In this document: piece by piece, positions 1 through 64,000 of the stretch
How the letters are laid out: each line of letters starts with the position of its first letter
Numbering within the stretch: the stretch's first letter is position 1
Assembly (NCBI RefSeq): GCF_023115355.1
Contig: NZ_CP096019.1
Location: 744,001-808,000, forward strand
Direction of reading: 5' to 3'
DNA length: 64,000 nt
Source of the DNA: Halocatena salina
Lineage (GTDB): Archaea > Halobacteriota > Halobacteria > Halobacteriales > Haloarculaceae
Notes under the pieces: model-generated
The model's input: the letters and a program-made list of their open reading frames with translations, nothing else
What the model was told of the DNA's origin: nothing
The model's database searches: none
Program-made: the position numbers and the translations under genes

Positions 1-357
1 TGGGAGTACCGCGAGTTCGGTGATGAGGACTCGGACACCCTCGTCATCTCGTGGGGATCGAACGAAGGTGCGATCCGTGAGGCGATGGAGTTCCTCGAAG
101 ACGACGAGATTTCCGTTCGGTTCCTTTCTTGTTCGTACATGTTCCCGCGAGCGGATCTGACCGAGGAGATCGAGAGCGCTGAAGAAGTGATCGTCGTCGA
201 ATGTAACGCCGGTGGGCAGTTCGCGGATCTCCTCGAACACGACACGCTTTCCCGCGTCGATCGGATCAACAAATACAACGGCGTCCGGTTCAAGGCCGAC
301 GAACTCGCATCCGAGATCAAAGACGTGCTCGCAACGGGCACGGAGGTGACAGCATGA
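1..357 (+). CDS. korA: 2-oxoacid:ferredoxin oxidoreductase alpha subunit, C-terminal part
   Basis: The frame is open from the first base of the window, so only the last 118 residues are seen. The alpha subunit of the archaeal 2-oxoacid (2-oxoglutarate or pyruvate type) ferredoxin oxidoreductase works with the beta subunit to decarboxylate a 2-oxoacid and form acyl-CoA with reduced ferredoxin. Identity rests on the C-terminal sequence (for example TLVISWGSNEGAIREAM and VIVVECNAGGQFADLL) and above all on the 4-base ATGA overlap with the unmistakable beta subunit downstream, the usual haloarchaeal order. Whether the main substrate is 2-oxoglutarate or pyruvate cannot be told from this fragment. 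Confidence 0.9.
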   Translation, partial: WEYREFGDEDSDTLVISWGSNEGAIREAMEFLEDDEISVRFLSCSYMFPRADLTEEIESAEEVIVVECNAGGQFADLLEHDTLSRVDRINKYNGVRFKADELASEIKDVLATGTEVTA

Positions 358-1220
358 GCTCAGACGTTCGATTCACTGATTTCAAATCCGACAAGCAACC
401 GACGTGGTGTCCCGGCTGTGGTGACTTCGGGACGATGAACGGCATGATGAAAGCACTCGCAGAAACGGGCAACGATCCCGACAACACGTTTGTCGTCGCC
501 GGGATCGGTTGCTCGGGGAAGATCGGGACGTACATGCATTCGTACGCGCTCCACGGCGTTCACGGTCGTGCGCTCCCGGTCGGAATCGGCGTGAAAGCCG
601 CAAACCCCGAACTGGAAGTGATGGTCGCCGGCGGCGACGGTGATGGCTACTCGATCGGCGTCGGCCACTTCATTCACGCGGTACGCCGGAACATGGACAT
701 GACGTACGTCGTCATGGACAACCGGATCTACGGCCTGACGAAAGGGCAGTTCTCCCCGACGAGCCGGGAGGACTTCGAGACATCCACCTCTCCTGAAGGA
801 CCGAAACAAGCCCCCGTCAACCCGCTTGCGCTCGCGCTCGCGGCTGGTGGGACGTTCATTGCCCAGTCGTTCTCTTCTGACGCCCAGCGCCACGCCGAGA
901 TCGTCAAACAAGCCGTCGAACACGACGGCTTTGGCTTCGTCAACGTGTACAGTCCCTGTGTGACGTTCAACGACGTGGACACGTACGATTACTTCCGTGA
1001 TTCGCTGGTCGATCTCGGCGAAGACGAGGAGTACGACGCCTCCGATTACGATCAGGCCACGGAGGCCATTCTCGACAATGACGTCGAATACCAAGGTGTT
1101 ATCTACCAGGATGAAGAGAGCACGTCCTACAACGAAGCTCACGGGTTGACCGAAAACATGTCGGATATCCCTGACGGTGCACCCGACGACGCGATGGACC
1201 TCGTTCGAGAGTTCTACTAA
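354..1220 (+). CDS. korB: 2-oxoacid:ferredoxin oxidoreductase beta subunit (288 aa)
   Basis: Carries the thiamine diphosphate and iron-sulfur site of the oxidoreductase that makes acyl-CoA and reduced ferredoxin in the cytoplasm. Visible are the N-terminal WCPGCGDFG motif (Cys19 and Cys22), further cysteines at 53 (GIGCSGK) and 202 (YSPCVTF) that fit the four ligands of one [4Fe-4S] cluster, and the TPP-binding stretch GGDGDGYSIG (93-102) followed by MDNRIYGLTKGQFSPTS. Length is normal for haloarchaeal KorB. The ATG overlaps the korA stop, so the two subunits are translationally coupled. The reverse strand holds a long shadow frame with no sense. Confidence 0.95.
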   Translation: MSSDVRFTDFKSDKQPTWCPGCGDFGTMNGMMKALAETGNDPDNTFVVAGIGCSGKIGTYMHSYALHGVHGRALPVGIGVKAANPELEVMVAGGDGDGYSIGVGHFIHAVRRNMDMTYVVMDNRIYGLTKGQFSPTSREDFETSTSPEGPKQAPVNPLALALAAGGTFIAQSFSSDAQRHAEIVKQAVEHDGFGFVNVYSPCVTFNDVDTYDYFRDSLVDLGEDEEYDASDYDQATEAILDNDVEYQGVIYQDEESTSYNEAHGLTENMSDIPDGAPDDAMDLVREFY

Positions 1221-1364
1221 CACACGATAGCGCGACTGATCGGCTTCGATTGCTGTTCAGCGGTGTCCGTTCTCGACCGAATACACCGAGTGAACGTGTT
1301 GTTTCTTACGGCTGAATTCTCACTTCTCGATAGTTGGACGCATATCGAGATACAGCAGTAGCGG

Positions 1365-1387
1365 GTTTATAGAAAAATACTATAAAC
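1365..1387. promoter_or_regulatory. 8-bp inverted repeat upstream of the GntP permease gene
   Basis: GTTTATAG, 7 bases, CTATAAAC: a perfect inverted repeat in the AT-rich region 1360-1500, about 120 bases before the permease start. An AT-rich stretch that can serve as TATA (ATATATACATAATT, about 1404-1417) follows directly. An operator for a sugar-acid regulator is an inference. Confidence 0.45.
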
Positions 1388-1424
1388 ATGGGCTACATTC
1401 CCACATATATACATAATTACGACA

Positions 1425-1439
1425 ATTATTAGAAATAAT
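1425..1439. promoter_or_regulatory. Second small palindrome in the GntP upstream region
   Basis: ATTATT-AGA-AATAAT, a perfect 6-bp inverted repeat with a 3-base centre, lying about 65 bases before the permease ATG. It could be a TATA element, an operator half-site or chance in AT-rich DNA. The rest of 1221-1503 holds no gene that I can support. Confidence 0.3.
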
Positions 1440-1503
1440 CATTGGGGATTATCCATAATGGAAAACATTTTCAATGAACAACTTGGATGAGGGTTTGTGA
1501 CAC

Positions 1504-2973
1504 ATGGTACTTGAATTCGTAGATAGTTCATTGATCACGTTCATCGTTGGACTCGTTATGGTCGTCGTCTTGCTCGCCGTCTGGGATCTTCCGGCGTTCG
1601 TGGGACTGGCGATCGCTACGTTCGCAGTCGGACTCGTCAATGCGGTGTTCCTAGGGGACTTCACGTACGGTGATGCTGCGGCGAGGACGGCGACGGAGTT
1701 CGGCAACGGGATGGCAGGAATCGGGATTCCGATTCTCATGGCAGCCATCATCGGAAAATCGATGCTCGAAAGCGGAGCTGCCCAGCGCATCGTCCGCGCG
1801 TTCCAGTCAGTCGTCGGTGAGAGCAACTCCGATTTCGCTCTGTGGGGGAGCAGCGCTGTGTTGGCGATTCCGGTGTTCTTCGACAGCGTGTTCTACCTGC
1901 TAGCGCCGCTAGCGCGCTCAATGCGCGCTCGTGTCGGGAAGAATTATACGCTGTACATCGTGGCCGTCGGGGCCGGGGGTGCGACGGCCCACGTGTTCGT
2001 TCCACCGACGCCGGGACCGCTGGCTGTCGCTAATGAGATCGGCGTTTCGCTCGGGCTCACGATGTTGATCGGTGTCGCAGTCGCCATCCCCTCAGCCGCT
2101 ATGAGCGGTCTCGTTTACGGTCGGTGGATCAACAGCCGTCTGACGATTCCACTCCGGGACACGATGGGGACCACGACCGAGGAACTCAAACAGCGCGCCA
2201 AGCGGGATATGGATTCGTTCCCGGGGGTGTTCGAATCGGTACTTCCGATCCTGCTCGCTGTCGTGCTGGTCGCTTCATCCACGATCATCGATAGCGTACT
2301 CAACGCGCCCGGCTTTCTCAAATGGGTAGTTGAGAATCGGGTGGTTGAGTACCTCTCTGTCGATATCAGCGTCGCACAGCTGACATCGGCGCTGTCCACC
2401 ACCGAGACAGCCGTCGCGTTCATCGGGGACAAAAACGTCGCGTTGACGATCGCGGCCATCGTCGCGGCGCTCACCTACCTCCGGTGGTCCGATCTCTCTC
2501 GATCGGTCTGGGAGGACGAACTCACCGAGGCGCTGAAAAGCGGTGGAAACATCGCCGCAATCACCGCGATGGGCGGGGCGTTCGGCGCGATGCTTGCCGC
2601 CTCCGGAATCGGCTCTTACATCGCTGGCGGTCTCAAAGGAATCGGTATCGGGCTGCTGGTGACCGCGTGGCTTATCGCCGCGATCGTCCGTATTGCACAG
2701 GGATCGGCAACGGCAGCGATGCTCACCACGGCGGGCATCATGGCTCCCTTGGCGAGTCAACTCACCGTCCATCCGGCGTATCTCGTGATGGTCATCGGTG
2801 CCGGTGGAAACATCTGCTCATGGTACAACGATTCGGGCTTCTGGTTGGTCAAAGAGATCGGTGGACTTACACAAGCAGAGACGCTGAAAACGTGGACCGT
2901 AGTTACGACGCTCATTTCCGTGACCGGACTCGTCACTGTTCTCGTCTTATCGACGGTCTTCCCGTTGGCCTGA
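1504..2973 (+). CDS. GntP-family gluconate/sugar-acid:H+ symporter (489 aa)
   Basis: Integral membrane protein with about 12-14 hydrophobic segments over its whole length. The family signature region ATAHVFVPPTPGPLAVANEIG (about 159-179) and the late ITAMGGAFGAMLAASGIG and ARI/VRIAQGSATAAMLTTAGI stretches are typical of GntP/DsdX/gluconate permeases. These transporters import gluconate or related organic acids with protons. The gene stands alone: korB ends 283 bases upstream and small membrane-protein genes follow. The AT-rich upstream region with two palindromes suggests regulated expression. The exact substrate cannot be read from sequence. Confidence 0.88.
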   Translation: MVLEFVDSSLITFIVGLVMVVVLLAVWDLPAFVGLAIATFAVGLVNAVFLGDFTYGDAAARTATEFGNGMAGIGIPILMAAIIGKSMLESGAAQRIVRAFQSVVGESNSDFALWGSSAVLAIPVFFDSVFYLLAPLARSMRARVGKNYTLYIVAVGAGGATAHVFVPPTPGPLAVANEIGVSLGLTMLIGVAVAIPSAAMSGLVYGRWINSRLTIPLRDTMGTTTEELKQRAKRDMDSFPGVFESVLPILLAVVLVASSTIIDSVLNAPGFLKWVVENRVVEYLSVDISVAQLTSALSTTETAVAFIGDKNVALTIAAIVAALTYLRWSDLSRSVWEDELTEALKSGGNIAAITAMGGAFGAMLAASGIGSYIAGGLKGIGIGLLVTAWLIAAIVRIAQGSATAAMLTTAGIMAPLASQLTVHPAYLVMVIGAGGNICSWYNDSGFWLVKEIGGLTQAETLKTWTVVTTLISVTGLVTVLVLSTVFPLA

Positions 2974-2999
2974 ACGGTGTCCAGTCGTTCAGTCGTTCG

Positions 3000-3227
3000 T
3001 CACTCGGTGAGCGGAAGGAAAATCCCGAACAGGAACGGAGAGAACAGTCCGAGCAGAATGCCGACCACCTCGGCGTACGTGAACAGAGTCGTTTCCCACG
3101 CCGGAAGCGTTCCGTAGAGGGAGTGCCCGATCGCACCGCCGCCAGCGCCCAGCGCAAACAACCCGATGCCGAGTAGAAAGCCCGTCTTGGTCAACAGTCC
3201 GTAATCGAGATCGCCGTATCGTCCCAT
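3000..3227 (-). CDS. Small haloarchaeal membrane protein (75 aa)
   Basis: Begins MGRYGDLDYGLLTKTGFLLG and holds two hydrophobic helices (about residues 14-34 and 49-70) with a short charged N-terminus. The MGRYGDLDY start is, from memory, shared by a conserved haloarchaeal family of unknown function (DUF7860-like). It converges on the GntP gene (26 bases apart) and diverges from the next small membrane protein. No enzymatic motif is visible. Confidence 0.75.
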   Translation of the reverse strand: MGRYGDLDYGLLTKTGFLLGIGLFALGAGGGAIGHSLYGTLPAWETTLFTYAEVVGILLGLFSPFLFGIFLPLTE

Positions 3228-3316
3228 GCGTGATCATACGGAGCCAATGAATAAACCGTTTCGAGCCTCGTCCGAACCCGAAACGGATTTTCCGCAGAAC
3301 GTACAATCGTTGTATA

Positions 3317-3562
3317 ATGGACGATCTGATTTCCGAATCCGTCGTCGAGATCGTGGCGCTCATCGGCTCTGCGGTCGGGTCCATACTGTTCACCGTCGGG
3401 GGCGTCGTGCTTGAACACAGTAGTCTCCAAAGTGTCGTAGCGGGCCAATCGACGGTCGGCCTCTGGGAGATGTACATGGGCGGACTCGCCCTGATCGCCG
3501 GACTGTATATAGGGTACCAAGAGTGTTGGCCGCGGCTGGTGGACTATCGAAGCGGAGCGTAG
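3317..3562 (+). CDS. Small membrane protein of unknown function (81 aa)
   Basis: Two predicted membrane helices (about 10-31 and 50-66) joined by a short loop; the C-terminus QECWPRLVDYRSGA is basic and probably cytoplasmic. Composition and codon use match the neighbours, and the ATG is preceded by a TATA-like TTGTATAAT directly upstream. It is divergent from the 75-residue membrane protein at 3000-3227. I do not recognise a function. Confidence 0.65.
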   Translation: MDDLISESVVEIVALIGSAVGSILFTVGGVVLEHSSLQSVVAGQSTVGLWEMYMGGLALIAGLYIGYQECWPRLVDYRSGA

Positions 3563-3661
3563 AGATCGGAAGCCAAACTGTCCGATGGTCGTCGCTGCTG
3601 TGGTACGTTCTGTCTATCGACCCGGAGTCGACCCCATACAATCAGTTCGTGCGATCGGTAG

Positions 3662-5368
3662 CTACTCTCCGCTTTTGCCTTCGAGTCGTGGCGGCGATCG
3701 GTCCGCCGATTCGAGCGGTGGATGCCGTTGTTTGTGGAGTCGCTGCCGAATGCGCTCTCGAAGACCGAGTCGGTCGGGGGGAAGCAACCGTCCTTCGATA
3801 TCCTCAAGCAGATAGAGGCGGCCGCGCTGTCGGCCCGAGGGGGTGTGGACGATGCCGCGTCCGGCCTCGAAGTTCTGGAGGGTGTCCTCACCGATCGGGT
3901 AGTCTTCAAACACGCGGATATCGTCGTCATCGACTTCAACGAGCCATTCATCGTCGTCTTCGGGTCCGACGTTGCGCTCGACGTGCTCTCGGCCGATCCG
4001 TTTGCGGCAGTATTCGACCGAGCCTTGCCCCACCCGCAGGTGGATCTCTTGGGCCAAGCCACTGAGGAGGCTCTCAGCTTTGTCCTGACCGTACGTATCG
4101 TGGAGCTGCGGGATCGCCTGTACGCCCAAGATCGCATAGCAGTTGTACGCCCGCCCCGCGTTGACCAATCGTTCGAGCATGTCTAACTCCGGCAACGCCG
4201 CGAACTCGTCCAAAATGTGGTAGGACGGCCGCTTATCCTCCAATCCGAATCGAATACTCCAATCGATCAACAACCTGAAAATCGCTTGTACCGACGAGGA
4301 CTGCTGGATCGGAAAATCGAGAATGAGAATCTTTCCGCGTGGATCAGCCATGTACTCCCGAACTGAGAAGGTTCCTTCTTGAGAGAAATCCCCCCGAAAG
4401 ACTGCAGAAACCCGTTCTTCGAGGATCGAGACGATGTTACTGCTTGCCTCAACGCCCGCTGGCAAGTGCTTTTTCGCCGAAAGATCCTCGCTCTCGAAGG
4501 CGTTGCGCAAGAGGTCAACATCGGCGTCTTGCAGGAACGTCACGAGATCCTTGTTCGTCGGAGCTGGGCCTTCTGGATCGTGCCAAAACAGCCGAAGCAC
4601 GTCAGCAAGCACTTGTGTGGCGGCATTGGTGAAGTAGTCGTTGTCGACCTCGGTCCCGGCGAAGATTGCTTGAGCGATCTCATCGCAATCCCCATCCGCT
4701 TCGATCTCCCGGAAGACGTTCCACGTGACTGTCGAATCACGGGAGGAGAGTTTGATGATGTTTTCTTCAGCAAAAAACGTCTGGTAGTCCTGTTTGTAAT
4801 CGAAGACGACGAACGCCTCGTCAGGCTCGGCCTGTAGTTGGTGGGCGAGGACCTGGATCGCTTCGGTTTTCCCGCTGCCAGTTTCACCGAGCACCAACAC
4901 CGATCGGTCCATCTCCAGTTGCACGGCCTGCTTCGAACCGGGCGGATCGTTATGGCGCTCGCCCGCTTCCGTCAGCGGCACCAGCATGATGTCCTCATAC
5001 AGTTGGTGGCGGAGCTGATACTCGGTCTGTCCAATGCGCCAGTAAAGAGCTACCAGCCCGTTACCACCCAACAGCACGACCGGATCGAAGATCACACCAA
5101 GAAAGACCGAAGAATCGAATAGCCCGACAGAGAATTCCTTACCGATCCCTACCGGGGCAAGCCACACCGTCGTGCCAAGCCACGGGAGTAAGAGCGCACA
5201 CAGACAGATGAGCACAACCCAATACCGCAGGCGCATCCGGAACTGCAACAGTACCCACAACCCTCCCGACCGAAATCGGTCGCTGACAGCCGTCGAGAAC
5301 CGGCGCAAGCGTTCGATCATCGTCGTAGCCCAGTGGGCATCATCGGTTGTCGTATCGTTATCCATCAT
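3662..5368 (-). CDS. VirD4/TraD-type coupling ATPase, membrane-anchored (568 aa)
   Basis: Member of the type IV secretion coupling-protein/HerA-FtsK superfamily, hexameric pumps that move DNA or protein through a membrane. Two hydrophobic helices lie near residues 48-72 and 88-110. The Walker A is GETGSGKTE (about 161-169), the Walker B is YHILDEFAALPELDMLERL (about 383-401), and AILGVQAIPQL follows as the sensor/arginine region. The longest frame starts at a GTG at 5404, but MMDNDTTTDD (ATG 5368) looks the better start. It is the last gene of the 7939-to-3662 operon. No relaxase, VirB4 or mating-pore gene is in the window, so DNA transfer is only one possible role. Confidence 0.85.
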   Translation of the reverse strand: MMDNDTTTDDAHWATTMIERLRRFSTAVSDRFRSGGLWVLLQFRMRLRYWVVLICLCALLLPWLGTTVWLAPVGIGKEFSVGLFDSSVFLGVIFDPVVLLGGNGLVALYWRIGQTEYQLRHQLYEDIMLVPLTEAGERHNDPPGSKQAVQLEMDRSVLVLGETGSGKTEAIQVLAHQLQAEPDEAFVVFDYKQDYQTFFAEENIIKLSSRDSTVTWNVFREIEADGDCDEIAQAIFAGTEVDNDYFTNAATQVLADVLRLFWHDPEGPAPTNKDLVTFLQDADVDLLRNAFESEDLSAKKHLPAGVEASSNIVSILEERVSAVFRGDFSQEGTFSVREYMADPRGKILILDFPIQQSSSVQAIFRLLIDWSIRFGLEDKRPSYHILDEFAALPELDMLERLVNAGRAYNCYAILGVQAIPQLHDTYGQDKAESLLSGLAQEIHLRVGQGSVEYCRKRIGREHVERNVGPEDDDEWLVEVDDDDIRVFEDYPIGEDTLQNFEAGRGIVHTPSGRQRGRLYLLEDIEGRLLPPDRLGLRERIRQRLHKQRHPPLESADRSPPRLEGKSGE

Positions 5369-5625
5369 CGTGGATCGATTGGATGTGGGATGAGTGCCTC
5401 CCACAAACGTTCTGGGATGCTCTGCTCACCGGCGTTTCGCCTGGATACCCGCTAGTCACCGTCGAAAACGCCCGGAGGTCCGGTCGTCGTATCATCAACG
5501 TAGTTTCTGTCATACGGCCTTGTCTCTGGTCGCGGTCTGTTGTGTGCTCCGCCGATATGTAGGATGAGGATCTGTTCGTAGTGGTTCGTTCGATCACTGG
5601 TTGTAGGTTTCGTACTGAAGCGGTC

Positions 5626-6555
5626 TTATCTATGTTCGTTGGTAAACTCCACAGAAGATTCTCCGGAGGGATCGTAGCGATCGAGATACAACTCGCCTTT
5701 GTTGTCGTACTCCTCTTCGAGTTCAGTCGTGTCGGGACGATCGGTCCGGTCGGTAGATTCGTCGGCCGTTGCGTCGGATTGGGCAGCCGCCGCATCAGCA
5801 CTCGCCTCGGCTGGTTCAGTTCCCGGATTGACGGCCGGGGACTCCTCTTTCGTCTCCGTCTCCCGCTCATCACCGTTATCGTCACTCCCACCTCCATCGT
5901 CGGATGGCCCACCATCGCTCTCTGGGGGGTCGTCGGAGGATTTGGTCGTGGTCGTCTCGGCTTCGTGCTCGGTGCCCGCTCCGTCGCCAGCCGTTTCCTG
6001 AACAGCGTCCTCTGTGGCTGCTCCGGACGCCTCGGCTTCGCTCTCCGCTGTGTCTTCCATGATAGCTTCGTCAGCGTCCTGTGTCGTGGATTCAGACGTC
6101 TCTTCTTTGTTCTGTTCGTACTCCCTGTGGTTCTCTATGCGGCGTTGCAGGTCACTCTTCTCGGTTTGAAGCTGTCTTTTCTCATCGCGCATGTCGTGCC
6201 GATCTTCTCGAAGCCCCTTGTCTTTCTCTTCGAGCCTGTCACGCCGCTGTTGAAGTCGCTCTCGCTCCTGTAGGATCTCATTTCGCTTCTCTATGGAGTC
6301 TTTATTCTCATCTATGAGACACGTGTTTTGGTCTATAAACTCCCTATTATCGACTAAATAATCTCCGATGTCTTGGATTCGTTCATTAATTGCTTCGATA
6401 TTCTCATCGATGTCTTTGATTTGATCATCAATCTCGTTTCTCTCCGCTCGAAGCTCATCGATCCCTTTCCGGGACTGCTCTAGTTCTGCTGTACGATCAG
6501 CATCCAGTTCCCAGTCGTCAATGAGGTTGTTCTCGGATTTACTTTTATTATGCAC
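5626..6555 (-). CDS. Coiled-coil protein with acidic low-complexity tail (309 aa)
   Basis: Residues about 20-155 are almost pure heptad repeats rich in Glu, Lys, Arg, Asp and Ile (for example EIDDQIKDIDENIEAINERI), predicted as a long coiled coil. From about 160 to 290 the chain is disordered, rich in Glu, Asp, Ser, Thr and Ala. No signal peptide or membrane helix. It starts with GTG at 6555, overlapping the stop of the upstream gene by 8 bases. Position between two small proteins and the VirD4-like ATPase suggests a structural or adaptor partner of that ATPase. No family recognised. Confidence 0.75.
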   Translation of the reverse strand: MHNKSKSENNLIDDWELDADRTAELEQSRKGIDELRAERNEIDDQIKDIDENIEAINERIQDIGDYLVDNREFIDQNTCLIDENKDSIEKRNEILQERERLQQRRDRLEEKDKGLREDRHDMRDEKRQLQTEKSDLQRRIENHREYEQNKEETSESTTQDADEAIMEDTAESEAEASGAATEDAVQETAGDGAGTEHEAETTTTKSSDDPPESDGGPSDDGGGSDDNGDERETETKEESPAVNPGTEPAEASADAAAAQSDATADESTDRTDRPDTTELEEEYDNKGELYLDRYDPSGESSVEFTNEHR

Positions 6556-6889
6556 TTCTTATGAATATATCGCCTGTTTTAAGGAAAGCTCGTCTGGATA
6601 AAGTGGAATCAGTTGTTTCGACCCGACAAGAATGAAACGTTTGTGTCACACTTCCAGTATCTGTGGACTGGACCATTTCCTGGTGTGTCTCCCCTTGTGT
6701 CCAACCCTTCTTGCCCGAGGCTTCGCCGGTCCCCTTAACATTTCCAACACCGAGGACACCACCCGAACTACTGCCACTGATTTTGACGCCCCCTTCAGTT
6801 TTCGATGTCTTAGACGTTCCCTGTGTTTGCCGATCGTCTCTTGGTTTCCTTTCGTCACGGTTAGCGTCTGTGTTACTTCTTTGTGACAT
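6548..6889 (-). CDS. Small Gly/Ser/Lys-rich soluble protein of the VirD4 operon (113 aa)
   Basis: MSQRSNTDANRDER opens a very hydrophilic, charged N-terminal half, followed by a glycine-rich centre (GGVKISGSSSGGVLGVGNVK) and a polar tail; no membrane helix or known motif. I chose the ATG at 6889; an in-frame start two codons earlier exists. Its end overlaps the start of the coiled-coil gene, so the two are probably coupled. Function unknown; the main support for it being real is its place in a closely packed operon. Confidence 0.6.
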   Translation of the reverse strand: MSQRSNTDANRDERKPRDDRQTQGTSKTSKTEGGVKISGSSSGGVLGVGNVKGTGEASGKKGWTQGETHQEMVQSTDTGSVTQTFHSCRVETTDSTLSRRAFLKTGDIFIRSA

Positions 6890-6936
6890 GAGCAAACCTC
6901 GACCCCATCTTTAATGTCAATTTGTGAATCATCAAG

Positions 6937-7197
6937 TCAAAAAACTCGCTGTTTGGGATCGTTTTCGATTAGATTCATTACTTCCTTCCATTTACTGTGT
7001 GAGATATATCTGCTCTGTATAAAGTCCAATCGAGTTTGCTGTTGCATCCGAACAAATTTATCAGCCACGTCCTCTGGAGGCATTTCTTCAATCTCCTCGG
7101 GAAGGTCTCCGAATTGATCACCACGGTGTTGGCGATTGAGTTCTGTTGTCTGCTCCTCCTCTCTGAAATATGATTTGACCCTATCAAGCAATCCCAT
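6937..7197 (-). CDS. Small charged protein of the VirD4 operon (86 aa)
   Basis: A soluble, mostly helical protein of mixed charge starting MGLLDRVKSYFREEEQTTEL. It contains an acidic proline-flanked stretch DLPEEIEEMPPEDVADKF and a basic/aromatic C-terminus. It lies 5 bases downstream of the HEAT-repeat gene and 47 bases before the next gene, so it is clearly part of the same transcript. No family recognised. It could be a regulator or chaperone of the neighbouring ATPase, but nothing in the sequence proves it. Confidence 0.65.
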   Translation of the reverse strand: MGLLDRVKSYFREEEQTTELNRQHRGDQFGDLPEEIEEMPPEDVADKFVRMQQQTRLDFIQSRYISHSKWKEVMNLIENDPKQRVF

Positions 7198-7202
7198 CTT
7201 AG

Positions 7203-7939
7203 CTACTCCTCCGTATAACCCGCCCCGACCTCGGTGATGTTGATCATTTTCTCGACGCGCTTTGCTGGGAGTTCGTTGTCAGAGCGCAGTTCCTTGAGAC
7301 CGGCCAGCACCGCATCAGCATCGTGGAGGTCCTCAGTATCCTCATAGGCAACGGTTGTTAGCGTCTCGGCGGCGCACAATCGTGTTCTGGGCCTGGAGTC
7401 ATCAAGCAATGCAACGAACGCTCGAACTAGGGCTGGAAACTCCTGGGGGAAGCTTTAACAGTATCATCGAGATTTATTGCTACCGTCTCCCGGACATGAG
7501 CATCTGTTTCGTGAAGTAAAGACGCGAGCACCTCATCGGCCTCACTGACCGACATGGCTGTTTCCCTGTCGATCTTTCCGAGCGCAGCAATACCATCCAT
7601 TTGTGAACTTCCAGTCAATTCCTCATCGGCGAGTGCCCTGGTAACCTGGGATACGAAGTCGGTACCAATCTCTGGAATAGTTTCTGTAATTGCGGCAACA
7701 GTGCTGACGGCCAACTCCTGAACGACGACATCTGCGTCTTCAAACGCGAGTTCCAACAGCTCGGGATGACGGATCCCGATCTCGGGATCGACCTCCGCAA
7801 CGTCACCGAGAAGTTGCGCAACCGACCGGCGTGCGTCGACCGCTCCCGATTCGAGAATCGTCCGAAGCTCACCACTGTACTCATCGAACCGCCCCGGATC
7901 GCGCTCGATCTCCGCAATGATCTCGTCAGCGTTACTCAT
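7203..7939 (-). pseudogene. HEAT-repeat protein gene interrupted by a one-base frameshift
   Basis: The first frame (7939 to 7427, 170 codons) starts MSNADEIIAEIERDPGRFDEY and forms helical HEAT-like pairs, then runs into a TAG just after ASPRSFQP. A second frame (from about 7460 to 7203) continues with PALVRAFVALLDDSRPRT and further HEAT-like sequence. The switch falls at a run of five C on the coding strand (five G at 7445-7449). Adding one C restores a continuous protein of about 245 residues, with PQEFPALVRAFVALLDD across the junction. So this is a recent 1-base loss, a sequencing error in a homopolymer, or a slippage switch. It is the first gene of the operon leading to the VirD4-like ATPase. 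Confidence 0.8.
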
Positions 7940-8239
7940 CGGTGACTCACCTCGCGTCGATCGATCGTTTCCACAGGGAGGACATCCCGTTCGGGTGTGA
8001 GGCAGTTCATACCAAGTTATCCCGTATGCTATTATATTGATTTCGGAATTCTAAAATCCACTGCAAAGGATCGTCTATTTATGATATGTGACCCTCCTCA
8101 TCGTACCCCTATATGTAAAATATTCAATAATGATTCGGCATAGACATGTTTCGGCCGTAGTGTTGGGCTTACCAGCGAGACCGAGGCGTAGTTGTCGGTT
8201 CTAATTCTACTGTGGCTGCCCCACTGCACCAATATCGGA
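7940..8239. other. Intergenic region upstream of the VirD4/HEAT operon
   Basis: 300 bases without a supportable gene. The half near 8020-8140 is clearly richer in A and T than the surrounding genes and contains TATA-like stretches (for example TGCTATTATATTG near 8025-8037). It probably holds the promoter of the minus-strand operon that starts at 7939. I see no tRNA or strong hairpin. Confidence 0.5.
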
Positions 8240-9208
8240 TTATGCGACGATATCCAACTCTTCGATCTGCTCTTGGTAGCGGTTGCGGATCGTGACCTCA
8301 GTCACCTGTGCGACGTCGGCGATGTCCCGTTGGGTTCGTTTGTCGTTGCAGAGCAGAGAGGCGGCATAAATCGCTGCAGCAGCGTATCCCGTCGGTGATT
8401 TCCCCGAAAGGAGGCCCGCTTCGGCCGTGATGTCGATGATGTCGTTGGCTTTCGTCTGTACCTCTTCGGAGAGAGCGAGATCCGAGCAGAATCGGGGGAC
8501 GTACTGCTTCGGGTCAGCGGGTTTCAGCTCAAGTCCGAGGTTTTGAGAGACGTAGCGGTACGTGCGTGCGATCTCGCGGCGTTCGATCCGGGCCACTTCC
8601 GTCACCTCATCCAAACTCCGCGGAATCCCTTCCTGGCGGCAGGCGGCGTACAGCGTAGAAGTAGCGACGCCCTCGATCGACCGGCCACGGATGAGGTCTT
8701 CATCGAGTGCACGCCGGTACATGACCGATGCGACCTCTCGAACGGATTTCGGAACGCCGAGCGCGCTGGCCATACGATCGATCTCCGAAAGCGCGAGCCG
8801 AAGATTGCGCTCACCGTTGTCTACAGTGCGAATGCGGTCATGCCACTTTCGTAGCCGGTTGATCTGAGAACGTTTTTTCGGGGAGAGGGACTGTCCGTAG
8901 GCGTCTTTATTCTTCCAACTGATATCGGTCGTCAGTCCCTTGTCGTGCATCGTGTTGGTCGTCGGTGCACCGACGCGGGACTTGCGATCTCGTTCCTGAC
9001 TGTCGAACGCACGCCATTCCGGCCCGCGATCGATCAACTGTTCTTCGAGAACGAGGCCGCAGTTGCGACAGCACCGTTCACCCTGCTGTTGAACAGCATC
9101 TTCGGCGCCGCATTCCGGACAGACAGCTGCTTGCTCGTCGGCGTCGGTCTCCTCTTGCTCGATGCGGCTCGGTCGGTTTCGACGGCGTTTGGTTGTCGTA
9201 TGTGACAT
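8240..9208 (-). CDS. tfb: Transcription initiation factor IIB (TFB) paralogue (322 aa)
   Basis: TFB bridges TBP on the TATA box and RNA polymerase. From the ATG at 9208 (MSHTTTKRRR) the zinc ribbon has Cys30, Cys33, Cys47 and Cys50 (CPECG ... CRNCG). The B-reader region DRGPEWRAFDSQERDRKSRVG follows, then two cyclin folds, with GRSIEGVATSTLYAACRQEGIPRSLDE in the first and GKSPTGYAAAAIYAASLL in the second. A longer in-frame start at 9325 adds an unlikely Ser/Pro-rich leader. Haloarchaea keep several TFBs that direct different promoter sets. This one is divergent from the pilus-like ATPase gene, with no clear TATA element of its own. Confidence 0.93.
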   Translation of the reverse strand: MSHTTTKRRRNRPSRIEQEETDADEQAAVCPECGAEDAVQQQGERCCRNCGLVLEEQLIDRGPEWRAFDSQERDRKSRVGAPTTNTMHDKGLTTDISWKNKDAYGQSLSPKKRSQINRLRKWHDRIRTVDNGERNLRLALSEIDRMASALGVPKSVREVASVMYRRALDEDLIRGRSIEGVATSTLYAACRQEGIPRSLDEVTEVARIERREIARTYRYVSQNLGLELKPADPKQYVPRFCSDLALSEEVQTKANDIIDITAEAGLLSGKSPTGYAAAAIYAASLLCNDKRTQRDIADVAQVTEVTIRNRYQEQIEELDIVA

Positions 9209-9403
9209 TGTTGTCGCCCTGGTAGAGTGGTTGAGCGGGACCAGGACCGTCCCGCCGGCAGCCTCATTTCCTATCGGTGGCTCGCTTGAAGACGATCCCC
9301 AACTGCTTCTGGACACCCCTCCCAAAAGGGAATTATCACCGATTCCTCAAAATGGACTGCCGTCTGGCGATACCCTGGTGTCGATCGGGAGTGATTCACG
9401 AAC

Positions 9404-9410
9404 TTTTAAA
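9404..9410 (+). promoter_or_regulatory. TATA element of the pilus-like operon
   Basis: TTTTAAA centred 29 bases before the ATG at 9436. This is the archaeal TATA spacing for a nearly leaderless mRNA and is the main reason for choosing that start rather than the longer frame from 9277. Confidence 0.55.
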
Positions 9411-9435
9411 CAGGATGACCAGGCCACGCCATCCC

Positions 9436-11658
9436 ATGCAGACAGGCGTCGGCAGCGAGATCGGTGACCGATACGTTTCAGCACCGGTCCCACCGGATGC
9501 ATCAGATTCGTGGTACGCTCCGGAGGTGTGCGCTCAGTACGAGATTCATCCGGGCGTGGTGGTGACCATTCGGCGAGTGGACGGAACGACGACGTATGAT
9601 GTCCGAGAGCCGGGGCTAACCGACCGTGAGAAACGGACAGTCGATCGGATCACTGCGTATTTCCAGGGTCCGAATCCACCGCACACCAGAGAAGGTGTGG
9701 TCGACCGGCTGCGAGAGGGATTTCCACCGAAGTACGCACGCGTGTTCGAGCGATTCGTCGACGAATCGCTCCCGTGTGCGAGCCGCCGACGGATCGAGTA
9801 CTTCGCTCTCACACGTGTTCGGTGTTTTGGGGATCTAACGCCGTATGCACTCGATGAGCGGCTCACTGAACGGACTATAACCGGTAACGAACTGCTCGTT
9901 GAGACGCCCGAGTACACTTCCATGCGAACGGGGCGTACGATCGACGCCGAACGCCAATCGTGTTACCGGCGTCTGCTAAGCGAGCGTCAACACACGTACA
10001 CTGTATCGTTTCTGGAGTTCGAGATACCGATCGTCGTTTACCGAAAACATGGCTCTCAGGGCACGTTCACTACGGCGTATGCGGTGTGTGAGCCTACCCT
10101 ATTGCCGGGAGATGAGGCGCTTCTCACACGGTGTAAAGAGCAATTTTGGGAAATAGACGTGAGCGAGCTTCTCGTTCGGAACGATTCTCAGGGACCTCTG
10201 CCATCCGAAGCTGGTCCGTCGGGGCCTCCACGCGAACACCGTGACCGGATCACGTTCGTACGCGACCGGGCAAAACGGCTCTTTGCTCGTCGTCTCACGG
10301 CACAAATGACGCACGGACGGATCGGTTCGCTCGTCCATCGTCTCCACGCGGCGCTGTCCGAACACAGCCGACTCGATCCGCCGGGAGGCGAACTGGTCGA
10401 GTCGGATCGATTAAATGATCTCTTGTATTATATGCTTCGGGATTTCGTCGGCTACGAACGGTTGACGATCCCGATCCATGACGACCGACTCGAGGACATC
10501 GAAGTCAACCGTGTTGGGGACAGCATCAAAGTCGTTCCTCGGGGTAATGCTGGTCGAACACCGACGAACCTTTGTTTCGATGATGAAGCGACGTTCAGCA
10601 ACGTCGTCACCCAACTCGCTGCGGCCGACGGTGTCGAACTCAACGCAAGCACCCCGAGCGCGAAGGTAAATCTCGATCCCATCGGCGCGGCACCGTCCAC
10701 GGACGTGACGATCCGGTGTGCTCTGGCGTTGGGAACCATCTCGGAGGGAGGTCCGCACGTTTCGATCAGAAAACAACGCTCCGATCCGCTCACACCGGTT
10801 GAACTCGTCCGGAGCGGTGCGATTCCGACGGCCTTGGTCGCGCTGTTGTGGTTGGTGTTCGAACACCATGGTGTCGTGCTCTTTTCCGGACCCACTGGTG
10901 TGGGAAAGACGACGCTGATGAACGCCCACATCCCGTTCATCCCCCACGACGACCGGCCAATCAGCATCGATGAAGGGTCTCGTGAGGTTCGATTGCCCCA
11001 CGAAACTGGCGTTTCGTTGCGAACCCGGGACCACCAGCAGCCGGACAAACGGGTTTCGATGGCTGATCTGATGACCGAGTCGAACTATCTCAATCCGGAT
11101 GTCGAGATCATCGCGGAGATCAACACGCCCGAAAGCTTCGCCACGTTCGGTGAGAGCATCTCGACGGGCCACGGGATCGTGGGCACCACCCACGCCGAAA
11201 CGATCGAGCGACTCACGAACCGCGTCATCGAGCAAGGACTACCACCCCACCTCCTTCCGGAGATCGACCTGGTGGTGTTCCCACGCCACATCGATGGGGA
11301 GCGGTACGTGGGGCAAGTGGTGGAGCTAGTTTCGGAGACGGCCTGTGAATCGATCGACGCGACGACGATCGAACGAGATGACGTGACGGTGACGTACAAC
11401 ACGGTGCTTCGGCGGACTTCGGACGGGGGGTTTACCACTACGTTCGGTCCGCCATCACAGGAATCGGACGCGGTCACACGTCCACAGCTGTTCTATCGGC
11501 TCGCCGCTCGGACTGACCTCCCGGTCACGGAGATCGAGGCCTCGTTTCGCCGAAAGCACCGCTTCGTACGATCGCTCGTCGAGGAGAACGTCACGGAGAT
11601 GAACGTACTGTTCGAACGGCTCGCCCGCTATGACGAACACCGAACTGGTGAAACGTGA
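9436..11658 (+). CDS. Type IV pilus/secretion-type ATPase, PilB/VirB11-like (740 aa)
   Basis: Motor ATPase of archaeal type IV pilus-like machines. The Walker A is FSGPTGVGKTTLMN (about 482-495) and the Walker B/His-box region is DVEIIAEINTPESFATFGES ending in STGHGIVGTTHAE (about 554-585). The usual GEIRD of the family reads AEIN here. The roughly 400-residue N-terminal part is the variable region found in haloarchaeal PilB proteins. The frame is open from 9277, but the ATG at 9436 sits about 29 bases after a TATA element. It overlaps the two-domain membrane platform gene by 4 bases, which is the canonical pilB-pilC arrangement. Confidence 0.88.
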   Translation: MQTGVGSEIGDRYVSAPVPPDASDSWYAPEVCAQYEIHPGVVVTIRRVDGTTTYDVREPGLTDREKRTVDRITAYFQGPNPPHTREGVVDRLREGFPPKYARVFERFVDESLPCASRRRIEYFALTRVRCFGDLTPYALDERLTERTITGNELLVETPEYTSMRTGRTIDAERQSCYRRLLSERQHTYTVSFLEFEIPIVVYRKHGSQGTFTTAYAVCEPTLLPGDEALLTRCKEQFWEIDVSELLVRNDSQGPLPSEAGPSGPPREHRDRITFVRDRAKRLFARRLTAQMTHGRIGSLVHRLHAALSEHSRLDPPGGELVESDRLNDLLYYMLRDFVGYERLTIPIHDDRLEDIEVNRVGDSIKVVPRGNAGRTPTNLCFDDEATFSNVVTQLAAADGVELNASTPSAKVNLDPIGAAPSTDVTIRCALALGTISEGGPHVSIRKQRSDPLTPVELVRSGAIPTALVALLWLVFEHHGVVLFSGPTGVGKTTLMNAHIPFIPHDDRPISIDEGSREVRLPHETGVSLRTRDHQQPDKRVSMADLMTESNYLNPDVEIIAEINTPESFATFGESISTGHGIVGTTHAETIERLTNRVIEQGLPPHLLPEIDLVVFPRHIDGERYVGQVVELVSETACESIDATTIERDDVTVTYNTVLRRTSDGGFTTTFGPPSQESDAVTRPQLFYRLAARTDLPVTEIEASFRRKHRFVRSLVEENVTEMNVLFERLARYDEHRTGET

Positions 11659-13484
11659 CGATGGTCGGGGGCTCTTTCCTTGACCGTGGGCTGTACGCGT
11701 TGTTCGCTCGGAACGCAGATCGATCGCGCCATGATCGGGATCGGCAGTACTACCGCGGCGCAGCGCTCGGTGTAGCATTCGATCGATACATGGCGCGTGT
11801 CTACGGCGTTTCGTGGCTCGTATTCGGCTGTGTCCTGCTCTGTTCGGCCACTGTCGTAGCGATCGTGTCTACGACGGTGACTGGAACGACGTCGTTCTGG
11901 GTACTCGGCGGTGGCACAATCGGGGCGATTGGATTGGCGAGCAAACGAACAGTCGTGTTGGGCAGTCGCTACTATCTGAAATGGCTCCGTGCTCGGCGGC
12001 GCGAGCGGATCGAGCAGACGCTGCCTGGCGCGGTGCGATATCTCCGTGCGCTGGTCGAGGGAAGCGACGATCAACAGAAGATGTTCCAGCGGGTGGCAGC
12101 CCAAGACAGCTACGGAGAAACCGGTGTTGCATTTCGACGGGTGCTCAACCACGCTACGCTCACGGGGAGTTTCGAGCGCGGACTTCACACCGTTGCCCGT
12201 GATACTCCTTCGGAAGATCTGCTCGCCCCCTTCCTGTTGAAGTTCAGCGAACACGCCCGACAGGGTAGTGATGCACTTTCTCGATATCTCCGGATGGAAT
12301 CTCGAATGCTGTCTCACAGACAGGCCCGTGTACGACAACAATCACGTGATTTTCTCGAACTCATCGCAGAGCTGTTCGTCGTGTTGTTGGTGCTGCCAGC
12401 GTTGTTGGTCATCGTTGTGTCGGTGCTGTCGGTGCTCTCTCCCCGACTCTCCCAGCAGTTGTTTACTCCATTCGGCGGAATCTCTGTTCGTTCCGCGTTG
12501 GTGTATGGGAGCGCCGTGTTCGTTCTATGGGTCGGTGCCGGTGCAGCGTGGCTCATCGGAACGATCCGCCCGCCAGGAGCGACTCCGACGAGATACGATC
12601 GGCCCGACAGTGTGGTCGCCACCGTATCGAGTGTGCCATCCAATCCAGCGAGTGCGAGCGTACTCGCGGTTCCACTGGCGATCGTCGTCTGTGGAACCGG
12701 GATCGTCGTCAGTAGTGTCAACCTAGTGAACGCCGTCCTACTCGGATACGTCACGGGCGGGATCATCGTCGGTGGTGTCGCAGTACGCCGACGCCGATAC
12801 GACGACGCCAAGGATCACGAGCTCCGTGATTTCGTTCACGCCGTCGCAGGGCACGTCCGTCTCGGACAGCCCTTCAGCGTGGCTGTGCAGCGTGTCGCCC
12901 ACGACGTCGATTTGGGTGCACTCCGGTCGGATGTCAACGCGCTTGCGTTCAGACTCGGACTGGTGACGTCTCCCGACAGTGAATCGTCGGTTCCCATAGC
13001 GGCGTTGGATCGGTTCGTCGATCAGGTTGGAACACCGTTGGCGGCTCAAACGGTCGGTCTCGTGACCGGTGCGCTCGACGCCGGAAGTGATGCTGATGCG
13101 GTGTTCGAAACCCTCCAGACGGAGATCGGCCGGCTCTATCACGAGAAGCGCACGCTCAAAAGTACGATGACCGTCTACGTCGTCGTCGGATGGACGACCG
13201 CGCTACTCATCGTGGCCATCATGATCGCGGTGAATAACTACGTTCTCGATAGTTTCGCACAGCTTGCATCAGTTTCCGGCCCGACGGAAGGGATCGGGAT
13301 CGTTTCCGGGGCAGTACAACCGGAACGCGACCGCTTCCACTGTTATGTGGTCACCCAATCGACGATGCTGGCGTGTGGTTGGTTCGCAGGCTACGCTCGG
13401 GCGGGGTGGTATGAGGCTCTGTTACACTCCTCGTTGTTGGTGGGTGTGACCTATGCGGTCTTCAACGGGGTGGGAATGGTATGA
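11655..13484 (+). CDS. Type IV pilus membrane platform protein, TadC/PilC-like (609 aa)
   Basis: Integral membrane partner of the upstream ATPase. Two GspF/TadC-type domains are seen: one with helical cytoplasmic sequence after LPGAVRYLRALVEGSDDQQKMF (about 120-210), and a second around AVAGHVRLGQPFSVAVQRVAHDVDLG (about 393-470). Each is followed by pairs of hydrophobic helices (for example FVVLLVLPALLVIVVSVLSV). It starts in an ATGA-type overlap with the ATPase and its own stop overlaps the next gene, so the locus is one translation-coupled unit. The duplicated-domain length is typical of haloarchaeal PilC. Confidence 0.85.
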   Translation: MTMVGGSFLDRGLYALFARNADRSRHDRDRQYYRGAALGVAFDRYMARVYGVSWLVFGCVLLCSATVVAIVSTTVTGTTSFWVLGGGTIGAIGLASKRTVVLGSRYYLKWLRARRRERIEQTLPGAVRYLRALVEGSDDQQKMFQRVAAQDSYGETGVAFRRVLNHATLTGSFERGLHTVARDTPSEDLLAPFLLKFSEHARQGSDALSRYLRMESRMLSHRQARVRQQSRDFLELIAELFVVLLVLPALLVIVVSVLSVLSPRLSQQLFTPFGGISVRSALVYGSAVFVLWVGAGAAWLIGTIRPPGATPTRYDRPDSVVATVSSVPSNPASASVLAVPLAIVVCGTGIVVSSVNLVNAVLLGYVTGGIIVGGVAVRRRRYDDAKDHELRDFVHAVAGHVRLGQPFSVAVQRVAHDVDLGALRSDVNALAFRLGLVTSPDSESSVPIAALDRFVDQVGTPLAAQTVGLVTGALDAGSDADAVFETLQTEIGRLYHEKRTLKSTMTVYVVVGWTTALLIVAIMIAVNNYVLDSFAQLASVSGPTEGIGIVSGAVQPERDRFHCYVVTQSTMLACGWFAGYARAGWYEALLHSSLLVGVTYAVFNGVGMV

Positions 13485-14194
13485 ATCGCTCGGATCGCGG
13501 ACAATCACACGTGGTTGGTGTCGCGTTGTTGGTGGGTGTGACCGTCATTTCGATCTCGGCGATCACGGCGAGCGTCGGCGTGCTCATAGATCGACAGGTG
13601 GCCAGTGCGGATGCGACTCGTGTCGCTGACGGAATGGAGACGACGTTCGATTCCGCAGGACCATCGGGTGTCCGCCGAGACCAGCTGTCGTTTGCCGACG
13701 GCACCCTCCGACCTGTCGATCGGCAACTTCGGATCATCGACGGAAAGCGGGTGGTCCGATCGATCGACATAGACGCCCTCGTGTTCACTAGCGGCGATCA
13801 GCGGGTGGCGTTCGTCGCCGGGGCAATCATCCGTGGAGCGCCAGGTGAGGCGTGGCTCTACACGGAGCCAGTGACAACTGCACCACCTGATGGCTCGGTG
13901 CTCGTCGTTGGTGCACCCATTATTGGATCTCCCGACACTGTTTCAGGCAGCGGTGCCTCGGTCACGATCAAGCGAAACGTAACCCACGAGCGATCGATGA
14001 TCGGAAACGGGACGTACGCCGTTGCGATCGAGACGGCAACGCCCGAACCACTGGCCCGGTATCTCTCTGAACGGGGAGCAGCCATTGAGCAACGTGATCT
14101 CGACGGTGACGGTGTTGAGAGCATTATCGCAACGTTCGAGGGGAAACGACGAACGTATCTCCTCGTTCACGAGCTTAACGTAGAGGTGACCTAA
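13481..14194 (+). CDS. Pilin-like protein of the pilus locus, N-terminal membrane helix (237 aa)
   Basis: Starts NRSDRGQSHVVGVALLVGVT, a short charged head followed directly by one hydrophobic helix (about 9-34). That is the layout of archaeal type IV pilin and pseudopilin domains, and a long hydrophilic, probably beta-rich outer part follows. The DRGQSHVVGVALLVG head resembles haloarchaeal pilin-like DUF726x/DUF728x families. A PibD cleavage site is not certain. ATG overlaps the stop of the platform gene. Probably a minor pilin or pilus assembly factor. Confidence 0.72.
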   Translation: MNRSDRGQSHVVGVALLVGVTVISISAITASVGVLIDRQVASADATRVADGMETTFDSAGPSGVRRDQLSFADGTLRPVDRQLRIIDGKRVVRSIDIDALVFTSGDQRVAFVAGAIIRGAPGEAWLYTEPVTTAPPDGSVLVVGAPIIGSPDTVSGSGASVTIKRNVTHERSMIGNGTYAVAIETATPEPLARYLSERGAAIEQRDLDGDGVESIIATFEGKRRTYLLVHELNVEVT

Positions 14195-14195
14195 C

Positions 14196-14660
14196 GTGGA
14201 CGATCGGGGTCTCACACCGGTCGTGAGTGAGGCGTTGCTGATCGGTCTCGTGCTGTTGTACATCGGACTGGTGACAGCGGTGTTGTACGGAAACGTGATA
14301 CCGGAGTATCAGACGACCAGTGGCGCGGAGATGGGTGATCGAATACTCGCTACCGCTACAGAACACGTCCAACGGGGCGTGTTTCCATCGTATCGACTTG
14401 ACGCTCGCATCAGCATCGATCTCCCGGAAACCATCAACAACCGGGCGTACTCGATTCGGACGGCAAACCGGACGCTGATACTCGAACATCCTCATCCGGA
14501 AATCGGTGGGCATGCCCGGCCCGCAGTGTCCGAATCCATCCGTTCGATTGACGGAAGCTGGCGGAGTCACACACCGCTGTCCGTCCGGGTCGTCGGTAAC
14601 GAAACGGGATACCGGATCACGATAGCCGAAGGCAACGTTACGACTGGTGAAACCAGGTGA
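14196..14660 (+). CDS. Pilin-like protein, DUF7266-like (154 aa)
   Basis: Begins with GTG directly after the upstream stop. MDDRGLTPVVSEALLIGLVL is the haloarchaeal pilin-like head: an acidic start, then a helix from about 9 to 33, then a soluble domain with several N-X-S/T sequons (for example near NRT and NVT). From memory this matches DUF7266, which recurs in haloarchaeal pilB-pilC loci. One of five consecutive small membrane-anchored proteins, likely minor pilins assembled by the ATPase and platform upstream. Confidence 0.7.
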   Translation: MDDRGLTPVVSEALLIGLVLLYIGLVTAVLYGNVIPEYQTTSGAEMGDRILATATEHVQRGVFPSYRLDARISIDLPETINNRAYSIRTANRTLILEHPHPEIGGHARPAVSESIRSIDGSWRSHTPLSVRVVGNETGYRITIAEGNVTTGETR

Positions 14661-14663
14661 TCA

Positions 14664-15329
14664 ATGGTGGAGATGGACACGAAAACAAGGGGGCAAGCGA
14701 GTCTGCTCGCGCTCGTCGTCTCATTAGTCGTGCTCACGACCGTCCTCGGACTGGCGCTTGCGGTCATCGATGGTGCCTACCGGAGTGCTGACCGACAACC
14801 AGCCGAGCGGCGCATCGCCACGTCACTTGTCGAGCGATTGGTGAGCGAGGAGTCCACGTACACGACGCGTACAAACGTTATGAACGAAACGGAACTGCAC
14901 ACACTCACCGCACAGCAACTCACGCAGACGTACCCGTTCGCTCGCGGGACGGACCTTCGCGTTCGATCGGGTGACGAAACGATCGTCGAACGAGGACTCC
15001 CGACGGGAGGAACGACGGTGCGACGGCTAGTTCTCCATGAACGCCACCAACAGGTAACGACGCCGGTTGATGCGAACTCAACGATCCCGGCCGGGATACA
15101 ACAGGCAACGATCACGGTTCCAGCCCGTGCATCAGTGACGACGGTTCGCGCGAACGAGCGCGTGGTCCTACACGATCCGGACGGGCTGACCGGGGCGTTC
15201 GAAATTGCGATACCGTCCCACAACCCGACGCGGCTACGAGCCACGGGCGGACGGTCGGACGGCGTGACGGTCACACACACTCAGCTACGGACGACGCCGA
15301 GGACATTGGTGGTGACCATCGATGTCTAA
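14664..15329 (+). CDS. Pilin-like membrane-anchored protein (221 aa)
   Basis: TKTRGQASLLALVVSLVVLT gives a charged head with a single hydrophobic helix (about 10-34), followed by a soluble outer domain with several NXT sequons (NET, NST). A second possible start (ATG for M4) changes little. The stop overlaps the next gene by 8 bases. The TRGQASLLALVVSLVVLT-type head is found in haloarchaeal DUF7285-like families next to pilB/pilC. Role in pilus assembly is inferred from position. Confidence 0.68.
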   Translation: MVEMDTKTRGQASLLALVVSLVVLTTVLGLALAVIDGAYRSADRQPAERRIATSLVERLVSEESTYTTRTNVMNETELHTLTAQQLTQTYPFARGTDLRVRSGDETIVERGLPTGGTTVRRLVLHERHQQVTTPVDANSTIPAGIQQATITVPARASVTTVRANERVVLHDPDGLTGAFEIAIPSHNPTRLRATGGRSDGVTVTHTQLRTTPRTLVVTIDV

Positions 15330-15807
15330 TCTCGAAAAGCGCCGCATCGATCGTCGCTGGACGCGGTGGCTGCGTTCTGTCGTCCGGATCCGGATCGAAC
15401 GGACGATAGCGAACAGTGCGAGGGCACAACTATCCCTGGCAATGATGGAAGTAGCGATCGGCGTGTTGGTAGTGTTTGCTGTGCTATCCGGACTCGTCCT
15501 CGGGGTTCCTACACCGGAGTTTCGTGAAACACAACTCGATGCGTACGCACAGGATACGGCTACTCTCTTGGAAGATCCATCCACCCAGTATCGACCGTCG
15601 GAACTCACGACCTCCCCATCGGCGTTCGAACGGAGAGCGCCAATACTTGGAGATCGTCTGGAGGAGTTGTTGCCCGAAAACCTAATGGCTCGGATCGAGA
15701 CACCACATGGTGCGATCGGATACCGGTCACCGACTGACGCGCCGGTCGGCCGAACGACGATCCCAACGCCCAACGGGAGTGTGCAAATCCTGGTGTGGTA
15801 TCCGTGA
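15322..15807 (+). CDS. Pilin-like membrane-anchored protein, DUF7262-like (161 aa)
   Basis: Has an unusually long basic N-terminus (about 35 residues, many Arg) before ARAQLSLAMMEVAIGVLVVF, a helix of about 22 residues, and then a conserved GLVLGVPTPEFRETQLDAYA region. From memory this matches the haloarchaeal DUF7262 family. The long basic head may remain in the cytoplasm. It overlaps both neighbouring genes, so it is translated as part of the same unit. Confidence 0.7.
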   Translation: MSNLEKRRIDRRWTRWLRSVVRIRIERTIANSARAQLSLAMMEVAIGVLVVFAVLSGLVLGVPTPEFRETQLDAYAQDTATLLEDPSTQYRPSELTTSPSAFERRAPILGDRLEELLPENLMARIETPHGAIGYRSPTDAPVGRTTIPTPNGSVQILVWYP

Positions 15808-16454
15808 ACGACGATCGTCCGCTCACGCCGCTTGAGACCGACCGGGGCCAGTTGGTGCTCGTTGCTGCGGTGTTCATCGCTGTTTCGTTCGTCCCGATTA
15901 CCGTGGCCTACCTCCAATTAGGTTACAGTGCGGACGTCAAAGCGAGCAGTGATACCCCGGTAGAATCGTTGGAATCGACGGTGCAACGCCTCGAGCATGT
16001 CATCTATACGGAAACGAACGGTACGACAGCGTGGTCCCACCGCAACCACACCGTCACGGAACTGCACACCCGGCTGGAGCCACACGCCTCTGCGATCGAA
16101 ACGGAGCACATCACCCACTCAGTCCGCATAGAATACAACGAATCAGCAGCGAGTGAGTGGGCGCTCACGAACTGTCCGAACGGATCCGCCCGTCAGTTCG
16201 GGCCATGTACGGCAGATCGTGGCGTCGTTGTACAGGAGCGCATCGGTGAGGCACATCTCCTTGCCGTCGCGTTCGATATGACCCTCAAGAACGATCGAGA
16301 ACGAATCGAAGCGACGATGATCATCGGACCGACTGATCGACCGATCAAGCATCGTTCCGCAAACGTCACGCCAACGCCACGACGATCAGCCCCCCACACG
16401 CGAGAAGTCCCCCGGCAAACAGAACAAACTGAGACCATCCCTGGGGAGAAATGA
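15804..16454 (+). CDS. Pilin-like membrane-anchored protein, DUF7261-like (216 aa)
   Basis: TDRGQLVLVAAVFIAVSFVP is the typical head and helix of haloarchaeal DUF7261. The outer part carries several sequons (NGT, NHT, NES) and two Cys near 117 and 126 (NCPNGSARQFGPC) that could pair. I prefer the GTG at 15804, overlapping the upstream stop, over the GTG at 15795. The 3' end overlaps the convergent DUF457 gene by 89 bases, and its last 30 residues are low-complexity Arg/Thr/Pro. Confidence 0.7.
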   Translation: MNDDRPLTPLETDRGQLVLVAAVFIAVSFVPITVAYLQLGYSADVKASSDTPVESLESTVQRLEHVIYTETNGTTAWSHRNHTVTELHTRLEPHASAIETEHITHSVRIEYNESAASEWALTNCPNGSARQFGPCTADRGVVVQERIGEAHLLAVAFDMTLKNDRERIEATMIIGPTDRPIKHRSANVTPTPRRSAPHTREVPRQTEQTETIPGEK

Positions 16455-16908
16455 GATCGAACGAGTGCTGTGACCGCGCGAACGGCAGAAGTGGTCTTAC
16501 ACTGGCAGTAAGCGAATCACCAAGGAGATGAAGCAAAACCGAACCCGAACCGATTACGAATCCGATCTGTGCGTTTCGCGTTAGATTGAACGGACTCTGT
16601 TCGGTGCTTCCGGACACGATCACTGGCTGCCCGAACGTGACTTTCGTAAGCGAGGTGATGAGATAGCCGCTGAATACGTACACACTAACGCCACACACCA
16701 CTCCGACAACGAGTGCGGCAAACAGTGAGTGACTCGTTCCCCGGTGTTCGACTCCCGGAATCAGACGGTCGAGATCGACGAGAGGTTCCACCATGAGGAG
16801 ACCCAACAGCCCGAACACGACGAGAGCCACTCGATTCGACCGAATCAGATAATACGCGATTGGGGTAAAAACGAGCAGGTTCAATCCAACGTGGCCGTGA
16901 CGATCCAT
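16366..16908 (-). CDS. DUF457-type membrane protein, YdjM/LexA-regulated hydrolase-like (180 aa)
   Basis: MDRHGHVGLNLLVFTPIAYY is the typical start of the archaeal branch of the metal-dependent membrane hydrolase family DUF457. Further conserved features are PLVDLDRLIPGVEHRGTSHSLF (about 43-64), with His and Asp residues for metal binding, and HLLGDSLTASVRPLLPF in the second half; four or five membrane helices. The ORF can be extended upstream to 17538, but that part is composed of antisense of the next gene. A TATA element at 16932-16939 lies about 28 bases before ATG 16908. Its end overlaps the convergent pilin-like gene. Confidence 0.82.
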   Translation of the reverse strand: MDRHGHVGLNLLVFTPIAYYLIRSNRVALVVFGLLGLLMVEPLVDLDRLIPGVEHRGTSHSLFAALVVGVVCGVSVYVFSGYLITSLTKVTFGQPVIVSGSTEQSPFNLTRNAQIGFVIGSGSVLLHLLGDSLTASVRPLLPFARSQHSFDLISPQGWSQFVLFAGGLLACGGLIVVALA

Positions 16909-16931
16909 GTCCGTACTGTTCGCTACGACTA

Positions 16932-16939
16932 CGTTAATA
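16932..16939 (-). promoter_or_regulatory. TATA element of the DUF457 gene
   Basis: On the minus strand the bases read GTATTAAC, centred about 28 bases before the ATG at 16908. This matches a leaderless start and rejects the much longer upstream extension. Confidence 0.5.
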
Positions 16940-17095
16940 CCCAACATCATCCGCCGAGAAATCCTACCACTCTCCGATGAACTAACCGAGCATGTATACA
17001 CCCACCCAGCATAACGTACAATATTTGTATCTATTATAATTATATCCGATATAGTTTGGAAATTACTATGTGCGTGGAGAGCGATCGTTAGTGGC

Positions 17096-18463
17096 ATGAA
17101 GGCCGACAACCTCTCCCGTCGGCGCGTCATGAAAAGTGTTGGCACAATAGCTGGTGTTGGGGTTGTGAACTCCCACGGGGAGAATCGTCGTACCGAGGCT
17201 TCCGAGAGAACCGAGCAGTCAGTGATCTCTCCACCGGAGCCAGAATCACAAACCGCGTGGCCACAGGTTGGTGGAGACGCTGCTAACACGGGGACCCGAC
17301 GCGGAGCGCGGGGACCGAAAACGAGCATCACGTTCCGTTGGCAGGTTGAGGGAAAATCGCCCCTGTCGGGCGTGGTTGTTAAGGATGCGACTGTGTACAC
17401 GAATGACGAACACAGGGTGTACGCGTTGTCGGCTGCGGACGGATCGACGCGGTGGTCCATTGGCACTGATCGATCACACCGAGTGAGCGCACCAGCCGTC
17501 GGTGATGCACTGGTGTATGTGGGAACCGGTTCGTACAAATCGAAACGAGAACGCGACGATCCCGGCGCATATGTCAGTCACGTTCGTGCAGTAGATCGAG
17601 CTACAGGAGAGGATGTATGGCGTTTCGAGCCGAACCGCCTCGTGGATAGATTTCACACCCCGACGATCTCGGATGGAATCATCTACACTGTCGGACGAAG
17701 CGTCGGTGCTGGTACTGTCGGACGACTATACGCGCTCAACGGAGAGAGCGGAGAGCTGTTATGGACTCACCCGACCGGCCGATCGGGGATCAACGGCTAC
17801 GATGCCCCTCCGGTAGCAGTCACAGACGGTACCGTGTATCTCACTGCCGACAAACTGACGGCGATCGATGGAGCGACCGGTGGAGTGAACTGGTCAGTCG
17901 ACCCTGCCGGCACGTATAAGGCGACAGGAATCAACGCGCCTGCAGTCGCGGATGGACGGCTGTACGTCGGTCGTGGAACCGAGACAGCAACCATGTTCGA
18001 AGCTCGATCAGTCACTGATGGTACGCTCCTATGGGAGCACACCGTCACACCACCCCGAACGGCGCGTTCCACGCGGACATCACGCCGACGGAAAGAGGAC
18101 GGGCCACTCCCTGGTAGGTGGACCACGCCAGCAGTGAGCGATGACTCCGTATACGTCGGCTTCAATGAACGGTCACCACGAACGAACCGAGCGTCAGTTG
18201 TCACCGCTCTTCGTTCGGACGATGGTACTGTTCGGTGGCAGACATCGTTCACGGACGATCGGCACGTGGTATACACGCCGGCGACAACCGAGAAAACGCT
18301 CTATACGGGGGGAACAGCGCTCGCTCTCGATGACGGAACCGTCCGATGGCGGTTGGCCGTACCGCCCACCCGCCGCATTGACGCGTTCGCACCACCAGCG
18401 ATCTCAGACGATACCGTGTACGTCGGTGGTGACTCGCTCCGAGCGATCACTGGACCACTGTGA
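17096..18463 (+). CDS. Secreted PQQ-like beta-propeller repeat protein, Tat signal (455 aa)
   Basis: The N-terminus NLSRRRVMKSVGTIAGVGVV has the twin-arginine pattern with a weak hydrophobic core. The mature part is a chain of propeller blades of the pyrroloquinoline-quinone type, recognisable by repeated VYALSAADGSTRWS, LYALNGESGELLWTHPTG, LTAIDGATGGVNWS and VTALRSDDGTVRWQ units. Eight-bladed propellers of this sort include BamB and quinoprotein dehydrogenases, but no enzyme residues are identified and haloarchaea use them as extracellular binding scaffolds. AT-rich promoter DNA fills 16990-17095. Function unknown beyond fold. Confidence 0.82.
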   Translation: MKADNLSRRRVMKSVGTIAGVGVVNSHGENRRTEASERTEQSVISPPEPESQTAWPQVGGDAANTGTRRGARGPKTSITFRWQVEGKSPLSGVVVKDATVYTNDEHRVYALSAADGSTRWSIGTDRSHRVSAPAVGDALVYVGTGSYKSKRERDDPGAYVSHVRAVDRATGEDVWRFEPNRLVDRFHTPTISDGIIYTVGRSVGAGTVGRLYALNGESGELLWTHPTGRSGINGYDAPPVAVTDGTVYLTADKLTAIDGATGGVNWSVDPAGTYKATGINAPAVADGRLYVGRGTETATMFEARSVTDGTLLWEHTVTPPRTARSTRTSRRRKEDGPLPGRWTTPAVSDDSVYVGFNERSPRTNRASVVTALRSDDGTVRWQTSFTDDRHVVYTPATTEKTLYTGGTALALDDGTVRWRLAVPPTRRIDAFAPPAISDDTVYVGGDSLRAITGPL

Positions 18464-18483
18464 TGATTGCCCTGATCGACCGG

Positions 18484-19533
18484 TTAGATCGGGGTGCCAG
18501 TTCGCATGCTTATCCACATCGATCCATCCCAGATGGCTAAACCGAACGGACCGGTTGTTCCATCGTTAATGGCACGCTCACCCTCGTACTGTCCCATGAT
18601 AGCCGACAGATCGGTCGGTTCGATCGTTCCGTCGTTCCTGGTTTTCTCACCAGTATCAACGATGAGAAACGAAGAGTCGTCGAGCGCGTAGTGGCTGTCA
18701 CGGTGGAGATCCGTGTTCGAACAGCGTTCGTTTATCAGGAGTCCGTTCAAATTTCGGTATTCAATATTTTGTATCGAACAATTATTGGAAGAACGAAACC
18801 GAATACCGTTCGTGTTCGGTTCGATGTGACCGTTGAAATATGACTTGGCGATCGTGATCGACTGGGCTTCGTCGACGAGTAACTGGTCGGAAGTGTTCCG
18901 AGCGTTTCCCTCGATGTAGGCGTTTTCGAGGGTGAACACTTCGCTGCCTTCGATGTACGCCCCTTGATCGCCGTTCTGTTCTAATCCGCCGCCGATCCAC
19001 GAACTCGCGTAGTTGTTCCTTGACCACAGCCCTCGTCCCCCGTTGCCGACCGACCGACAGCCGACGAGCGATGTGCTGTGTGCACCGTCGTCTAGGAAAA
19101 ACCCGTTCCCCTCGTTCGCGTGAGCATCACAGTAGAAAAACCGATTGCTGTTCGGAGCGGTATCGTGGTTCAACAGGAGGAATCCGTGCTTCGATGCGTT
19201 CTCCGCGACACATCCCAGAAAGCTACAGAACCGTGCCCGCTGAACCTTAAACGCCGACTGTGCACCTCTTGCATCGAGATACACGTTCTGAAGGGTGATG
19301 CCAGGCGGACGGTTCGGGCCTTGCAAGTCCAGGACGAATCCCGCTTGAGAACCTTCCGGAACCACGATACGATTGTGCGGGGGTGATTCGATCCGGACCT
19401 CCTTATCGATCGTGATGGGCCACCCGTCGTTCGTAGCATCGTACTCCTTCGAGATGATGACGATATCACCACGAACCGCCTCCTGTAACACCGATTGTAA
19501 CGAGTCCCCCGCTCGGACGACGTATGTCCCCAT
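18484..19533 (-). CDS. Right-handed parallel beta-helix protein (349 aa)
   Basis: Asn/Gly-rich sequence with repeating short strands (for example FSFLGCVAENASKHGFLLL-like rungs, GNGFFLDDGAHSTSLVGCRS, GGRGLWSRNNYASSWIGGGL) is the pectate-lyase-type beta-helix pattern. I chose the ATG at 19533 (MGTYVVRAGDSL); a start four codons earlier is possible. There is no signal peptide, so it is either cytoplasmic or exported by another route. No carbohydrate-active catalytic residues are evident. It converges on the propeller gene with 20 bases between. A surface or particle-associated role is only a guess. Confidence 0.78.
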   Translation of the reverse strand: MGTYVVRAGDSLQSVLQEAVRGDIVIISKEYDATNDGWPITIDKEVRIESPPHNRIVVPEGSQAGFVLDLQGPNRPPGITLQNVYLDARGAQSAFKVQRARFCSFLGCVAENASKHGFLLLNHDTAPNSNRFFYCDAHANEGNGFFLDDGAHSTSLVGCRSVGNGGRGLWSRNNYASSWIGGGLEQNGDQGAYIEGSEVFTLENAYIEGNARNTSDQLLVDEAQSITIAKSYFNGHIEPNTNGIRFRSSNNCSIQNIEYRNLNGLLINERCSNTDLHRDSHYALDDSSFLIVDTGEKTRNDGTIEPTDLSAIMGQYEGERAINDGTTGPFGLAIWDGSMWISMRTGTPI

Positions 19534-19770
19534 AACGCTTTCCACAATGATTTGGGAACAATATTAGTTTTATTCTTATCTTTGGAAAATTTATATTGTA
19601 ATATTTGGTTTTCATTCAATAATTAGTGTCTGGATTGTTACTTCTTACGAAGATATGACACAGCACTAAACGGAGAGGGGACGTATCGGGCTAGGGATGT
19701 CGGCAAGTATATCGTCGGTGGCCGGAAGCACCTCGCAATATTCATTACTGGTGTTACCTTGGATACGGTA

Positions 19771-20337
19771 GTGTCGGACGATAGTCGAGATACACCGGAC
19801 GAGCAACCGTCGGAGAGTCCATCGATCGACGAAATCTCCGAGATGCTCTCGCACCATCGCCGGCGGTATGTCATTGAATGTCTCGGCCACTACGAGTCTC
19901 CTATGTCATTGCCGGATTTGGCCGATGAGTGCGTGGTGATGGAACATGGCTGTGCGTTGGACGATATTCCAGCCGAGGCTGTACGGGACATGTACATGTC
20001 GTTGTATCACTCTCATATCCCGCACTTGGTCGAGATCGGCGCGATCGAGTACGATCAGGAACGGGATCTAGTGACAGCCGGTCCGGCGATTGCGGAGCTT
20101 CATACGCACATGGATCTCTCTCGGAGATCACTCTGTGATACTGCTGAGCGCGCGCTCAAAGCGCTCCGTAACGCGATCTCCACCGATGATGGAGGCTGTG
20201 GACTGACGATCGCACATACACGCGAAACACTTCGGAACATGGGATACGACGAGGACGCGGTACGGCAACTGATCCGCCATCTCGAACGCACCGGCTACAT
20301 TCACTTCGTCGACGACTGCATCCGCCTCGTCGACTGA
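19771..20337 (+). CDS. HTH transcription regulator, DUF7344-like (188 aa)
   Basis: The N-terminal half has the pattern of a haloarchaeal winged-helix domain: IDEISEMLSHHRRRYVIECL, then SLPDLADECVV and a second helix pair reading SLYHSHIPHLVEIGAIEYDQ. This is, from memory, the DUF7344 family. The C-terminal half has a further helical region (RETLRNMGYDEDAVRQLIRHLERTGYIHF) that could be a second wHTH. I prefer GTG 19771 (MSDDSRD), about 27-30 bases after an AT-rich element, over TTG 19759. It lies next to the ABC export genes but on the opposite strand. Confidence 0.75.
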   Translation: MSDDSRDTPDEQPSESPSIDEISEMLSHHRRRYVIECLGHYESPMSLPDLADECVVMEHGCALDDIPAEAVRDMYMSLYHSHIPHLVEIGAIEYDQERDLVTAGPAIAELHTHMDLSRRSLCDTAERALKALRNAISTDDGGCGLTIAHTRETLRNMGYDEDAVRQLIRHLERTGYIHFVDDCIRLVD

Positions 20338-20369
20338 CACGCGCTAGATGGGCGTTCGGTTGTGGAGGA

Positions 20370-21086
20370 TCAGCGGAGATCCATCGACCGAAACCACAGC
20401 CGACCAAGGCTGCTGAACAGGAAGGCGACGACGAGTAACAGTACCCCATCGGTCACAGCGTAGGCGTTCGTGACAAGGATCGCTGTCGGGTCGTAGTAGT
20501 GTGCCGGACAGAGCACGCTGAGCCACTCGTAGGCCGTCCCATCAACCTGGCGCGTGAACACGAAGAGGGCGAGTACGACCGCTGCGCTTGCCACAGACGC
20601 GCGAGTACTCGTGGATGCGCCGGCGGAGAATAGCAGACCGATCGACGCACACACGAGGAGATACGGGATCGAAAACGCGTGCACGGCAAGGAGGTTCATC
20701 GGCTGAACCGGAGTACCGATGACGATGGTGCCGAGATAGACGATGATGCAGACGACACCGTTGATCAGAAGCATTACGATGAGTAACGCGAGAAACCGTT
20801 GGCGGACGATCGATGAGCGAGAGATGGGCGCGGACAACAGCACGTCAACACGGTCATGTTCGACATCCTTGGCCAGCAACGACCCGGCTCTGTACGCGAA
20901 GTAACTCCCGAGACCGAGCATCCAGCCGAACTGGTATAGCCCCGACGCGAGAAACGCACCGATCGTTTGAGAGCCGTTTTCGAACACGATAGCAAGCGCG
21001 GCGAGCGCGATCCCCGCGAAACCAGTCGTGAGCGCGACCGTTTCCAGGCGACGACGGCGTATCTGGTGTCTCGCGATTTCAAACAT
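20370..21086 (-). CDS. ABC-2 type exporter permease (238 aa)
   Basis: Six predicted membrane helices; starts MFEIARHQIRRRRLETVAL, the amphipathic head common to ABC-2 permeases, and has the conserved cytosolic EHDRVDVLLSAPISRSSIVRQRF stretch after helix 2. The ATG (21086) overlaps the stop of the ATPase gene by 8 bases and is preceded by GGGAGGTGGT, a strong Shine-Dalgarno sequence within the ATPase coding end. Substrate unknown. The longer reading frame to 21332 is antisense to nothing useful and is rejected. Confidence 0.85.
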   Translation of the reverse strand: MFEIARHQIRRRRLETVALTTGFAGIALAALAIVFENGSQTIGAFLASGLYQFGWMLGLGSYFAYRAGSLLAKDVEHDRVDVLLSAPISRSSIVRQRFLALLIVMLLINGVVCIIVYLGTIVIGTPVQPMNLLAVHAFSIPYLLVCASIGLLFSAGASTSTRASVASAAVVLALFVFTRQVDGTAYEWLSVLCPAHYYDPTAILVTNAYAVTDGVLLLVVAFLFSSLGRLWFRSMDLR

Positions 21087-22029
21087 CCACACCACCTCCC
21101 TTTCCCAGCCGCGTGCCATACCAGTGGGCCAGGAGTTCTTGGAGCGGTGCCTCCTCGATGGTGAGGTCACAGATCGTGTACGACGAGAGTGCTTCGAGCA
21201 ACGTCTCGTACGTTCCGGCGTACACGAAGCGAACGGTCGTTCGGGTCGTGCGTCCCTCATCGGATGAACGGCGATCCGTGTGCTCGGTTTCGACGCTGTA
21301 GCCGTGTTCGAAACTGAACGCATCGGGGGCAACCGGATCGGAGGTCACAAACCGAACGATCCGTGGTCCTCGGTCGGGGAGCTGTCGGCTCGCTCGAAAA
21401 TCGATGAGGTGACCGTTGCGGAGGATGCCGACCCGATCACAGAGGATACACGCGGTGGTGAGACTGCACGAGACGACAAAAAGGGTCGTGCCCCGCTGTC
21501 GTTCGGCATCGAGAAACGTCCAAAGCTGTTCTTGTGTCGATGGATCGAGTCCTACCGTCGGTTCGTCCAAAATAACGAGCTCCGGGTCGTGCATAAACGC
21601 CACCACCGTAGCGAGGAGCCGTCGCTGCTCGGACGTGTACGTGCGGATCGATTTGTCGAGCTGTGAGTCGAGTGCAAACTGTTCGAGTAGTTGTTCGCTA
21701 CGCTCGTCGTCTTTGAGCGAGGCGTGGTAGGCGAGGAGCTGGTTTCCGGTGAGTGACTCGTCGAACGACGGTTCACTTGGAAGGTATCCGATATCCTGTT
21801 TCATCGCCGTCCGTTCTCGACGGTGTCCGATGTCGTACTCGAGAACCGACGCCTGACCGCGTGAGGGGGCCTGTAGCCCCATCAGTGTTCGAACCGTCGT
21901 GGTTTTCCCGGCCCCCTCCGGCCCTAGGAGGCCGAACACCTCTCCCGGCTCGACGGTGAACGTGAGCCCTTCTATCCCTCGATCGTCGCCATAGTATTTC
22001 GTTAGGTTGTCCACATCCATGCACGCCAT
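21079..22029 (-). CDS. ABC exporter ATP-binding protein with degenerate motifs (316 aa)
   Basis: Walker A GPEGAGKTT (about 36-44), Q-loop region and Walker B LVILDEPTVGLDPST are in place. However, the signature reads YTSEQRRLL instead of an SGG/SGN type. The switch region reads FVVSCSLTTACILCDRVGIL, with Cys where ABC-2 ATPases carry the switch His. A second start, M4 at 22020, is equally plausible. The 90-residue C-terminal extension is typical of ABC-2 exporter ATPases. It pairs with the overlapping permease. Loss of both residues suggests reduced or altered hydrolysis. Confidence 0.85.
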   Translation of the reverse strand: MACMDVDNLTKYYGDDRGIEGLTFTVEPGEVFGLLGPEGAGKTTTVRTLMGLQAPSRGQASVLEYDIGHRRERTAMKQDIGYLPSEPSFDESLTGNQLLAYHASLKDDERSEQLLEQFALDSQLDKSIRTYTSEQRRLLATVVAFMHDPELVILDEPTVGLDPSTQEQLWTFLDAERQRGTTLFVVSCSLTTACILCDRVGILRNGHLIDFRASRQLPDRGPRIVRFVTSDPVAPDAFSFEHGYSVETEHTDRRSSDEGRTTRTTVRFVYAGTYETLLEALSSYTICDLTIEEAPLQELLAHWYGTRLGKGGGVDV

Positions 22030-22064
22030 ATCGATTAGTATCTTCCTGAGAGTTTTGAGCTACC

Positions 22065-22078
22065 ATCCCTAAAGGGAT
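22065..22078. promoter_or_regulatory. 14-bp palindrome upstream of the ABC exporter operon
   Basis: ATCCCT-AA-AGGGAT is a perfect inverted repeat 36-49 bases before the ATPase start at 22029, at the position of the BRE/TATA region. It is a candidate operator for this operon. No regulator is known; the nearest regulator genes are the TrmB-like one and the DUF7344 one. Confidence 0.45.
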
Positions 22079-22169
22079 AGGATTCAACGATAAATTCGTC
22101 GTTTCCCGGGATCGAATCGGTGCCTACGTAGACACGACTCAGCGGTGTCGTCACCGGGAGCCAGCGTTC

Positions 22170-22940
22170 CTACTGGAGGCACTGCTCGACCCAATCGTCG
22201 AGCAATCCGATGAAAATAGCGGCAACGCTGGTTCCATCGCTCCAGATGGCCGCTTCGTGGTTAGCGCGAGCGGAACCACCGAGTGTACTCAACAACACGG
22301 TTTCGTCGTCGACAGCGAGGACACGTCCGCACGGTCCTTCGATCATCGTCTGTTCGGTAACGACGTGGGTGTCGATGGAGCTGACAGCGAACTGCTCGCA
22401 AACACTCACATCTTCGCTGAGGACGGTCACCTGAACGTCCTCGGAAACTGCTGTGAGCGTCTCGACGAGCACGTCGTTCACCAGTGCTTGGTCCGGTACA
22501 CCGAACAGGATTCGATCGTCCGCTCGGGTGATGAGATCGATGATGCGGTCGTCGATCGGACCTTTGCCGGTGACTGTCCAAACGCCTACCTGCGTTTCGT
22601 TGGTTGCGGCGTGTTCGCCCTGAACTGCTTGCAGGTAGTCGAAGGCGAGCCGTTCCTGTTCTTCGAGCCGCTTGCGAAGGCGTTTTCGTGCCGTTTCGAG
22701 TCCGATCGCCCGGTACTGGATCGGATTCGACTGCTGGATATCGATGAGGCCCAGCTCGCTGAGGCGTTCTGCGGCACCGTACACCTGCGACCGGGGCACG
22801 TCAGTGATACGGTCGACCTCGCTTGCAGAGCCCGTTTCGAGTTGCTGAAGCGCGATGAACACAGTGGCCTCGTACTTCGAGAGACCGAGCTGTCCGAGTG
22901 CGTCGATAGCACCGGATTGGGTCGGTGGGGAGTCAGTCAT
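22170..22940 (-). CDS. TrmB-family transcription regulator (256 aa)
   Basis: N-terminal winged helix: DALGQLGLSKYEATVFIALQ (about 11-31), then SASEVDRITDVPRSQVYGAAERLSELGLI, which is the TrmB/HTH_11 DNA-binding head. A coiled helix EEQERLAFDYLQAVQ follows, then a C-terminal domain of about 150 residues that resembles the TrmB sensor (regions around DDRILFGVPDQ and VLAVDDETVLLSTLGG). The ATG overlaps the stop of the MMPL gene by 8 bases, so the two are co-transcribed. Such regulators often sense sugars, but here the ligand is unknown. It most likely controls the MMPL promoter that it shares. Confidence 0.86.
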   Translation of the reverse strand: MTDSPPTQSGAIDALGQLGLSKYEATVFIALQQLETGSASEVDRITDVPRSQVYGAAERLSELGLIDIQQSNPIQYRAIGLETARKRLRKRLEEQERLAFDYLQAVQGEHAATNETQVGVWTVTGKGPIDDRIIDLITRADDRILFGVPDQALVNDVLVETLTAVSEDVQVTVLSEDVSVCEQFAVSSIDTHVVTEQTMIEGPCGRVLAVDDETVLLSTLGGSARANHEAAIWSDGTSVAAIFIGLLDDWVEQCLQ

Positions 22941-25900
22941 CCGTGTACGCCTCCTCTCCCGTCGTTCCAAACGATGTGGATGTGGTCTCGAACGCATCGC
23001 CGGGACCGAACCACCGCGTCCACAAGACGAGGAGACTTGGGAGAACGACGACACTCGCCAAGAACGCGTAGATGATGGTGAGTCCCGTGATGATGCCGAA
23101 CTGCTGCAGCGGCGGCAAGATTGCGAATGCGAGCACGCCAAAGCCGCCGACGGTCGTCGCGGCGCTACCGAGCAGCGCCCCACCAGTTCCGGTGACGGCC
23201 GTCTCTAGGGCCTCCCACGCTGTCGTGGCATCATCGAGTTCGAGGCTGTACCGCTCGGAGAGGTGGATACTGTAGGCGATTCCCAACCCGACAGTGAGAC
23301 TCGTGATCAACCCAGTGATGACGTTGAACGGAATGTCGAGCAGATACATCGTGCCCAGGATCCACGACACGCTGAATCCGACCGGAAGCATCGTCACGAA
23401 GCCGAGTGAGGCACTGCCGTACAGATATCGGTAGACGAACATCAAAAAGACGAACGTCACACCGAGCGTGATGAGCAGGCTCTCGATGACTGTCCGGAGC
23501 AGTTGATCCTGAACGTTCTTGAACACGATCGGCTGTCCCGTCGCGGTCGCTTGTAGGTGATCGGTCTCCTCGACGCTCGATGCGACCGTACGCATCTGGT
23601 CAGTCACTGCTTGACCACCAGCACCGCCGTCGATCGAGACGGTCATGTGGAGTGCTTCGTACTCCTCGTCGTCTGTCCGCTGGATCACCGACGACGCCGT
23701 GTCAGGGGCCGTCTCGTACAGCGAGTCGTAAACGGCATCGAGATTTCGATCCGGAACGCCGTCTCCGTCCGTATCGGCGTCAGTGAACGTCTGGTTGAAC
23801 GATTCGTTCTGTGCCGCAACATCTTCCATCGCCGACAGCGGACTCATAATATCGCTGTCGCCGTTCGAGAGGGTCGCCGTCACCTCCTTGTCGCTAGCGT
23901 TCTGTTCTGCGCGGTCGATTGCTGTCATCGTCTTCGGATCGGTGACGTTCCCTTGGATGAGCAACGCAGCGCTCGAATCCTCCCGAACGAACCGATCGTT
24001 GACGAACGACATCGACTCTTTGGCGGTGTACTCCCCTGGTGCGAACGGTTCGGGGAGCGATTCCATCCACCCATCGGGATCGTCTGCGAGGAAGTCCTCT
24101 TGGGCGAAGCTGGTATCGACCTGTGACGCACCGACACCCCCTGCGACTGTCAGGAGAAGCGCAATGAGAACCACGACGTGCGGTGCTCGGCGGGCAGCTG
24201 TTGCGCCACCGGCCAGCAGCGATCCGAGCGTCCCACCGCCGGTTCCAACCGCACGTTTGTGGCGGTCCCAGCCGCGAGCTTCGAGCAGACTGTCGAATTC
24301 GACTTTCAACGCCGGAATGAGCAGTCCGAACACCAACAGCGCAGCGGAGATCCCGACCGCACTGACGATACCGAATTCGCGTATCGGCGGCACCGAGCTG
24401 GTGAGATTCGAGAGAAAGCCGATCACTGCCGTGAGCGTCACCAACACGAGCGCGACGGCGATACCACTGAGTGCCGAGCGCATCGAGTGTCGGATGCCGT
24501 CGACGTGTTCGCGGCTCTCTCGATGGCGCATGAAGACGTGGATCGCGTAATCGATCGACAGCCCGATCAACAACACTGGCACCGCGATGAAGATCTGGTT
24601 AAACGCGATTCCGGCCCATCCCATGAAGCCGAACGTCCACACCAACACCACCCCGATACCGAACAGTCCGAGCAGGATGTCGAGGAGGTCTCGGTAAGCG
24701 ATGACGAGGACGATCAACACGAACACGAGCGCCAACGGTCCCACGATCGCCAGACTATCCGTCATCGAGCGTTCGATCTCGTCGGTGATGACCCCCGCCC
24801 CGAAAACCGACACCTGTTGTGAGTCGTAATTTTCGTGAGCGATTTCCTCGATGGCCAGCTGAGAGTTGACGAGTCGCTCGCTCGTGGTTCCACCCATCGA
24901 GGTGCCGTTGGCGCTCTGGGTGACCACGACCATCGTCGCGTTCGCTGTATCGTCTCCGGGATCGTAATCGGAAGGCATGAACGCGAACGCACCGTTGTCC
25001 TCGTCCGTGCTGTTCCCACCGAGCACTGCGTCGACGGCCGTTGTAATCTCGGATCGATTCCGCGATTCGAGCACGTCGATCTGCTTCGTGATCGACAGCT
25101 GTGTTTCGTTGTTTTGTAGCTCGTTTCGATCGGCTTCTAGCTGTTCTACCTTCTGTTCAAGCGCCTCACGATCCGATTTGAGCGCTTCAGAATCGTTTTG
25201 CAGCGCTTTTGCGCTCTGATTCAGTTCTTGAGCGTCGTTTTCGAGCTGTTGTTGTCGCTGTTCGAGTTCTCGTTTTCGCTGTTCGAGTTTTTCGCGGTCC
25301 GCTTTGAGCTGTTGGCCCCGTTCTTCTAACTGCTGACCGCGCTGTTCGAGTTTTTCACGGTCCGCTTTGAGCTGTTGGCCCCGTTCTTCTAACTGCTGAC
25401 CGCGCTGTTCGAGTTTTTCACGGTCCGCTTTGAGCTGTTGACCCTGTTCTTGCAGCTTTTGACTGCGGTTTTGTAACTCGTTGCGGCTCTGATTGAGCTT
25501 CCGGGCACGCTCTTTCAAGGCTTGTCCATCGCGCTCTAGGGCCGCTCGATCGGATTCAAGCTCGTCCGCCCGTTGTTTGAGAGTGATCGTATCGTTTGCG
25601 AGCTCGCGCTCGTCGCGTTCCAGCTGTTCTCTTCGTTGCTCGAGCTCAGAGGGGGGAACGTCCCCGGAGCGCCGGTCTTCGGCGAGTTGCTTTTCGCGGG
25701 CAGTGATGTTCTTCGCGCGCTCTTCGAGCGAATCGCGCGTCTCGTTGAGTTCATCGGCCCGTTGTTCGAGCCGCTCTCGTCGCTGGTTCAGTTCGGCACG
25801 GCTCTGATTGAGTTCGTCGGCTCGCTGTTTGAGTTCACGTGAATCCGCTTGCAGCTCCGCGCGGCTCTGGTTGAGTTCGTCGGCTCGCTGTTTGAGTTCA

Positions 25901-26586
25901 CGTGAATCCGCTTGCAACTCCGCGCGGCTCTGATTGAGTTCGTCGGCTCGCTGTTTGAGTTCGCGTGGATCCGCTTGCAACTCCGCGCGGCTCTGGTTGA
26001 GTTCGTCGGCTCGCTCCTGTAACGCCTGTCCGCGTTCTTGGAGTTCGTTGCCGTCCTGTTTGAGTTGTTCCGAGCGCTGTTGTAGCTCCTCACGGCTTTC
26101 GTTGAGCGATTCACTGCGTTGTTGTAACTCCTTTCCACGCTCTTGGAGCGATTCACCCTCTCGCTCGATCGCCTTTCCACGTTCTTGCAACGACTCCGCT
26201 CGATCCATCTGGACCGCAGCCGTCGAAACGACGCTTGCGACGCCGACAGTCGAATCGTTCGCCAGCGTTCCGTTGATAGTACTGTTGTTTTTCAACGCCC
26301 GTTGGAGCCGTAGTTGTCGGAGCAGCGACTCCTTCGAGAGGACGTTGTCATCACGGACGATGATCTGTACCGACGTGGCGTTCTCATCCTGACTCGTGAA
26401 GTTCTCCGAGATGTACTCCTCTGCTTGCGCCGCTTGTCCCGTATCGCTCTGAAACGAATCGAGCGAGGAACTCTGTGTGATCATCGGCGCGCCTGCTCCC
26501 ATGACGACCGTCATGAGCAACAACGCGACGATGACTGGACGGCGATATCGCGTTACACCTGCCGATAGACGCTCTAATACACCCAT
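22933..26586 (-). CDS. MMPL/RND transporter with giant extracellular coiled coil (1217 aa)
   Basis: Two copies of the RND/MMPL layout: helix 1 at about 15-36, a group of helices from about 605 to 770 (SLAIVGPLALVFVLIVLVIAYR, LSIDYAIHVFMRHRE), a second single helix near 810 and a second group from about 1030 to 1205 (LGIAYSIHLSERYSLELDD). The first outer loop is unusual. Residues about 127-497 are coiled coil built from 21-residue tandem units (RELKQRADELNQSRAELQAD, then QLKADREKLEQRGQQLEERG), with at least 13 N-X-S/T sequons. It starts after GAGGTGA, a strong Shine-Dalgarno site. Substrate unknown: lipid or drug export is common in this family. Confidence 0.9.
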   Translation of the reverse strand: MGVLERLSAGVTRYRRPVIVALLLMTVVMGAGAPMITQSSSLDSFQSDTGQAAQAEEYISENFTSQDENATSVQIIVRDDNVLSKESLLRQLRLQRALKNNSTINGTLANDSTVGVASVVSTAAVQMDRAESLQERGKAIEREGESLQERGKELQQRSESLNESREELQQRSEQLKQDGNELQERGQALQERADELNQSRAELQADPRELKQRADELNQSRAELQADSRELKQRADELNQSRAELQADSRELKQRADELNQSRAELNQRRERLEQRADELNETRDSLEERAKNITAREKQLAEDRRSGDVPPSELEQRREQLERDERELANDTITLKQRADELESDRAALERDGQALKERARKLNQSRNELQNRSQKLQEQGQQLKADREKLEQRGQQLEERGQQLKADREKLEQRGQQLEERGQQLKADREKLEQRKRELEQRQQQLENDAQELNQSAKALQNDSEALKSDREALEQKVEQLEADRNELQNNETQLSITKQIDVLESRNRSEITTAVDAVLGGNSTDEDNGAFAFMPSDYDPGDDTANATMVVVTQSANGTSMGGTTSERLVNSQLAIEEIAHENYDSQQVSVFGAGVITDEIERSMTDSLAIVGPLALVFVLIVLVIAYRDLLDILLGLFGIGVVLVWTFGFMGWAGIAFNQIFIAVPVLLIGLSIDYAIHVFMRHRESREHVDGIRHSMRSALSGIAVALVLVTLTAVIGFLSNLTSSVPPIREFGIVSAVGISAALLVFGLLIPALKVEFDSLLEARGWDRHKRAVGTGGGTLGSLLAGGATAARRAPHVVVLIALLLTVAGGVGASQVDTSFAQEDFLADDPDGWMESLPEPFAPGEYTAKESMSFVNDRFVREDSSAALLIQGNVTDPKTMTAIDRAEQNASDKEVTATLSNGDSDIMSPLSAMEDVAAQNESFNQTFTDADTDGDGVPDRNLDAVYDSLYETAPDTASSVIQRTDDEEYEALHMTVSIDGGAGGQAVTDQMRTVASSVEETDHLQATATGQPIVFKNVQDQLLRTVIESLLITLGVTFVFLMFVYRYLYGSASLGFVTMLPVGFSVSWILGTMYLLDIPFNVITGLITSLTVGLGIAYSIHLSERYSLELDDATTAWEALETAVTGTGGALLGSAATTVGGFGVLAFAILPPLQQFGIITGLTIIYAFLASVVVLPSLLVLWTRWFGPGDAFETTSTSFGTTGEEAYTDD
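25281..25469 (-). repeat. 63-bp tandem repeat, second array in the MMPL coiled coil
   Basis: Three adjacent 63-bp units, starting at 25281, 25344 and 25407, are nearly identical in the first two and begin to diverge in the third. Each encodes 21 residues of the type DREKLEQRGQQLEERGQQLK, so the array is in frame and lengthens the coil by three heptads per copy. Confidence 0.85.
25801..26014 (-). repeat. 63-bp tandem repeat, first array in the MMPL coiled coil
   Basis: Three full 63-bp copies start at 25801, 25864 and 25927, with a fourth partial copy from 25990. They differ at only a few bases and encode RADELNQSRAELQADSRELK-type units of 21 residues, each with one NQS sequon. Near-identity implies recent expansion or continuing gene conversion. 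Confidence 0.9.
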
Positions 26587-26598
26587 TTCTCACCTCTC
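26587..26598 (-). promoter_or_regulatory. Strong Shine-Dalgarno of the MMPL gene
   Basis: On the minus strand the bases before the ATG read TGAGAGGTGAGAA. GAGGTGA matches the 16S 3' end and sits 5-6 bases before the start, so this mRNA is not leaderless, unlike many others here. Confidence 0.6.
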
Positions 26599-26627
26599 AA
26601 CATAGTTGTACATCGCGATACACCTGT

Positions 26628-26637
26628 GGTATAATCG
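26628..26637 (-). promoter_or_regulatory. TATA element of the MMPL-TrmB operon
   Basis: Minus-strand CGATTATACC lies about 45 bases before the ATG. With the usual spacing of about 26 bases this gives a start of transcription near 26606 and a 20-base leader that contains the Shine-Dalgarno site. Confidence 0.5.
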
Positions 26638-26656
26638 TACATCAACCGCTACCCAT

Positions 26657-26678
26657 TGTTAGTATGATCCTACTAACA
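26657..26678. promoter_or_regulatory. 8-bp inverted repeat, candidate TrmB operator
   Basis: TGTTAGTA, 6 bases, TACTAACA is perfectly symmetrical and lies about 20 bases upstream of the TATA element of the MMPL-TrmB operon, an activator-type position. Halobacterium TrmB is known to bind TACT-N7/8-GAGTA, and the TACT half is recognisable here. Binding by the co-transcribed TrmB protein is inferred. Confidence 0.5.
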
Positions 26679-26761
26679 CGGATATCTGATAAGCCTGCCG
26701 AAACGTTCTCGTCGATGAACAGTGTTGTACGCCAATCTTCCGATGTCGATATGAAATGTGA

Positions 26762-27271
26762 TCAAAACAGCTGTAGCACGCCGATCGTAACCAAAGCGAG
26801 CGCGGATTCGAAGACGACCGTTCCGAGTGCGGAGCTGACGACGAAGCGGTGTGTGTCCAACCGGGCGAACCCGGCCGGGATGGTACACATCCCTCGGGTG
26901 AACGGGAGCGTGTTGCTCAGAACGACGGACAGCATTCCCCACCGATCGAACCATCGATCGAAACGGTCGAGTCGGTCTTCGGACACACGGATCCACCGGT
27001 GTTCGAACAACCGGTCACGCCCTCCGCGTTTTGCGAACAGAAACAGCGCAGTCTGGCCAACCGTCGCCCCCACCGCAGCGACACCGATGACGACGGCGAT
27101 CTCGAACGGTGAGTGGCTCGTGAGGAGATAGATCGCTCCCGGAACCAACGATTCACTGGGAGCGAAATACAACAACATCGCCCCTTCGAGAACGAAAATA
27201 CCGAACAAGGCGATGTATCCATGCTCTATGAGTAATCCTTCAACGAACGCGGAAAGTTCAGTCAACGACAT
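26762..27271 (-). CDS. DedA/SNARE-associated (VTT domain) membrane protein (169 aa)
   Basis: The pattern HGYIALFGIFVLEGAMLLYF followed by PSESLVPGAIYL, then GATVGQTALFLFAKRGGRDRL and SNTLPFTRGMCTIPAGFARL is that of DedA/VTT family proteins, which act in membrane lipid (undecaprenyl phosphate or phospholipid) translocation. About five hydrophobic helices; length slightly below the usual 200. The start is ATG 27271. The gene is isolated: 175 bases separate it from the MMPL gene and 436 bases from the sulfatase-like gene. Confidence 0.82.
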   Translation of the reverse strand: MSLTELSAFVEGLLIEHGYIALFGIFVLEGAMLLYFAPSESLVPGAIYLLTSHSPFEIAVVIGVAAVGATVGQTALFLFAKRGGRDRLFEHRWIRVSEDRLDRFDRWFDRWGMLSVVLSNTLPFTRGMCTIPAGFARLDTHRFVVSSALGTVVFESALALVTIGVLQLF

Positions 27272-27707
27272 TGTATATTCGAAATGGAATTATATGCAAC
27301 GCTACCACTTTCGCTCGGAACCATCGTCGAAGGATGGCTTTCCGTATGCGATACGAATCCACCGACCGCACATCCTGTCTGATACCCGACTGCGACCGTG
27401 ACGGGCGGATATCTCGACCACATATATGTCAAGTATGGTAGTAAATCTGTCGGAATCAAGCGTGTTTGTGGGCTGTCTCCGTTCCCGACCTACTGCGTCG
27501 TTCGTTGGTCGAGCAAGGAGCGCACGTCTCTCGGGGATACGCCGACCAGAACCCGTAACGTACTATCCCCATCCGCGGTATCAGCCATGAATGTGAATAT
27601 CCGAGAACGAAACAAACTCGTAGCAACAGTTTGTGGGTCCGACTATCCACGCCACCAACAATGAGGGACATCCATACTCATACCGACCGGATGCGTAGGA
27701 GGCAGAT
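27272..27707. other. 436-base intergenic region without a supported gene
   Basis: Lies between two divergent genes, DedA (minus) and the sulfatase-like gene (plus). Short open frames on both strands are not conserved-looking, lack typical composition and have no promoter with good spacing. AATTATAT near 27288-27295 is the probable TATA for DedA. A GGAGG motif at 27698-27702 serves the downstream gene. I see no tRNA, palindrome or repeat of note. Confidence 0.5.
27696..27703 (+). promoter_or_regulatory. Shine-Dalgarno of the sulfatase-like gene
   Basis: TAGGAGGC ends 4-5 bases before the ATG at 27708 and supports that start. Confidence 0.5.
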
Positions 27708-29225
27708 ATGAGCGACGGATCGGATCGAAACGTCGTCTTCATCGTCATGGACACGGTTCGGAAGGACCACCTCTCGGTGTACGGCTACGATCGTCCAACG
27801 ACACCGGCGCTCGACCGCTTCGCCGAGGAGGCGCGCGTGTTCGAGCAGGCCGTCGCTCCAGCGCCGTGGACGTTGCCCGTTCATGCGTCGTTGTTCACCG
27901 GTCTGTATCCCAGCCAGCACGGAGCCAGTCAGGAGCAGCCGTATCTCGAATCGGCGGTGACACTGGCGGAAACGCTTTCGATGCAAGAGTATTCGACGGC
28001 ATGTTACACGTCCAACACGTGGATCACACCGTACACGAAGCTCACGCGCGGGTTCGACAACCACGACAACTTCTTCGAGGCGCTTCCGAGCGATGTGCTC
28101 AGTGGACCGTTGGCACGAGTGTGGAAGGAAATGAACGACCGGAAAACGCTCCGAACGATTGCGAACTGGCTCGTCAAGGCGGGCAACGTGGTCCACGAGT
28201 ATTTCGCGTCCAACCAACAGGCGGATTCGAAAACCCCGGCCGTGATCGATCGAACGATCGAGTTCATCGACTCGACGGAGGAGCCGTATTTCACGTTTCT
28301 CAATCTGATGGACGCGCATCTGCCGTACCATCCACCCCAACAGCACCGCGAAGAGTTCGCACCCGATGTCGATTCGACGACGGTTTGTCAGAATTCGAAG
28401 GAGTACAACTGTGGCGCACGGACGATCAACGGAGAGGAGTGGGATGCGATCACCGGGCTGTACGACGCCGAGATTAGGCATATCGACGCGGAACTCTCCC
28501 GGCTGTTCGAGTGGCTGCGAGCCAACGGCGAGTGGGAGGAAACGCTGATCGTCGTCTGTGCCGACCACGGCGAACTCCATGGCGAGCACGATCTGTACGG
28601 ACACGAGTTCGGGCTGTACGACCCGATCATCAACGTGCCGTTGCTCGTTAAGCATCCGGAACTCACCGCTGGACGGGACGACCGACAGGTCGAACTCCTC
28701 GATCTGTACCACACCGTGCTCGATCACGCTGGGCTGACGCCGACTAGCGAATTCGATTCGGCAGCCGTTTCGCTCGATCCAGCTCGATCACTGCTGTCCG
28801 AGACGTATCGAAGCGGTGATGCACTGATCGACGGCGGTGCCACGGCGTTCGTCGAGTATTTCCGTCCAGTGATCGAGCTGAATCAGCTCGAAGGGAAAGC
28901 ACAAGCGGCTGGGATCACACTCGAGGAGGATTCACGGTTTTACTCCCGGATGCGCGCTGCCCGGCGACCGACCGGCAAGTACGTCAGAAACGAGCGGATC
29001 CCCGACGAGGCCTACCGGCTCGACGACGATCCCGAGGAACGAACCGATCTCATCGACGCTGACGATTCGATCATCGCCGAGATAGCGACAGCACTCGAAA
29101 CGTTCGAGTCCGATATCGCTCGACAGTGGACCGATAGCCCGAGCCAAGCGGATGATGAGGAACTGCTAGATGACATGAGCGAGCAAGCGAAAGAACGTCT
29201 CGAACATCTGGGCTACAAGGAGTGA
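27708..29225 (+). CDS. Sulfatase-like hydrolase, alkaline phosphatase superfamily (505 aa)
   Basis: The head reads RNVVFIVMDTVRKDHLSVYG, with the metal-binding Asp, followed by PTTPALDRFAEEA and PWTLPVHASLFTGLYPSQHG. The latter is the active-site helix, where type I sulfatases have Cys/Ser-X-Pro-X-Arg. Here Thr stands at the nucleophile and His at the Arg position, so a formylglycine enzyme is unlikely. The later VVCADHGELHGEHDLYGHE supplies the metal Asp/His pair. It may be a phosphodiesterase or sugar-phosphate transferase rather than a sulfatase. It forms an operon with the MATE transporter, 38 bases downstream. Confidence 0.87.
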   Translation: MSDGSDRNVVFIVMDTVRKDHLSVYGYDRPTTPALDRFAEEARVFEQAVAPAPWTLPVHASLFTGLYPSQHGASQEQPYLESAVTLAETLSMQEYSTACYTSNTWITPYTKLTRGFDNHDNFFEALPSDVLSGPLARVWKEMNDRKTLRTIANWLVKAGNVVHEYFASNQQADSKTPAVIDRTIEFIDSTEEPYFTFLNLMDAHLPYHPPQQHREEFAPDVDSTTVCQNSKEYNCGARTINGEEWDAITGLYDAEIRHIDAELSRLFEWLRANGEWEETLIVVCADHGELHGEHDLYGHEFGLYDPIINVPLLVKHPELTAGRDDRQVELLDLYHTVLDHAGLTPTSEFDSAAVSLDPARSLLSETYRSGDALIDGGATAFVEYFRPVIELNQLEGKAQAAGITLEEDSRFYSRMRAARRPTGKYVRNERIPDEAYRLDDDPEERTDLIDADDSIIAEIATALETFESDIARQWTDSPSQADDEELLDDMSEQAKERLEHLGYKE

Positions 29226-29253
29226 CCGTCGGAGCCGAGTGTCACTGCTCTTA

Positions 29254-29259
29254 GGAGGC
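29254..29259 (+). promoter_or_regulatory. Shine-Dalgarno of the MATE gene
   Basis: GGAGGC ends 4 bases before the ATG at 29264; used to place the start. Confidence 0.45.
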
Positions 29260-29263
29260 TTCG

Positions 29264-30748
29264 ATGAGTATCGGATCGACAGTGCTTTCGACGTTCCGAC
29301 AGCGGCTTCGGTCGGTGCTCGCTCGCTATCCGAAACTGCTGGCACGGTTCGGGCTGGTCGACCGACAGAAAGGCATGGAAGCGTTCGATCTCGCGGTGCC
29401 GGTAATGGTCAGCGGTGGGATGCGAACCGTGCTCCGAATGACCGACTTTTTCATGGTGAGCCTCGCGCTGGGTGATGCAGCCGTTGCGGGACTCGAACTC
29501 GGCTTTCAGTATTATTTTATCGGCTTCGGTCTCGCGCTTGGGCTGTCGAGTGGCACGATCAGCCTCGTATCCCGGTGTATCGGCGCGGGAGAGCGAGCGG
29601 ACGCGGATTTCGCCATCAAGCAGTCGCTCTGGCTCGCGCTTTTGATCACCGTTCCGCTGACGCTGCTTACGTGGCTGTTCAGTGAGGGTATGATCGAACT
29701 GTTGACCGACGATCCCCAGACGATCCAGCTTGGAAGCACTTACCTCCGGATCGTGATGCTCTCGGTGTCGTTCCGGTTCTGGAGCATGATCGCCGCCCGG
29801 GCACTCCAAGGGGCAGGGGATACGCGCACCCCGATGTACATCCGTCTGATATCGATCCCGGTCAACATCGGTTTGAACACCGTGTTGATCTTCGGGGCCG
29901 GACCGTTCCCACAGTTGGGTATCGCGGGTGCGGCGTGGGGAACGACGATCGCAAATACGCTCGCTGCGGTCATTTTCGCTGCCGTGTTGATTTCCGGAGC
30001 GTACTCCGTTCGGTTTCGAATCGGCGGCAAGCAGTGGGACACGGAGATCGTCAAAGAACTCATCCGCGTCGGCTATCCCCTCGCCGGAATGCAGTTGATC
30101 AAAACACTCGGGCGCTTTCCGTTCTTGCTCATTCTATCGACGATCGGGACGCCGGTGGTCGCTGCGTACGCCATCGGCCGACGCATCATGTTGTTGGCAC
30201 TGATGCCCGCGTGGGGCTACTCGACGGCCGCGAGCACGCTCGTCGGTCAGAGCATCGGGACTGGAAACGAGACCGATGCGACGCGGTATGGCTGGCAAAC
30301 CCTTCGGATCGCGATCGTAACACAGGTGTTGATCGGCGGGGTGCTCGTGGTGCTCTCGCCCCAGATCGTCCGCCTGTTCAACGCTGGCTCACCGGAGCTT
30401 GCTGTCGCTTTCGTCCGGGTGTTCGGTCTCGGCGTGGTGGCGTTCAGTATCTCGCGCACCATGCGGGGCGGTCTCCGTGGCGCTGGAGATACGCTCTGGC
30501 CCCTGTATGGGACCGTACTGGGAACGGGGCTACGGGTTCCGATCGCAGCCCTCGGGCTGCCGACCGGCGTGGCGCTGACGTCGATCGCAGACTGGACCCT
30601 CACACCCGGTATGGGGTTCGGTCTTGGAGCCATCTACGTAGCGATCCTCCTCGACATGTACAGCCGGGCCGGCATCAACCTGTTTCGGTTCTCGACTGGG
30701 CAGTGGAAAGCCGTGGCGCGACAGTCCGCCGTCGGTAGCGATGACTGA
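29264..30748 (+). CDS. MATE-family efflux transporter (494 aa)
   Basis: Twelve hydrophobic helices in two halves of six, with the MATE features ALGDAAVAGLELGFQYYFIGFG and ALQGAGDTRTPMYIRLISIP in the first half and MLLALMPAWGYSTAASTLVG and MRGGLRGAGDTLWPLYGTVLGTG in the second. Members export drugs, lipid intermediates or polyisoprenoid-linked sugars with Na+ or H+. It follows a sulfatase-like hydrolase, so transport of a processed cell-surface sugar or lipid is possible, although the pair does not prove it. The start is supported by a Shine-Dalgarno site. Confidence 0.9.
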   Translation: MSIGSTVLSTFRQRLRSVLARYPKLLARFGLVDRQKGMEAFDLAVPVMVSGGMRTVLRMTDFFMVSLALGDAAVAGLELGFQYYFIGFGLALGLSSGTISLVSRCIGAGERADADFAIKQSLWLALLITVPLTLLTWLFSEGMIELLTDDPQTIQLGSTYLRIVMLSVSFRFWSMIAARALQGAGDTRTPMYIRLISIPVNIGLNTVLIFGAGPFPQLGIAGAAWGTTIANTLAAVIFAAVLISGAYSVRFRIGGKQWDTEIVKELIRVGYPLAGMQLIKTLGRFPFLLILSTIGTPVVAAYAIGRRIMLLALMPAWGYSTAASTLVGQSIGTGNETDATRYGWQTLRIAIVTQVLIGGVLVVLSPQIVRLFNAGSPELAVAFVRVFGLGVVAFSISRTMRGGLRGAGDTLWPLYGTVLGTGLRVPIAALGLPTGVALTSIADWTLTPGMGFGLGAIYVAILLDMYSRAGINLFRFSTGQWKAVARQSAVGSDD

Positions 30749-30765
30749 ACGGACACTCCGGACGC

Positions 30766-31560
30766 TCACAGCGTTCCTTGGCTAGCGCTTGCCCCACTGG
30801 TCACAGTGAGTTCGTACTCCTTTTCGAGCTGGTGGAGATCACACACCCCAGCGACCGAGATCGTATCCCCGTAGCCACCGCTCCAGTTGAGCGCGAACGC
30901 ACCGTTTTTCCCAGTGCTGGTCTCGTCTGGATCCGGCTGAACGCGCCCGGCAGGTAGTGGTCGATGCGCCCGAGAGAGGGACGGATCGGCAAGCTCGATC
31001 CGAACGGGTGCCTCGTCAGGACTGACGCTCGTGGACGGGCTGTACGAATCGAGAACACCGCCTTCGATATCGACGCCGACTGACAGAGTGGTGAGCGTGG
31101 TGTTGCCAACGCCATCATCGGGTTGTGTCGGCGTCGCACCAGTCCACAGCCAGAGCCGATGCCGTCGTTCCCGTCGGTTTACCCGCTCGTCGGACGTTCG
31201 AACACGATACAGAACACCAACGACGTCGATCGAGACGTGTATCCCCTCTTCGTCGGCGTCCGTGCCGAGCGCCCATCGATCGCGCCCCGAATCGACGAAC
31301 GTGAGCCGAGAAACATCGGTCGGACGCTTGGTTTCGGGGGTCCCCCAGACACCGTGTGATTCGTAGCGGTCATGGGTTCGATCGACGTACGCACGGAAGT
31401 CACTCGCCGCCTGTCCCGAATCGGAACCGGAAATCGATAACGTTCGTGAATCCGACGCGCTGCGTAGCAGTCCGTCCAAACAGCCGGAACCAGCAGTCAT
31501 ACCGGCAGCTCCGACTGCCAGAAGCACACGCCGGCGGGAGTACGACCGAGGCATATCCAT
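30766..31560 (-). CDS. Tat-exported lipoprotein of unknown function (264 aa)
   Basis: MDMPRSYSRRRVLLAVGAAGMTAGSGC gives the twin-arginine motif, a short hydrophobic run and a lipobox ending at the Cys, so the protein is anchored by a lipid on the outside of the cell. The mature part (about 235 residues) is beta-rich, with VSIDVVGVLYRVRTSDERVN and FALNWSGGYGDTISVAGVCDL, and no motif I recognise. The gene converges on the MATE gene with 17 bases between them, and its promoter region is shared back to back with carS. Confidence 0.75.
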   Translation of the reverse strand: MDMPRSYSRRRVLLAVGAAGMTAGSGCLDGLLRSASDSRTLSISGSDSGQAASDFRAYVDRTHDRYESHGVWGTPETKRPTDVSRLTFVDSGRDRWALGTDADEEGIHVSIDVVGVLYRVRTSDERVNRRERRHRLWLWTGATPTQPDDGVGNTTLTTLSVGVDIEGGVLDSYSPSTSVSPDEAPVRIELADPSLSRAHRPLPAGRVQPDPDETSTGKNGAFALNWSGGYGDTISVAGVCDLHQLEKEYELTVTSGASASQGTL

Positions 31561-31627
31561 CCAGTGAAAGATAGAGGAACAAACAGCTTTCGAGAGCGGG
31601 TTCGGCGTCGTCACGGATCTAGTGTAG

Positions 31628-31633
31628 TTTAAG
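31628..31633 (+). promoter_or_regulatory. TATA element of carS
   Basis: TTTAAG centred 28 bases before the ATG at 31658, with no Shine-Dalgarno site between, fits a leaderless mRNA. Confidence 0.5.
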
Positions 31634-31657
31634 TTCGGGACCCCCCGCGTTGGGAGT

Positions 31658-32185
31658 ATGCTTGAGGTGATCGTGATTGCGTTCTGGTCGATGTTGCCAG
31701 CGTACATCCCGAACAACGCGGCGGTGCTGTTTGGTGGCGGTCGTCCGATCGATGGTGGGCGGACCTACAACGGTCGCCGACTGCTCGGAGACGGAAAGAC
31801 GTGGCAAGGGACGGTTGCCGGAACGCTGGCGGGAACCGTCGTTGCGCTCGTACTCAACGTGCTTTCCACGCAGCTTTCGGTGGATCTCCCGACGTTTCCG
31901 GCGACGGCTGTTCTTACACTCCCAGCGGGTGCGATGATGGGCGACATCGCCGCATCACTGATAAAACGCCGGATCGGACGCGATCGTGGGACTGCGGTAC
32001 CGGGCCTCGACCAGTTGGACTTCGTGGTAGGTGCGCTTTTCCTCACAGCGATCGTCGCCCCCGCATGGTTCAGCGACACGTTCACCGTTCCCGTGATACT
32101 CGTCGTCGTGATTCTCACACCCCTACTCCATCTCGGTCTGAACGTGATCGCCTACAGATTCGACTGGAAAGACGAACCGTACTGA
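31658..32185 (+). CDS. carS: CDP-archaeol synthase (175 aa)
   Basis: Transfers CMP from CTP to 2,3-digeranylgeranylglycerol phosphate, giving the CDP-activated lipid used for all archaeal phospholipids; an integral membrane enzyme. Visible are MLPAYIPNNAAVLFGGGRPI, RRLLGDGKTWQGTVAG (about 41-56) and MMGDIAASLIKRRIGRDRGTAVPGLDQLDF (about 92-121). The latter is the conserved acidic/basic loop of the family. Five helices, normal length. Leaderless start at 31658 behind a TATA element. Confidence 0.92.
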   Translation: MLEVIVIAFWSMLPAYIPNNAAVLFGGGRPIDGGRTYNGRRLLGDGKTWQGTVAGTLAGTVVALVLNVLSTQLSVDLPTFPATAVLTLPAGAMMGDIAASLIKRRIGRDRGTAVPGLDQLDFVVGALFLTAIVAPAWFSDTFTVPVILVVVILTPLLHLGLNVIAYRFDWKDEPY

Positions 32186-32386
32186 ACGCCAACGACAGCC
32201 ATCGCGTCAAGATACTGTGAGTGATGATGACAGTAAGCACGCAAAAAGCTGTAGCTTGATAAATTTAATACTCGTTAATGATCGATCGGCAGAGAACGGG
32301 GCTGAATCGCCGATTTTGGGGGTAAAAGCGCAAAAGGAGCCGAACACGTGTCGTTTATACCCGTGGACGGTGGACGTACGAATGAT

Positions 32387-34363
32387 ATGGGACAGACGCT
32401 CACTGAGAAAATTCTCGACGATCATCTCGTCGAAGGGGAACTAGAGACCGGCGAGGAGATCGGGATCGAAATCGATCAGGTACTCACACAGGATACGACG
32501 GGGACGCTCGTCTGGCTCCAGTTCGAGGCGCTGGGGTTGGATGAGGTCCAGACGGAACTCGCAGCGCAGTACTGCGACCACCAGACGTACCAGTTCGACT
32601 TTAAGAACACCGATGACCACCGGTTCCTCCGGTCGGCGGCCGGGACGTTCGGTGCGCACTTCTCCCGACCGGGCAACGGTATCTGCCATCAGGTGCACAA
32701 AGAGCACTTCGCCGCGCCCGGGAAGACGCTGCTCGGATCGGACTCACACACCCCGACACCGGGCGGTCTCGGTCAACTCGCTATCGGCTCCGGCGGGCTT
32801 GACGTGGCTGTCGCCATGGGTGGCGGTCCCTACTACATCGAGATGCCGGAAGTCGTCAACGTCCGACTTGAGGGAGAGCTGCCCGAGTGGGCGACCGCGA
32901 AAGACGTCATCCTCGAGATGCTCCGGAAGCTGTCGGTCAAAGGCGGCGTCGGGAAAATCTTCGAGTACACCGGACCGGGCGTGGAAACGCTGTCGGTTCC
33001 CGAGCGGACGACGATCACCAACATGGGAACGGAACTGGGAGCGACGAGTTCCCTGTTCCCGACCGACGAACGGACCGAGGAGTTCCTCTCCCGACTCGAC
33101 CGCGAGGACGTCCACGTCGATCTCCAGCCGGATGATGACGCCGAGTACGACGACGAGGTCGTCATCGACCTCTCCGAACTCGAACCGCTCATCGCCACGC
33201 CGTCGATGCCGGACAACGTCGTGCCCGTCCGCGAGGTCGCAGGGACGGACGTCGAGCAGGTCATCATCGGCTCCTGTACCAACGGTGCCTACGAGGACAT
33301 CCTTCCCTCGGCGAAGATGCTCGAAGGCCGCCAGATCGACCGTAAGACCGAGATGATCGTCGCACCCGGCTCCAAACAAGCTTCGGAGATGCTCGCCCGC
33401 GAGGGGTGGACTGCGGAGATGATGGCCGCCGGTGTCAACTTCTCGGAAGCGACGTGTGGAGCGTGTATCGGCATCGGTCACGTTCCGGCGTCGGATTCGG
33501 TCAGTCTGCGGACGTTCAATCGGAACTTCGAGGGTCGCTCGGGCATCGAAGACGACTCGGTGTATCTCTGCTCTCCGGAGGTCGCCACCGCCGCGGCACT
33601 CAAAGGGGAAATCGTCGATCCGCGCGATCTCGCGGACGATCTCGGAGATCTCGACGCACCCGGCCTTGAGATGCCTGATGAGTACGACGGGTCCACGACT
33701 GACCTCATCGCGCCCGACGAAGCCGTTGACGACGGTCTCGTGAAAGGACCGAACATCGGCGACGTACCGCTCAAGGATGCGCTCGAAGCCGATCTCGAAG
33801 GTCCGGCGCTGTTGAAGATGGACGACAACATCACGACTGACCACATCATTCCGGCGACCCAGGACATCCTGATGTACCGGTCGAACATCCCGAAGCTCAG
33901 CGAGTTCACGCTCTCGCGGGTAGATGAGTCGTTCGCCCAGCGCGCGCTGGACACCGACGGCGGGTTCCTCGTCGCCGGGGAGAACTACGGTCAAGGTTCC
34001 TCCCGAGAGCACGCGGCGTTGTGCCCGATGTACCTCGGTATCGAGGGCGTACTTGCCCAGAGCTTCGCTCGGATCCACAAGGCGAACCTGTTCAACTTCG
34101 GTCTCTTGCCGCTCTCCATCGACGAGGCGGACTACCAGCAGATCGAACAGGGCGACGACATCGAGATCGTCGACGACGTTGACGAAGCCGTCCGGTCGGG
34201 CCAAGAGGAGTTCACCGTTCGGGTCAACGGCGACTGGGAACTCACTGCCACGCTGGACGCTTCCGAGCGCGAGCGCGAGATCCTCGCCGACGGTGGCAAA
34301 CTCCCACACACGCGCAAACAGTACGACGCCGGCGCGAGCGACGCAACGCCTGCTGACGACTGA
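32387..34363 (+). CDS. acn: Aconitate hydratase, archaeal single-chain (658 aa)
   Basis: TCA-cycle enzyme that converts citrate to isocitrate with a [4Fe-4S] cluster. Visible are LLGSDSHTPTPGGLGQLAIG, the cluster Cys in SCTNGAYEDI, and the pair in CGACIGIGH, then the swivel domain with ENYGQGSSREHAALCPMYLG. Length is that of the haloarchaeal mitochondrial-like aconitase. The frame is open from a GTG at 32348, but MGQTLTEKILDDH at 32387 is the likely start, with a TATA-like GTTTATAC about 31 bases upstream. The rimI-like gene follows after 30 bases and may share the mRNA. Confidence 0.95.
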   Translation: MGQTLTEKILDDHLVEGELETGEEIGIEIDQVLTQDTTGTLVWLQFEALGLDEVQTELAAQYCDHQTYQFDFKNTDDHRFLRSAAGTFGAHFSRPGNGICHQVHKEHFAAPGKTLLGSDSHTPTPGGLGQLAIGSGGLDVAVAMGGGPYYIEMPEVVNVRLEGELPEWATAKDVILEMLRKLSVKGGVGKIFEYTGPGVETLSVPERTTITNMGTELGATSSLFPTDERTEEFLSRLDREDVHVDLQPDDDAEYDDEVVIDLSELEPLIATPSMPDNVVPVREVAGTDVEQVIIGSCTNGAYEDILPSAKMLEGRQIDRKTEMIVAPGSKQASEMLAREGWTAEMMAAGVNFSEATCGACIGIGHVPASDSVSLRTFNRNFEGRSGIEDDSVYLCSPEVATAAALKGEIVDPRDLADDLGDLDAPGLEMPDEYDGSTTDLIAPDEAVDDGLVKGPNIGDVPLKDALEADLEGPALLKMDDNITTDHIIPATQDILMYRSNIPKLSEFTLSRVDESFAQRALDTDGGFLVAGENYGQGSSREHAALCPMYLGIEGVLAQSFARIHKANLFNFGLLPLSIDEADYQQIEQGDDIEIVDDVDEAVRSGQEEFTVRVNGDWELTATLDASEREREILADGGKLPHTRKQYDAGASDATPADD

Positions 34364-34393
34364 TCGTCGCTGTCGTCGAGTGTCGTAGCTTCT

Positions 34394-34885
34394 ATGCTAC
34401 CACGCGGCGTACTGAGTGGCGTGACGACGACCGTTTCAGGAACCGAATTCGCTATCCGCGACGCCGAGCGCTCGGATCTTCTCGCAGTTTTTCGTATCGA
34501 GAAGGCCTCATTTCCCCAACCGTGGCCGTTTCAGGCGTTCGAGCGGTTTCTCGATGCACCGGGGTTTCTCGTGGCCGAACGGGGCGGAACGATCGTCGGC
34601 TACGTCGTCGCTGATTCGGTGCCAAACCACGGGCGGGCGATCGGGCACGTGAAAGATTTCGCCGTCCATCCCGACCACCGAGGCGTGGGCATCGGGACGT
34701 CGCTGCTCCAACGGACGCTCGCGGAGTTGGCGATGCAGGGAGTACACATCGTCAAACTGGAAGTCCGGGAGACGAACGACGCGGCGATCAGCCTGTACCG
34801 CCAACTCGGCTTTACCCACCGGCGAACCGTCCCACGATACTACGCCAACGGAGAAGACGCGTTGATCATGGTGTATGAGGCGTAG
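34394..34885 (+). CDS. rimI: RimI-like ribosomal-protein N-alpha-acetyltransferase (163 aa)
   Basis: GNAT fold with the acetyl-CoA-binding region KDFAVHPDHRGVGIGTSLLQRTL (Q/RxxGxG/A as HRGVGIG), and the RimI-type EVRETNDAAISLYRQLGF plus RRTVPRYYANGEDALIM at the C-terminus. Typical for enzymes that acetylate protein N-termini in archaea. A second start (GTG at 34421) would give a shorter head closer to the family. It lies 30 bases after the aconitase gene. Confidence 0.88.
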   Translation: MLPRGVLSGVTTTVSGTEFAIRDAERSDLLAVFRIEKASFPQPWPFQAFERFLDAPGFLVAERGGTIVGYVVADSVPNHGRAIGHVKDFAVHPDHRGVGIGTSLLQRTLAELAMQGVHIVKLEVRETNDAAISLYRQLGFTHRRTVPRYYANGEDALIMVYEA

Positions 34886-35147
34886 TGAGCCGTATCAGTC
34901 CGTTTCGAGCGTCTACTGAACACCAGCTAGTACTGGTCAGGAGGCTTCTAATGTTCAGCATCTTCCTACGTGTCTCATCGCGTATCTCACGGTCGAGATC
35001 ATCGACGATCCCGTCGATCGTGACGGTTTCTGCCCGAACACGTGCGCTCGAACCGTCACGAAGTCACGTCAACGGAAATCGAAGTTGTCCCTTCTCCAGC
35101 AACTTACAGAGCGATGTGCGAGTTCCGAGACCCTCGTCTTCATCATC
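34886..35147. other. Intergenic region with a possible short coding remnant on the minus strand
   Basis: 262 bases between the rimI-like gene and gdh. On the minus strand a frame reads RAETVTIDGIVDDLDREI followed by RDETRRKMLNIRSL, which has haloarchaeal composition, but it has no start codon and meets a stop just upstream. It may be a decayed gene or chance; I assign no gene. Confidence 0.3.
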
Positions 35148-36440
35148 TCACGGCCACAGCCCACGGTATTCGTGTGCTTCGACGATGCGTTGGAGGCCCA
35201 CGACGTAGGTTGCATCGCGCCAAGAGATGTCCTCATCGAGTTCGTAGGTTTCCGTGACGTTGTCCCACGCGGACAGCATTTCGGACTCAAGCGTCTCGTT
35301 GACGCGTTCGAGCGACCATCCCTGTCGGTTGATGTCCTGGAGCCATTCGAAGTACGAGACGGTGACGCCGCCAGCGTTGGCGAGGATGTCGGGAATGACG
35401 GGGATCCCCCGACGCTCGAAGATCACGTCTGCCGTCGAGGTCGTCGGGCCGTTTGCGCCTTCAACGATCATCGAGGCGTTGACATCGTTGGCGTTCGCCT
35501 CGGTCAGTACATTACCGATCGCGGCCGGAATGAGAACGTCCACGTCCAGCGTGAGCAGTTCCTCGTTCGAAAGCTGCTGGGCACTGGACACCCCCATCAC
35601 GGCCGTCGGATCATCGCCGTGTGCTTGGATCGCTTTCGGATCCAACCCGTCGGGGTCGTACACTGCCCCGTTGACGTCGCTGACAGCGACGACGTTCGCC
35701 CCCCACTCATCGAGGAGCACAGCGGCGTTTCCGCCGACGCTACCAAAGCCCTGCACGGCTACCGTCGTCTCCGAAAGCGATCGATCGTAGTACTCACACG
35801 CCTCGCGGGTGATGAGGGCAACGCTTCGTCCGGGGGCTGTTTCACGCCCGTAGGAGCCGCCGATGACCGGGGGTTTTCCCGTGACGACACCCGGGGTGGT
35901 TTCGTCTTCTTGCATCGAATACGCGTCCATGAGCCACCCCATCGTTTCGGCGTCGGTCCCCATATCCGGTGCCGGAATGTCTTGCATCGGCCCGATCACA
36001 TCCCGAAGCTCCTGTGTGAACCGGCGGGTCAGACGCTCTTTTTCCCCATCAGACAATGAGTTCGGATCGACGACGACACCGCCTTTCGCACCACCGAAGG
36101 GAAGATCCATCACGGCACATTTCCACGTCATCCACATCGCAAGCCCGATACACTCCTCTTCGGTCACATCAGGATGGTATCGGAGACCGCCTTTGAACGG
36201 ACCACGGACCGAATCGTGTTGGGCGCGGTAGCCGGTAAAGACCTCGACAGTCCCGTCGTCGCGTTCGAGCGGGACTGAAACCCGTTCGACCCGTTGGGGA
36301 TATTTGAGCCGTTCGACCACGTTGGGATCGATCTCTAACAGCGTTCCTGCTCGTTCGAGCTGCCGTCGAGCCGTCATTAGCGCCGATTCCGATTCCGTTT
36401 GCTCGGATCGTTCTCGCGTGACGGATGCACCTGTTGCCAC
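35148..36440 (-). CDS. gdh: Glutamate dehydrogenase (430 aa)
   Basis: Catalyses the reversible oxidative deamination of glutamate to 2-oxoglutarate. The substrate region is [30 protein letters not shown] followed by [15 protein letters not shown] (catalytic Lys in the second). The nucleotide domain has [17 protein letters not shown] (about 223-239) and the conserved VEGANGPTT. Normal length for haloarchaeal GDH. A palindrome at 36581-36599 and an AT-rich promoter stretch at 36539-36570 lie upstream. Cofactor preference cannot be told with certainty. Confidence 0.95.
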
Positions 36441-36580
36441 TGTTAGACACCCTTATTGTCCGCAGGAACCACGTCAGTCGTTAGCCACTGTCCTCTCGGA
36501 CCGCTCATCGCAGTCATTGTCGTGGGTAGTACGCGGATCAATATAATATTAATCCATATATGCTATATTAACACAACTGC

Positions 36581-36599
36581 TCGTACCACGCTGGTACGA
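36581..36599. promoter_or_regulatory. Perfect 8-bp inverted repeat upstream of gdh
   Basis: TCGTACCA-CGC-TGGTACGA lies about 28 bases upstream of an AT-rich promoter-like run (36539-36570) that reads toward gdh on the minus strand. A regulator-binding site for gdh or for the divergent gene at 36688 is likely; which one is unclear. Confidence 0.5.
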
Positions 36600-36687
36600 C
36601 ACAATGTAATATGGACCGTGTTATCCGAGGCGTGCTTGCGACCGTCGTCTCACAACTGCTTTCTGGCCAGCGCGGATAATCGTCTGT

Positions 36688-37092
36688 ATGGGCTATGAGT
36701 GTCCCGTCTGTGGAATACCACAGTCCGACGGCGGACATCTAGCGAATCACATGGCGTTCACCGCGTTGGTTCACGAGGACGACCACGAGGCGTGGCTCGA
36801 CAAAACGGTTCCCGAGTGGTCGGAGATGGGCGAAGCCGAGTTAGCCGAGGTGCTCATCGAACAGGCAGCAACCGCCGACTTTCCGCAGGTGTTCGAGGAT
36901 ACGACGACTGAAGGCGGGCACCACGAGCACGACCACGAACGATCGGGCGCGTTGTTCGATGATGAAGTCGAACCCACTCAGGGACAGCACCGCCAACGAA
37001 TCGACTCGCCTGCCCTAGATGGAGATGCACAAGCCGTATTAGAAGAGGCCCGCCGGCTGACGGAAGCGAGATTGAACGATGAAGAGGAGTGA
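36688..37092 (+). CDS. Conserved haloarchaeal zinc-binding-like protein, DUF5810-like (134 aa)
   Basis: YECPVCGIPQSDGGHLANHMAF at the N-terminus looks like a C2H2-type zinc site (CPVC ... HLANH). Two His/Asp-rich parts follow (GGHHEHDHE, about 75-85) that may add metal ligands. This matches, from memory, haloarchaeal DUF5810. It is short, acidic and soluble. Its neighbours, a DUF5809-like protein, NUDIX and rhodanese genes, recur together in related genomes in my recollection. No function known. Confidence 0.8.
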   Translation: MGYECPVCGIPQSDGGHLANHMAFTALVHEDDHEAWLDKTVPEWSEMGEAELAEVLIEQAATADFPQVFEDTTTEGGHHEHDHERSGALFDDEVEPTQGQHRQRIDSPALDGDAQAVLEEARRLTEARLNDEEE

Positions 37093-37132
37093 ACAGTTCG
37101 CACAAAACGAGGAGCCGTCTCGGGGACCCATC

Positions 37133-37155
37133 ACGGGAAATCCCTGATTTCCCGT
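37133..37155. terminator. 9-bp perfect hairpin after the DUF5810-like gene
   Basis: ACGGGAAAT-CCCTG-ATTTCCCGT forms a perfect 9-bp stem with a 5-base loop, 41 bases after the DUF5810-like stop. A further nested pair (TTCGCAC near 37097 and GTGCGAA near 37176) and a third hairpin (CCAAG-GCT-CTTGG near 37188) surround it. It may be a terminator or a processed RNA structure. Confidence 0.45.
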
Positions 37156-37230
37156 ATTCAGCGATTTTCGGAGCAATGTGCGAAACTCCAAGGCTCTTGG
37201 CCTGCTCTGCCCGTCGAACCAAACAAGTGG

Positions 37231-37240
37231 TGTATTAACC
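37231..37240 (+). promoter_or_regulatory. TATA element of the DUF5809-NUDIX pair
   Basis: TGTATTAACC centred about 28 bases before the ATG at 37264; the spacing is that of a leaderless transcript. Confidence 0.5.
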
Positions 37241-37263
37241 GTTCGTCCCAACTACCCCGTAGT

Positions 37264-37689
37264 ATGCATTCGGAGGGACTGTTTGCTCCATCGACGGCTG
37301 GGGCCGCCCGTCAACGGTACGAGGAGTTGGGTCCGGCGTCTCAAACCGTCGTTCGAGAAGTTGCGAAGTCGATGGCGTTCGACCGCGAGGAGTACGACGA
37401 GCGCGTTACCACGTCCGTCGTGATGACAGCGCATGATGCGCTGTTTGCATCGTTGCTCGAGGTCACTGTCGGGACGCGCGAGGAGTTCGACGATTGGTGT
37501 GAGGAACGAACGTACGAGATAGAACTCGCAGGCAGCGAATCGGTCGATCACGTCGTCTGGCATCCCGTCGCGTTCGCTGAGACCGTCGTCGGAGCGACGT
37601 TCCAGTCGGAAGAAACGGCTGCGATCGGAACGCTCCGACGCCAAGCGTTCGGTCGTCATTATCGAGAGCTTCTGAGAAACGATGCGTGA
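37264..37689 (+). CDS. Conserved haloarchaeal protein, DUF5809-like (141 aa)
   Basis: Small, acidic, helical soluble protein, MHSEGLFAPSTAGAARQRYE at the start and a conserved-looking DHVVWHPVAFAETVVGATFQ near 97-116. From memory this matches DUF5809, a haloarchaeal family of unknown function. It has its own TATA element and its stop overlaps the NUDIX gene by 8 bases, so the two are co-translated, which hints at a link to nucleotide clean-up. Confidence 0.8.
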   Translation: MHSEGLFAPSTAGAARQRYEELGPASQTVVREVAKSMAFDREEYDERVTTSVVMTAHDALFASLLEVTVGTREEFDDWCEERTYEIELAGSESVDHVVWHPVAFAETVVGATFQSEETAAIGTLRRQAFGRHYRELLRNDA

Positions 37690-38302
37690 AACAGAGCCTT
37701 CACTCCCCGACGGCTGGCGGCGGATCGAATCGGTCACCGAATACGAAACAGGGTGGTACACCGGCGGGTACGATCGCCTTGAACAGCCCGATGGTACCGA
37801 AAAGAGCTACTACTGGGCAGCGCTGCCGCCTGCCGTCGTCGTCGTCGCTCGAGACGAATCGGAACTGGTGATGGTCGAACAGTACCGCCCACCGATCGAA
37901 CGGCTCTGTCTCGAGTTGCCCGCTGGCATCGTAGATGTTGAGGATCATCCCGAAGCAGGCGAGCCCGTCGACACGCCGGGGGGTCTCTCACCCACCGCAG
38001 ACGTTCCGCCCGCCGTGTATGAAACCGCAGGTCGACGCGAACTCCGTGAGGAGACAGGGACCGATCCCAACGAGATCGTTTTCCTCGAAGAAGTGTGGAT
38101 CGCAACCGGGCTCCTCACCCACCGCCGGGGGTACGTCTTCGCAACCGATCTCGAGCCAGCAGATCGTGATCTCGACGCCAACGAGTTCATCACGGTCAAA
38201 CGCGTTTCCGTCGACGATGCGCTAACAGTGGCACGAACCGATCCTACCACCGATGCGACGCTCGAAGGACTGTTGTTGGCCGATCAGGATGGACTGCTGT
38301 GA
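37682..38302 (+). CDS. NUDIX hydrolase (206 aa)
   Basis: The NUDIX box core RRELREETGTDPNEIVFLEE (about 118-137) carries the REUXEEXGU Glu residues that bind the metals for pyrophosphate cleavage. The preceding LPAGIVDVE is typical of ADP-ribose or NDP-sugar pyrophosphatases, as is the EQYRPPIERLCLELPAG stretch. One expected Glu upstream of the box appears as Ala in my alignment by eye. ATG 37682 overlaps the preceding gene. It removes a nucleoside diphosphate derivative, substrate not known. Confidence 0.85.
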   Translation: MRETEPSLPDGWRRIESVTEYETGWYTGGYDRLEQPDGTEKSYYWAALPPAVVVVARDESELVMVEQYRPPIERLCLELPAGIVDVEDHPEAGEPVDTPGGLSPTADVPPAVYETAGRRELREETGTDPNEIVFLEEVWIATGLLTHRRGYVFATDLEPADRDLDANEFITVKRVSVDDALTVARTDPTTDATLEGLLLADQDGLL

Positions 38303-38415
38303 CGGTTCTGCCCGACAGCACCGGGGGCTCGGTCACTCGTCGTATTTTTACGGAGGTGTCATCGGCGCGGGCACGTAACCCACAGTATATCAGTTTTCGG
38401 CGGATTAATCGGGAT

Positions 38416-38760
38416 ATGGACGCGGAGATCACCGCAGAGGAACTGAAGTCGGTACTCGAAGCCGATGACGACGTTCAGATCGTTGATATCCGTCCCCCGG
38501 CTGCGTTCGAACGCGGTCACATCCCGGGGAGCGACAATATTCCGTTCGAAGAACTACCACAGCGTGTTGAGGAACTCGACAGCGAAACCCGGATCGTCAC
38601 GGTCTGTCCACTCGGAAAATCGTCGATACAAGCCGCACGGCTCATCGCATCCTACGAAGGGGTGAGCGACACGACCGTCGAGAGTCTCGCCGGTGGACTC
38701 GACGGATGGGAGTACGCGCTCACCGAAAGCATCGACGACGAGGCAAACGCCCCGTTTTGA
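38416..38760 (+). CDS. Rhodanese-like sulfurtransferase (114 aa)
   Basis: Single-domain rhodanese: MDAEITAEELKSVLEADDDV, then IVDIRPPAAFERGHIPGSDN and the active-site loop VCPLGKSSIQAARLIAS with the catalytic Cys, ending GGLDGWEYALTE. The longer frame from 38299 adds a 39-residue leader that looks non-coding, so I chose the ATG at 38416. Sits after the NUDIX gene with a 113-base gap. Confidence 0.88.
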   Translation: MDAEITAEELKSVLEADDDVQIVDIRPPAAFERGHIPGSDNIPFEELPQRVEELDSETRIVTVCPLGKSSIQAARLIASYEGVSDTTVESLAGGLDGWEYALTESIDDEANAPF

Positions 38761-38799
38761 ATCGACTGCTCTCGAAACGACGTTACAGAAGAGAGTACG

Positions 38800-39117
<318 letters not shown>

Positions 39118-39125
39118 CTATTAAA
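39118..39125 (-). promoter_or_regulatory. TATA element of the SUI1 gene
   Basis: Minus-strand TTTAATAG centred about 28 bases before the ATG at 39093. Confidence 0.5.
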
Positions 39126-39181
39126 CACTGTCGACCGTTCATCCCGATTTTGGCTTCATACACCCCTGACGGGGGTGATAG

Positions 39182-41344
39182 TTATACGATCGAATGTTTT
39201 TTTACTCGTTGGTTGACGATCTCGACTGCTTCGTCAGCGAGGGATTGTGATGGATCGCCGGCGTACACGGCCTGTTCGTAGATTTCCGCCACGCGTCGAT
39301 CATCCTGTCCACCCACTTCAAGCACGTACTGCCGTCTAGTCTCACCGGATCGTCGTGGCCGGTGTTCGTGCTCAAGGAGGTACTCCAGCCGATCGAACGC
39401 ACGTTCGATATCACGTTCGGGATCGGCGCGTGGTTGGCGACGGAGCCACACTGCGCGATACGCCCGCTCTGTAACGTCGTTCCGACGTATCGTCGCAATG
39501 GCCCCGAGTGCCACGATCGTTCCGAACACGGTTTGTTCCCACGTCGGAAGTGAAATCCCGTTATCGTCTGCAGAACTGATCGAGTCGGTGCGATCCGAAT
39601 CCGGATGGGTGTCCTGATCGGTGGTGTTCACAGGCGTCGTTGTCGTGTCAGACCGGTTCACGGGCGTCTGTGTGGACGACGTATTCGACGCCGTTCGGTT
39701 CCGGTCGGTTCGCTGGTCGGTTGGGGATGGCGTCTGTGTCCCATCATCGACGTCCCCAGAATTCGCGGCATTGACGGCGTCTTGTTCGGCTTGCTCGCGT
39801 GGAGCAGCTGGCGTCGGATCGAACTGTACCCACCCATGATCGGGGAAATACACCTCAACCCATGCGTGTGAATCGAGCCCCCGGACGGTCCACCTGTTTC
39901 CGTCGGCGGATTCGCCCGGTGCGTATCCGACCGCGAGCCGGGCTGGAATCCCTTGGGTACGTAACATCGTGACCATCGTCGTGGCGAAGTGGGTGCAGTA
40001 GCCCCGCTCCATCTCGAACAGGAACGAGTTGGCGACGTGTTCGTCCGGGCGTTGTACGTTGAGCGAGTAGTTCCAATTCTCTTGTAGGTGATGTTCAATG
40101 ACCCGGGCTGTGTCGTAGCTGTTGTCGGCATTTTCAGTTACGGTACTAGTGTATGCGTCGACTTGGTCTGGGGTGCTGTCGGGGAGTTGCGTGTACCGTT
40201 GTCGGATATCGCCGGGGTATTCGTTGCTCGCGTTACGAAGCGCCGCCGGATCGGTCTGCAGTACGGCGCTGGTAACGGTGTATGTATCGCCCGCAGCGAG
40301 TCGTTCGGACGGTTGTAATCCATCGAACCCCGTCACTCGTGGCGATCGATTCTCAACAGAGATCGGCTTCCACGCCGCCGGCATGGTCGAAATCGGGGCT
40401 TTGACTCGAACCCGTTGGCGAACAGCGTCCGTCGTTCCCGGCGGTTTCGAGAGTTTCCCCTCGTACGCTCGGTCGTTGGCCGTCCGTACCCAGCCTGTGC
40501 CGGTGTACCGGTCGTAAGCACCGACACGCCAGTACGCCTTCTGATCGCTTTCGATCGAAAACCGAACTGCCGGATCAAGGCTGATCGATCCCTGGATCGA
40601 GAGCTGTGAACCAGCTCGGGTGAGACTGCCTTCGACCGTTTGTGCCCGATCTCCGTTCGATCTGTCGAGTATCGGACTGCTTTCCCCGCCCGGAACGACG
40701 CTTACAGACGCCGTGAGTACGACGATCACCGCAAGTACGATGACGAGCGCGTCTGCCCCGGAGAGAGCGGTGTTGTGGCGCGCGAGGTCCCCGAATCCGA
40801 TCGCCGCTGTCGCTCCGAGCACACCGATGAGACCGATCGTCGCGGTCACATCACCGGTGAGTATCAAAAATCCAAGCGCCAGACAGCCGACGAATGTTGC
40901 CCAGCTGTAGCGGTGTCGTGCGGTGAAATACGCCGTGAGAAACGTCGGAACGGGAGCGACGGCTGTCGCCCAAACGCCCGCATTGATGATCTGGAAGATC
41001 GACAGTCCCGTGAGCAACGCCACGATATCCGTCCGGAGTGCATCGAGCGAGATAATGATCGAATAGCCGTTCGGTATCGTCGACACGTACAACATGGTTC
41101 CCCCGGCCACGAGCACACCGACACAGAGAGACGCGATCACCGGCCCCGCAAACCGACCGAGGAGGAGTCCGGCGACGGCGGCTCCACCGACGAACAGGAA
41201 AAACAGGTTTGGATCCCCATCGATATCGACCGCACGGTACAACACCCAGAGGTAGGCAACGCTCAACACCGTCAGGGCGACCAGCGAACACAGCCACGGC
41301 CACGGTATCCGATCGCGGATGCGCCTGTCAGTAGCGGTCGTCAC
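39182..41344 (-). CDS. Membrane-anchored transglutaminase-like protein, TgpA/DUF3488 type (720 aa)
   Basis: About six hydrophobic helices fill residues 15-215. A large outer part follows with the transglutaminase core: ERGYCTHFATTMVTMLRTQG (catalytic Cys), RLAVGYAPGE, DSHAWVEVYF (His) and WVQFDPTPAAP (Asp). Then comes a Ser/Thr/Asn-rich, disordered stretch (about 520-600), one more helix and a C-terminal cytoplasmic domain. Family known as TgpA/DUF3488-DUF4129, in an operon with DUF58 and MoxR. It overlaps the DUF58 gene by 4 bases. Suggested role: cysteine-protease or transglutaminase activity on the cell surface, guided by the MoxR chaperone. Confidence 0.87.
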   Translation of the reverse strand: MTTATDRRIRDRIPWPWLCSLVALTVLSVAYLWVLYRAVDIDGDPNLFFLFVGGAAVAGLLLGRFAGPVIASLCVGVLVAGGTMLYVSTIPNGYSIIISLDALRTDIVALLTGLSIFQIINAGVWATAVAPVPTFLTAYFTARHRYSWATFVGCLALGFLILTGDVTATIGLIGVLGATAAIGFGDLARHNTALSGADALVIVLAVIVVLTASVSVVPGGESSPILDRSNGDRAQTVEGSLTRAGSQLSIQGSISLDPAVRFSIESDQKAYWRVGAYDRYTGTGWVRTANDRAYEGKLSKPPGTTDAVRQRVRVKAPISTMPAAWKPISVENRSPRVTGFDGLQPSERLAAGDTYTVTSAVLQTDPAALRNASNEYPGDIRQRYTQLPDSTPDQVDAYTSTVTENADNSYDTARVIEHHLQENWNYSLNVQRPDEHVANSFLFEMERGYCTHFATTMVTMLRTQGIPARLAVGYAPGESADGNRWTVRGLDSHAWVEVYFPDHGWVQFDPTPAAPREQAEQDAVNAANSGDVDDGTQTPSPTDQRTDRNRTASNTSSTQTPVNRSDTTTTPVNTTDQDTHPDSDRTDSISSADDNGISLPTWEQTVFGTIVALGAIATIRRNDVTERAYRAVWLRRQPRADPERDIERAFDRLEYLLEHEHRPRRSGETRRQYVLEVGGQDDRRVAEIYEQAVYAGDPSQSLADEAVEIVNQRVKKHSIV

Positions 41345-42360
41345 GGGTTCCCCTCCAGCTTCGTGTTCACTGCGGGAACCGCCGGTTCGTTCGGTCGGCG
41401 TTTGGGTCGTCCATGGTCGGTCAGCTGATCGAACGAAACTCGGTTGTCCTCGATCTCGACGATCGCGCGGCCGCGCTCACCGCGTACGTACACGTCGGCC
41501 GATTCGATGCGAGCAGTCGGAACACGCCCCGGTGTGGCTCTTGCGAGAAATTCGAGGACCGACTGTCGACTGTCGATCTCCGTGCGTTCGAGGTGACCGT
41601 TAGGAACCGTCAGCTCCACGTTGATACCGCGTTCGAACAGAAAACAAACGATGCTCGCGGCCGCACGCGCCATCTCGTCGGCGTTGGTCTCTCCTCCGAT
41701 CGATTCAGCGACGACCGAAACACTGGTCTCACCGCTACGCATGTGCTCTATGACGAAGAGCTGTTGCTGTTTGGCACTCGTCTTCCAATGGACGTTGCGA
41801 AGCGATTCACCCGGCGTGTACTCTCGAAGCCGCTGGAACTCCTGTCGTTCGATCGCTCCGTGTGCCTCTGTGAGTGAAGTGAACATCTCCGTCGCGGTGA
41901 GCCGCCGGATATCCGGATAGACGAGAAGCGGTTCGAAATCGGTGTACTGGTACCGTTCGGTGACCAGCCCGAGCGGATCACACACTGTAACCGAGAGTGG
42001 TCCGACCGAGTGGATGCCTCGCTGAGTGAGTGTCACGTCGTACTCGACCGCCCCGTCGTCGCTGACGTGCTCTTCGATGGTTGCCGGACTGACACCGTCG
42101 ATCCGGTCCGTGATCGTCGCCCGTACGTTCGTCTCGATCCGAAGCCCGATCGTGCGGGTGTCTCCTGCCACTCCCGGCTCGGTGCTCGTCCGGTCGACCG
42201 CCGGTCGATCGGTCAGTGTGACCTGACCGATGGCAAACGCGAGCACGGCAAGCGCCGGGACGACGACGACATCGAGCGAACGGGCACCGAACGATGTCCC
42301 GAGTAGCACCCCGGCGATGGCAGTGGCTACGACCACAACCCCACGACGTGTCAAATTCAT
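41341..42360 (-). CDS. DUF58 domain protein (339 aa)
   Basis: Two N-terminal hydrophobic helices (about 8-45) are followed by a beta-rich region. Then comes the DUF58 core RQEFQRLREYTPGESLRNVHW with KTSAKQQQLFVIEH (about 173-206). This matches the vWA-like domain often found next to MoxR ATPases. It overlaps the MoxR gene and the transglutaminase-like gene by 4 bases each, so the three are translated as one unit. Exact task unknown; it may be assembled or remodelled by MoxR. Confidence 0.85.
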   Translation of the reverse strand: MNLTRRGVVVVATAIAGVLLGTSFGARSLDVVVVPALAVLAFAIGQVTLTDRPAVDRTSTEPGVAGDTRTIGLRIETNVRATITDRIDGVSPATIEEHVSDDGAVEYDVTLTQRGIHSVGPLSVTVCDPLGLVTERYQYTDFEPLLVYPDIRRLTATEMFTSLTEAHGAIERQEFQRLREYTPGESLRNVHWKTSAKQQQLFVIEHMRSGETSVSVVAESIGGETNADEMARAAASIVCFLFERGINVELTVPNGHLERTEIDSRQSVLEFLARATPGRVPTARIESADVYVRGERGRAIVEIEDNRVSFDQLTDHGRPKRRPNEPAVPAVNTKLEGNP

Positions 42361-43301
42361 ATATCGACAGATTCGAGCGCACCCATGACGATAGATGCAG
42401 ATGTATCATCACCCGGTGTAGTTCTAATCCGGTGGGTGAACGTTGTCCGTGTTTCCTGTTGGACGTCTTCGGGTGTCACGTACTCCCGTTGATCGAGCAC
42501 CGCTCGGGCTTGGGCCGCATGGAGGAGTGCGACCGCGCCCCGTGGACTCACCCCCAACTGTGCATGCTCTCGCGTGTATCGTGCGAGACGGGTGACGTAC
42601 TGCCGGATGGCGTCCTCGACTCGGACGTTCGAGACAGCGAGTTGGGCCGTGTGTATGTCCTCAATGGAGACGACTGCAGACAACGATTCGATCGGATGCT
42701 CGCCAGTGACCCGTCCCAACAGCTCGGTCTCATCCTGTTCGTCGGGATACCCCAGATGGAGACGTTTCATGAAGCGATCGATCTCGGCTAACGGAAGCGA
42801 GTACGTCCGGTCTTCCTCGACGGAGTTCTGGGTTGCGATGACGGTAAAGGGCGACGGAACCGGATGCGTTTCGCCGTCAACAGTGACTTGCCCTTCATCC
42901 ATCGCCTCCAACAGCGCCGTCTGTGTTTTGGGGGGTGCGCGATTGATCTCGTCGCCAAGAATCACGTTCGCAAAGATCGGTCCATCGCGGAACTCGAACT
43001 CCTGTGTTTTCTGATTGAACACGTTCGCACCTGTGATGTCGCTCGGGAGGAGATCCGGCGTGAACTGGATCCGTTTGAACCGGCCATCGATCGACCGGGC
43101 GAGCGAGCGGGCGAGCATCGTCTTTCCCACACCCGGGATATCTTCGAGTAGAACGTTTCCCCCCGCCAACACCGATGTGACGAGATGCTCTACCGCTTCG
43201 TGTTGCCCGACGATCACCTGCTCTATGTTTTCGATCACGCGCCGCGCCACCGCTTGGGCGCGCTCGATATCCATCGTTTCAGCAGTGATGTTGTCCGTCA
43301 T
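42357..43301 (-). CDS. MoxR-family AAA+ ATPase (314 aa)
   Basis: AAA+ chaperone: Walker A EDIPGVGKTMLARSLAR (about 58-74), sensor stretch LGDEINRAPPKTQTALLEAMDEGQVT with the Walker B Glu, and FTVIATQNSVEEDRTYSLPLAEIDRFM (sensor and MoxR-type). Typical length. It is first in the transcript MoxR-DUF58-transglutaminase, so it likely unfolds or activates its neighbours. Confidence 0.92.
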   Translation of the reverse strand: MTDNITAETMDIERAQAVARRVIENIEQVIVGQHEAVEHLVTSVLAGGNVLLEDIPGVGKTMLARSLARSIDGRFKRIQFTPDLLPSDITGANVFNQKTQEFEFRDGPIFANVILGDEINRAPPKTQTALLEAMDEGQVTVDGETHPVPSPFTVIATQNSVEEDRTYSLPLAEIDRFMKRLHLGYPDEQDETELLGRVTGEHPIESLSAVVSIEDIHTAQLAVSNVRVEDAIRQYVTRLARYTREHAQLGVSPRGAVALLHAAQARAVLDQREYVTPEDVQQETRTTFTHRIRTTPGDDTSASIVMGALESVDI

Positions 43302-43385
43302 TGATCCTATGTACGTCTAGGGATTCTCACGAACACACATACGCTTTCTCAGGAGCCCGTGAACGGAGTAGAATACAGTTGCCGG

Positions 43386-44519
43386 TTAGCCGAACAACGG
43401 TCCCAGAATTCCAGACAGTATTCCGTCTTCCTCGTCATCGGTCGGCGTCGGCAGGGGAGTTCCGTTCGGAACGGAAGGTGATTCTGTCACAGCTTCCGGC
43501 TCATCCGACGCAGTAACGTTCCGGTCGGTCCGGTCGTGCTTGGTGGTTCGAGCCACGCTTGATGTCGACTCAGTCCGAGCCTCGTTTCCCTGACTGAAAA
43601 TCCACGAGTCCGATTCCGTTGTGGTCGGCGCCGTCGTGTCGCTGGTCTCTGATTCTACCGGCGTGGTCTCGTCAGTGGTGTTGGTCAGCGTCTCATTGGT
43701 GGTGTTCGTGGTGTTGGTCAGTGTCTCATTGGTGGTGTTCGTGGTGTTGGTCAGTGTCTCATTAGTCGTGTTCGTGGCGTTGGTCAGCGTCTCATTGGTG
43801 GTGTTCGTGGTGTTGGTCAGCGTCTCATTAGTCGTGTTCGTGGCGTTGGTCAGCGTCTCATTAGTCGTGTTCGTGGTGTTGGTCAGCGTCTCGTTGGTGT
43901 CATTCGTTTCAGTAGAGTTGTTGATCCCGAGTTCGGATCGGGAGGTGTTCGTCTCCGAAAGGACCTCCGAGAGTTCCGGACCATTGACGCTCGGTGGCTC
44001 ACCACCGGACGAAATCGAAAGTCCCTCGGTTTCTAAGTTGTCGACGCCAAGCCAGTAGGCTTTGAGCGTCGTCGGCAACGGATTCGGAACCCCAGGCGGT
44101 AGACAAATGCCGAGCGTCGCCAGCGTGTTGACCAGCGGGTTCTCACCGTTCGTGTACAAGACGAGATCCCCGCTCACGTCTCCTGATGGGAAACTGATAT
44201 GTGACTCGACGCTTCCCTCCTTCCCGAGATAAATATCAACATCCTTCAACGTCGAATCAGAGACTGTGACCTTGTTCACGTCGGATTCGATCTTCTCGGC
44301 ACATATCTGTCCTCCATCTGCTATATTCGGATGGATCGCACCCGTTCGAACCGTGAACGTCGCGCGATCATCGACACCATCGGGCGATTCTTGGGCCGAC
44401 GTGACGAACACGAGACTCCCACTCGTGACGAGCAACAGCGAGAACACACACGCGAGCGCAGCACGAAACGTTCCAACCGATCGAACTCGTCGTTTGAGCC
44501 TGTCTATCGACATTTTCAT
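43386..44519 (-). CDS. Secreted sequon-rich repeat protein of the DUF6230/DUF6114 cluster (377 aa)
   Basis: Signal-type helix at about 20-42 (CVFSLLLVTSGSLVFVTSAQ), a folded outer domain to about 175, and then seven 11-residue units of the type NETLTNTTNTT. Each unit offers three N-X-T sequons, so about twenty lie in a row. A polar tail follows, ending GILSGILGPLFG. The ATG at 44519 overlaps the DUF6114 stop in ATGA fashion, so it belongs to that operon. The gene looks like a heavily N-glycosylated stalk or surface component. No family recognised for the head domain. Confidence 0.72.
   Translation of the reverse strand: MKMSIDRLKRRVRSVGTFRAALACVFSLLLVTSGSLVFVTSAQESPDGVDDRATFTVRTGAIHPNIADGGQICAEKIESDVNKVTVSDSTLKDVDIYLGKEGSVESHISFPSGDVSGDLVLYTNGENPLVNTLATLGICLPPGVPNPLPTTLKAYWLGVDNLETEGLSISSGGEPPSVNGPELSEVLSETNTSRSELGINNSTETNDTNETLTNTTNTTNETLTNATNTTNETLTNTTNTTNETLTNATNTTNETLTNTTNTTNETLTNTTNTTNETLTNTTDETTPVESETSDTTAPTTTESDSWIFSQGNEARTESTSSVARTTKHDRTDRNVTASDEPEAVTESPSVPNGTPLPTPTDDEEDGILSGILGPLFG
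43684..43905 (-). repeat. 33-bp in-frame tandem repeats
   Basis: Seven copies start at 43684, 43717, 43750, 43783, 43816, 43849 and 43882, exactly 33 bases apart, with a few T/C and A/G changes. They encode 11-residue sequon-rich units. The spacing and in-frame nature rule out a CRISPR array. Confidence 0.9.
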
Positions 44520-44974
44520 CGCCACTTGTTCACAAGCCCGGAAACACCCATGTCCTCCGAGTCCTCGTCGTTTGAGTCTGCGTCCTCACTGGTGTTCCAG
44601 CTAAACGGACTGTTCTCTTCGACCAGATCCGAATCCCACGCAATACAGAGATTCGATCCGATGAGCGAGAGTATCATTCCAATGAGCAATCCCCCGAGAG
44701 TCCCCAACAAGGAAGTAAACGAAAACACGACACCGGCGTAACCGAGTATCGTCGAGTATTCCGGTCTCGTCAAAGAAAATACCCCGATCAAGAAGATAAA
44801 CGAAGCGTTCACTAGCCCGATGTAGGCGACCGTGTTGCCTCCAATGAAAATCGTGTCCTTTGCGATGAACATCGGCACATAGAACATGAACACGCTCCCC
44901 AGAAGCAGGAACACGCCACCGAGCACCGGACGACGCTGTCGCCACTGTTCGAACTGTTGTCGTCGGTCGCTCAT
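44516..44974 (-). CDS. DUF6114-like membrane protein (152 aa)
   Basis: Four hydrophobic helices after a charged head QQFEQWRQRRPVLGGVFLLLG, a pattern I recall as DUF6114, a family found beside DUF6230 in Actinobacteria and haloarchaea. The C-terminus is acidic, with SNDEDSEDMG. I prefer the ATG at 44974 (MSDRRQQFEQW) over 44998. It lies between the DUF6230-like gene and the sequon-rich gene. It is likely the membrane member of a small surface system of unknown task. Confidence 0.78.
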   Translation of the reverse strand: MSDRRQQFEQWRQRRPVLGGVFLLLGSVFMFYVPMFIAKDTIFIGGNTVAYIGLVNASFIFLIGVFSLTRPEYSTILGYAGVVFSFTSLLGTLGGLLIGMILSLIGSNLCIAWDSDLVEENSPFSWNTSEDADSNDEDSEDMGVSGLVNKWR

Positions 44975-45046
44975 GAATCCATAGTTTGCATTTGTCATGG
45001 TCGCTGGGATACCATCTCTCTAACAGAGGTTGGTAGGCCCTACCAA

Positions 45047-45694
45047 CTACTCGTTGTACTGGCCGTCACCGTCTTCGTCGTACTGGACCTCGAGGCTCAA
45101 CCCAGGAATGCTGATCGAACTGGATGCGAGGTAGTGCGCCTTGATGTTAGCGCCCTCTAGCTTTTGAGCCGGACCGTCGTCGCTGATGTCGACGATCTTC
45201 CCGTTCTGAAGCTTGTCCTGATTCTGCGATGCATCACCCGACCAGATGCCGAACTGGTCCGATGGGTTGTTCGAGTTGGACTCGTCAATGACCTGCTGGT
45301 TGAACTCCGCGGTGTCGGCTTCGATGTTACTCACTTTGACCATCTGCTGATCTGCTGTCACGGTGTCACTCGAGGTCATCACGACCCGAGCGCTACCGCT
45401 GAGACCAGGCACCGCATCCACGTCGAGCGACTTCATGAGCTTCATCCCGTCGATTTTGACGTCTTTCTGTTCGATCACCGCCATCGGATAGGCGTCCTGA
45501 TTACTGGTGTCATCGACTCCAGGGTAGATGTACGCCGACTCAGCGGTGAGCTGGTCTGCCTGAATCGTGAATCCCCCGATACCGGCGAGTGGAACGGCAT
45601 AGGCCGAACCCGTAGAAATGACGAGCACCGCGATCACTGCCAGTACTACGATCGATACACCCATTCCCTTTCCAAACGTGCGCTTGTTGTACAT
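45047..45694 (-). CDS. DUF6230-like exported protein (215 aa)
   Basis: MYNKRTFGKGMGVSIVVLAV starts a single N-terminal membrane helix followed by an outer, beta-rich domain (about 35-215) with repeating short strands (DQLTAESAYIYPGVDD, DVKIDGMKLMKSLDVDAV). I recognise this as DUF6230, found next to DUF6114 in other genomes. The ATG at 45694 is preceded by a TATA-like stretch at 45741-45749 with a short leader. First gene of the three-gene cluster. Function unknown in any organism I know of. Confidence 0.75.
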   Translation of the reverse strand: MYNKRTFGKGMGVSIVVLAVIAVLVISTGSAYAVPLAGIGGFTIQADQLTAESAYIYPGVDDTSNQDAYPMAVIEQKDVKIDGMKLMKSLDVDAVPGLSGSARVVMTSSDTVTADQQMVKVSNIEADTAEFNQQVIDESNSNNPSDQFGIWSGDASQNQDKLQNGKIVDISDDGPAQKLEGANIKAHYLASSSISIPGLSLEVQYDEDGDGQYNE

Positions 45695-46045
45695 GGTTGT
45701 TAATGTCGTGCGTGCAAGGTCGGTCGATGGGGGGAAGCCGTATATAATCACCGAAACTAACACGTCTCGTAGCGGCTACTTCATCTCTCCTGAACACACG
45801 ACAGTTTACAGACGGCTTCCCGAACGATCGAATCCCCGTATGACCCACTGTCTTCCGTATCCATCGACCCGACCGTTGTTTCTATGTCACTCAGTTAGAC
45901 GTTTTACCCGGACATACTGGGCTATTTAATACTATGATCGATCATTGTATTTCGTGATAGATCAGCGTCTTCGCGTAGATCCTCTTGAGGACCCGTTGCT
46001 CGGGGAAGACGGTCGTCGAAACGAATCGTAGTTCAGAACCGATTC
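45695..46045. other. Intergenic region with a 12-bp palindrome
   Basis: 351 bases between two minus-strand genes. It contains a TATA-like TATATAAT for the DUF6230-like gene (45741-45749) and the perfect palindrome ATGATCGATCAT at 45934-45945 in an AT-rich setting with TTTAATA just before it. Long shadow frames exist but no supportable gene. Confidence 0.4.
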
Positions 46046-46609
46046 TCACCGTTCCATGGCGAGACCGTACACGAGACCCATCATTCCGCCGTAGGTCATC
46101 CACGCGAACAGCGAAACGAGTCCCAGCGCTGGTAGCGCGCTCGGTCCGCCGATGAAGACGAGCCACAGTTGGACGAACACACCGAAGAAGACGATGCCGA
46201 CGAGGAGTCCGTAAATCTGTCCGAGCGCGAACAGCGTCACGCCGAGCGCGGACACGTTGAGAAGCGGAACGAGCACTTTCTGTAACAGCGAACTGTTGCG
46301 TGACAGCATGATGATCCGAGTGACGAACGCGTTGATCGATCCCGAAATGAACGCGAGAAACGGAAATGCGAGCAGAACGCTGTAGACGAACAACATCCCT
46401 GCACCGGCCAGTAGCGTCGGTCTTCCGACGGTCGCTCCGAGCAGTTCGAGCGCTTCGAGATCCCCCAAGTGAAGGATGACGTTCGCTTGCAGCGCGCCGA
46501 ACAGGCTCCCCCCAATGATGGCTTCGATATCCCCGATATCGATGTCGGTCTCGATCGCAAACAACGAACGGATGGTACGTTCCATACTCTCGCCCGTTCC
46601 TGCACTCAT
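46046..46609 (-). CDS. Membrane protein of unknown function (187 aa)
   Basis: About five hydrophobic helices, with a soluble, charged head (TIRSLFAIETDIDIGDIEAI) and membrane segments such as LLAGAGMLFVYSVLLAFPFLAF. TATA-like GTTTATTA lies about 30 bases before the ATG. No known motif. Similar in composition to the neighbouring DUF5518-like gene, but transcribed separately with 89 bases between. Confidence 0.65.
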   Translation of the reverse strand: MSAGTGESMERTIRSLFAIETDIDIGDIEAIIGGSLFGALQANVILHLGDLEALELLGATVGRPTLLAGAGMLFVYSVLLAFPFLAFISGSINAFVTRIIMLSRNSSLLQKVLVPLLNVSALGVTLFALGQIYGLLVGIVFFGVFVQLWLVFIGGPSALPALGLVSLFAWMTYGGMMGLVYGLAMER

Positions 46610-46698
46610 AAAAACTTCTTGTGGGAATAAGAGGGTCGTTTATTACGTGCGATGATGAGGGAATAACGACGGTGTGGGATCGATGTTCGAACGAGTGC

Positions 46699-47172
46699 TC
46701 AGCGCCTGAACGCCACGTTGATGAGCGTCCGTAGCAGGCCGCCAACCACGCTGCCGATGATGCTGTCGACAAGGATGAACGCCGCGATACCCAGCCCGAT
46801 GTACAGCGGGGCAAGAGGACCCGCACCGTTGAATACGGGGCTCACAATACCGAACAGTTCCTGAAGCAACGTCGGGGGTTCGGTGTACAGGCCCATCAAC
46901 ACACCGGTGAGCATGACGACCGCTCCACCGGCGATTCCCGCGAAAATGCCCGCGAAAATGCCGTGGAGCCAGCCGCGTGGGCCACCAACCATGTACGCGG
47001 CGACGAAGCCCGCGACGACGCCACCACCCACGTAGTTGAGCACCGGTACCAACATCGCGCTCATGTTGATGAGAATTCCGAGTACAGCGCCCACTACCAC
47101 CGCTTGTTTGTCGATCGAAAGATCGATCGCGGCGAACCGCGTTCCGGATGCCGTCGTGTTATTCCCACTCAT
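46699..47172 (-). CDS. Membrane protein, DUF5518-like (157 aa)
   Basis: Four to five helices, glycine-rich, with NYVGGGVVAGFVAAYMVGGP and HGIFAGIFAGIAGGAVVMLTG. This is the layout of haloarchaeal DUF5518 proteins as I remember them. An AT-rich run, read on the minus strand as GTTTATTATG, lies 27 bases before the ATG, suggesting a leaderless mRNA. Function unknown. Confidence 0.68.
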   Translation of the reverse strand: MSGNNTTASGTRFAAIDLSIDKQAVVVGAVLGILINMSAMLVPVLNYVGGGVVAGFVAAYMVGGPRGWLHGIFAGIFAGIAGGAVVMLTGVLMGLYTEPPTLLQELFGIVSPVFNGAGPLAPLYIGLGIAAFILVDSIIGSVVGGLLRTLINVAFRR

Positions 47173-47235
47173 ACACCATCATATTGTTCAATATCATAAT
47201 AAACCCTCGGGGTCCGAGGCTCATAGACAGGACGA

Positions 47236-49659
47236 TCAGGCGTACTCGCTTCCGACGACCTCTCTGATCCGCTCGGCGGTCACGTCGCCGACGCCCGAGA
47301 CGGAGGTTAGCTCCTCGGCTGACGCGCTCATCACCGCTTCGACGCTCCCGAACTGTTCGAGTAGCGCCGTGGCCGTCACGGGGCCGACTTCTGCGATGGC
47401 GCTGACGACGTACTCCTGTTGTTCGGGAAGTGTTTTCGTGCTTTTCTCGCCGTGTACGCTCACGGTGCGGTCGGTGTCCTCCTGTTCGCGTCGTGCGATG
47501 GTTTCCAACAGATCAGCCGTCCCCGTTTCGTCTCGGGTGTACAACACGCTGATTCCGAAGTCGACGGCGAGCGACGCCAGCGCGCCACGGATCGCGTTCG
47601 GGTGAACGTTACGCCGCTCGAACAGCGCCCCTTGCTCGCCTTCGAGGATCAGGATCGGTCTGGCGTAGCTTCGAGCGGCGTCCCGGATCTGCTCGAACAG
47701 CGACCGGTCGCTTTCGACGATCGTATCGAGGAAATCGTCCACTGACTTGCGCTCGACCACCACGCGGTCGGACAGGACGTAATCACCGACATCGAGCGTT
47801 TCGAGCCGGGTTGTGAGACCTTCGCGGGTCGAAAGGTCCCGAGCGATCGTTGCATCCAGTTCTCGCTGGTCGATCACGATTTCGACGGTGCTCCCGTCGG
47901 TGGGACTGACAATCGATGCAGCATCGTCGTCCGGTGTGGATGTGGTTTTCGATGTGGTGGATTCGGATTCGTCACCTCCATCCATCGTGAACGACTCCAG
48001 GTCGGACTGTCCGGATGTTTCGGTCACTGACTCTTCCGGTTCCGTCGGGGGAGTCCCGAGCTCGTCTCGAAGCTCCCCGACGACGTCTTTGAGCGAGCGA
48101 AGCTCCTCTTCCATCCGCTTTTCCTCGCGTCTCGAGATCCAGAAAAACGCTTCGTCCCGCGTGTCTTCGGCCAACAAAACGACCACGTGCCCTTCCCGCC
48201 CGCGGCCGGTTCGACCCTTACGCTGGATGGACCGGATCCCCTTGGGGACTGGTTCGTAAAACAACACGAGATCGACTTCCGGGACGTCTAACCCCTCCTC
48301 TGCGACGGACGTAGAGACGAGCACCTCGAACGCTCCGTTTCGGAACGCATCCAGCGTTTCCTGCTGTTCGGTTTGTGTCATACCGTCAGAACCATCGGTG
48401 TCGCTTTGGCCGACGAATTTCTGGGTTTCAAAATGTTCAGAAAAGAAGTCGGTCAGCGTTTCGGCGGTGTCGCGTGATTCGGTGAAAACGATCACCCGCT
48501 CGCCGTCGTCGATACCGAGCGTTTGCGCCAGCAGGATGCGCGCCCGTCGAAACTTCGGATGGAGGTCGTCGTAGGATTCGGCGCGTTTCATCGCAGCTTG
48601 CACGTCCGGATCGCTGACGAACCTCTGTGCAGCTTTAGAAGCACCGGACGAACGCGCTCCGTTGCGCTGGCGATCGAAATACCGTCGCAGCGACTCGACA
48701 CTCTGCGTTTCGACCAGCTCGACTGCCCGCCTGAGCCGCATGATCTCGGCGTGAGCGGACATTCCCTCGTAGCCTTCGGATTTGTCGGCATCGATGAGCC
48801 GTTGGAGTTTCGCTCGGATCTCGTTGAGTTCCCGTTGGGCCAGTTCCGGACTGGTCGTTTCGGTCACCCCGAGAGATCGTAGTCGCTGGAGTCGGTCCTC
48901 GATGACGCCGTTCAGCAGATCGCGGATCTCGACGACCTCCTCGGGAAGTTCGATCCGTTCCCACTCGACTTCCGTTTGATAAGTGAACGCGCCCACGTCC
49001 GCGTCGTCTTCAGTCATCACCTCAACCGTCGTGAGACCCAAGTTCGAACAGACAGTGAGGATCTCTTCTTTGTCGCCGCCGGGGGAGGCACTCATCCCCG
49101 TCACGAGCGGATCGGTGGCGTCCGCATGGTATCGCTCGGCGATGTAGTTGTACGCGTAATCGCCGGTTGCGCGATGACACTCATCGAAGGTGAGATGGAC
49201 AACGTCGGAGAGATCGATCCGATCGCCGATCAGATCGTTTTCGATCACTTGCGGCGTCGCAACCACGACACGCGCTCGGTCCCAGAGATCGATCCGATCC
49301 TCTGGCGCGACTGCTCCTGTGAAGACGACGATCTCCTCTTCGGGAATCGAGAGCGCCTCCCGATAAAACGACGCGTGCTGTGAGACCAACGGCTTCGTCG
49401 GTGCGAGCAGCAACGACACGGGTGTCCGATTGGACGTCGCCGAATCGTCATTTCCGGATCGGGCGAACGCAGACAGCCGATACGCGGTCACGAGGAGGCT
49501 CACAGTCGTCTTGCCCAGTCCAGTCGGAAGACAGACGAGCGTGTGCTGGGTGTGGGCCGTGTCGGCCAGTTGCAGTTGGTACTCTCGGCGTTCGAGGAGA
49601 CCCGGCGTCAACAGTGGATGATCGAGATCGAGATCGGATTCCTCATCAACAGCCGCCAT
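47236..49659 (-). CDS. hef: Hef-type helicase/ERCC4 nuclease (807 aa)
   Basis: Processes stalled replication forks. The helicase half has Walker A LVCLPTGLGKTTVSLLVTAYR, DEAH-type FDECHRATGDYAYN, and the conserved LVSTSVAEEGLDVPEVDLVLFYE and RSIQRKGRTGRG. The C-terminal nuclease half has VEIVIDQRELDATIARDLS and VVVERKSVDDFLDTIV (the ERKX3D site). A helix-hairpin-helix tail follows: GPVTATALLEQFGSVEAVMS and VSGVGDVTAERIREVV. A Ser/Thr-rich linker separates the halves. Size and order are typical of euryarchaeal Hef. Expressed alone on the minus strand. Confidence 0.94.
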   Translation of the reverse strand: MAAVDEESDLDLDHPLLTPGLLERREYQLQLADTAHTQHTLVCLPTGLGKTTVSLLVTAYRLSAFARSGNDDSATSNRTPVSLLLAPTKPLVSQHASFYREALSIPEEEIVVFTGAVAPEDRIDLWDRARVVVATPQVIENDLIGDRIDLSDVVHLTFDECHRATGDYAYNYIAERYHADATDPLVTGMSASPGGDKEEILTVCSNLGLTTVEVMTEDDADVGAFTYQTEVEWERIELPEEVVEIRDLLNGVIEDRLQRLRSLGVTETTSPELAQRELNEIRAKLQRLIDADKSEGYEGMSAHAEIMRLRRAVELVETQSVESLRRYFDRQRNGARSSGASKAAQRFVSDPDVQAAMKRAESYDDLHPKFRRARILLAQTLGIDDGERVIVFTESRDTAETLTDFFSEHFETQKFVGQSDTDGSDGMTQTEQQETLDAFRNGAFEVLVSTSVAEEGLDVPEVDLVLFYEPVPKGIRSIQRKGRTGRGREGHVVVLLAEDTRDEAFFWISRREEKRMEEELRSLKDVVGELRDELGTPPTEPEESVTETSGQSDLESFTMDGGDESESTTSKTTSTPDDDAASIVSPTDGSTVEIVIDQRELDATIARDLSTREGLTTRLETLDVGDYVLSDRVVVERKSVDDFLDTIVESDRSLFEQIRDAARSYARPILILEGEQGALFERRNVHPNAIRGALASLAVDFGISVLYTRDETGTADLLETIARREQEDTDRTVSVHGEKSTKTLPEQQEYVVSAIAEVGPVTATALLEQFGSVEAVMSASAEELTSVSGVGDVTAERIREVVGSEYA

Positions 49660-49715
49660 CAGCGTAATGCTGTCGTCTCCGGCGCATAAGCGTTCCCCTG
49701 AGAGGTGAGCGATAT

Positions 49716-50303
49716 TCAGAGACCGACTGATGGCACCGTTTCGAGGAGCTGTTGACCGGCAATGATCGAAACCGCGGCAGCCGGCGGGATGGTGAGGTTG
49801 TCATCGATCACGTAGCCAGCGATGACCGGCTTTGCCCCGTCGGCGACGGTCGCGGCGAACGCCCCACAAATCGCCGGAACTGGATGCACGAACGGGAGTG
49901 CGATGAGCGTACAGATGACGAACATCGTTGCCAACACACGGAATGGTTTCATCGTCAACCCACCTCCGGAGCCGAGCACCCCGATCACGGGATCGGCAAT
50001 CATGAGCAACAGGAGGGCCGGAATGGCCACTTCCGGACGGATGGTCAGCACGACGACGGTGGTGCCGATCATGTACAGCGCGTAGGCTGCGACGTGATCA
50101 CGCTCGTACGCTCGAGTGAGCGTATCGAAGATCTGCCACTGGAGGAGTCCGCTCAGCCGGAGTCCTTCGAGAACGAACGCACACAGCGTACAGAGGACGA
50201 ACAGCACTTGCACGTGCTCCCACGTGATGAGTCCCCCCAGATACGAAAAGGGAATCACGACGCCAGATGCGTGCACGAGCCGTCGTTGGATCTCGGGATG
50301 CAT
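49716..50303 (-). CDS. Dolichol kinase-like membrane protein (195 aa)
   Basis: Six or so helices. MHPEIQRRLVHASGVVIPFS is the typical start of archaeal SEC59/dolichol-kinase-like (and CDP-diglyceride synthetase-like) proteins. ADPVIGVLGSGGGLTMKPFR and ATVADGAKPVIAGYVIDDNL are the conserved loops. These enzymes phosphorylate polyisoprenoids to feed N-glycosylation. The gene is directly followed (3 bases) by glyS on the same strand, upstream in reading order. Activity is inferred from family resemblance. Confidence 0.75.
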   Translation of the reverse strand: MHPEIQRRLVHASGVVIPFSYLGGLITWEHVQVLFVLCTLCAFVLEGLRLSGLLQWQIFDTLTRAYERDHVAAYALYMIGTTVVVLTIRPEVAIPALLLLMIADPVIGVLGSGGGLTMKPFRVLATMFVICTLIALPFVHPVPAICGAFAATVADGAKPVIAGYVIDDNLTIPPAAAVSIIAGQQLLETVPSVGL

Positions 50304-50306
50304 CTA

Positions 50307-52013
50307 CTATGAAGTGACGATGCGTGATCTGAGGTGGGAACGCAGTTCGTCGACAGCCACCCGGTCTTGTTCGGTCGAATCCCGTTCGCGGACGGTAACA
50401 GTGTCGTCTTCGAGTGATTCGTAATCCACAGTGATGCAGTAGGGCGTACCGATCTCGTCCTGGCGGCGGTACCGCCGACCGATCGCTCCCGAATCATCGT
50501 AGTTCACAGTGAATCCGTCCGATCGGAGCCGCTCGACGATCTCTTGGGCACGCTCGGCCATCCCATCTTTTGTCATCAACGGGAACACACCCACTGTCGT
50601 CGGTGCGATGTCGGGCTGTAGCGCGAGTGAGGTTCGTGGCTCGTCGTCGATCTCATCCTCTCGGTAGGCGTGTGCTAACACGGTGTAGATCAGTCGATCG
50701 ATACCGAACGACGGCTCGATGACGTGAGGTGTGATGTGCTCACCGGATTCTGTCACCTCCTCGACGGCAAAGCCTGTCACGTCGATAGGGATCGTACGGT
50801 CGTCGCCGTCGACCGTGACGGTCACAGTCTCGCCTTCGAACGCGTCGGGGTCGGTCTCGGCGAGTCGCTGTAGCTCCTCGGCGATGTCGCTGGCCTCACT
50901 GCCGAACTCGGGCCCGAGCACGCTCATGTCCGGATCGACAGTCGGCCGTTCGACGGTGATCGGTTCATCGTACTGTTTGAACACGGTGAACTCCTCGTCG
51001 GCGTACTCGTCGTGTTTGGACAAGTCGTACGACCCCCGGTAGGCAAAGCCGGTAAGTTCGATCCAGTTGCCGTCGACCTCGACTTCGGCGTCCCAACAGT
51101 CCGAGGAGTAGTGTGAGAGCTCCTCGGGCTGGTGTTGGCGGTACCGGAACCGGCTCATGTCGACGCCAACTCGCTCGTACCACTCGGCCGCCACGCCTAG
51201 ATAGTACGCGATCCAGTCGTTGACGATGCCCGTCTCGACCGCAGTGGCGACCGTCATCATCTCGACATCTCCGTCTTCCGCTTGGGCTGCCGCGGAGTAC
51301 AACGGCAGTTCCACGTCGGCGACCCCCGCCAACGGCGGCTCGTCGGTTTCTGGATCGATGAAATGCTCTAGTTCGGCCTGTGTCAACTCCCGCACTCGAA
51401 CGATCGATCGCCGTGGACTGATCTCGTTTCTGTACGCCCGTCCGATCTGACCCACGCCAAAGGGAAGCTGATTGCGCGCGTACTCTTTCAGTTGGGGAAA
51501 TTCCACGAAGATCCCTTGGGCTGTTTCCGGCCGAAGATAGCCCGGCGAAGCGGAACCGGGGCCGATGTTCGTCCCGAACATCAGGTTGAACGCCGACACC
51601 TCGATGCCGGCGAGTGACTCTCCACAGTTCGGACAGTGGAGATCCCGCTCGGCGATGAGCTCTTCGACAGCTGAAAGGGACATGCCTTCGGCGTCGTCGA
51701 TGTCGGTCTCGTCTTCGACGAGGTGGTCTGCGCGATGGCTCTCTCCACACGATGGGCACTCGATGATCATGTCGTCGAACGTATCGAGGTGTCCAGAGGC
51801 TTCGAAGACACTTTCGGGCATGACTGTCGGTGCGTCGATTTCCATGTGGCCTTCTCTCGTGAGGAACTGTTCGCGCCACGATTCGATCAGGTTGCGCTTC
51901 AGCGCCGCCCCCTGAGGACCGTACACGTAGAATCCGGCCGTACCGCCGTAAGCGCCGCTCGCTGGGAAGAAAAAGCCTCGACGCTTTGCGAGTTCGACAA
52001 GTCGTTCGCTCAT
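50307..52013 (-). CDS. glyS: Glycine--tRNA ligase (568 aa)
   Basis: Class II aminoacyl-tRNA synthetase that charges tRNA-Gly. FPASGAYGGTAGFYVYGPQG near the start, the zinc-type ECPSCGESHRADHLVED and HCPNCGESL, motif 2 area GRAYRNEISPRRSIVRVREL, motif 3 FGIDRLIYTVLAHAY, and the anticodon-binding C-terminal domain all match the archaeal alpha2 type. Its start overlaps the CBS protein gene stop by 4 bases. Confidence 0.96.
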   Translation of the reverse strand: MSERLVELAKRRGFFFPASGAYGGTAGFYVYGPQGAALKRNLIESWREQFLTREGHMEIDAPTVMPESVFEASGHLDTFDDMIIECPSCGESHRADHLVEDETDIDDAEGMSLSAVEELIAERDLHCPNCGESLAGIEVSAFNLMFGTNIGPGSASPGYLRPETAQGIFVEFPQLKEYARNQLPFGVGQIGRAYRNEISPRRSIVRVRELTQAELEHFIDPETDEPPLAGVADVELPLYSAAAQAEDGDVEMMTVATAVETGIVNDWIAYYLGVAAEWYERVGVDMSRFRYRQHQPEELSHYSSDCWDAEVEVDGNWIELTGFAYRGSYDLSKHDEYADEEFTVFKQYDEPITVERPTVDPDMSVLGPEFGSEASDIAEELQRLAETDPDAFEGETVTVTVDGDDRTIPIDVTGFAVEEVTESGEHITPHVIEPSFGIDRLIYTVLAHAYREDEIDDEPRTSLALQPDIAPTTVGVFPLMTKDGMAERAQEIVERLRSDGFTVNYDDSGAIGRRYRRQDEIGTPYCITVDYESLEDDTVTVRERDSTEQDRVAVDELRSHLRSRIVTS

Positions 52014-52858
52014 ACTGCGTGAAGGAGGTCCATATCCTGGACGATGCCGAGTAGTTCACCGCCGCTCATCAGCGGGATCTGTTCGATGTCGTGACGGACC
52101 ATGAGTTGTGCGGCATCGCGTGCGGTCTGAGTACGCGAGACCGTGATGAGATCATCGCTCATGTAATCGGCGACCGTGCCATCGGGAAACTCCACGTTCC
52201 GAGTTGGGTAGTAACGGTTACCGACCGTCTTGATTCCTTCCCACATCCACTCGTCGTCGTCGCCCGCCATTGCGCCACCGGTGTCGTCTTCACCCTCGAC
52301 TATTTCGGCCACTGCGATCAGATCCGCATCGGTGAGAATGCCGACGGGGTCTGCCTCGTCGTCGATGACGACCGCGTACGGCGTGTCAGCGTACCGCAGT
52401 TCTTGCTCTGCGACGCGCAACGGTGATCCGCTGTAAATCCCGTTTACCGACCGCGTCGCCAGCTCCGAAACCGAACGCTCACCGTCGGCAGCCCCTTCGG
52501 CAATGGCTCCGATGACGTCTGTGATCGTGACGATGCCGTTCAATCCGCCACCGTTGACGACCGGAACACGGCGTGCACCGGTATCGATCATCAGCTCCGC
52601 CAACGATTCCAAACTCGCGTCCGACGACGTGGTCGGGCCTTCCTCCACCAACAGCGCGAGCTGATCTTCGTCGGGATTTTCGATCAGTGCCTCACGGGAG
52701 ATCAACCCGCGAAACGCCTCGTCACCGTTCTCCTCTTTGACCACCGCAACGGATGAAAACTCGCGCTTGCGGAGGTGTTCGAGCGCAGCATCGCGCGATC
52801 CTGGAAGCGACACCGTAACCAGTTCTTCACGCGGTGTCATCGCGTCTGTTACGTCCAT
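52010..52858 (-). CDS. Protein with four CBS domains (282 aa)
   Basis: Two CBS pairs read by eye: MDVTDAMTPREELVTVSLPG, SSDASLESLAELMIDTGARR, a third at VSELATRSVNGIYSGSPLRV and a fourth at VADYMSDDLITVSRTQTARD ending GIVQDMDLLHAV. CBS pairs bind adenosine nucleotides and regulate or sense energy state. The gene ends inside the start of glyS, so it is co-transcribed with it. No catalytic domain attached. Confidence 0.85.
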   Translation of the reverse strand: MDVTDAMTPREELVTVSLPGSRDAALEHLRKREFSSVAVVKEENGDEAFRGLISREALIENPDEDQLALLVEEGPTTSSDASLESLAELMIDTGARRVPVVNGGGLNGIVTITDVIGAIAEGAADGERSVSELATRSVNGIYSGSPLRVAEQELRYADTPYAVVIDDEADPVGILTDADLIAVAEIVEGEDDTGGAMAGDDDEWMWEGIKTVGNRYYPTRNVEFPDGTVADYMSDDLITVSRTQTARDAAQLMVRHDIEQIPLMSGGELLGIVQDMDLLHAV

Positions 52859-53093
52859 ATCGAACTGGTCGCCGCGGGACTACAAAGACCTTACACACTT
52901 TCGCTAAATCGTTGGCGTTATCCACTCATCCCTGAATGCCGTTCGAAACCCGTCGAACCAGATGGCGCAAAAGCAGGTTCTCCGAGCAGAGGATCGAACA
53001 CGTGTGTAATCGATGCGACAGTGTTTACCACACATTATGAATAAAACTACCGACGCTTTGGAACGGTGTCGCCGTAGAGTGTCGCTCTCCGAC

Positions 53094-53627
53094 TCATTGA
53101 CCGACGTTTGGGAAGAAAATTTCCCATCCCTCGTGTCGGAAGCTTCCTAGCACCGTCTTATCGAGGGTTTGGACGTGCGTGTACAACTCCTCGCGCTCGG
53201 TTGCGGCCTGCATCAGGTCTTGGGCGTGTTGCGGTTCGTAGTTGCCAGCGAGGAGGATCACGTTGGCCGTCGCCTCATCATACAAGACGGTTACCTGGAA
53301 GATCTGCCCGCCGGATTTGGATTGGTACACTTCGTACTCCGGGAAGCCGCCACCTTCCTCGTGGCCGCGCTCGAACGTCTCGGAAAACTCCTCGGCGTCG
53401 TTGTCTGCGATCACGTGAATGAAGCCGTATCGGTCGGTATCACCCACCTCCGGCGGATTCGGAGCAGTATCGTCGGCTGCGATCGCGGTCGCCGTCCAGC
53501 CTTCTTGTTCGAGCTCGGCAGCCATCCCATTCATGTCATCGATCGTGGCTTGCCACGCCGATTTCCCTTCTTCGGTGGTAGCTGCACTTTGTTCGGCGTG
53601 AGCCCCATCTTCACCGGATTCGGTCAT
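53094..53627 (-). CDS. Conserved haloarchaeal protein, DUF7529-like (177 aa)
   Basis: Acidic, soluble; a variable low-complexity head (about 1-22), then WQATIDDMNGMAAELEQEGW and DRYGFIHVIADNDAEEFSET and ending GSFRHEGWEIFFPNVGQ. I recall this pattern as DUF7529, a haloarchaeal family of unknown function. A TATA element (CTTTAATG on the minus strand, 53650-53657) sits 27 bases before ATG 53627. The DNA beyond the start is AT-rich and holds the promoter of the divergent small gene at 53898. Confidence 0.72.
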   Translation of the reverse strand: MTESGEDGAHAEQSAATTEEGKSAWQATIDDMNGMAAELEQEGWTATAIAADDTAPNPPEVGDTDRYGFIHVIADNDAEEFSETFERGHEEGGGFPEYEVYQSKSGGQIFQVTVLYDEATANVILLAGNYEPQHAQDLMQAATEREELYTHVQTLDKTVLGSFRHEGWEIFFPNVGQ

Positions 53628-53867
53628 ACTGACAGCTGGATCGCATAGACATTAAAGTTCACTCTCTCTTCCTTGGAGGCTGGAGCAATATTCATCACTA
53701 TACAATTCTATTAAGATAAACTTCAACCTCCAAAAACAGTGTTCGTCACTAACTTGAGATAGTATGATTTGTGTGGCACTGACGATTGTATTATGCATGG
53801 TGTTCAGAGTGGGTATTAGTAGCAGTGCATATTCGTCCATACGTCTTTTATAAAAATTAGTAGTAAC

Positions 53868-53875
53868 TTTTAATA
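53868..53875 (+). promoter_or_regulatory. TATA element of the short Cys/Thr-rich peptide gene
   Basis: TTTTAATA centred 26-27 bases before the ATG at 53898, the same spacing as at the other leaderless genes here, in AT-rich DNA that spans about 53640-53895. Confidence 0.6.
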
Positions 53876-53897
53876 CATTACATAGCGACATTATGGT

Positions 53898-54044
53898 ATG
53901 TCAGTAGCGATTGACACAGAATCCGGTGTGAATAAGGACGCATACGATGCGGAGTTCGATGATAACCACACAGTTCACGATGAGAAAGTCAGCACCTGCA
54001 CTATCATACCGCACGGCGCAGGTGCGTGTATCACTTGTTTTTGA
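53898..54044 (+). CDS. Small Cys/Thr-rich peptide, possible RiPP (lanthipeptide-like) precursor (48 aa)
   Basis: An ATG at 53898 opens 48 codons that end in TGA at 54042. The first 30 residues (MSVAIDTESGVNKDAYDAEF and a further acidic stretch) look like a leader. The tail STCTIIPHGAGACITCF looks like a core: three Cys and four Ser/Thr in 17 residues and no Lys, Arg or Met, with Cys-Thr, Gly-X-Gly and Thr-X-Cys spacing as in class II lantibiotics of the mersacidin type. A perfectly placed TATA element precedes it and a strong hairpin follows it (54054-54087). No LanM, LanB/C, YcaO or radical SAM gene lies in the window, so it would be an orphan precursor or use enzymes elsewhere. Function is inferred. 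Confidence 0.55.
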   Translation: MSVAIDTESGVNKDAYDAEFDDNHTVHDEKVSTCTIIPHGAGACITCF

Positions 54045-54053
54045 CGGGAGGGA

Positions 54054-54087
54054 CCACAACAACCGACGTTTTCGACGGTTGTAGTGG
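54054..54087. terminator. Strong hairpin behind the short peptide gene
   Basis: Left arm CCACAACAACCG, right arm CGGTTGTAGTGG: 12 positions pair with one mismatch, and two more pairs close a TTTT loop. It begins 10 bases after the peptide stop and lies before the convergent membrane-protein gene end. Likely a shared transcription end or stabilising structure. Confidence 0.55.
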
Positions 54088-54109
54088 ATCGGGGCCGTTC
54101 GTTCGGCGC

Positions 54110-54508
54110 TTACCGTGCGACACCGAACACGGTTTCGAGCACGAACGAAAGCGCGAGGATGAAAACGCTTGCCAGCAGCAGTTTCGCTCCGGTTGGAAAT
54201 CGTTCATCGGCCGTCAGTCCGTACGAATCGAGCGGCGGGAGTCGTTGAAGCCTCGCCTGCAACACCGGTTTGTCGGGTTCCGGTAGCCGGGAATCGTCAC
54301 GCCACGGAGGCGTTGGCCGGAGGGCGAACGTACCGATCCCGAACAGCCCGATTCCGAGCACGAACAGGACGAACTTCACACCTACCCAGCCCCAACCGAA
54401 CACGAAGCTGCTGATGGCTGCACCGACAAAGGCGATCACCGTGACGGCGACGGCGTACACGAACGCATCCACCATCTGCCGAACACGGATCGACGGCTGT
54501 CGATCCAT
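54110..54508 (-). CDS. Small membrane protein at the end of the peptide ABC operon (132 aa)
   Basis: Two helices in the first half (FVYAVAVTVIAFVGAAISSFVF and VKFVLFVLGIGLFGIGTFAL), a cytoplasmic loop with PTPPWRDDSRLPEPDK and one more helix near the C-terminus (LLLASVFILALSFVLETVFG). I recall a haloarchaeal family (DUF7555-like). Its ATG overlaps the last base of the ABC ATPase stop, so it is translated from the same mRNA. No function known; may be an accessory of the transporter or a hitch-hiker. Confidence 0.7.
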   Translation of the reverse strand: MDRQPSIRVRQMVDAFVYAVAVTVIAFVGAAISSFVFGWGWVGVKFVLFVLGIGLFGIGTFALRPTPPWRDDSRLPEPDKPVLQARLQRLPPLDSYGLTADERFPTGAKLLLASVFILALSFVLETVFGVAR

Positions 54509-56142
54509 CAGTCGTGATCGAAGAGGTGTCCGAACACCGGCTCTGGCTCCTCATGCTCCGAGCAGTGCCGATGACAGTAGCTCATTCGCCCCGTCTCGCT
54601 CACCGAGTGGTGTTCTGGGGGTTCTTGCCCACAGACCGATCCGAACTCCTCTACCAGTAGCTGGTGTGCCTGTGATTCTTCATCCGCTTCGATGAGTTCG
54701 ATCACCGCTTCAATGTGAGTCCTGACGTTGCTCGGAACGTCGGAAAGCGCGGCTTCGAGCCGTTCTTCGTCGCTCATCTCCTCGGCGGCAGGTTGCTCCG
54801 TTTCCGGTGTTTTCGATTCGGGCGTGAACACCTCTTCGACGACGCTAACGATGTCATCGAAGCCTGTTTCCAGCCCCAGAAGGCGCTTTGCGCGCTCACG
54901 AATTCCAACGCTCCGTTGCTCGCGATTGCGGAGGATGTCGCGAAGGAGTTCGATCCCCTCCCAGGCGTGCTCGTCGACATCCTCGAACCCGTCCGGCCGG
55001 ATCTTCACCGGACACCGCGTGCTGAACGGACAGCCCGATGGGGGATTTCGGGGACTAGGTGGCGTCCCCCGGAGTGTGACGCGCTCGCTGGTCGCTGTCG
55101 GATCCGGCTCTGGTATCGCCGACAACAACGAGTAGGTGTAGGGGTTTTTCGGATTCCGGAACAGTTCTTCAGTCTCTCCGATCTCCATGATGTGACCGAG
55201 ATACATCACGGCGACTCGGTCACAGATGTGGCGAACGACAGAAAGGTCGTGGGCGATGAACAGGTACGTCAGTCCGAACCGTTCTTGGAGATCTTCGAGT
55301 AGGTTCAACACCTTCGCTTGTACCGAGACATCGAGCGCACTCACCGGTTCGTCGAGAACGACGAACTCCGGTTCGAGCGCGAGTGCACGGGCGATACCGA
55401 CGCGTTGTCGTTGACCGCCGGAAAACTGGTGGGGGTACCGATAGTAGTGCTCTTCTTGTAGTCCCACTGTTTCCAACAACTCTCTGACGCGCGCACGACG
55501 AAGACGGGCGCTAGAGACAGAGATGGACAGCGACACCGTCACGGACGATTCGCGTTCGGTGGTCGATACGTCTACGGCGGACTCGTCCATCGGGATCGCC
55601 TCCCGTGTCGCCACGGTTGGACCGTCATCCCCGACGGTGACGGTGATATCGGCCTGATCGTCGTCTGTGAGCGTGCCGTCGCCCGACAGGCTCACGGACC
55701 GTTCCTTGGGATCGTCGACGGCGACAGTGAAGTTGGGCCAGTCGTGTACGTCGAGCGGCTCACGGATGATTTCCCCGACCGTCATTCGGCTGTTGAGGCT
55801 AGATTCGGGGTCTTGAAACACGATCTGGGCGTCACGCCGCCACTTCTTCAGTTCCGAACCGGAAAGGGTCGTCACGTCACGCCCATCGAACAACACTTCG
55901 CCTTCGGTGGCGGTTTCGAGTTGAACGAGCGTCCGTCCGAGCGTGGTCTTTCCACAGCCCGACTCGCCGACCAGCCCGAGCGTCTCGCCGCGCGCGATCG
56001 AGAAGTCGACACCGTCCACGGCTTTGACGGGCTGAGAGCCGAGTATCCCGCCAGTATCGTAGTACGTTTTCAGCCCGTTAACGTCAACGAGCGGATCAGT
56101 CGTAGCCGTCTGTCGTGATTCGGTGAGTAGCTCCTCGCTCAT
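54508..56142 (-). CDS. Peptide ABC importer ATP-binding protein, DppF/OppF type, with insertion (544 aa)
   Basis: Walker [10 protein letters not shown] (about 59-67), Q-loop [14 protein letters not shown] (about 106-119), signature [16 protein letters not shown] (about 239-254), Walker [15 protein letters not shown], and the C-terminal oligopeptide-type [11 protein letters not shown] stretch of about 75 residues (about 136-212), polar and beta-rich, is inserted between the Q-loop and the signature. A further C-terminal extension (about 430-544) ends in a Cys/His-rich piece [10 protein letters not shown]. Start ATG 56142 overlaps the upstream ATPase stop. Couples ATP hydrolysis to uptake. Confidence 0.9.
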
Positions 56143-57512
56143 CGTCGATCGCCTCCGTCGATCTCTCCGAGAGACCGGTGCCGTTCGAGAGTCTCCTCTG
56201 TGGATAGTTCCTCTGGATAGAGCAGGCACGCAGCGGTGTGGATACGTTCCTCATCGCCCACGTTGACGTTCTCGGGGTGGACGACTTCACAGGCATCGAA
56301 CGCCTCGGGACACCGGGGTGCGAACCGACAGTACGTCGGTCGTTCGTTCGGTGTCGGAACGTCACCCTCGATGGTTCTGAGCCGATCCTCTTCGGGATGT
56401 CGGCCGGGAATCGATTCGAGCAGTCCCCGAGTGTAGGGATGTTTCGGGGCGGCAAACAACTTCTTGACAGGGGCTTTCTCGACGAGTTCACCCGCATACA
56501 TCACGTTCACTTGATCGGCGATCTCCGCGATCACACCCATATCGTGGGTAATGAACATTATCGCCAGGTCGCGCTCCTCTTGGATCTCCATCAGGAGTTC
56601 GAGGATCTGAGCCTGAATCGTCACGTCCAGCGCCGTGGTCGGTTCGTCACAGATGAGCAACTCGGGTTTACACGCCAACGCCATGGCGATGACCGCACGC
56701 TGGCGCATCCCACCCGAGAACTCGTGTGGATACTCGTCGACCCGACGGTGAGCGTCGGGAATCGAGACGGATTCGAGGAGTCTGATAGCTTCCTCGTGGG
56801 CTTGCTCGCCCTGCGATCCCTGATGGAGACGGATCGCTTCTTTGATCTGGTTGCCGACGGTGTACACCGGGTTCAGAGAGGTAAGCGGATCTTGGAAGAT
56901 CATGGAGATCCCCCGTCCTCGAAGCGTCCGGAACGCGTCTTCGGTGGCGTGCGTCGCATCGACGTACCCACTATCGGTATCACGCACGACGAACGCGTCC
57001 TCATCGGTGATACCGAGTACATCAGTAAGCCGGCGTTCGACCAGCCCGCGCATCGTGACGATGTCCTCACGCGCGAGTTCGACCGGATCGACGTCGGATC
57101 CGCTCCGTTCGCCGCCAGTGATCCTCGAAGGAGCAACCCCCTGTTCGAGCAGCCGCTCGATGCAGTCTGCGACGTCGTGTTCAGTGCGAAGCGCATCGAT
57201 GTCGATCGTTCGATCGGGATGCTGTTGTGCGAGGCGCTCGACGGTCCCCGGGTCGTTGAACCGAACGCTGCCCCCGACCACGCGACCGGGAGCGTCGATC
57301 AGACCCATGATCGATCGGGCCGTCACGCTCTTTCCCGAACCGGACTCACCGACGATCCCAACGGTCTCACCCCGGTCGATCTCGAAGCTGATGGAGTCAA
57401 CCGCCCGGATCGTCTCCTTGTCGGTGAAAAACGACGTCTGGAGGTTCTCGACGGTCAACAGCGCCTCATCAGTCCGGTCGACCGACGCCGGTGAATATGA
57501 ATTCATACTCAT
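56139..57512 (-). CDS. Peptide ABC importer ATP-binding protein, DppD/OppD type, with insertion (457 aa)
   Basis: Walker [10 protein letters not shown] (about 55-63), then an insert of about 95-105 residues (about 88-195, including [20 protein letters not shown] and a helical [14 protein letters not shown] part). It sits in front of the Q-loop [20 protein letters not shown] (about 199-218), where the usual gap is about 20. Signature [17 protein letters not shown] and Walker [15 protein letters not shown] follow. The oligopeptide type [14 protein letters not shown] stands near the C-terminus. The insert is in frame and has haloarchaeal composition, so it is a real domain rather than an assembly error. 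Confidence 0.9.
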
Positions 57513-57514
57513 GT

Positions 57515-59014
57515 TTATGCACCTCCACCGGTGGCGGTCGCACCGGCACTTGCATCTTCACCCTCGCTTTCGGGATCCATCGCGTCCCGGATCCCATCAC
57601 CCAGCGCGTTGAACCCCGTAACGACGATTACGATGAGGATGCCGGGGAGGAGTGAGATGTGCCAGGCAGGAGTCGTAACGTAGTCCTGTCCCGTATCGAT
57701 AGCTCGTCCCCACTCCGGAGTGGGTGGATCGATACCCAGTCCTAAGAACGACAGTCCCGCTATGCCGATGATGACGCCGCCGAGCGACATCGATCCGTAA
57801 ATCAGGAGATAGCTCAGGAGATACGGCAGCATGTGCTTTCGCATCGTCGTCATCGATCGTTGTCCGTAGCTCTTTGCGGCATCGACCCACTCTTGTTCGG
57901 CCACCTGAAGCGCCGGACCACGGACCGCTCGCCACAGCCCCGGCCAGTACACCACGCCGAAGGCGAGCGCGAGCAACAGCCCGCCGTTGTAGATCTCCCA
58001 GAGCCAGTGACTCTGGAACACCGCCACGACGAGGAGCAACAATAGGATCCCCGGTAGCGACTGGATCGAGTCGCTGACGAACACCACCGACAGATCGACC
58101 AATCCCTTATAATAGGCGGTGAGCATCGCAAAGCCGCCAGCCAACACGACGCTCACCCCGATGGCGATGAGACCGATGGCCAGCGAGATCCGAGCACCGT
58201 ACGCCATGAAGGTAAAGAGATCCTGTCCAGGATTAGGCATCGTGCCAAAGGGATGGAACCGATCGTACTGATCGTACTGCCACGGACCGATGTTGGTCGT
58301 TCCCGCTCCTCGGGAAGCGGTGTCGAGGTTCGCATCGAGCACCGCTATCGTCTCGACGCTCTCGCTGTCGGCGTCGTAGTATTGGACCTCATACTGACTC
58401 GTATGGTAGATGTTCTGGTCGGCTGGGGTCGGGCTGACCGTCGGCGCGAACAACGCCATGCCGACGAACAGCAACACCACGACAAACCCGAACTGACCCC
58501 ACCGATGGGTTCGAAGCCTGTCAACCATGTCGTCTCGGGGAGTCCAATCCGCAAACCGATAGTGGCGGACGTAGAGACGGTAGCCCCGCCAGCACCACCA
58601 CAACAAGGCGAACATGTAGGCGTACACCATCACGACTCGAAGCAGCCACGCATATTTGGGCTCCAGACCGAGGAACGTCCCATGCCACGTGCCATCCGGC
58701 GTCTGATACCCTTGATTGGGGATCACGTCACGGGACAACAGCGTCGGCAGTCCATCGGCCACGTGAGCCGCACTCGTGAGCGCACCGTCGATAGCCCCAC
58801 CGATCGAGGGCACCACCGGCCCGCCCACCACCATGGCCACAGCACTGGCGACAGCGCCAGCAAGTCCTGACATGACTGTGATGGCCACCGAGGTGATCGC
58901 TCCGATTTCGAGCGCGAGCAGTACACCTAACACACCCACCCAGAGCAGCGCTGGACGAGGATTTTCCCGGAGTCGTTCTCTGAACGGCAGTTCAGTAGTA
59001 GCAGTTTCACTCAT
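57515..59014 (-). CDS. Peptide ABC importer permease, DppC/OppC type, long N-terminus (499 aa)
   Basis: Typical permease half at about 175-480, with the BPD_transp_1 loop near GARISLAIGLIAIGVSVVLA and the EAA-type region around EWVDAAKSYGQRSMTTMRKH. The DppC-type N-terminal extension is much longer: about 170 residues with two or three extra helices and an outer Gly/Pro-rich part (DGLPTLLSRDVIPNQGYQTP). Its start overlaps the DppB-type permease stop by 4 bases. Confidence 0.88.
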   Translation of the reverse strand: MSETATTELPFRERLRENPRPALLWVGVLGVLLALEIGAITSVAITVMSGLAGAVASAVAMVVGGPVVPSIGGAIDGALTSAAHVADGLPTLLSRDVIPNQGYQTPDGTWHGTFLGLEPKYAWLLRVVMVYAYMFALLWWCWRGYRLYVRHYRFADWTPRDDMVDRLRTHRWGQFGFVVVLLFVGMALFAPTVSPTPADQNIYHTSQYEVQYYDADSESVETIAVLDANLDTASRGAGTTNIGPWQYDQYDRFHPFGTMPNPGQDLFTFMAYGARISLAIGLIAIGVSVVLAGGFAMLTAYYKGLVDLSVVFVSDSIQSLPGILLLLLVVAVFQSHWLWEIYNGGLLLALAFGVVYWPGLWRAVRGPALQVAEQEWVDAAKSYGQRSMTTMRKHMLPYLLSYLLIYGSMSLGGVIIGIAGLSFLGLGIDPPTPEWGRAIDTGQDYVTTPAWHISLLPGILIVIVVTGFNALGDGIRDAMDPESEGEDASAGATATGGGA

Positions 59015-60057
59015 GATTGATCATACCCGATTCGTGGATCGATCAGCGTGTACAACAGATCTTGAAGGATGTTCACGACCTGAAGGAAGATTGCGAAGAC
59101 GAACAACAGTCCACCCGCGAGCGCGAGGTCACCTTGTTTGACTGCATCGAACGTAAGCTTCCCCAGCCCGTTGATCGCGAAGACGGTTTCTACGAGCACC
59201 GATCCACCGATCAGCACGAACGCCTCGCTCGAAATGACTGGCACCAGCGGGATCAACGCGTTGCGGAACACGTGTTTCCAGACGATCATCCGACGGCCCA
59301 GTCCCTTGGCACGGGCGGTTTCGACGTAGTCGGAGTTGATAGTTTCGAGCACGGCGGTCCGGCCGATTCGCATCTCGTTACCCATCGAGGCCGATCCCAG
59401 CACGATCGCTGGCGGTAAGATCCATTTGGTCGCGGCGATCAACGCCGTCGGATCACCGAGGTTCGCAAGACTCGCTGTTCCGATCACATCCGTCTCGACG
59501 AGGAAGTTACTCCACGAGAGTGGAACGCCGATCAGGTCTTCAGTCAATCCCTCCGAGCTGACGAGCACGCTCGAAAGGATGATGGCGAGCCAGAAGTTCG
59601 GCATCGCTCGCCAGACGATTCCTCCGAACGAGGCGAAATAATCAGGGAAGGTGTTCGGGCGCAATCCAGCGTAAAATCCCAGCGGGATCCCGATGAGCAA
59701 CGCGATCAATACCGACCAGAAGCCGAGCCAAATCGTGATCGGTGCACGCGCAATGATCAGATCAAGCACTGCCGCGCCCCGATTGATCACCCACGTTTGG
59801 CCGAAACTGAACGTCACGAGACCGGCCATGAAGTCGATGTACTGTTCCCATAGCGGCACCGGTGTCCCATCAGGATTGATTATCCCCAATTGGACTCTCA
59901 TCCGATGGGCGATCTCCGGGTTCTGGTTCTGTCCGAGCGCTGCCGCAACTGGGTCCCTCGGACCGGCCCGGATCACGAGGAACACGAGTGACATGGCGAA
60001 AAACACCACCGGTACGGAGAGAACTAGTCGCCGGAAGAAATACTGCCACCGGCTCAT
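59011..60057 (-). CDS. Peptide ABC importer permease, DppB/OppB type (348 aa)
   Basis: Six helices; starts MSRWQYFFRRLVLSVPVVFF and carries the BPD_transp_1 core with YVETARAKGLGRRMIVWKHV and FRNALIPLVPVISSEAFVLI, then VETVFAINGLGKLTFDAVKQ. Forms the channel with the DppC-type permease; order and 4-base overlap are the standard importer arrangement. Gap to the solute-binding gene is 121 bases. Confidence 0.92.
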   Translation of the reverse strand: MSRWQYFFRRLVLSVPVVFFAMSLVFLVIRAGPRDPVAAALGQNQNPEIAHRMRVQLGIINPDGTPVPLWEQYIDFMAGLVTFSFGQTWVINRGAAVLDLIIARAPITIWLGFWSVLIALLIGIPLGFYAGLRPNTFPDYFASFGGIVWRAMPNFWLAIILSSVLVSSEGLTEDLIGVPLSWSNFLVETDVIGTASLANLGDPTALIAATKWILPPAIVLGSASMGNEMRIGRTAVLETINSDYVETARAKGLGRRMIVWKHVFRNALIPLVPVISSEAFVLIGGSVLVETVFAINGLGKLTFDAVKQGDLALAGGLLFVFAIFLQVVNILQDLLYTLIDPRIGYDQS

Positions 60058-60178
60058 GGGCGCTCACCGTTCGTTCTGTATTGATGTATTGATGACATAC
60101 TTTGCGTTTCTATTTGAGGCAAATATCTCTTTCCTTTGGCTTATCGCTGACACAGCGAAAAACAACCGTATTAACCGA

Positions 60179-61981
60179 TTACTCCTGCTCTTTCCAGATC
60201 GTGTTGTACATGCTCCGTGAAACGCCCATTCCGCCGAACTTATCTTCAATATGGACGTTCTGGTAGCTGAAGTACTCGGTGGCGATGGCGTTGGTCGGAA
60301 TGAGCACCGCGTCCTCCCAGTTGGCTTCTTCCATCTGGATGTACGCTTCCTCTCGGGTTTTCCGTTCCTTATCGGACGGCCCGAGGTTGTTCTGGATCTT
60401 TTCGAACGCGTTGGCCGCCTTTTCGGACGCTTCAGTCGTCGAGTCACGGCCCCAGTCGAGATACGTGTACGCTGCCGGATCACCTGTATGGGTGTTCGGC
60501 GGGTACAGCAGCTTCAGGAAGTTGTCCGGTCGAGGCCAGTCGGCGATCCACCCCAGCGAGTACAGCTCGTTCGTCCCGTTCTCGCCGCGCTGTTGGAGCG
60601 TCTGGAAGTCGGCCGCCTGAGCCGATATGTCGATGTACGCCTGTCCAGCCCGCTGCTGGAGGTTCTTCGCAAGGTCCGAGAACTCCTTCGATTGGTAGTG
60701 GGTGAAGTCCAGCTGGTAGCGGTTGTTCTCGCCGTATCCGGCCTCCTCCATCACCTTTTTCGCACCTTCTGCGTCGTTTTTGCCGGGGCTGTAGGGATAG
60801 TTCTCTTGGACGTGTGTGTCCGCCGCGTCCGGCCCGCCGGGGTAGACGAGCGATGGGGTGAGGTGGTACGCCGGAATCCGGCGGTTCTTGTACACCTGCT
60901 TCACGTACGACTCCGTGTTGAAGAGGTACGCGATCGCCTGCCGGACGGGTTTTGGAACGTTCGAGACGTTGAACGCGATGTAACGCGTGGCGACCTCCGG
61001 CACTTTCAGGTAGTCGAACTCCTCGCCGTTGGTGTGTTTGTACGTTCCCGTTTCGCGTTTCTTGTCATCGGTGTTGTCGACCGAAACGCCACCGGGATCG
61101 AACTCCGAGGTGGGAATGTTGAAGATGTCGGCGTTACCCTCCATCGCGTAGTTGAGCATGGCCGAATCGTCCTCAATCACCGCCCAGTGAACACCGTCGA
61201 CGTAGGCGGTCTGGCCGTGGTAGTCCTCATATCGGACGACTTCGGCCTCTTCCTGTTTGTTCCAGTGATCGAACTTGAACGGACCGGCACCGATCGGATT
61301 CGTCTCGGTGAACTCGGTGTACTGATCGGACGGCTCGTCCGATGTGCCTTCCTCCTCCAAAGAGCCGACGATGCCCTGAGGAACGATCGCGAACGCGGCG
61401 TAGGCCAGCACTTCGAGCGTGGAGTGGAACGGCTGTTCGAGCGTTACCTCTACCGTCTTCTCGTCGACCGCCTTTACACCCAACGTCCCCGGTTCGTAGT
61501 TGCCGTCCGAATCGGTCTCGTGGGTGACACCGATCGAACTGAGGATGAAATCCGACCGAACTGAGTGGGGCGAGCCAGCGACCCGCTCGAAAGAGTACAC
61601 CACGTCCTTTGCCGTCACCGGATCCCCGTTGTGGAACGTGGCGTCTTTGAGCGTGAACGTGTACACCGTGTTGTCGTCGCTGGTCTCGTAGTTCTCCGCG
61701 AGCAGGGACTCGACCTCGACCGTCCCGGCGGGGTAGTGCACCAGCGGATCGAACACCTGCGTGATGATCCGCCCGGAGGCGGTGCCATCACTGGCAACCG
61801 GATCGAACCCATCCATCGTGGAGTTGACGAAGTTCAACCGCCCGCCTTTCTGGGGAGTTTGGGATCCACCGTTGTCGCCCCCGTCGTCACCGCCGATACA
61901 TCCCGCCAACGACATCGCGGCAGCCGCACCACCCGTCGCTTGGAGGAACCCCCGTCGTGAGAGTCCTTCACTGTCTGTCAT
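60179..61981 (-). CDS. Peptide-type ABC solute-binding lipoprotein (600 aa)
   Basis: MTDSEGLSRRGFLQATGGAA then SLAGCIGGDDGG is a Tat signal with lipobox; a Gly/Asp-rich linker follows. The binding protein itself (SBP family 5) shows GRIITQVFDPLVHYPAGT, AKDVVYSFERV and a C-terminal LGWIADWPRPDNFLKLL. It is anchored outside and captures peptides, nickel or similar ligands for the permeases downstream. Shine-Dalgarno GAAGAGGTGATGG precedes the ATG. It is first of the operon 61981-54110. Confidence 0.92.
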   Translation of the reverse strand: MTDSEGLSRRGFLQATGGAAAAMSLAGCIGGDDGGDNGGSQTPQKGGRLNFVNSTMDGFDPVASDGTASGRIITQVFDPLVHYPAGTVEVESLLAENYETSDDNTVYTFTLKDATFHNGDPVTAKDVVYSFERVAGSPHSVRSDFILSSIGVTHETDSDGNYEPGTLGVKAVDEKTVEVTLEQPFHSTLEVLAYAAFAIVPQGIVGSLEEEGTSDEPSDQYTEFTETNPIGAGPFKFDHWNKQEEAEVVRYEDYHGQTAYVDGVHWAVIEDDSAMLNYAMEGNADIFNIPTSEFDPGGVSVDNTDDKKRETGTYKHTNGEEFDYLKVPEVATRYIAFNVSNVPKPVRQAIAYLFNTESYVKQVYKNRRIPAYHLTPSLVYPGGPDAADTHVQENYPYSPGKNDAEGAKKVMEEAGYGENNRYQLDFTHYQSKEFSDLAKNLQQRAGQAYIDISAQAADFQTLQQRGENGTNELYSLGWIADWPRPDNFLKLLYPPNTHTGDPAAYTYLDWGRDSTTEASEKAANAFEKIQNNLGPSDKERKTREEAYIQMEEANWEDAVLIPTNAIATEYFSYQNVHIEDKFGGMGVSRSMYNTIWKEQE

Positions 61982-62093
61982 TCCATCACCTCTTCAATGA
62001 TCCTTGGTGATAAATTTGCCGTTATTCGTCTACGTTCATATCGTGGTTCCGATACGGGGTCCGAGATCGATTTCCGGACAGTCGGGGCTATTA

Positions 62094-62110
62094 CGGTGGA
62101 TATACCACCG
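62094..62110. promoter_or_regulatory. Palindrome upstream of the peptide ABC operon
   Basis: CGGTGG-ATATA-CCACCG, a perfect 6-bp inverted repeat with 5-base centre, 113 bases before the solute-binding gene start. Candidate operator; regulator unknown. Confidence 0.4.
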
Positions 62111-62171
62111 GTCGTGGCACACATATACACATTTCATCATTAATAAACCACACCTCTAATATCCAAGTATA

Positions 62172-62191
62172 AGTGAAATCGCTGTTTCACT
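62172..62191. promoter_or_regulatory. Second inverted repeat in the same region
   Basis: AGTGAAA-TCGCTG-TTTCACT, perfect 7-bp arms, in an AT-rich part. Candidate operator between the divergent genes. Confidence 0.4.
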
Positions 62192-62305
62192 CACGCATCG
62201 GTTTCGCCCCGCGTCTCACTCGGACGGGCTGCGGTCCACCGCCGATTACCCACCCATATACGTATTATTTCTAATGTGTAATCACTCGTTCTCAGTTTCG
62301 TCACG

Positions 62306-62312
62306 TTTATAT
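62306..62312 (+). promoter_or_regulatory. TATA element of the small gene at 62336
   Basis: TTTATAT centred 27 bases before the ATG at 62336, the leaderless spacing. Confidence 0.5.
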
Positions 62313-62335
62313 CGGTGTGGAAACAACTGACAGAT

Positions 62336-62494
62336 ATGGTGCCAGATACGGCCCCGGCGTCGGAGACACGCGTCGATCATGAGGTGATGATGGCTGTCGA
62401 TTCCGATCAGCTCATCATTGCTGACGTTTGTCGGGACGGAGCCTGGCTGAAGATGCCGACCGCAGAAGCGGCGACGATCGAGGAGTGGCGATAA
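62336..62494 (+). CDS. Small conserved haloarchaeal protein, DUF7556-like (52 aa)
   Basis: Reads MVPDTAPASETRVDHEVMMA with a later LIIADVCRDGAWLKMPTAEA and ending TIEEWR. I recall this as a family of about 50-60 residues (DUF7556-like) in haloarchaea, with the EVMASIDD-LVIADISRDDAWL pattern. A TATA element at 62306-62312 has the right spacing. Function unknown. Close before the PPC-domain gene (75 bases). Confidence 0.75.
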   Translation: MVPDTAPASETRVDHEVMMAVDSDQLIIADVCRDGAWLKMPTAEAATIEEWR

Positions 62495-62569
62495 GGACGG
62501 TCCATCGCCCAGCCTGCGGTTCGTATCGTTCGGGAACCTTTTTGCCGATATCGTTCGTGGGATCCCTGT

Positions 62570-62992
62570 ATGGACTATCGGACTGTCGAAAGCAGTCGTG
62601 AGTTCGTCGCTCGAATGGACCACGGTGTGGACTGGCGCGATCAGATCGAGACGTTTGCGGACGAGCGCGGGATCGATGCAGCGTTCTTTTATGGCTTGGG
62701 TGCTGTACAGGACGCGGAGCTACTGTTTTACGATCACGACGCCCAAGAGTATCGTCCGATCACGTTCGAGGAGCCACTGGAAGTGACCGCGTGCGTCGGA
62801 AACATCTCCAAACTCGACGGCGAGCCGTTTGCTCACACTCACATGACGCTTTCCGATAGCGAGGGACGGACGGTTGCAGGACACCTCGACTGGGCGACGA
62901 CGTACGCGGGCGAGCTGTACGTTCGGGAGTTCGACACCGAGTTGGTTCGCCAGCGCGATGAGACGACGGACTTGGATCTCTGGGAGCTGTGA
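62570..62992 (+). CDS. PPC/DUF296 domain protein (140 aa)
   Basis: The plant and prokaryote conserved domain: WRDQIETFADERGIDAAFFY, GLGAVQDAELLFYDHDAQEY, CVGNISKLDGEPFAHTHMTL (with the metal-type FAHTHMTL) and GHLDWATTYAGELYVREFDT. In archaea such proteins are proposed to bind DNA or act as small metal enzymes. The stop overlaps the GTG start of the PolD large subunit gene by 3 bases, so it may be translated with it. Confidence 0.85.
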   Translation: MDYRTVESSREFVARMDHGVDWRDQIETFADERGIDAAFFYGLGAVQDAELLFYDHDAQEYRPITFEEPLEVTACVGNISKLDGEPFAHTHMTLSDSEGRTVAGHLDWATTYAGELYVREFDTELVRQRDETTDLDLWEL

Positions 62993-64000
62993 ACGCTGAG
63001 GAGCGCTATTTCGAGCAGATCGAAGATCGATTGGACGAGGCGTTTTCGGTCGCCCGCTCGGCCAAAGAACGCGGCGGAGATCCGAGTACGGAAGTGGAGA
63101 TCCCGGTGGCCAAGGACATGGCCGACCGCGTGGAGAACATCCTCGGTATCGAAGGGGTCGCACAACGGGTTCGAGAACTCGAAGGGCAGATGAGCCGCGA
63201 AGAGGCCGCGTTGACGCTAGCCGAAGATTTCGCCGAGGGACGGGTCGGTGAATACGAAACCACGGCAGGAATGATCGAAGGTGCGGTGCGAACCGCCGTC
63301 GCGCTGCTCACCGAGGGTGTCGTGGCGGCACCCATCGAGGGAATCGATCGTGTGGAAGTGCTCGAAAACGACGACGGTTCCCGGTTCGTTCGGGTGTTCT
63401 ACGCCGGTCCGATCCGTTCCGCTGGCGGGACCGCCCAAGCGCTGTCCGTGCTCGTCGCGGACTACGCTCGAACGCTGCTCGGGTTGGATCGGTACAAGCC
63501 TCGTGACGATGAGATCGAACGCTACGCCGAAGAGTTGGGTCTGTACGACAACGAAACGGGGCTACAGTACTCACCGAAAGACAAGGAGACGACGTTTATC
63601 GCTGAGCACTGTCCGATCATGCTCGATGGAGAGGCGACGGGCGAAACGGAGGTATCCGCCACCCGCGATTTGGAGCGCGTCGACACGAACAACCCTCGAG
63701 GTGGAATGTGTCTGGTGCTCGGGGAGGGGATCGCGCAGAAGGCCCCGAAGATTAAGCGGTACACCGGACAGCTCGAGGAGCTTGAATGGCCGTGGCTCGA
63801 CGATCTGATTGAGGGAACGATCGGTACTGACACCACAGACAGCTCCGAATCCGACACAGATGGCGACACCGATGCCGACAGCCAAGCGCCGGTCGTTGAA
63901 GACACACCGGCCTCGGAATCGGGACCTCCACGAGCGGAATCGACGACGAAGTTCCTCCGTGACCTCATCGCCGGTCGGCCCGTCTTTTCCCACCCCTCCC
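62989..64000 (+). CDS. polC: DNA polymerase D large subunit (DP2), N-terminal part
   Basis: Reading from the GTG at 62989 the frame is open to the window end (337 codons), without a stop. MNAEERYFEQIEDRLDEAFS and DPSTEVEIPVAKDMADRVEN are followed by RVFYAGPIRSAGGTAQALSV, a hallmark of the DP2 family, and DRYKPRDDEIERYAEELGLY. The region before the end is a Ser/Asp/Thr-rich insertion (about 279-316). The large subunit of the euryarchaeal replicative polymerase. The rest of the gene lies outside the window, so the catalytic Cys/Asp sites are not visible here. Confidence 0.93.
   Translation, partial: MNAEERYFEQIEDRLDEAFSVARSAKERGGDPSTEVEIPVAKDMADRVENILGIEGVAQRVRELEGQMSREEAALTLAEDFAEGRVGEYETTAGMIEGAVRTAVALLTEGVVAAPIEGIDRVEVLENDDGSRFVRVFYAGPIRSAGGTAQALSVLVADYARTLLGLDRYKPRDDEIERYAEELGLYDNETGLQYSPKDKETTFIAEHCPIMLDGEATGETEVSATRDLERVDTNNPRGGMCLVLGEGIAQKAPKIKRYTGQLEELEWPWLDDLIEGTIGTDTTDSSESDTDGDTDADSQAPVVEDTPASESGPPRAESTTKFLRDLIAGRPVFSHPS

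Follow-up and report, generated by a model that had tools for sequence, protein, structure and literature searches.

How single-membrane archaea pass amphiphiles or siderophores through a tight S-layer is an open question, on which a transporter gene in the 64,000-nucleotide stretch of Halocatena DNA analysed here (the window) may bear; its product carries a very long coil outside the membrane. The S-layer pores of Haloferax are about 13 Å wide (as excerpted in PMC8640222), and members of the Halocatena lineage are described as haloarchaea that form hyphae and spores and have an S-layer, whose glycoprotein is distinct (PMC10067837). The MMPL/RND (HAE3-like) reading frame that the initial annotation placed at 22933-26586 was recovered on the minus strand, with an ATG start and 1217 residues, and is open in all seven Halocatena genomes (7/7).

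The core of the protein is that of an RND transporter. The MMPL family model PF03176 matched in two stretches with 158 bits, against a gathering cut-off of 20.5. The HAE3 transporter model TIGR00921 scored 234.4 bits, below its curated cut-off of 351.9, with the best stretch at residues 588-1188; the coil insert may break this whole-protein match. A structural model of residues 1-1195 had MmpL5, MmpL4 and NPC1L1 as its nearest solved structures (Foldseek, E 4.3e-24 against MmpL5), consistent with an RND fold of the MmpL/NPC1 type, and the model of a Natrialba asiatica relative superposed on MmpL5 with a Z score of 42.6 and an rmsd of 4.8 over 695 aligned residues. At a threshold of E 1e-170, the transporter part had relatives in 85 of the 194 Halobacteria genomes searched. 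For comparison, 141 loci were collected as best matches, and therefore not as a random sample; these gave 128 distinct genes, of which 126 were compared after two had been dropped for a poor N-terminal anchor. The proton relay of MmpL3 consists of one Asp-Tyr pair in TM4 and another in TM10. By pattern search, the TM4 Asp-Tyr was found in 118 of the 128 genes and Ala-Tyr, where MmpL3 has the TM10 Asp-Tyr, in at least 111 of 128; the two occurred together in 109, while Asp-Tyr was found at both positions in one gene.

The coil is an insert in this core. Two paralogs from the same genome (867 and 818 residues), both without it, align with the window protein over residues 8-132 and from residue 496/500 onward, and have 39 and 9 residues where the window protein has 381. 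Anchored by alignment of its flanks, the insert spans 25069..26211 on the minus strand (residues 126-506) and lies in the first extracytoplasmic loop, because it follows TM1 (about 14-39) and precedes TM2, which starts near residue 606. Inserts of more than 100 residues were present at the same place in 112 of the 126 best-match genes compared, 14 being hairpin-less, and the mycobacterial MmpL hairpin is analogous; the initial view that the layout departs from normal RND/MMPL design was thus not supported.

In the window, the end of the transporter gene is overlapped by a TrmB-family regulator gene (22170..22940, minus strand; PF01978, 56.8 bits), downstream of which lie genes for an ABC transporter ATPase (21079..22029, minus strand; read from the sequence) and an ABC-2-type permease (20370..21086, minus strand; PF12679, 44 bits). 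Directly upstream, on the same strand, is a gene for a VTT/DedA-family membrane protein (26762..27271, minus strand; PF09335, 53.4 bits). Of the 112 hairpin genes, 77 are immediately followed by a TrmB-family gene in the same orientation and 28 have a TetR gene within 1.5 kb, so that TrmB or TetR stands beside 93 of 112. The DedA gene adjoins the transporter in all six distinct Halocatena loci and in none of the other loci compared; the ABC ATPase gene likewise lies downstream on the transporter's strand in all six. The ABC pair has this arrangement only in Halocatena, although a few other loci have relatives of it on the opposite strand, no more than 5 kb away. Together with the regulators beside the gene, the conserved core argues for a transporter that works and is regulated. 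Elsewhere in the window, a 379-residue ORF with a GTG start (43386-44525, minus strand) looks secreted and contains a 33-bp array of 6.8 copies (43675-43899), its 11-residue Asn/Thr units holding several sequons each.

The insert had been described initially as a long coil outside the membrane. Its helical and extracytoplasmic character was upheld, but a single strand was rejected: the chain must return, because the coil starts and finishes beside the same porter domain, and a mid-coil turn motif (GDVPP, GTVPP, GNLTD or GTLND) is kept in all eight long-coil sequences, six from Halocatena and two from Haladaptatus plasmids. Sequence and modelling together give good support to an antiparallel hairpin, with arms of 182 and 198 residues, that is predicted to fold back at GDVPP (25651..25665, minus strand; residues 308-312). 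The ascending arm 1 (25666..26211, minus strand; residues 126-307, 182 residues) has Leu heptads in which one position is hydrophobic at a frequency of 0.96, and the descending arm 2 (25069..25662, minus strand) comprises the 198 residues 309-506. AlphaFold2 (AF2) predicted two helices, 176-307 and 312-440, joined by a turn at 308-311. Confidence in this model was modest (mean pLDDT 75.8, pTM 0.53), and its weak stretches, 162-183 and 437-454, lie at roughly equal distance from the turn. The AF2 model of the Natrialba asiatica relative was cleaner (pLDDT about 85-93), with a helix at 116-177, three short tip helices and a helix at 235-272.

The heptads of the eight long-coil sequences fit this arrangement. 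Position d is Leu in 91 % of arm 1 and 96 % of arm 2, and position a is Ala, Gly or Ser in 68 % and 53 %, respectively. At position g, which pairs with g across the strands of antiparallel coils, arm 1 has Arg in 56 % of cases and arm 2 has Asp in 45 %. Summed charge complementarity peaked at one shared turn-relative register of 51 in seven of the eight sequences, this register being second in the eighth. After shuffling the heptad order of arm 2, the observed charge score was reached in 0, 5, 0, 5, 2 and 0 of 2000 shuffles for the six Halocatena sequences and in 353 and 12 of 2000 for the two from Haladaptatus. The same charge-register test found no common offset in the shorter-armed families, and a rule on charge register covering every tip family did not emerge.

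Each arm contains one of the two separate 63-bp arrays proposed initially. Array 1 (25799..26015, minus strand; TRF, 3.4 copies, 96 % match) lies within arm 1, and array 2 (25277..25451, minus strand; TRF, 2.8 copies, 97 % match), whose units are unlike those of array 1 in sequence, lies within arm 2. By arithmetic from the charge register, array 1 would face array 2, with coil positions 65-137 opposite 233-305 and array 2 at 253-311; paired tandem arrays would thus sit on facing arms of one hairpin. Repeats of 63-bp period were present in both arms of all six Halocatena sequences, and near both coil ends in Saliphagus infecundisoli, a member of another genus (L163). The NQS sequon assigned to the units of array 1 does recur there, and the count of N-x-S/T sequons in the coil, 13, agreed with the claimed minimum of 13. 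Shuffles of the same residues gave 1.5 ± 1.1, and none of 5000 reached 13. Sequon enrichment holds across the hairpin family, with observed and expected numbers of 258 and 48 for relatives with tip A, 190 and 27 for tip B, 48 and 8 for tip C, and 75 and 8 for Halocatena. No Cys was found on inspection of the coil sequence of the window protein.

We consider it probable that this is an RND exporter under an adjacent regulator, in which the hairpin serves as a rigid stalk of set length reaching towards or through the S-layer. An RND-fold transporter of the MmpL/NPC1 type bears the two-helix antiparallel hairpin in its first outer loop, where the hairpin would act as a spacer that lifts the far end of the protein as high as the S-layer or beyond it. 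The end so lifted would be a helical tip domain in most relatives, and a bare turn in Halocatena, from which that domain is absent, and in the two Haladaptatus plasmid genes. Under the control of the adjacent TrmB or TetR protein, the transporter would export its predicted cargo, a compound that is amphiphilic or resembles a siderophore. The stalk may either dock on the S-layer or guide release beyond it.

The main rival, that three hairpins pack as a closed helical tube and so conduct substrate outward, as proposed for MmpL5, is a possible but rather doubtful reading. It gains from the core fold, nearest to MmpL5 and MmpL4 among PDB chains (Foldseek), from the 196-residue antiparallel coil of MmpL5, modelled as a 13-nm six-helix tube and reported to be required for efflux (PMC12501195), and from the report that the MmpL10 coil drives oligomers (PMC12183618). 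However, the window hairpin lies in loop 1 and not in periplasmic domain 2, and no MmpS-like partner was found beside the transporter gene in a search that did not include fold comparison. Helical barrels usually need more than one hydrophobic position per heptad, whereas the long coils compared here have a single one.

With a helix rise of 0.148 nm per residue, arm 1 of the window species would stand about 27 nm tall, that of its relatives 30 nm, and the arms of the common tip-bearing families 3-9 nm; because it is made of two antiparallel arms, the coil rises about half as far as one strand of equal length would. Even so, the initial suggestion of a reach towards the S-layer survives, since the estimated 27 nm is comparable to or beyond the distance of the S-layer from the membrane in another haloarchaeon, Haloferax volcanii (20.4 ± 2.7 nm, reported in PMC7838353); the literature consulted gave no corresponding value for Halocatena. 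An arm taller than that distance would also suit a strut that props or tethers the S-layer, with transport secondary or lost, as would the abundant sequons and the retention of a tip domain in most relatives. Such a strut is nevertheless unlikely, given the strong conservation of the transporter core, the regulators that adjoin the gene and the arms of just 3-9 nm in many relatives.

Profile models from 31 seeds were used to locate the tips, and arm length was taken as the distance from fixed flanking anchors to the tip. Among the Halobacteria relatives, arm 1 was almost always a multiple of seven residues (45 of 48 genes with tip A, 31 of 31 with tip B and 14 of 14 with tip C) and arm 2 was usually four residues longer, exactly so in 34 of 48, 22 of 31 and 4 of 14, respectively. 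Arm 1/arm 2 lengths for tip A (n=48) were 42/46 in 18 genes, 49/53 in seven, 63/67 in five, 21/25 in four and other pairs in 14, five of which were within one residue of the common pairs. For tip B (n=31, leaving out L174_0, with a misplaced tip) they were 28/32 in 16, 28/36 in seven, 56/60 in three, 42/46 in two, 28/31 in two and 49/53 in one. Tip C (n=14) was looser, with 14/18 in four genes and ten other pairs. More than one tip was found in eight genes and no recognised tip in several. The tipless Halocatena arms measure 182/198 in H. pleomorpha as well as in the window species, and 203/219 in the four others, a difference of 21 residues in each arm.

Some coils in the set were longer or differently built. 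Those of L106 and L107, on Haladaptatus plasmids, are tipless and Halocatena-like, with 408 residues and an accompanying TrmB gene, and a Halococcaceae MAG (L151) has a Glu-rich coil of 316 residues with nearly perfect Leu heptads and no recognised tip. The coils of L146 and L156 reach 622 and 797 residues. Four genes (L049, L166, L167 and L180) have coils of 403-458 residues with three consecutive tip domains joined by linkers of 37-51 residues. Triplication of the whole hairpin was rejected for these genes, the segments between tips being too short for two full arms; because these segments are short and look like unbroken heptads, a zigzag is likelier.

Phylogenetic contrasts were calculated on a tree of the post-coil part, which was built by a quick method and has some open forks and flagged long branches. 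Changes in the two arms were tightly matched for tip B (slope 1.00, r 1.00) and less so for tip C (slope 0.99, r 0.79). All 48 tip-A rows gave a slope of 0.67 (r 0.66), and a slope of 0.998 (r 0.999) was obtained when nine irregular rows were left out, namely L078, L079, L080 and L158, with unmatched arms (14/21, 13/34, 55/30 and 35/46), and L087, L088, L089, L092 and L093, with additional residues close to the tip. L159 also has unmatched arms (28/54). Nine tree contrasts, hand-picked and not all fully independent, shift both arms equally, by 7, 14, 14, 14, 21, 21, 21, 28 and 28 residues, and random re-pairing of their changes gave such a match in 0.00022 of draws. Hairpin length in the sequences compared thus mostly changes in paired heptads, from 7 + 7 up to 28 + 28; as the arms keep one register, an indel in one would have its counterpart in the other arm.

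Such gain or loss of arm length would draw on the two 21-residue arrays that face each other as its DNA source. The recent length change read from them initially was not supported as such, as the sister species H. pleomorpha has identical arms (182/198) despite diverged array units. Between the window species and H. pleomorpha, core units of arm 2 had an identity of 0.97 within species and 0.75 between them, and those of arm 1 had 0.96/0.93 within and 0.88 between; core units were chosen after a first comparison, with edge units included, had shown no excess of within-species identity. Since core units resemble each other more closely inside a species than across the two, yet arm lengths are identical, the DNA appears to turn over at constant length. 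Slippage during replication of low-complexity DNA, with length under no selection, would account for near-identical 63-bp units that are closer within than between the two species, but is highly improbable given that arm lengths stay the same during this turnover and that both arms change by equal heptads in the hand-picked, partly dependent contrasts above.

The rigid stalk remains our preferred reading, and as stalks of about 3 to 30 nm stand on one transporter core, their role is testable by altering one arm or both. An extension that we put forward tentatively, and think much less probable than the stalk itself, is a single-gene, envelope-spanning archaeal export machine, in which an adjustable hairpin would carry cargo through the S-layer, its length fitted to the envelope thickness of the species in matched heptad steps (21 + 21 in Halocatena).

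Several known systems resemble parts of this design. The haloarchaeal RND protein HVO_A0467 of Haloferax volcanii also has MMPL domains and is described as a candidate siderophore exporter paired with a separate Ig-fold fibre gene, HVO_A0466 (PMC11349517). COG1361-type fibre genes, probably the same as HVO_A0466, were in contrast adjacent to none of the 112 hairpin genes. Nor did they adjoin any of the 14 genes in this set that have no hairpin, so their absence goes with the clade and is not tied to the hairpin alone. A COG1361 fibre gene does stand beside a hairpin-less RND gene in Haloarcula marismortui, and the 818-residue hairpin-less paralog in the window genome (L009, contig C4) adjoins one too. 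The periplasmic adaptor EmrA brings a long coiled-coil hairpin (127 Å) to an efflux system (PMC4158417), but as a separate adaptor protein of two-membrane bacteria, outside the pump, whereas the window hairpin is part of the pump. Symmetric seven-residue insertions and deletions are known from the cytoplasmic hairpins of chemoreceptors (MCPs; PMC5907407). Symmetric heptad indels in both arms were found here as well, with irregular genes such as L078 and L159 as exceptions, but in a hairpin that a transporter carries in an extracytoplasmic loop and not in a cytoplasmic signalling domain.

The closest likeness is to mycobacterial MmpL4, MmpL5 and MmpL10, which share with the window protein an RND core fold and an antiparallel coiled-coil hairpin in an outer loop. 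The MmpL5 insert, of 196 residues, lies in periplasmic domain 2 (PD2, residues 493-682) and has a disulfide at its tip (PMC12501195), whereas that of the window protein is a first-loop insert of 381 residues between TM1 and TM2, with no coil Cys and with a length that varies in paired heptads. Membership of the MmpL5 type is rejected on this insertion site; the possibility that the two work alike is not. Among open-licence PMC papers, none was found on a haloarchaeal RND/MMPL hairpin family. MmpL5 offers a similar hairpin that is shorter and sits in another loop, and the family described here shows paired heptad indels on the outer hairpin of an archaeal transporter.

Follow-up and report, generated by a model that had tools for sequence, protein, structure and literature searches.

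This study addressed whether a 48-codon reading frame of Halocatena salina, with no biosynthetic partner beside it, encodes a genuine lanthipeptide precursor, and if so of which kind and by which enzyme its product might be modified. The frame lies in a window (the whole 64,000-nucleotide stretch that was analysed; G000:C1:744001-808000) at 53898..54044 on the plus strand, running from ATG at 53898 to TGA at 54044, and its translation is MSVAIDTESGVNKDAYDAEFDDNHTVHDEKVSTCTIIPHGAGACITCF, a 48-residue peptide with three Cys. A first-pass annotation, made from the sequence alone, had proposed a class II precursor of the mersacidin type that is unlinked from its enzyme.

The orphan gene and its surroundings

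The TATA box that had been proposed 26-27 bases before the ATG is present as TTTTAATA (53868..53875, plus strand), centred approximately 26 bases upstream as judged by eye, consistent with a leaderless promoter. Comparable TATA boxes are found 25-27 bases upstream of both homologues described below, with the promoter word TTTAATACATTA kept at 27 bases 5' of the same-genome paralogue and TATAATA lying approximately 25 bases upstream of the ATG of larA in genome G345. The predicted product consists of a leader, MSVAIDTESGVNKDAYDAEFDDNHTVHDEKV (53898..53990, plus strand), that carries the haloarchaeal LanA leader motif, and a putative core, STCTIIPHGAGACITCF (53991..54041, plus strand); the exact point of cleavage between them is predicted by comparison with LarA. 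Downstream, the strong hairpin of the first-pass annotation was recovered (54054..54087, plus strand; 15-nt arms at 54054-54068 and 54073-54087 with a 4-nt loop; -19.5 kcal/mol, z -2.6 against shuffles), starting 9 bases past the stop where 10 had been given. No U-run comes after the hairpin, the sole T-run (TTTTT) overlapping the stop codon, and a terminator role is thus not established.

The gene had also been placed between two convergent operons, which is incorrect: the flanking DUF7529 gene (53094-53627) and DUF7555 gene (54110-54508) are both on the minus strand. No modifying enzyme adjoins the orphan, as had been noted. Synteny and alignment against congeners place the gene in an AT-rich, species-specific segment of approximately 440 bp (53670..54100, boundaries approximate). 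The segment was considered as a mobile element and rejected, given that it has no second genomic copy and no bounding terminal repeats. The oligopeptide ABC transporter in the neighbourhood was likewise set aside as most likely unrelated, since the congeners keep the neighbour order without the peptide.

A same-genome paralogue beside a LanM

That the short frame is a genuine gene and not a chance one is supported by a same-genome search, which matched it to a paralogue (MSVAIDTEVDVDKDAYDEQFDDNHTVHDQKVSTCTYLPNGVGMCHTCG; C1:1451502-1451642) that is 74% identical (E 2.6e-20) and located 654 kb away. Divergent from the paralogue and 334 bp apart is a gene for a LanM of 1045 residues (L011:8978-12115) with full DUF4135 and LANC_like domains, a TIGR03897 score of 639 bits (cut-off 304), and dehydratase motifs that align with their LicM2 counterparts. 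A LarH homologue comes after this LanM, so that the paralogue belongs to a complete larA-larM-larH cluster. Position beside a lanM is the usual, though not strictly defining, genome-mining criterion for a precursor; the paralogue has it and the orphan does not, its nearest LanM being the one 654 kb away. In the LarM of the paralogue cluster, the zinc site bears the CCG motif of ProcM-like enzymes (C918, C963, C964). This motif is not peculiar to that LarM, being present in every haloarchaeal LanM whose sequence could be read, and it therefore permits modification in trans without proving it.

The search for a LanM elsewhere in the genome, which the first-pass annotation had suggested, returned two complete LanMs, one on C1 (the larM-type enzyme above) and one on C3. 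The C3 enzyme (L012:7585-10827, minus strand) forms a second lanthipeptide cluster with two precursors (11566-11766 and 12975-13145, both plus strand) and an ABC transporter pair (L012:13759-15644, minus strand). Modification of the orphan by this second, complete LanM instead of the larM-type one is highly unlikely: the C3 enzyme has two precursors of its own, both with the leader MSATQSS...TDLKSEFDSEF, unlike that of the orphan, and shares only about 38% identity with the larM-type enzyme, whereas the orphan has almost the same leader as the paralogue beside larM.

Relationship to the larlans

Among 392 genomes of the order that were searched, one further strong relative, MSIALDIETGDKASYDQQFDDNHTVNDQRVSTCTYGGGMDKRACPTCDF, was detected in G345. 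Its gene is divergent from a LanM that is 59% identical to the paralogue-linked LanM, and the gene after the G345 LanM, taken as LarH, is 54% identical to its counterpart in H. salina. The G345 precursor ends STCTYG...CPTCDF, a tail that includes STCTY and CPTCDF, the published fragments of LarA (PMC12144867). The combined mass of STCTYG and CPTCDF minus three H2O, m/z 631.2198 (2+), is the same as the calculated value given for larlan A2 in the literature (PMC12144867); the G345 peptide is therefore LarA or a peptide sharing its core. The rings of larlan A2, proven by NMR, are Thr2-Cys10, Thr9-Cys3 and Thr4-Cys7 (PMC12144867), and their equivalents in the orphan are T33-C47, T46-C34 and T35-C44. 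Alignment of the orphan, the paralogue and LarA displayed all six ring residues (T33, C34, T35, C44, T46, C47) as conserved in the three peptides, while the residues between them are mostly variable. Lack of such conservation in relatives had been named beforehand as grounds for abandoning the lanthipeptide reading, and the Cys/Thr positions are instead retained in both the paralogue and LarA.

A small metal-binding or free-cysteine peptide, with no RiPP chemistry, had been kept as an alternative. Such peptides occur in haloarchaea, and three Cys, one core-region His and an acidic leader would suit one. Larlan homology largely refutes this alternative and makes it extremely improbable, because the Thr are as conserved as the Cys, the core His is replaced by Asn in the paralogue, and the peptides most closely related to the orphan are a precursor encoded next to a LanM and a LarA with the mass of a published lanthipeptide. 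The proposal of a class II precursor unlinked from its enzyme is accordingly upheld by a paralogue that adjoins a LanM and by a homologue whose core mass is that of larlan A2. The mersacidin subtype is probably wrong: mersacidin is likewise class II with a Thr/Cys core, but the likeness appears superficial. No relationship of leader or core to it emerged from these searches, the orphan peptide gave no match to a Pfam or NCBIfam lantibiotic model, and the homologues found are all of the archaeal larlan type.

The leader places the orphan among other haloarchaeal precursors. Its motif, MS(V/I)A(I/L)D...K..(Y/F)D..F, is common to the archalan-alpha precursor (L067), to ciblan-type precursors of Haloferax (L030, L031) and to precursors flanking LanMs in G227 and G174. 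The L067 core, GCGFTCSPFSSW, is the archalan-alpha core as published (PMC10105419), and L030 and L031 are called ciblan-type from their ring residues and host (PMC12144867). Precursors of both kinds have been experimentally proven (PMC10105419, PMC12144867), with cores and ring patterns that differ from those of the orphan. With the shared leader motif, three Cys and three ring Thr, the orphan combines the leader and the Cys/Thr core of a LanA, and recognition by a LanM is predicted from these features. In this genome, a model built from 12 leader-motif precursors matched the two larlan-type copies alone, and in the six congeners it matched nothing; it missed the C3 precursors, whose leader differs, and other leader types may escape it as well.

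Two further observations were made on these loci. The core TASCYLPCHTASKLPCCDTTN is identical behind clearly different leaders at L028:7351-7533, L030:7678-7857 and L031:7678-7857, spanning Haloferax and G174 of another family, a strict cross-genus core conservation. Additionally, four different precursors flank one LanM in G227 (L027:4281-9089, minus strand).

Distribution and divergence of the two copies

None of the six congeners has the orphan at the corresponding site, although the neighbours stand in the same order there; the closest of these, the sister species G004, has approximately 70 unrelated bases in place of the approximately 440 here. No LanM was found in G004 by this search, and the other congeners have either no LanM or LanMs only about 30-36% identical to LarM. 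The latter are L060, L061, L062, L064 and L065 of the Halocatena genomes G001, G003 and G005, among which an in-frame stop occurs in G005:C5 and the match in G001:C3 covers residues 6-649 only. Haloarchaea that form hyphae and spores are relatives of Halocatena (PMC10067837). Among the genomes compared, the larlan cluster and the orphan both appear peculiar to this species, and given its absence from six congeners the orphan is not an old feature of this locus in the genus.

Weak matches to the orphan in G006, G014, G111, G424, G470 and G187 were dismissed as chance, being short or partial and in several cases interrupted by internal stops or embedded in long frames; the regions of G006 that were examined contain no lanthipeptide-like reading frame. 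A plasmid search with the orphan peptide and with LarA gave no match, and no relative of the orphan was found on viral contigs.

Over their 48 codons, the orphan and the paralogue differ at 25 third, 10 first and 8 second positions, giving a dN of 0.18 and a dS that is saturated by NG86 and approximately 2.3 by maximum likelihood. The third-position difference of 0.52 exceeds the 0.22-0.33 measured for flanking genes when H. salina is compared with its sister G004. Provided that the rates are similar, the copies thus parted before the two species did, and the protein has been retained throughout. The simplest history is that a copy which had already diverged was acquired separately, with differential loss as the alternative.

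These values also bear on whether the orphan is a stranded relic, which arrived or was duplicated off its cluster and has since fallen silent or begun to decay. Presence in only one of seven Halocatena genomes, AT-rich species-specific surroundings and the lack of an adjoining enzyme or helper gene would fit a relic; a long separation without damage would not, as the frame, promoter box, leader motif and six ring residues are all intact despite the 0.52 third-position difference, which is above the between-species range, and dN is far below dS. A relic is therefore considered unlikely, and the preferred reading is that of an intact precursor served by a distant enzyme.

LarH as a possible helper domain

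LarH homologues (L011:12120-12776, plus strand; L026:4038-4682, minus strand) were seen only beside larM-type LanMs among the LanM loci that were fetched. In the larlan paper, LarH raises the yield of larlan A2 and is described merely as an unannotated gene with its function unassigned (PMC12144867). By sequence, LarH matched no Pfam family and no PDB entry. A structure model built from two sequences (pLDDT 67, pTM 0.57) resembles class I dehydratases, in their C-terminal domain, and a thiopeptide cyclase (MibB, Z 13.0; MadB, Z 11.5; TbtD, Z 10.2; NisB, Z 9.8) in alignments covering 116-122 residues at 3.1-3.8 A, and its best Foldseek match is NisB (E 1.2e-3); unrelated ferredoxin-like folds match the same model at Z 8.5-10.3. 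A LanB C-terminal (elimination) or thiopeptide-cyclase fold for LarH is thus a good lead from modelling, and if it is true, a LanB-like domain assists a LanM. The Arg pair on which NisB depends for glutamate elimination is not readily recognised in LarH, and this would point to a function in binding or as a chaperone.

Proposed pathway and comparison with known systems

Combined, these results make it very probable that the orphan is an unlinked larlan-type class II lanthipeptide precursor, one that would be modified in trans by a distant LarM and LarH; we infer the trans step from larM- and larH-type genes that are present in the genome 654 kb from the orphan. The peptide would be expressed from its own leaderless promoter, and LarM would bind the leader common to both precursors and dehydrate Thr33, Thr35 and Thr46, which would then be captured by Cys47, Cys44 and Cys34, respectively, to close three methyllanthionine rings with the help of LarH. 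Host proteases would cut off the leader and probably some of the inter-ring PHGAGA loop, the latter cut yielding a two-chain (diamino-dicarboxylic, DADC) product as judged from LarA only; this two-chain form may not arise, as the loop is PHGAGA here and GGMDKRA in LarA. By analogy with other archaeal lanthipeptides, the product might act on other haloarchaea or on the behaviour of its own cell. A broader proposal, to which we would give an even chance, is that one substrate-tolerant LanM and a LarH helper, the latter a stand-alone LanB-elimination/thiopeptide-cyclase fold beside a class II enzyme, turn two unlinked and separately controlled precursors into two larlans.

The orphan shares with the larlans (LarA/LarM/LarH; PMC12144867) its leader, the STCT...C.TC frame, the ring residues, the LanM type and a LarH homologue, and the paralogue's cluster has the same divergent larA-larM layout; it differs in standing alone, 654 kb from the enzyme, and in having IIPHGAGA in place of the YGGGMDKRA of LarA. 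Medlan A of Haloferax mediterranei, with three methyllanthionines, belongs to the two-chain subfamily of the larlans (PMC12144867) and is likened to them here through its published description. The prochlorosins and synechococsins (ProcM, SyncM) likewise combine scattered precursors with one LanM bearing a CCG zinc site (PMC10783134, PMC12328550), but they are bacterial, have a Nif11-type leader and number dozens of precursors against two here. Prochlorosin precursors are dispersed over genomes, breaking adjacency to lanM (PMC10783134), a precedent by which modification in trans is possible in principle, and CCG zinc-site LanMs have been associated in review with low substrate specificity (PMC12328550).

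Surveys of archaeal lanthipeptides drew their precursors solely from lanM neighbourhoods (PMC10105419), so that stand-alone precursors were missed, and no orphan archaeal lanthipeptide precursor was found in the open-access literature. The gene described here is, from its homologies, predicted to be a new unlinked member of the archaeal larlan family, with the class of the first-pass annotation right and the subtype probably wrong. The orphan and its paralogue share their ring positions but not their loops, and form a natural substrate pair suited to the study of how LarM sets the unusual LL-methyllanthionine rings and of how loop cleavage occurs. Overall, the finding suggests that haloarchaea, like picocyanobacteria, can keep a precursor unlinked from its enzyme.
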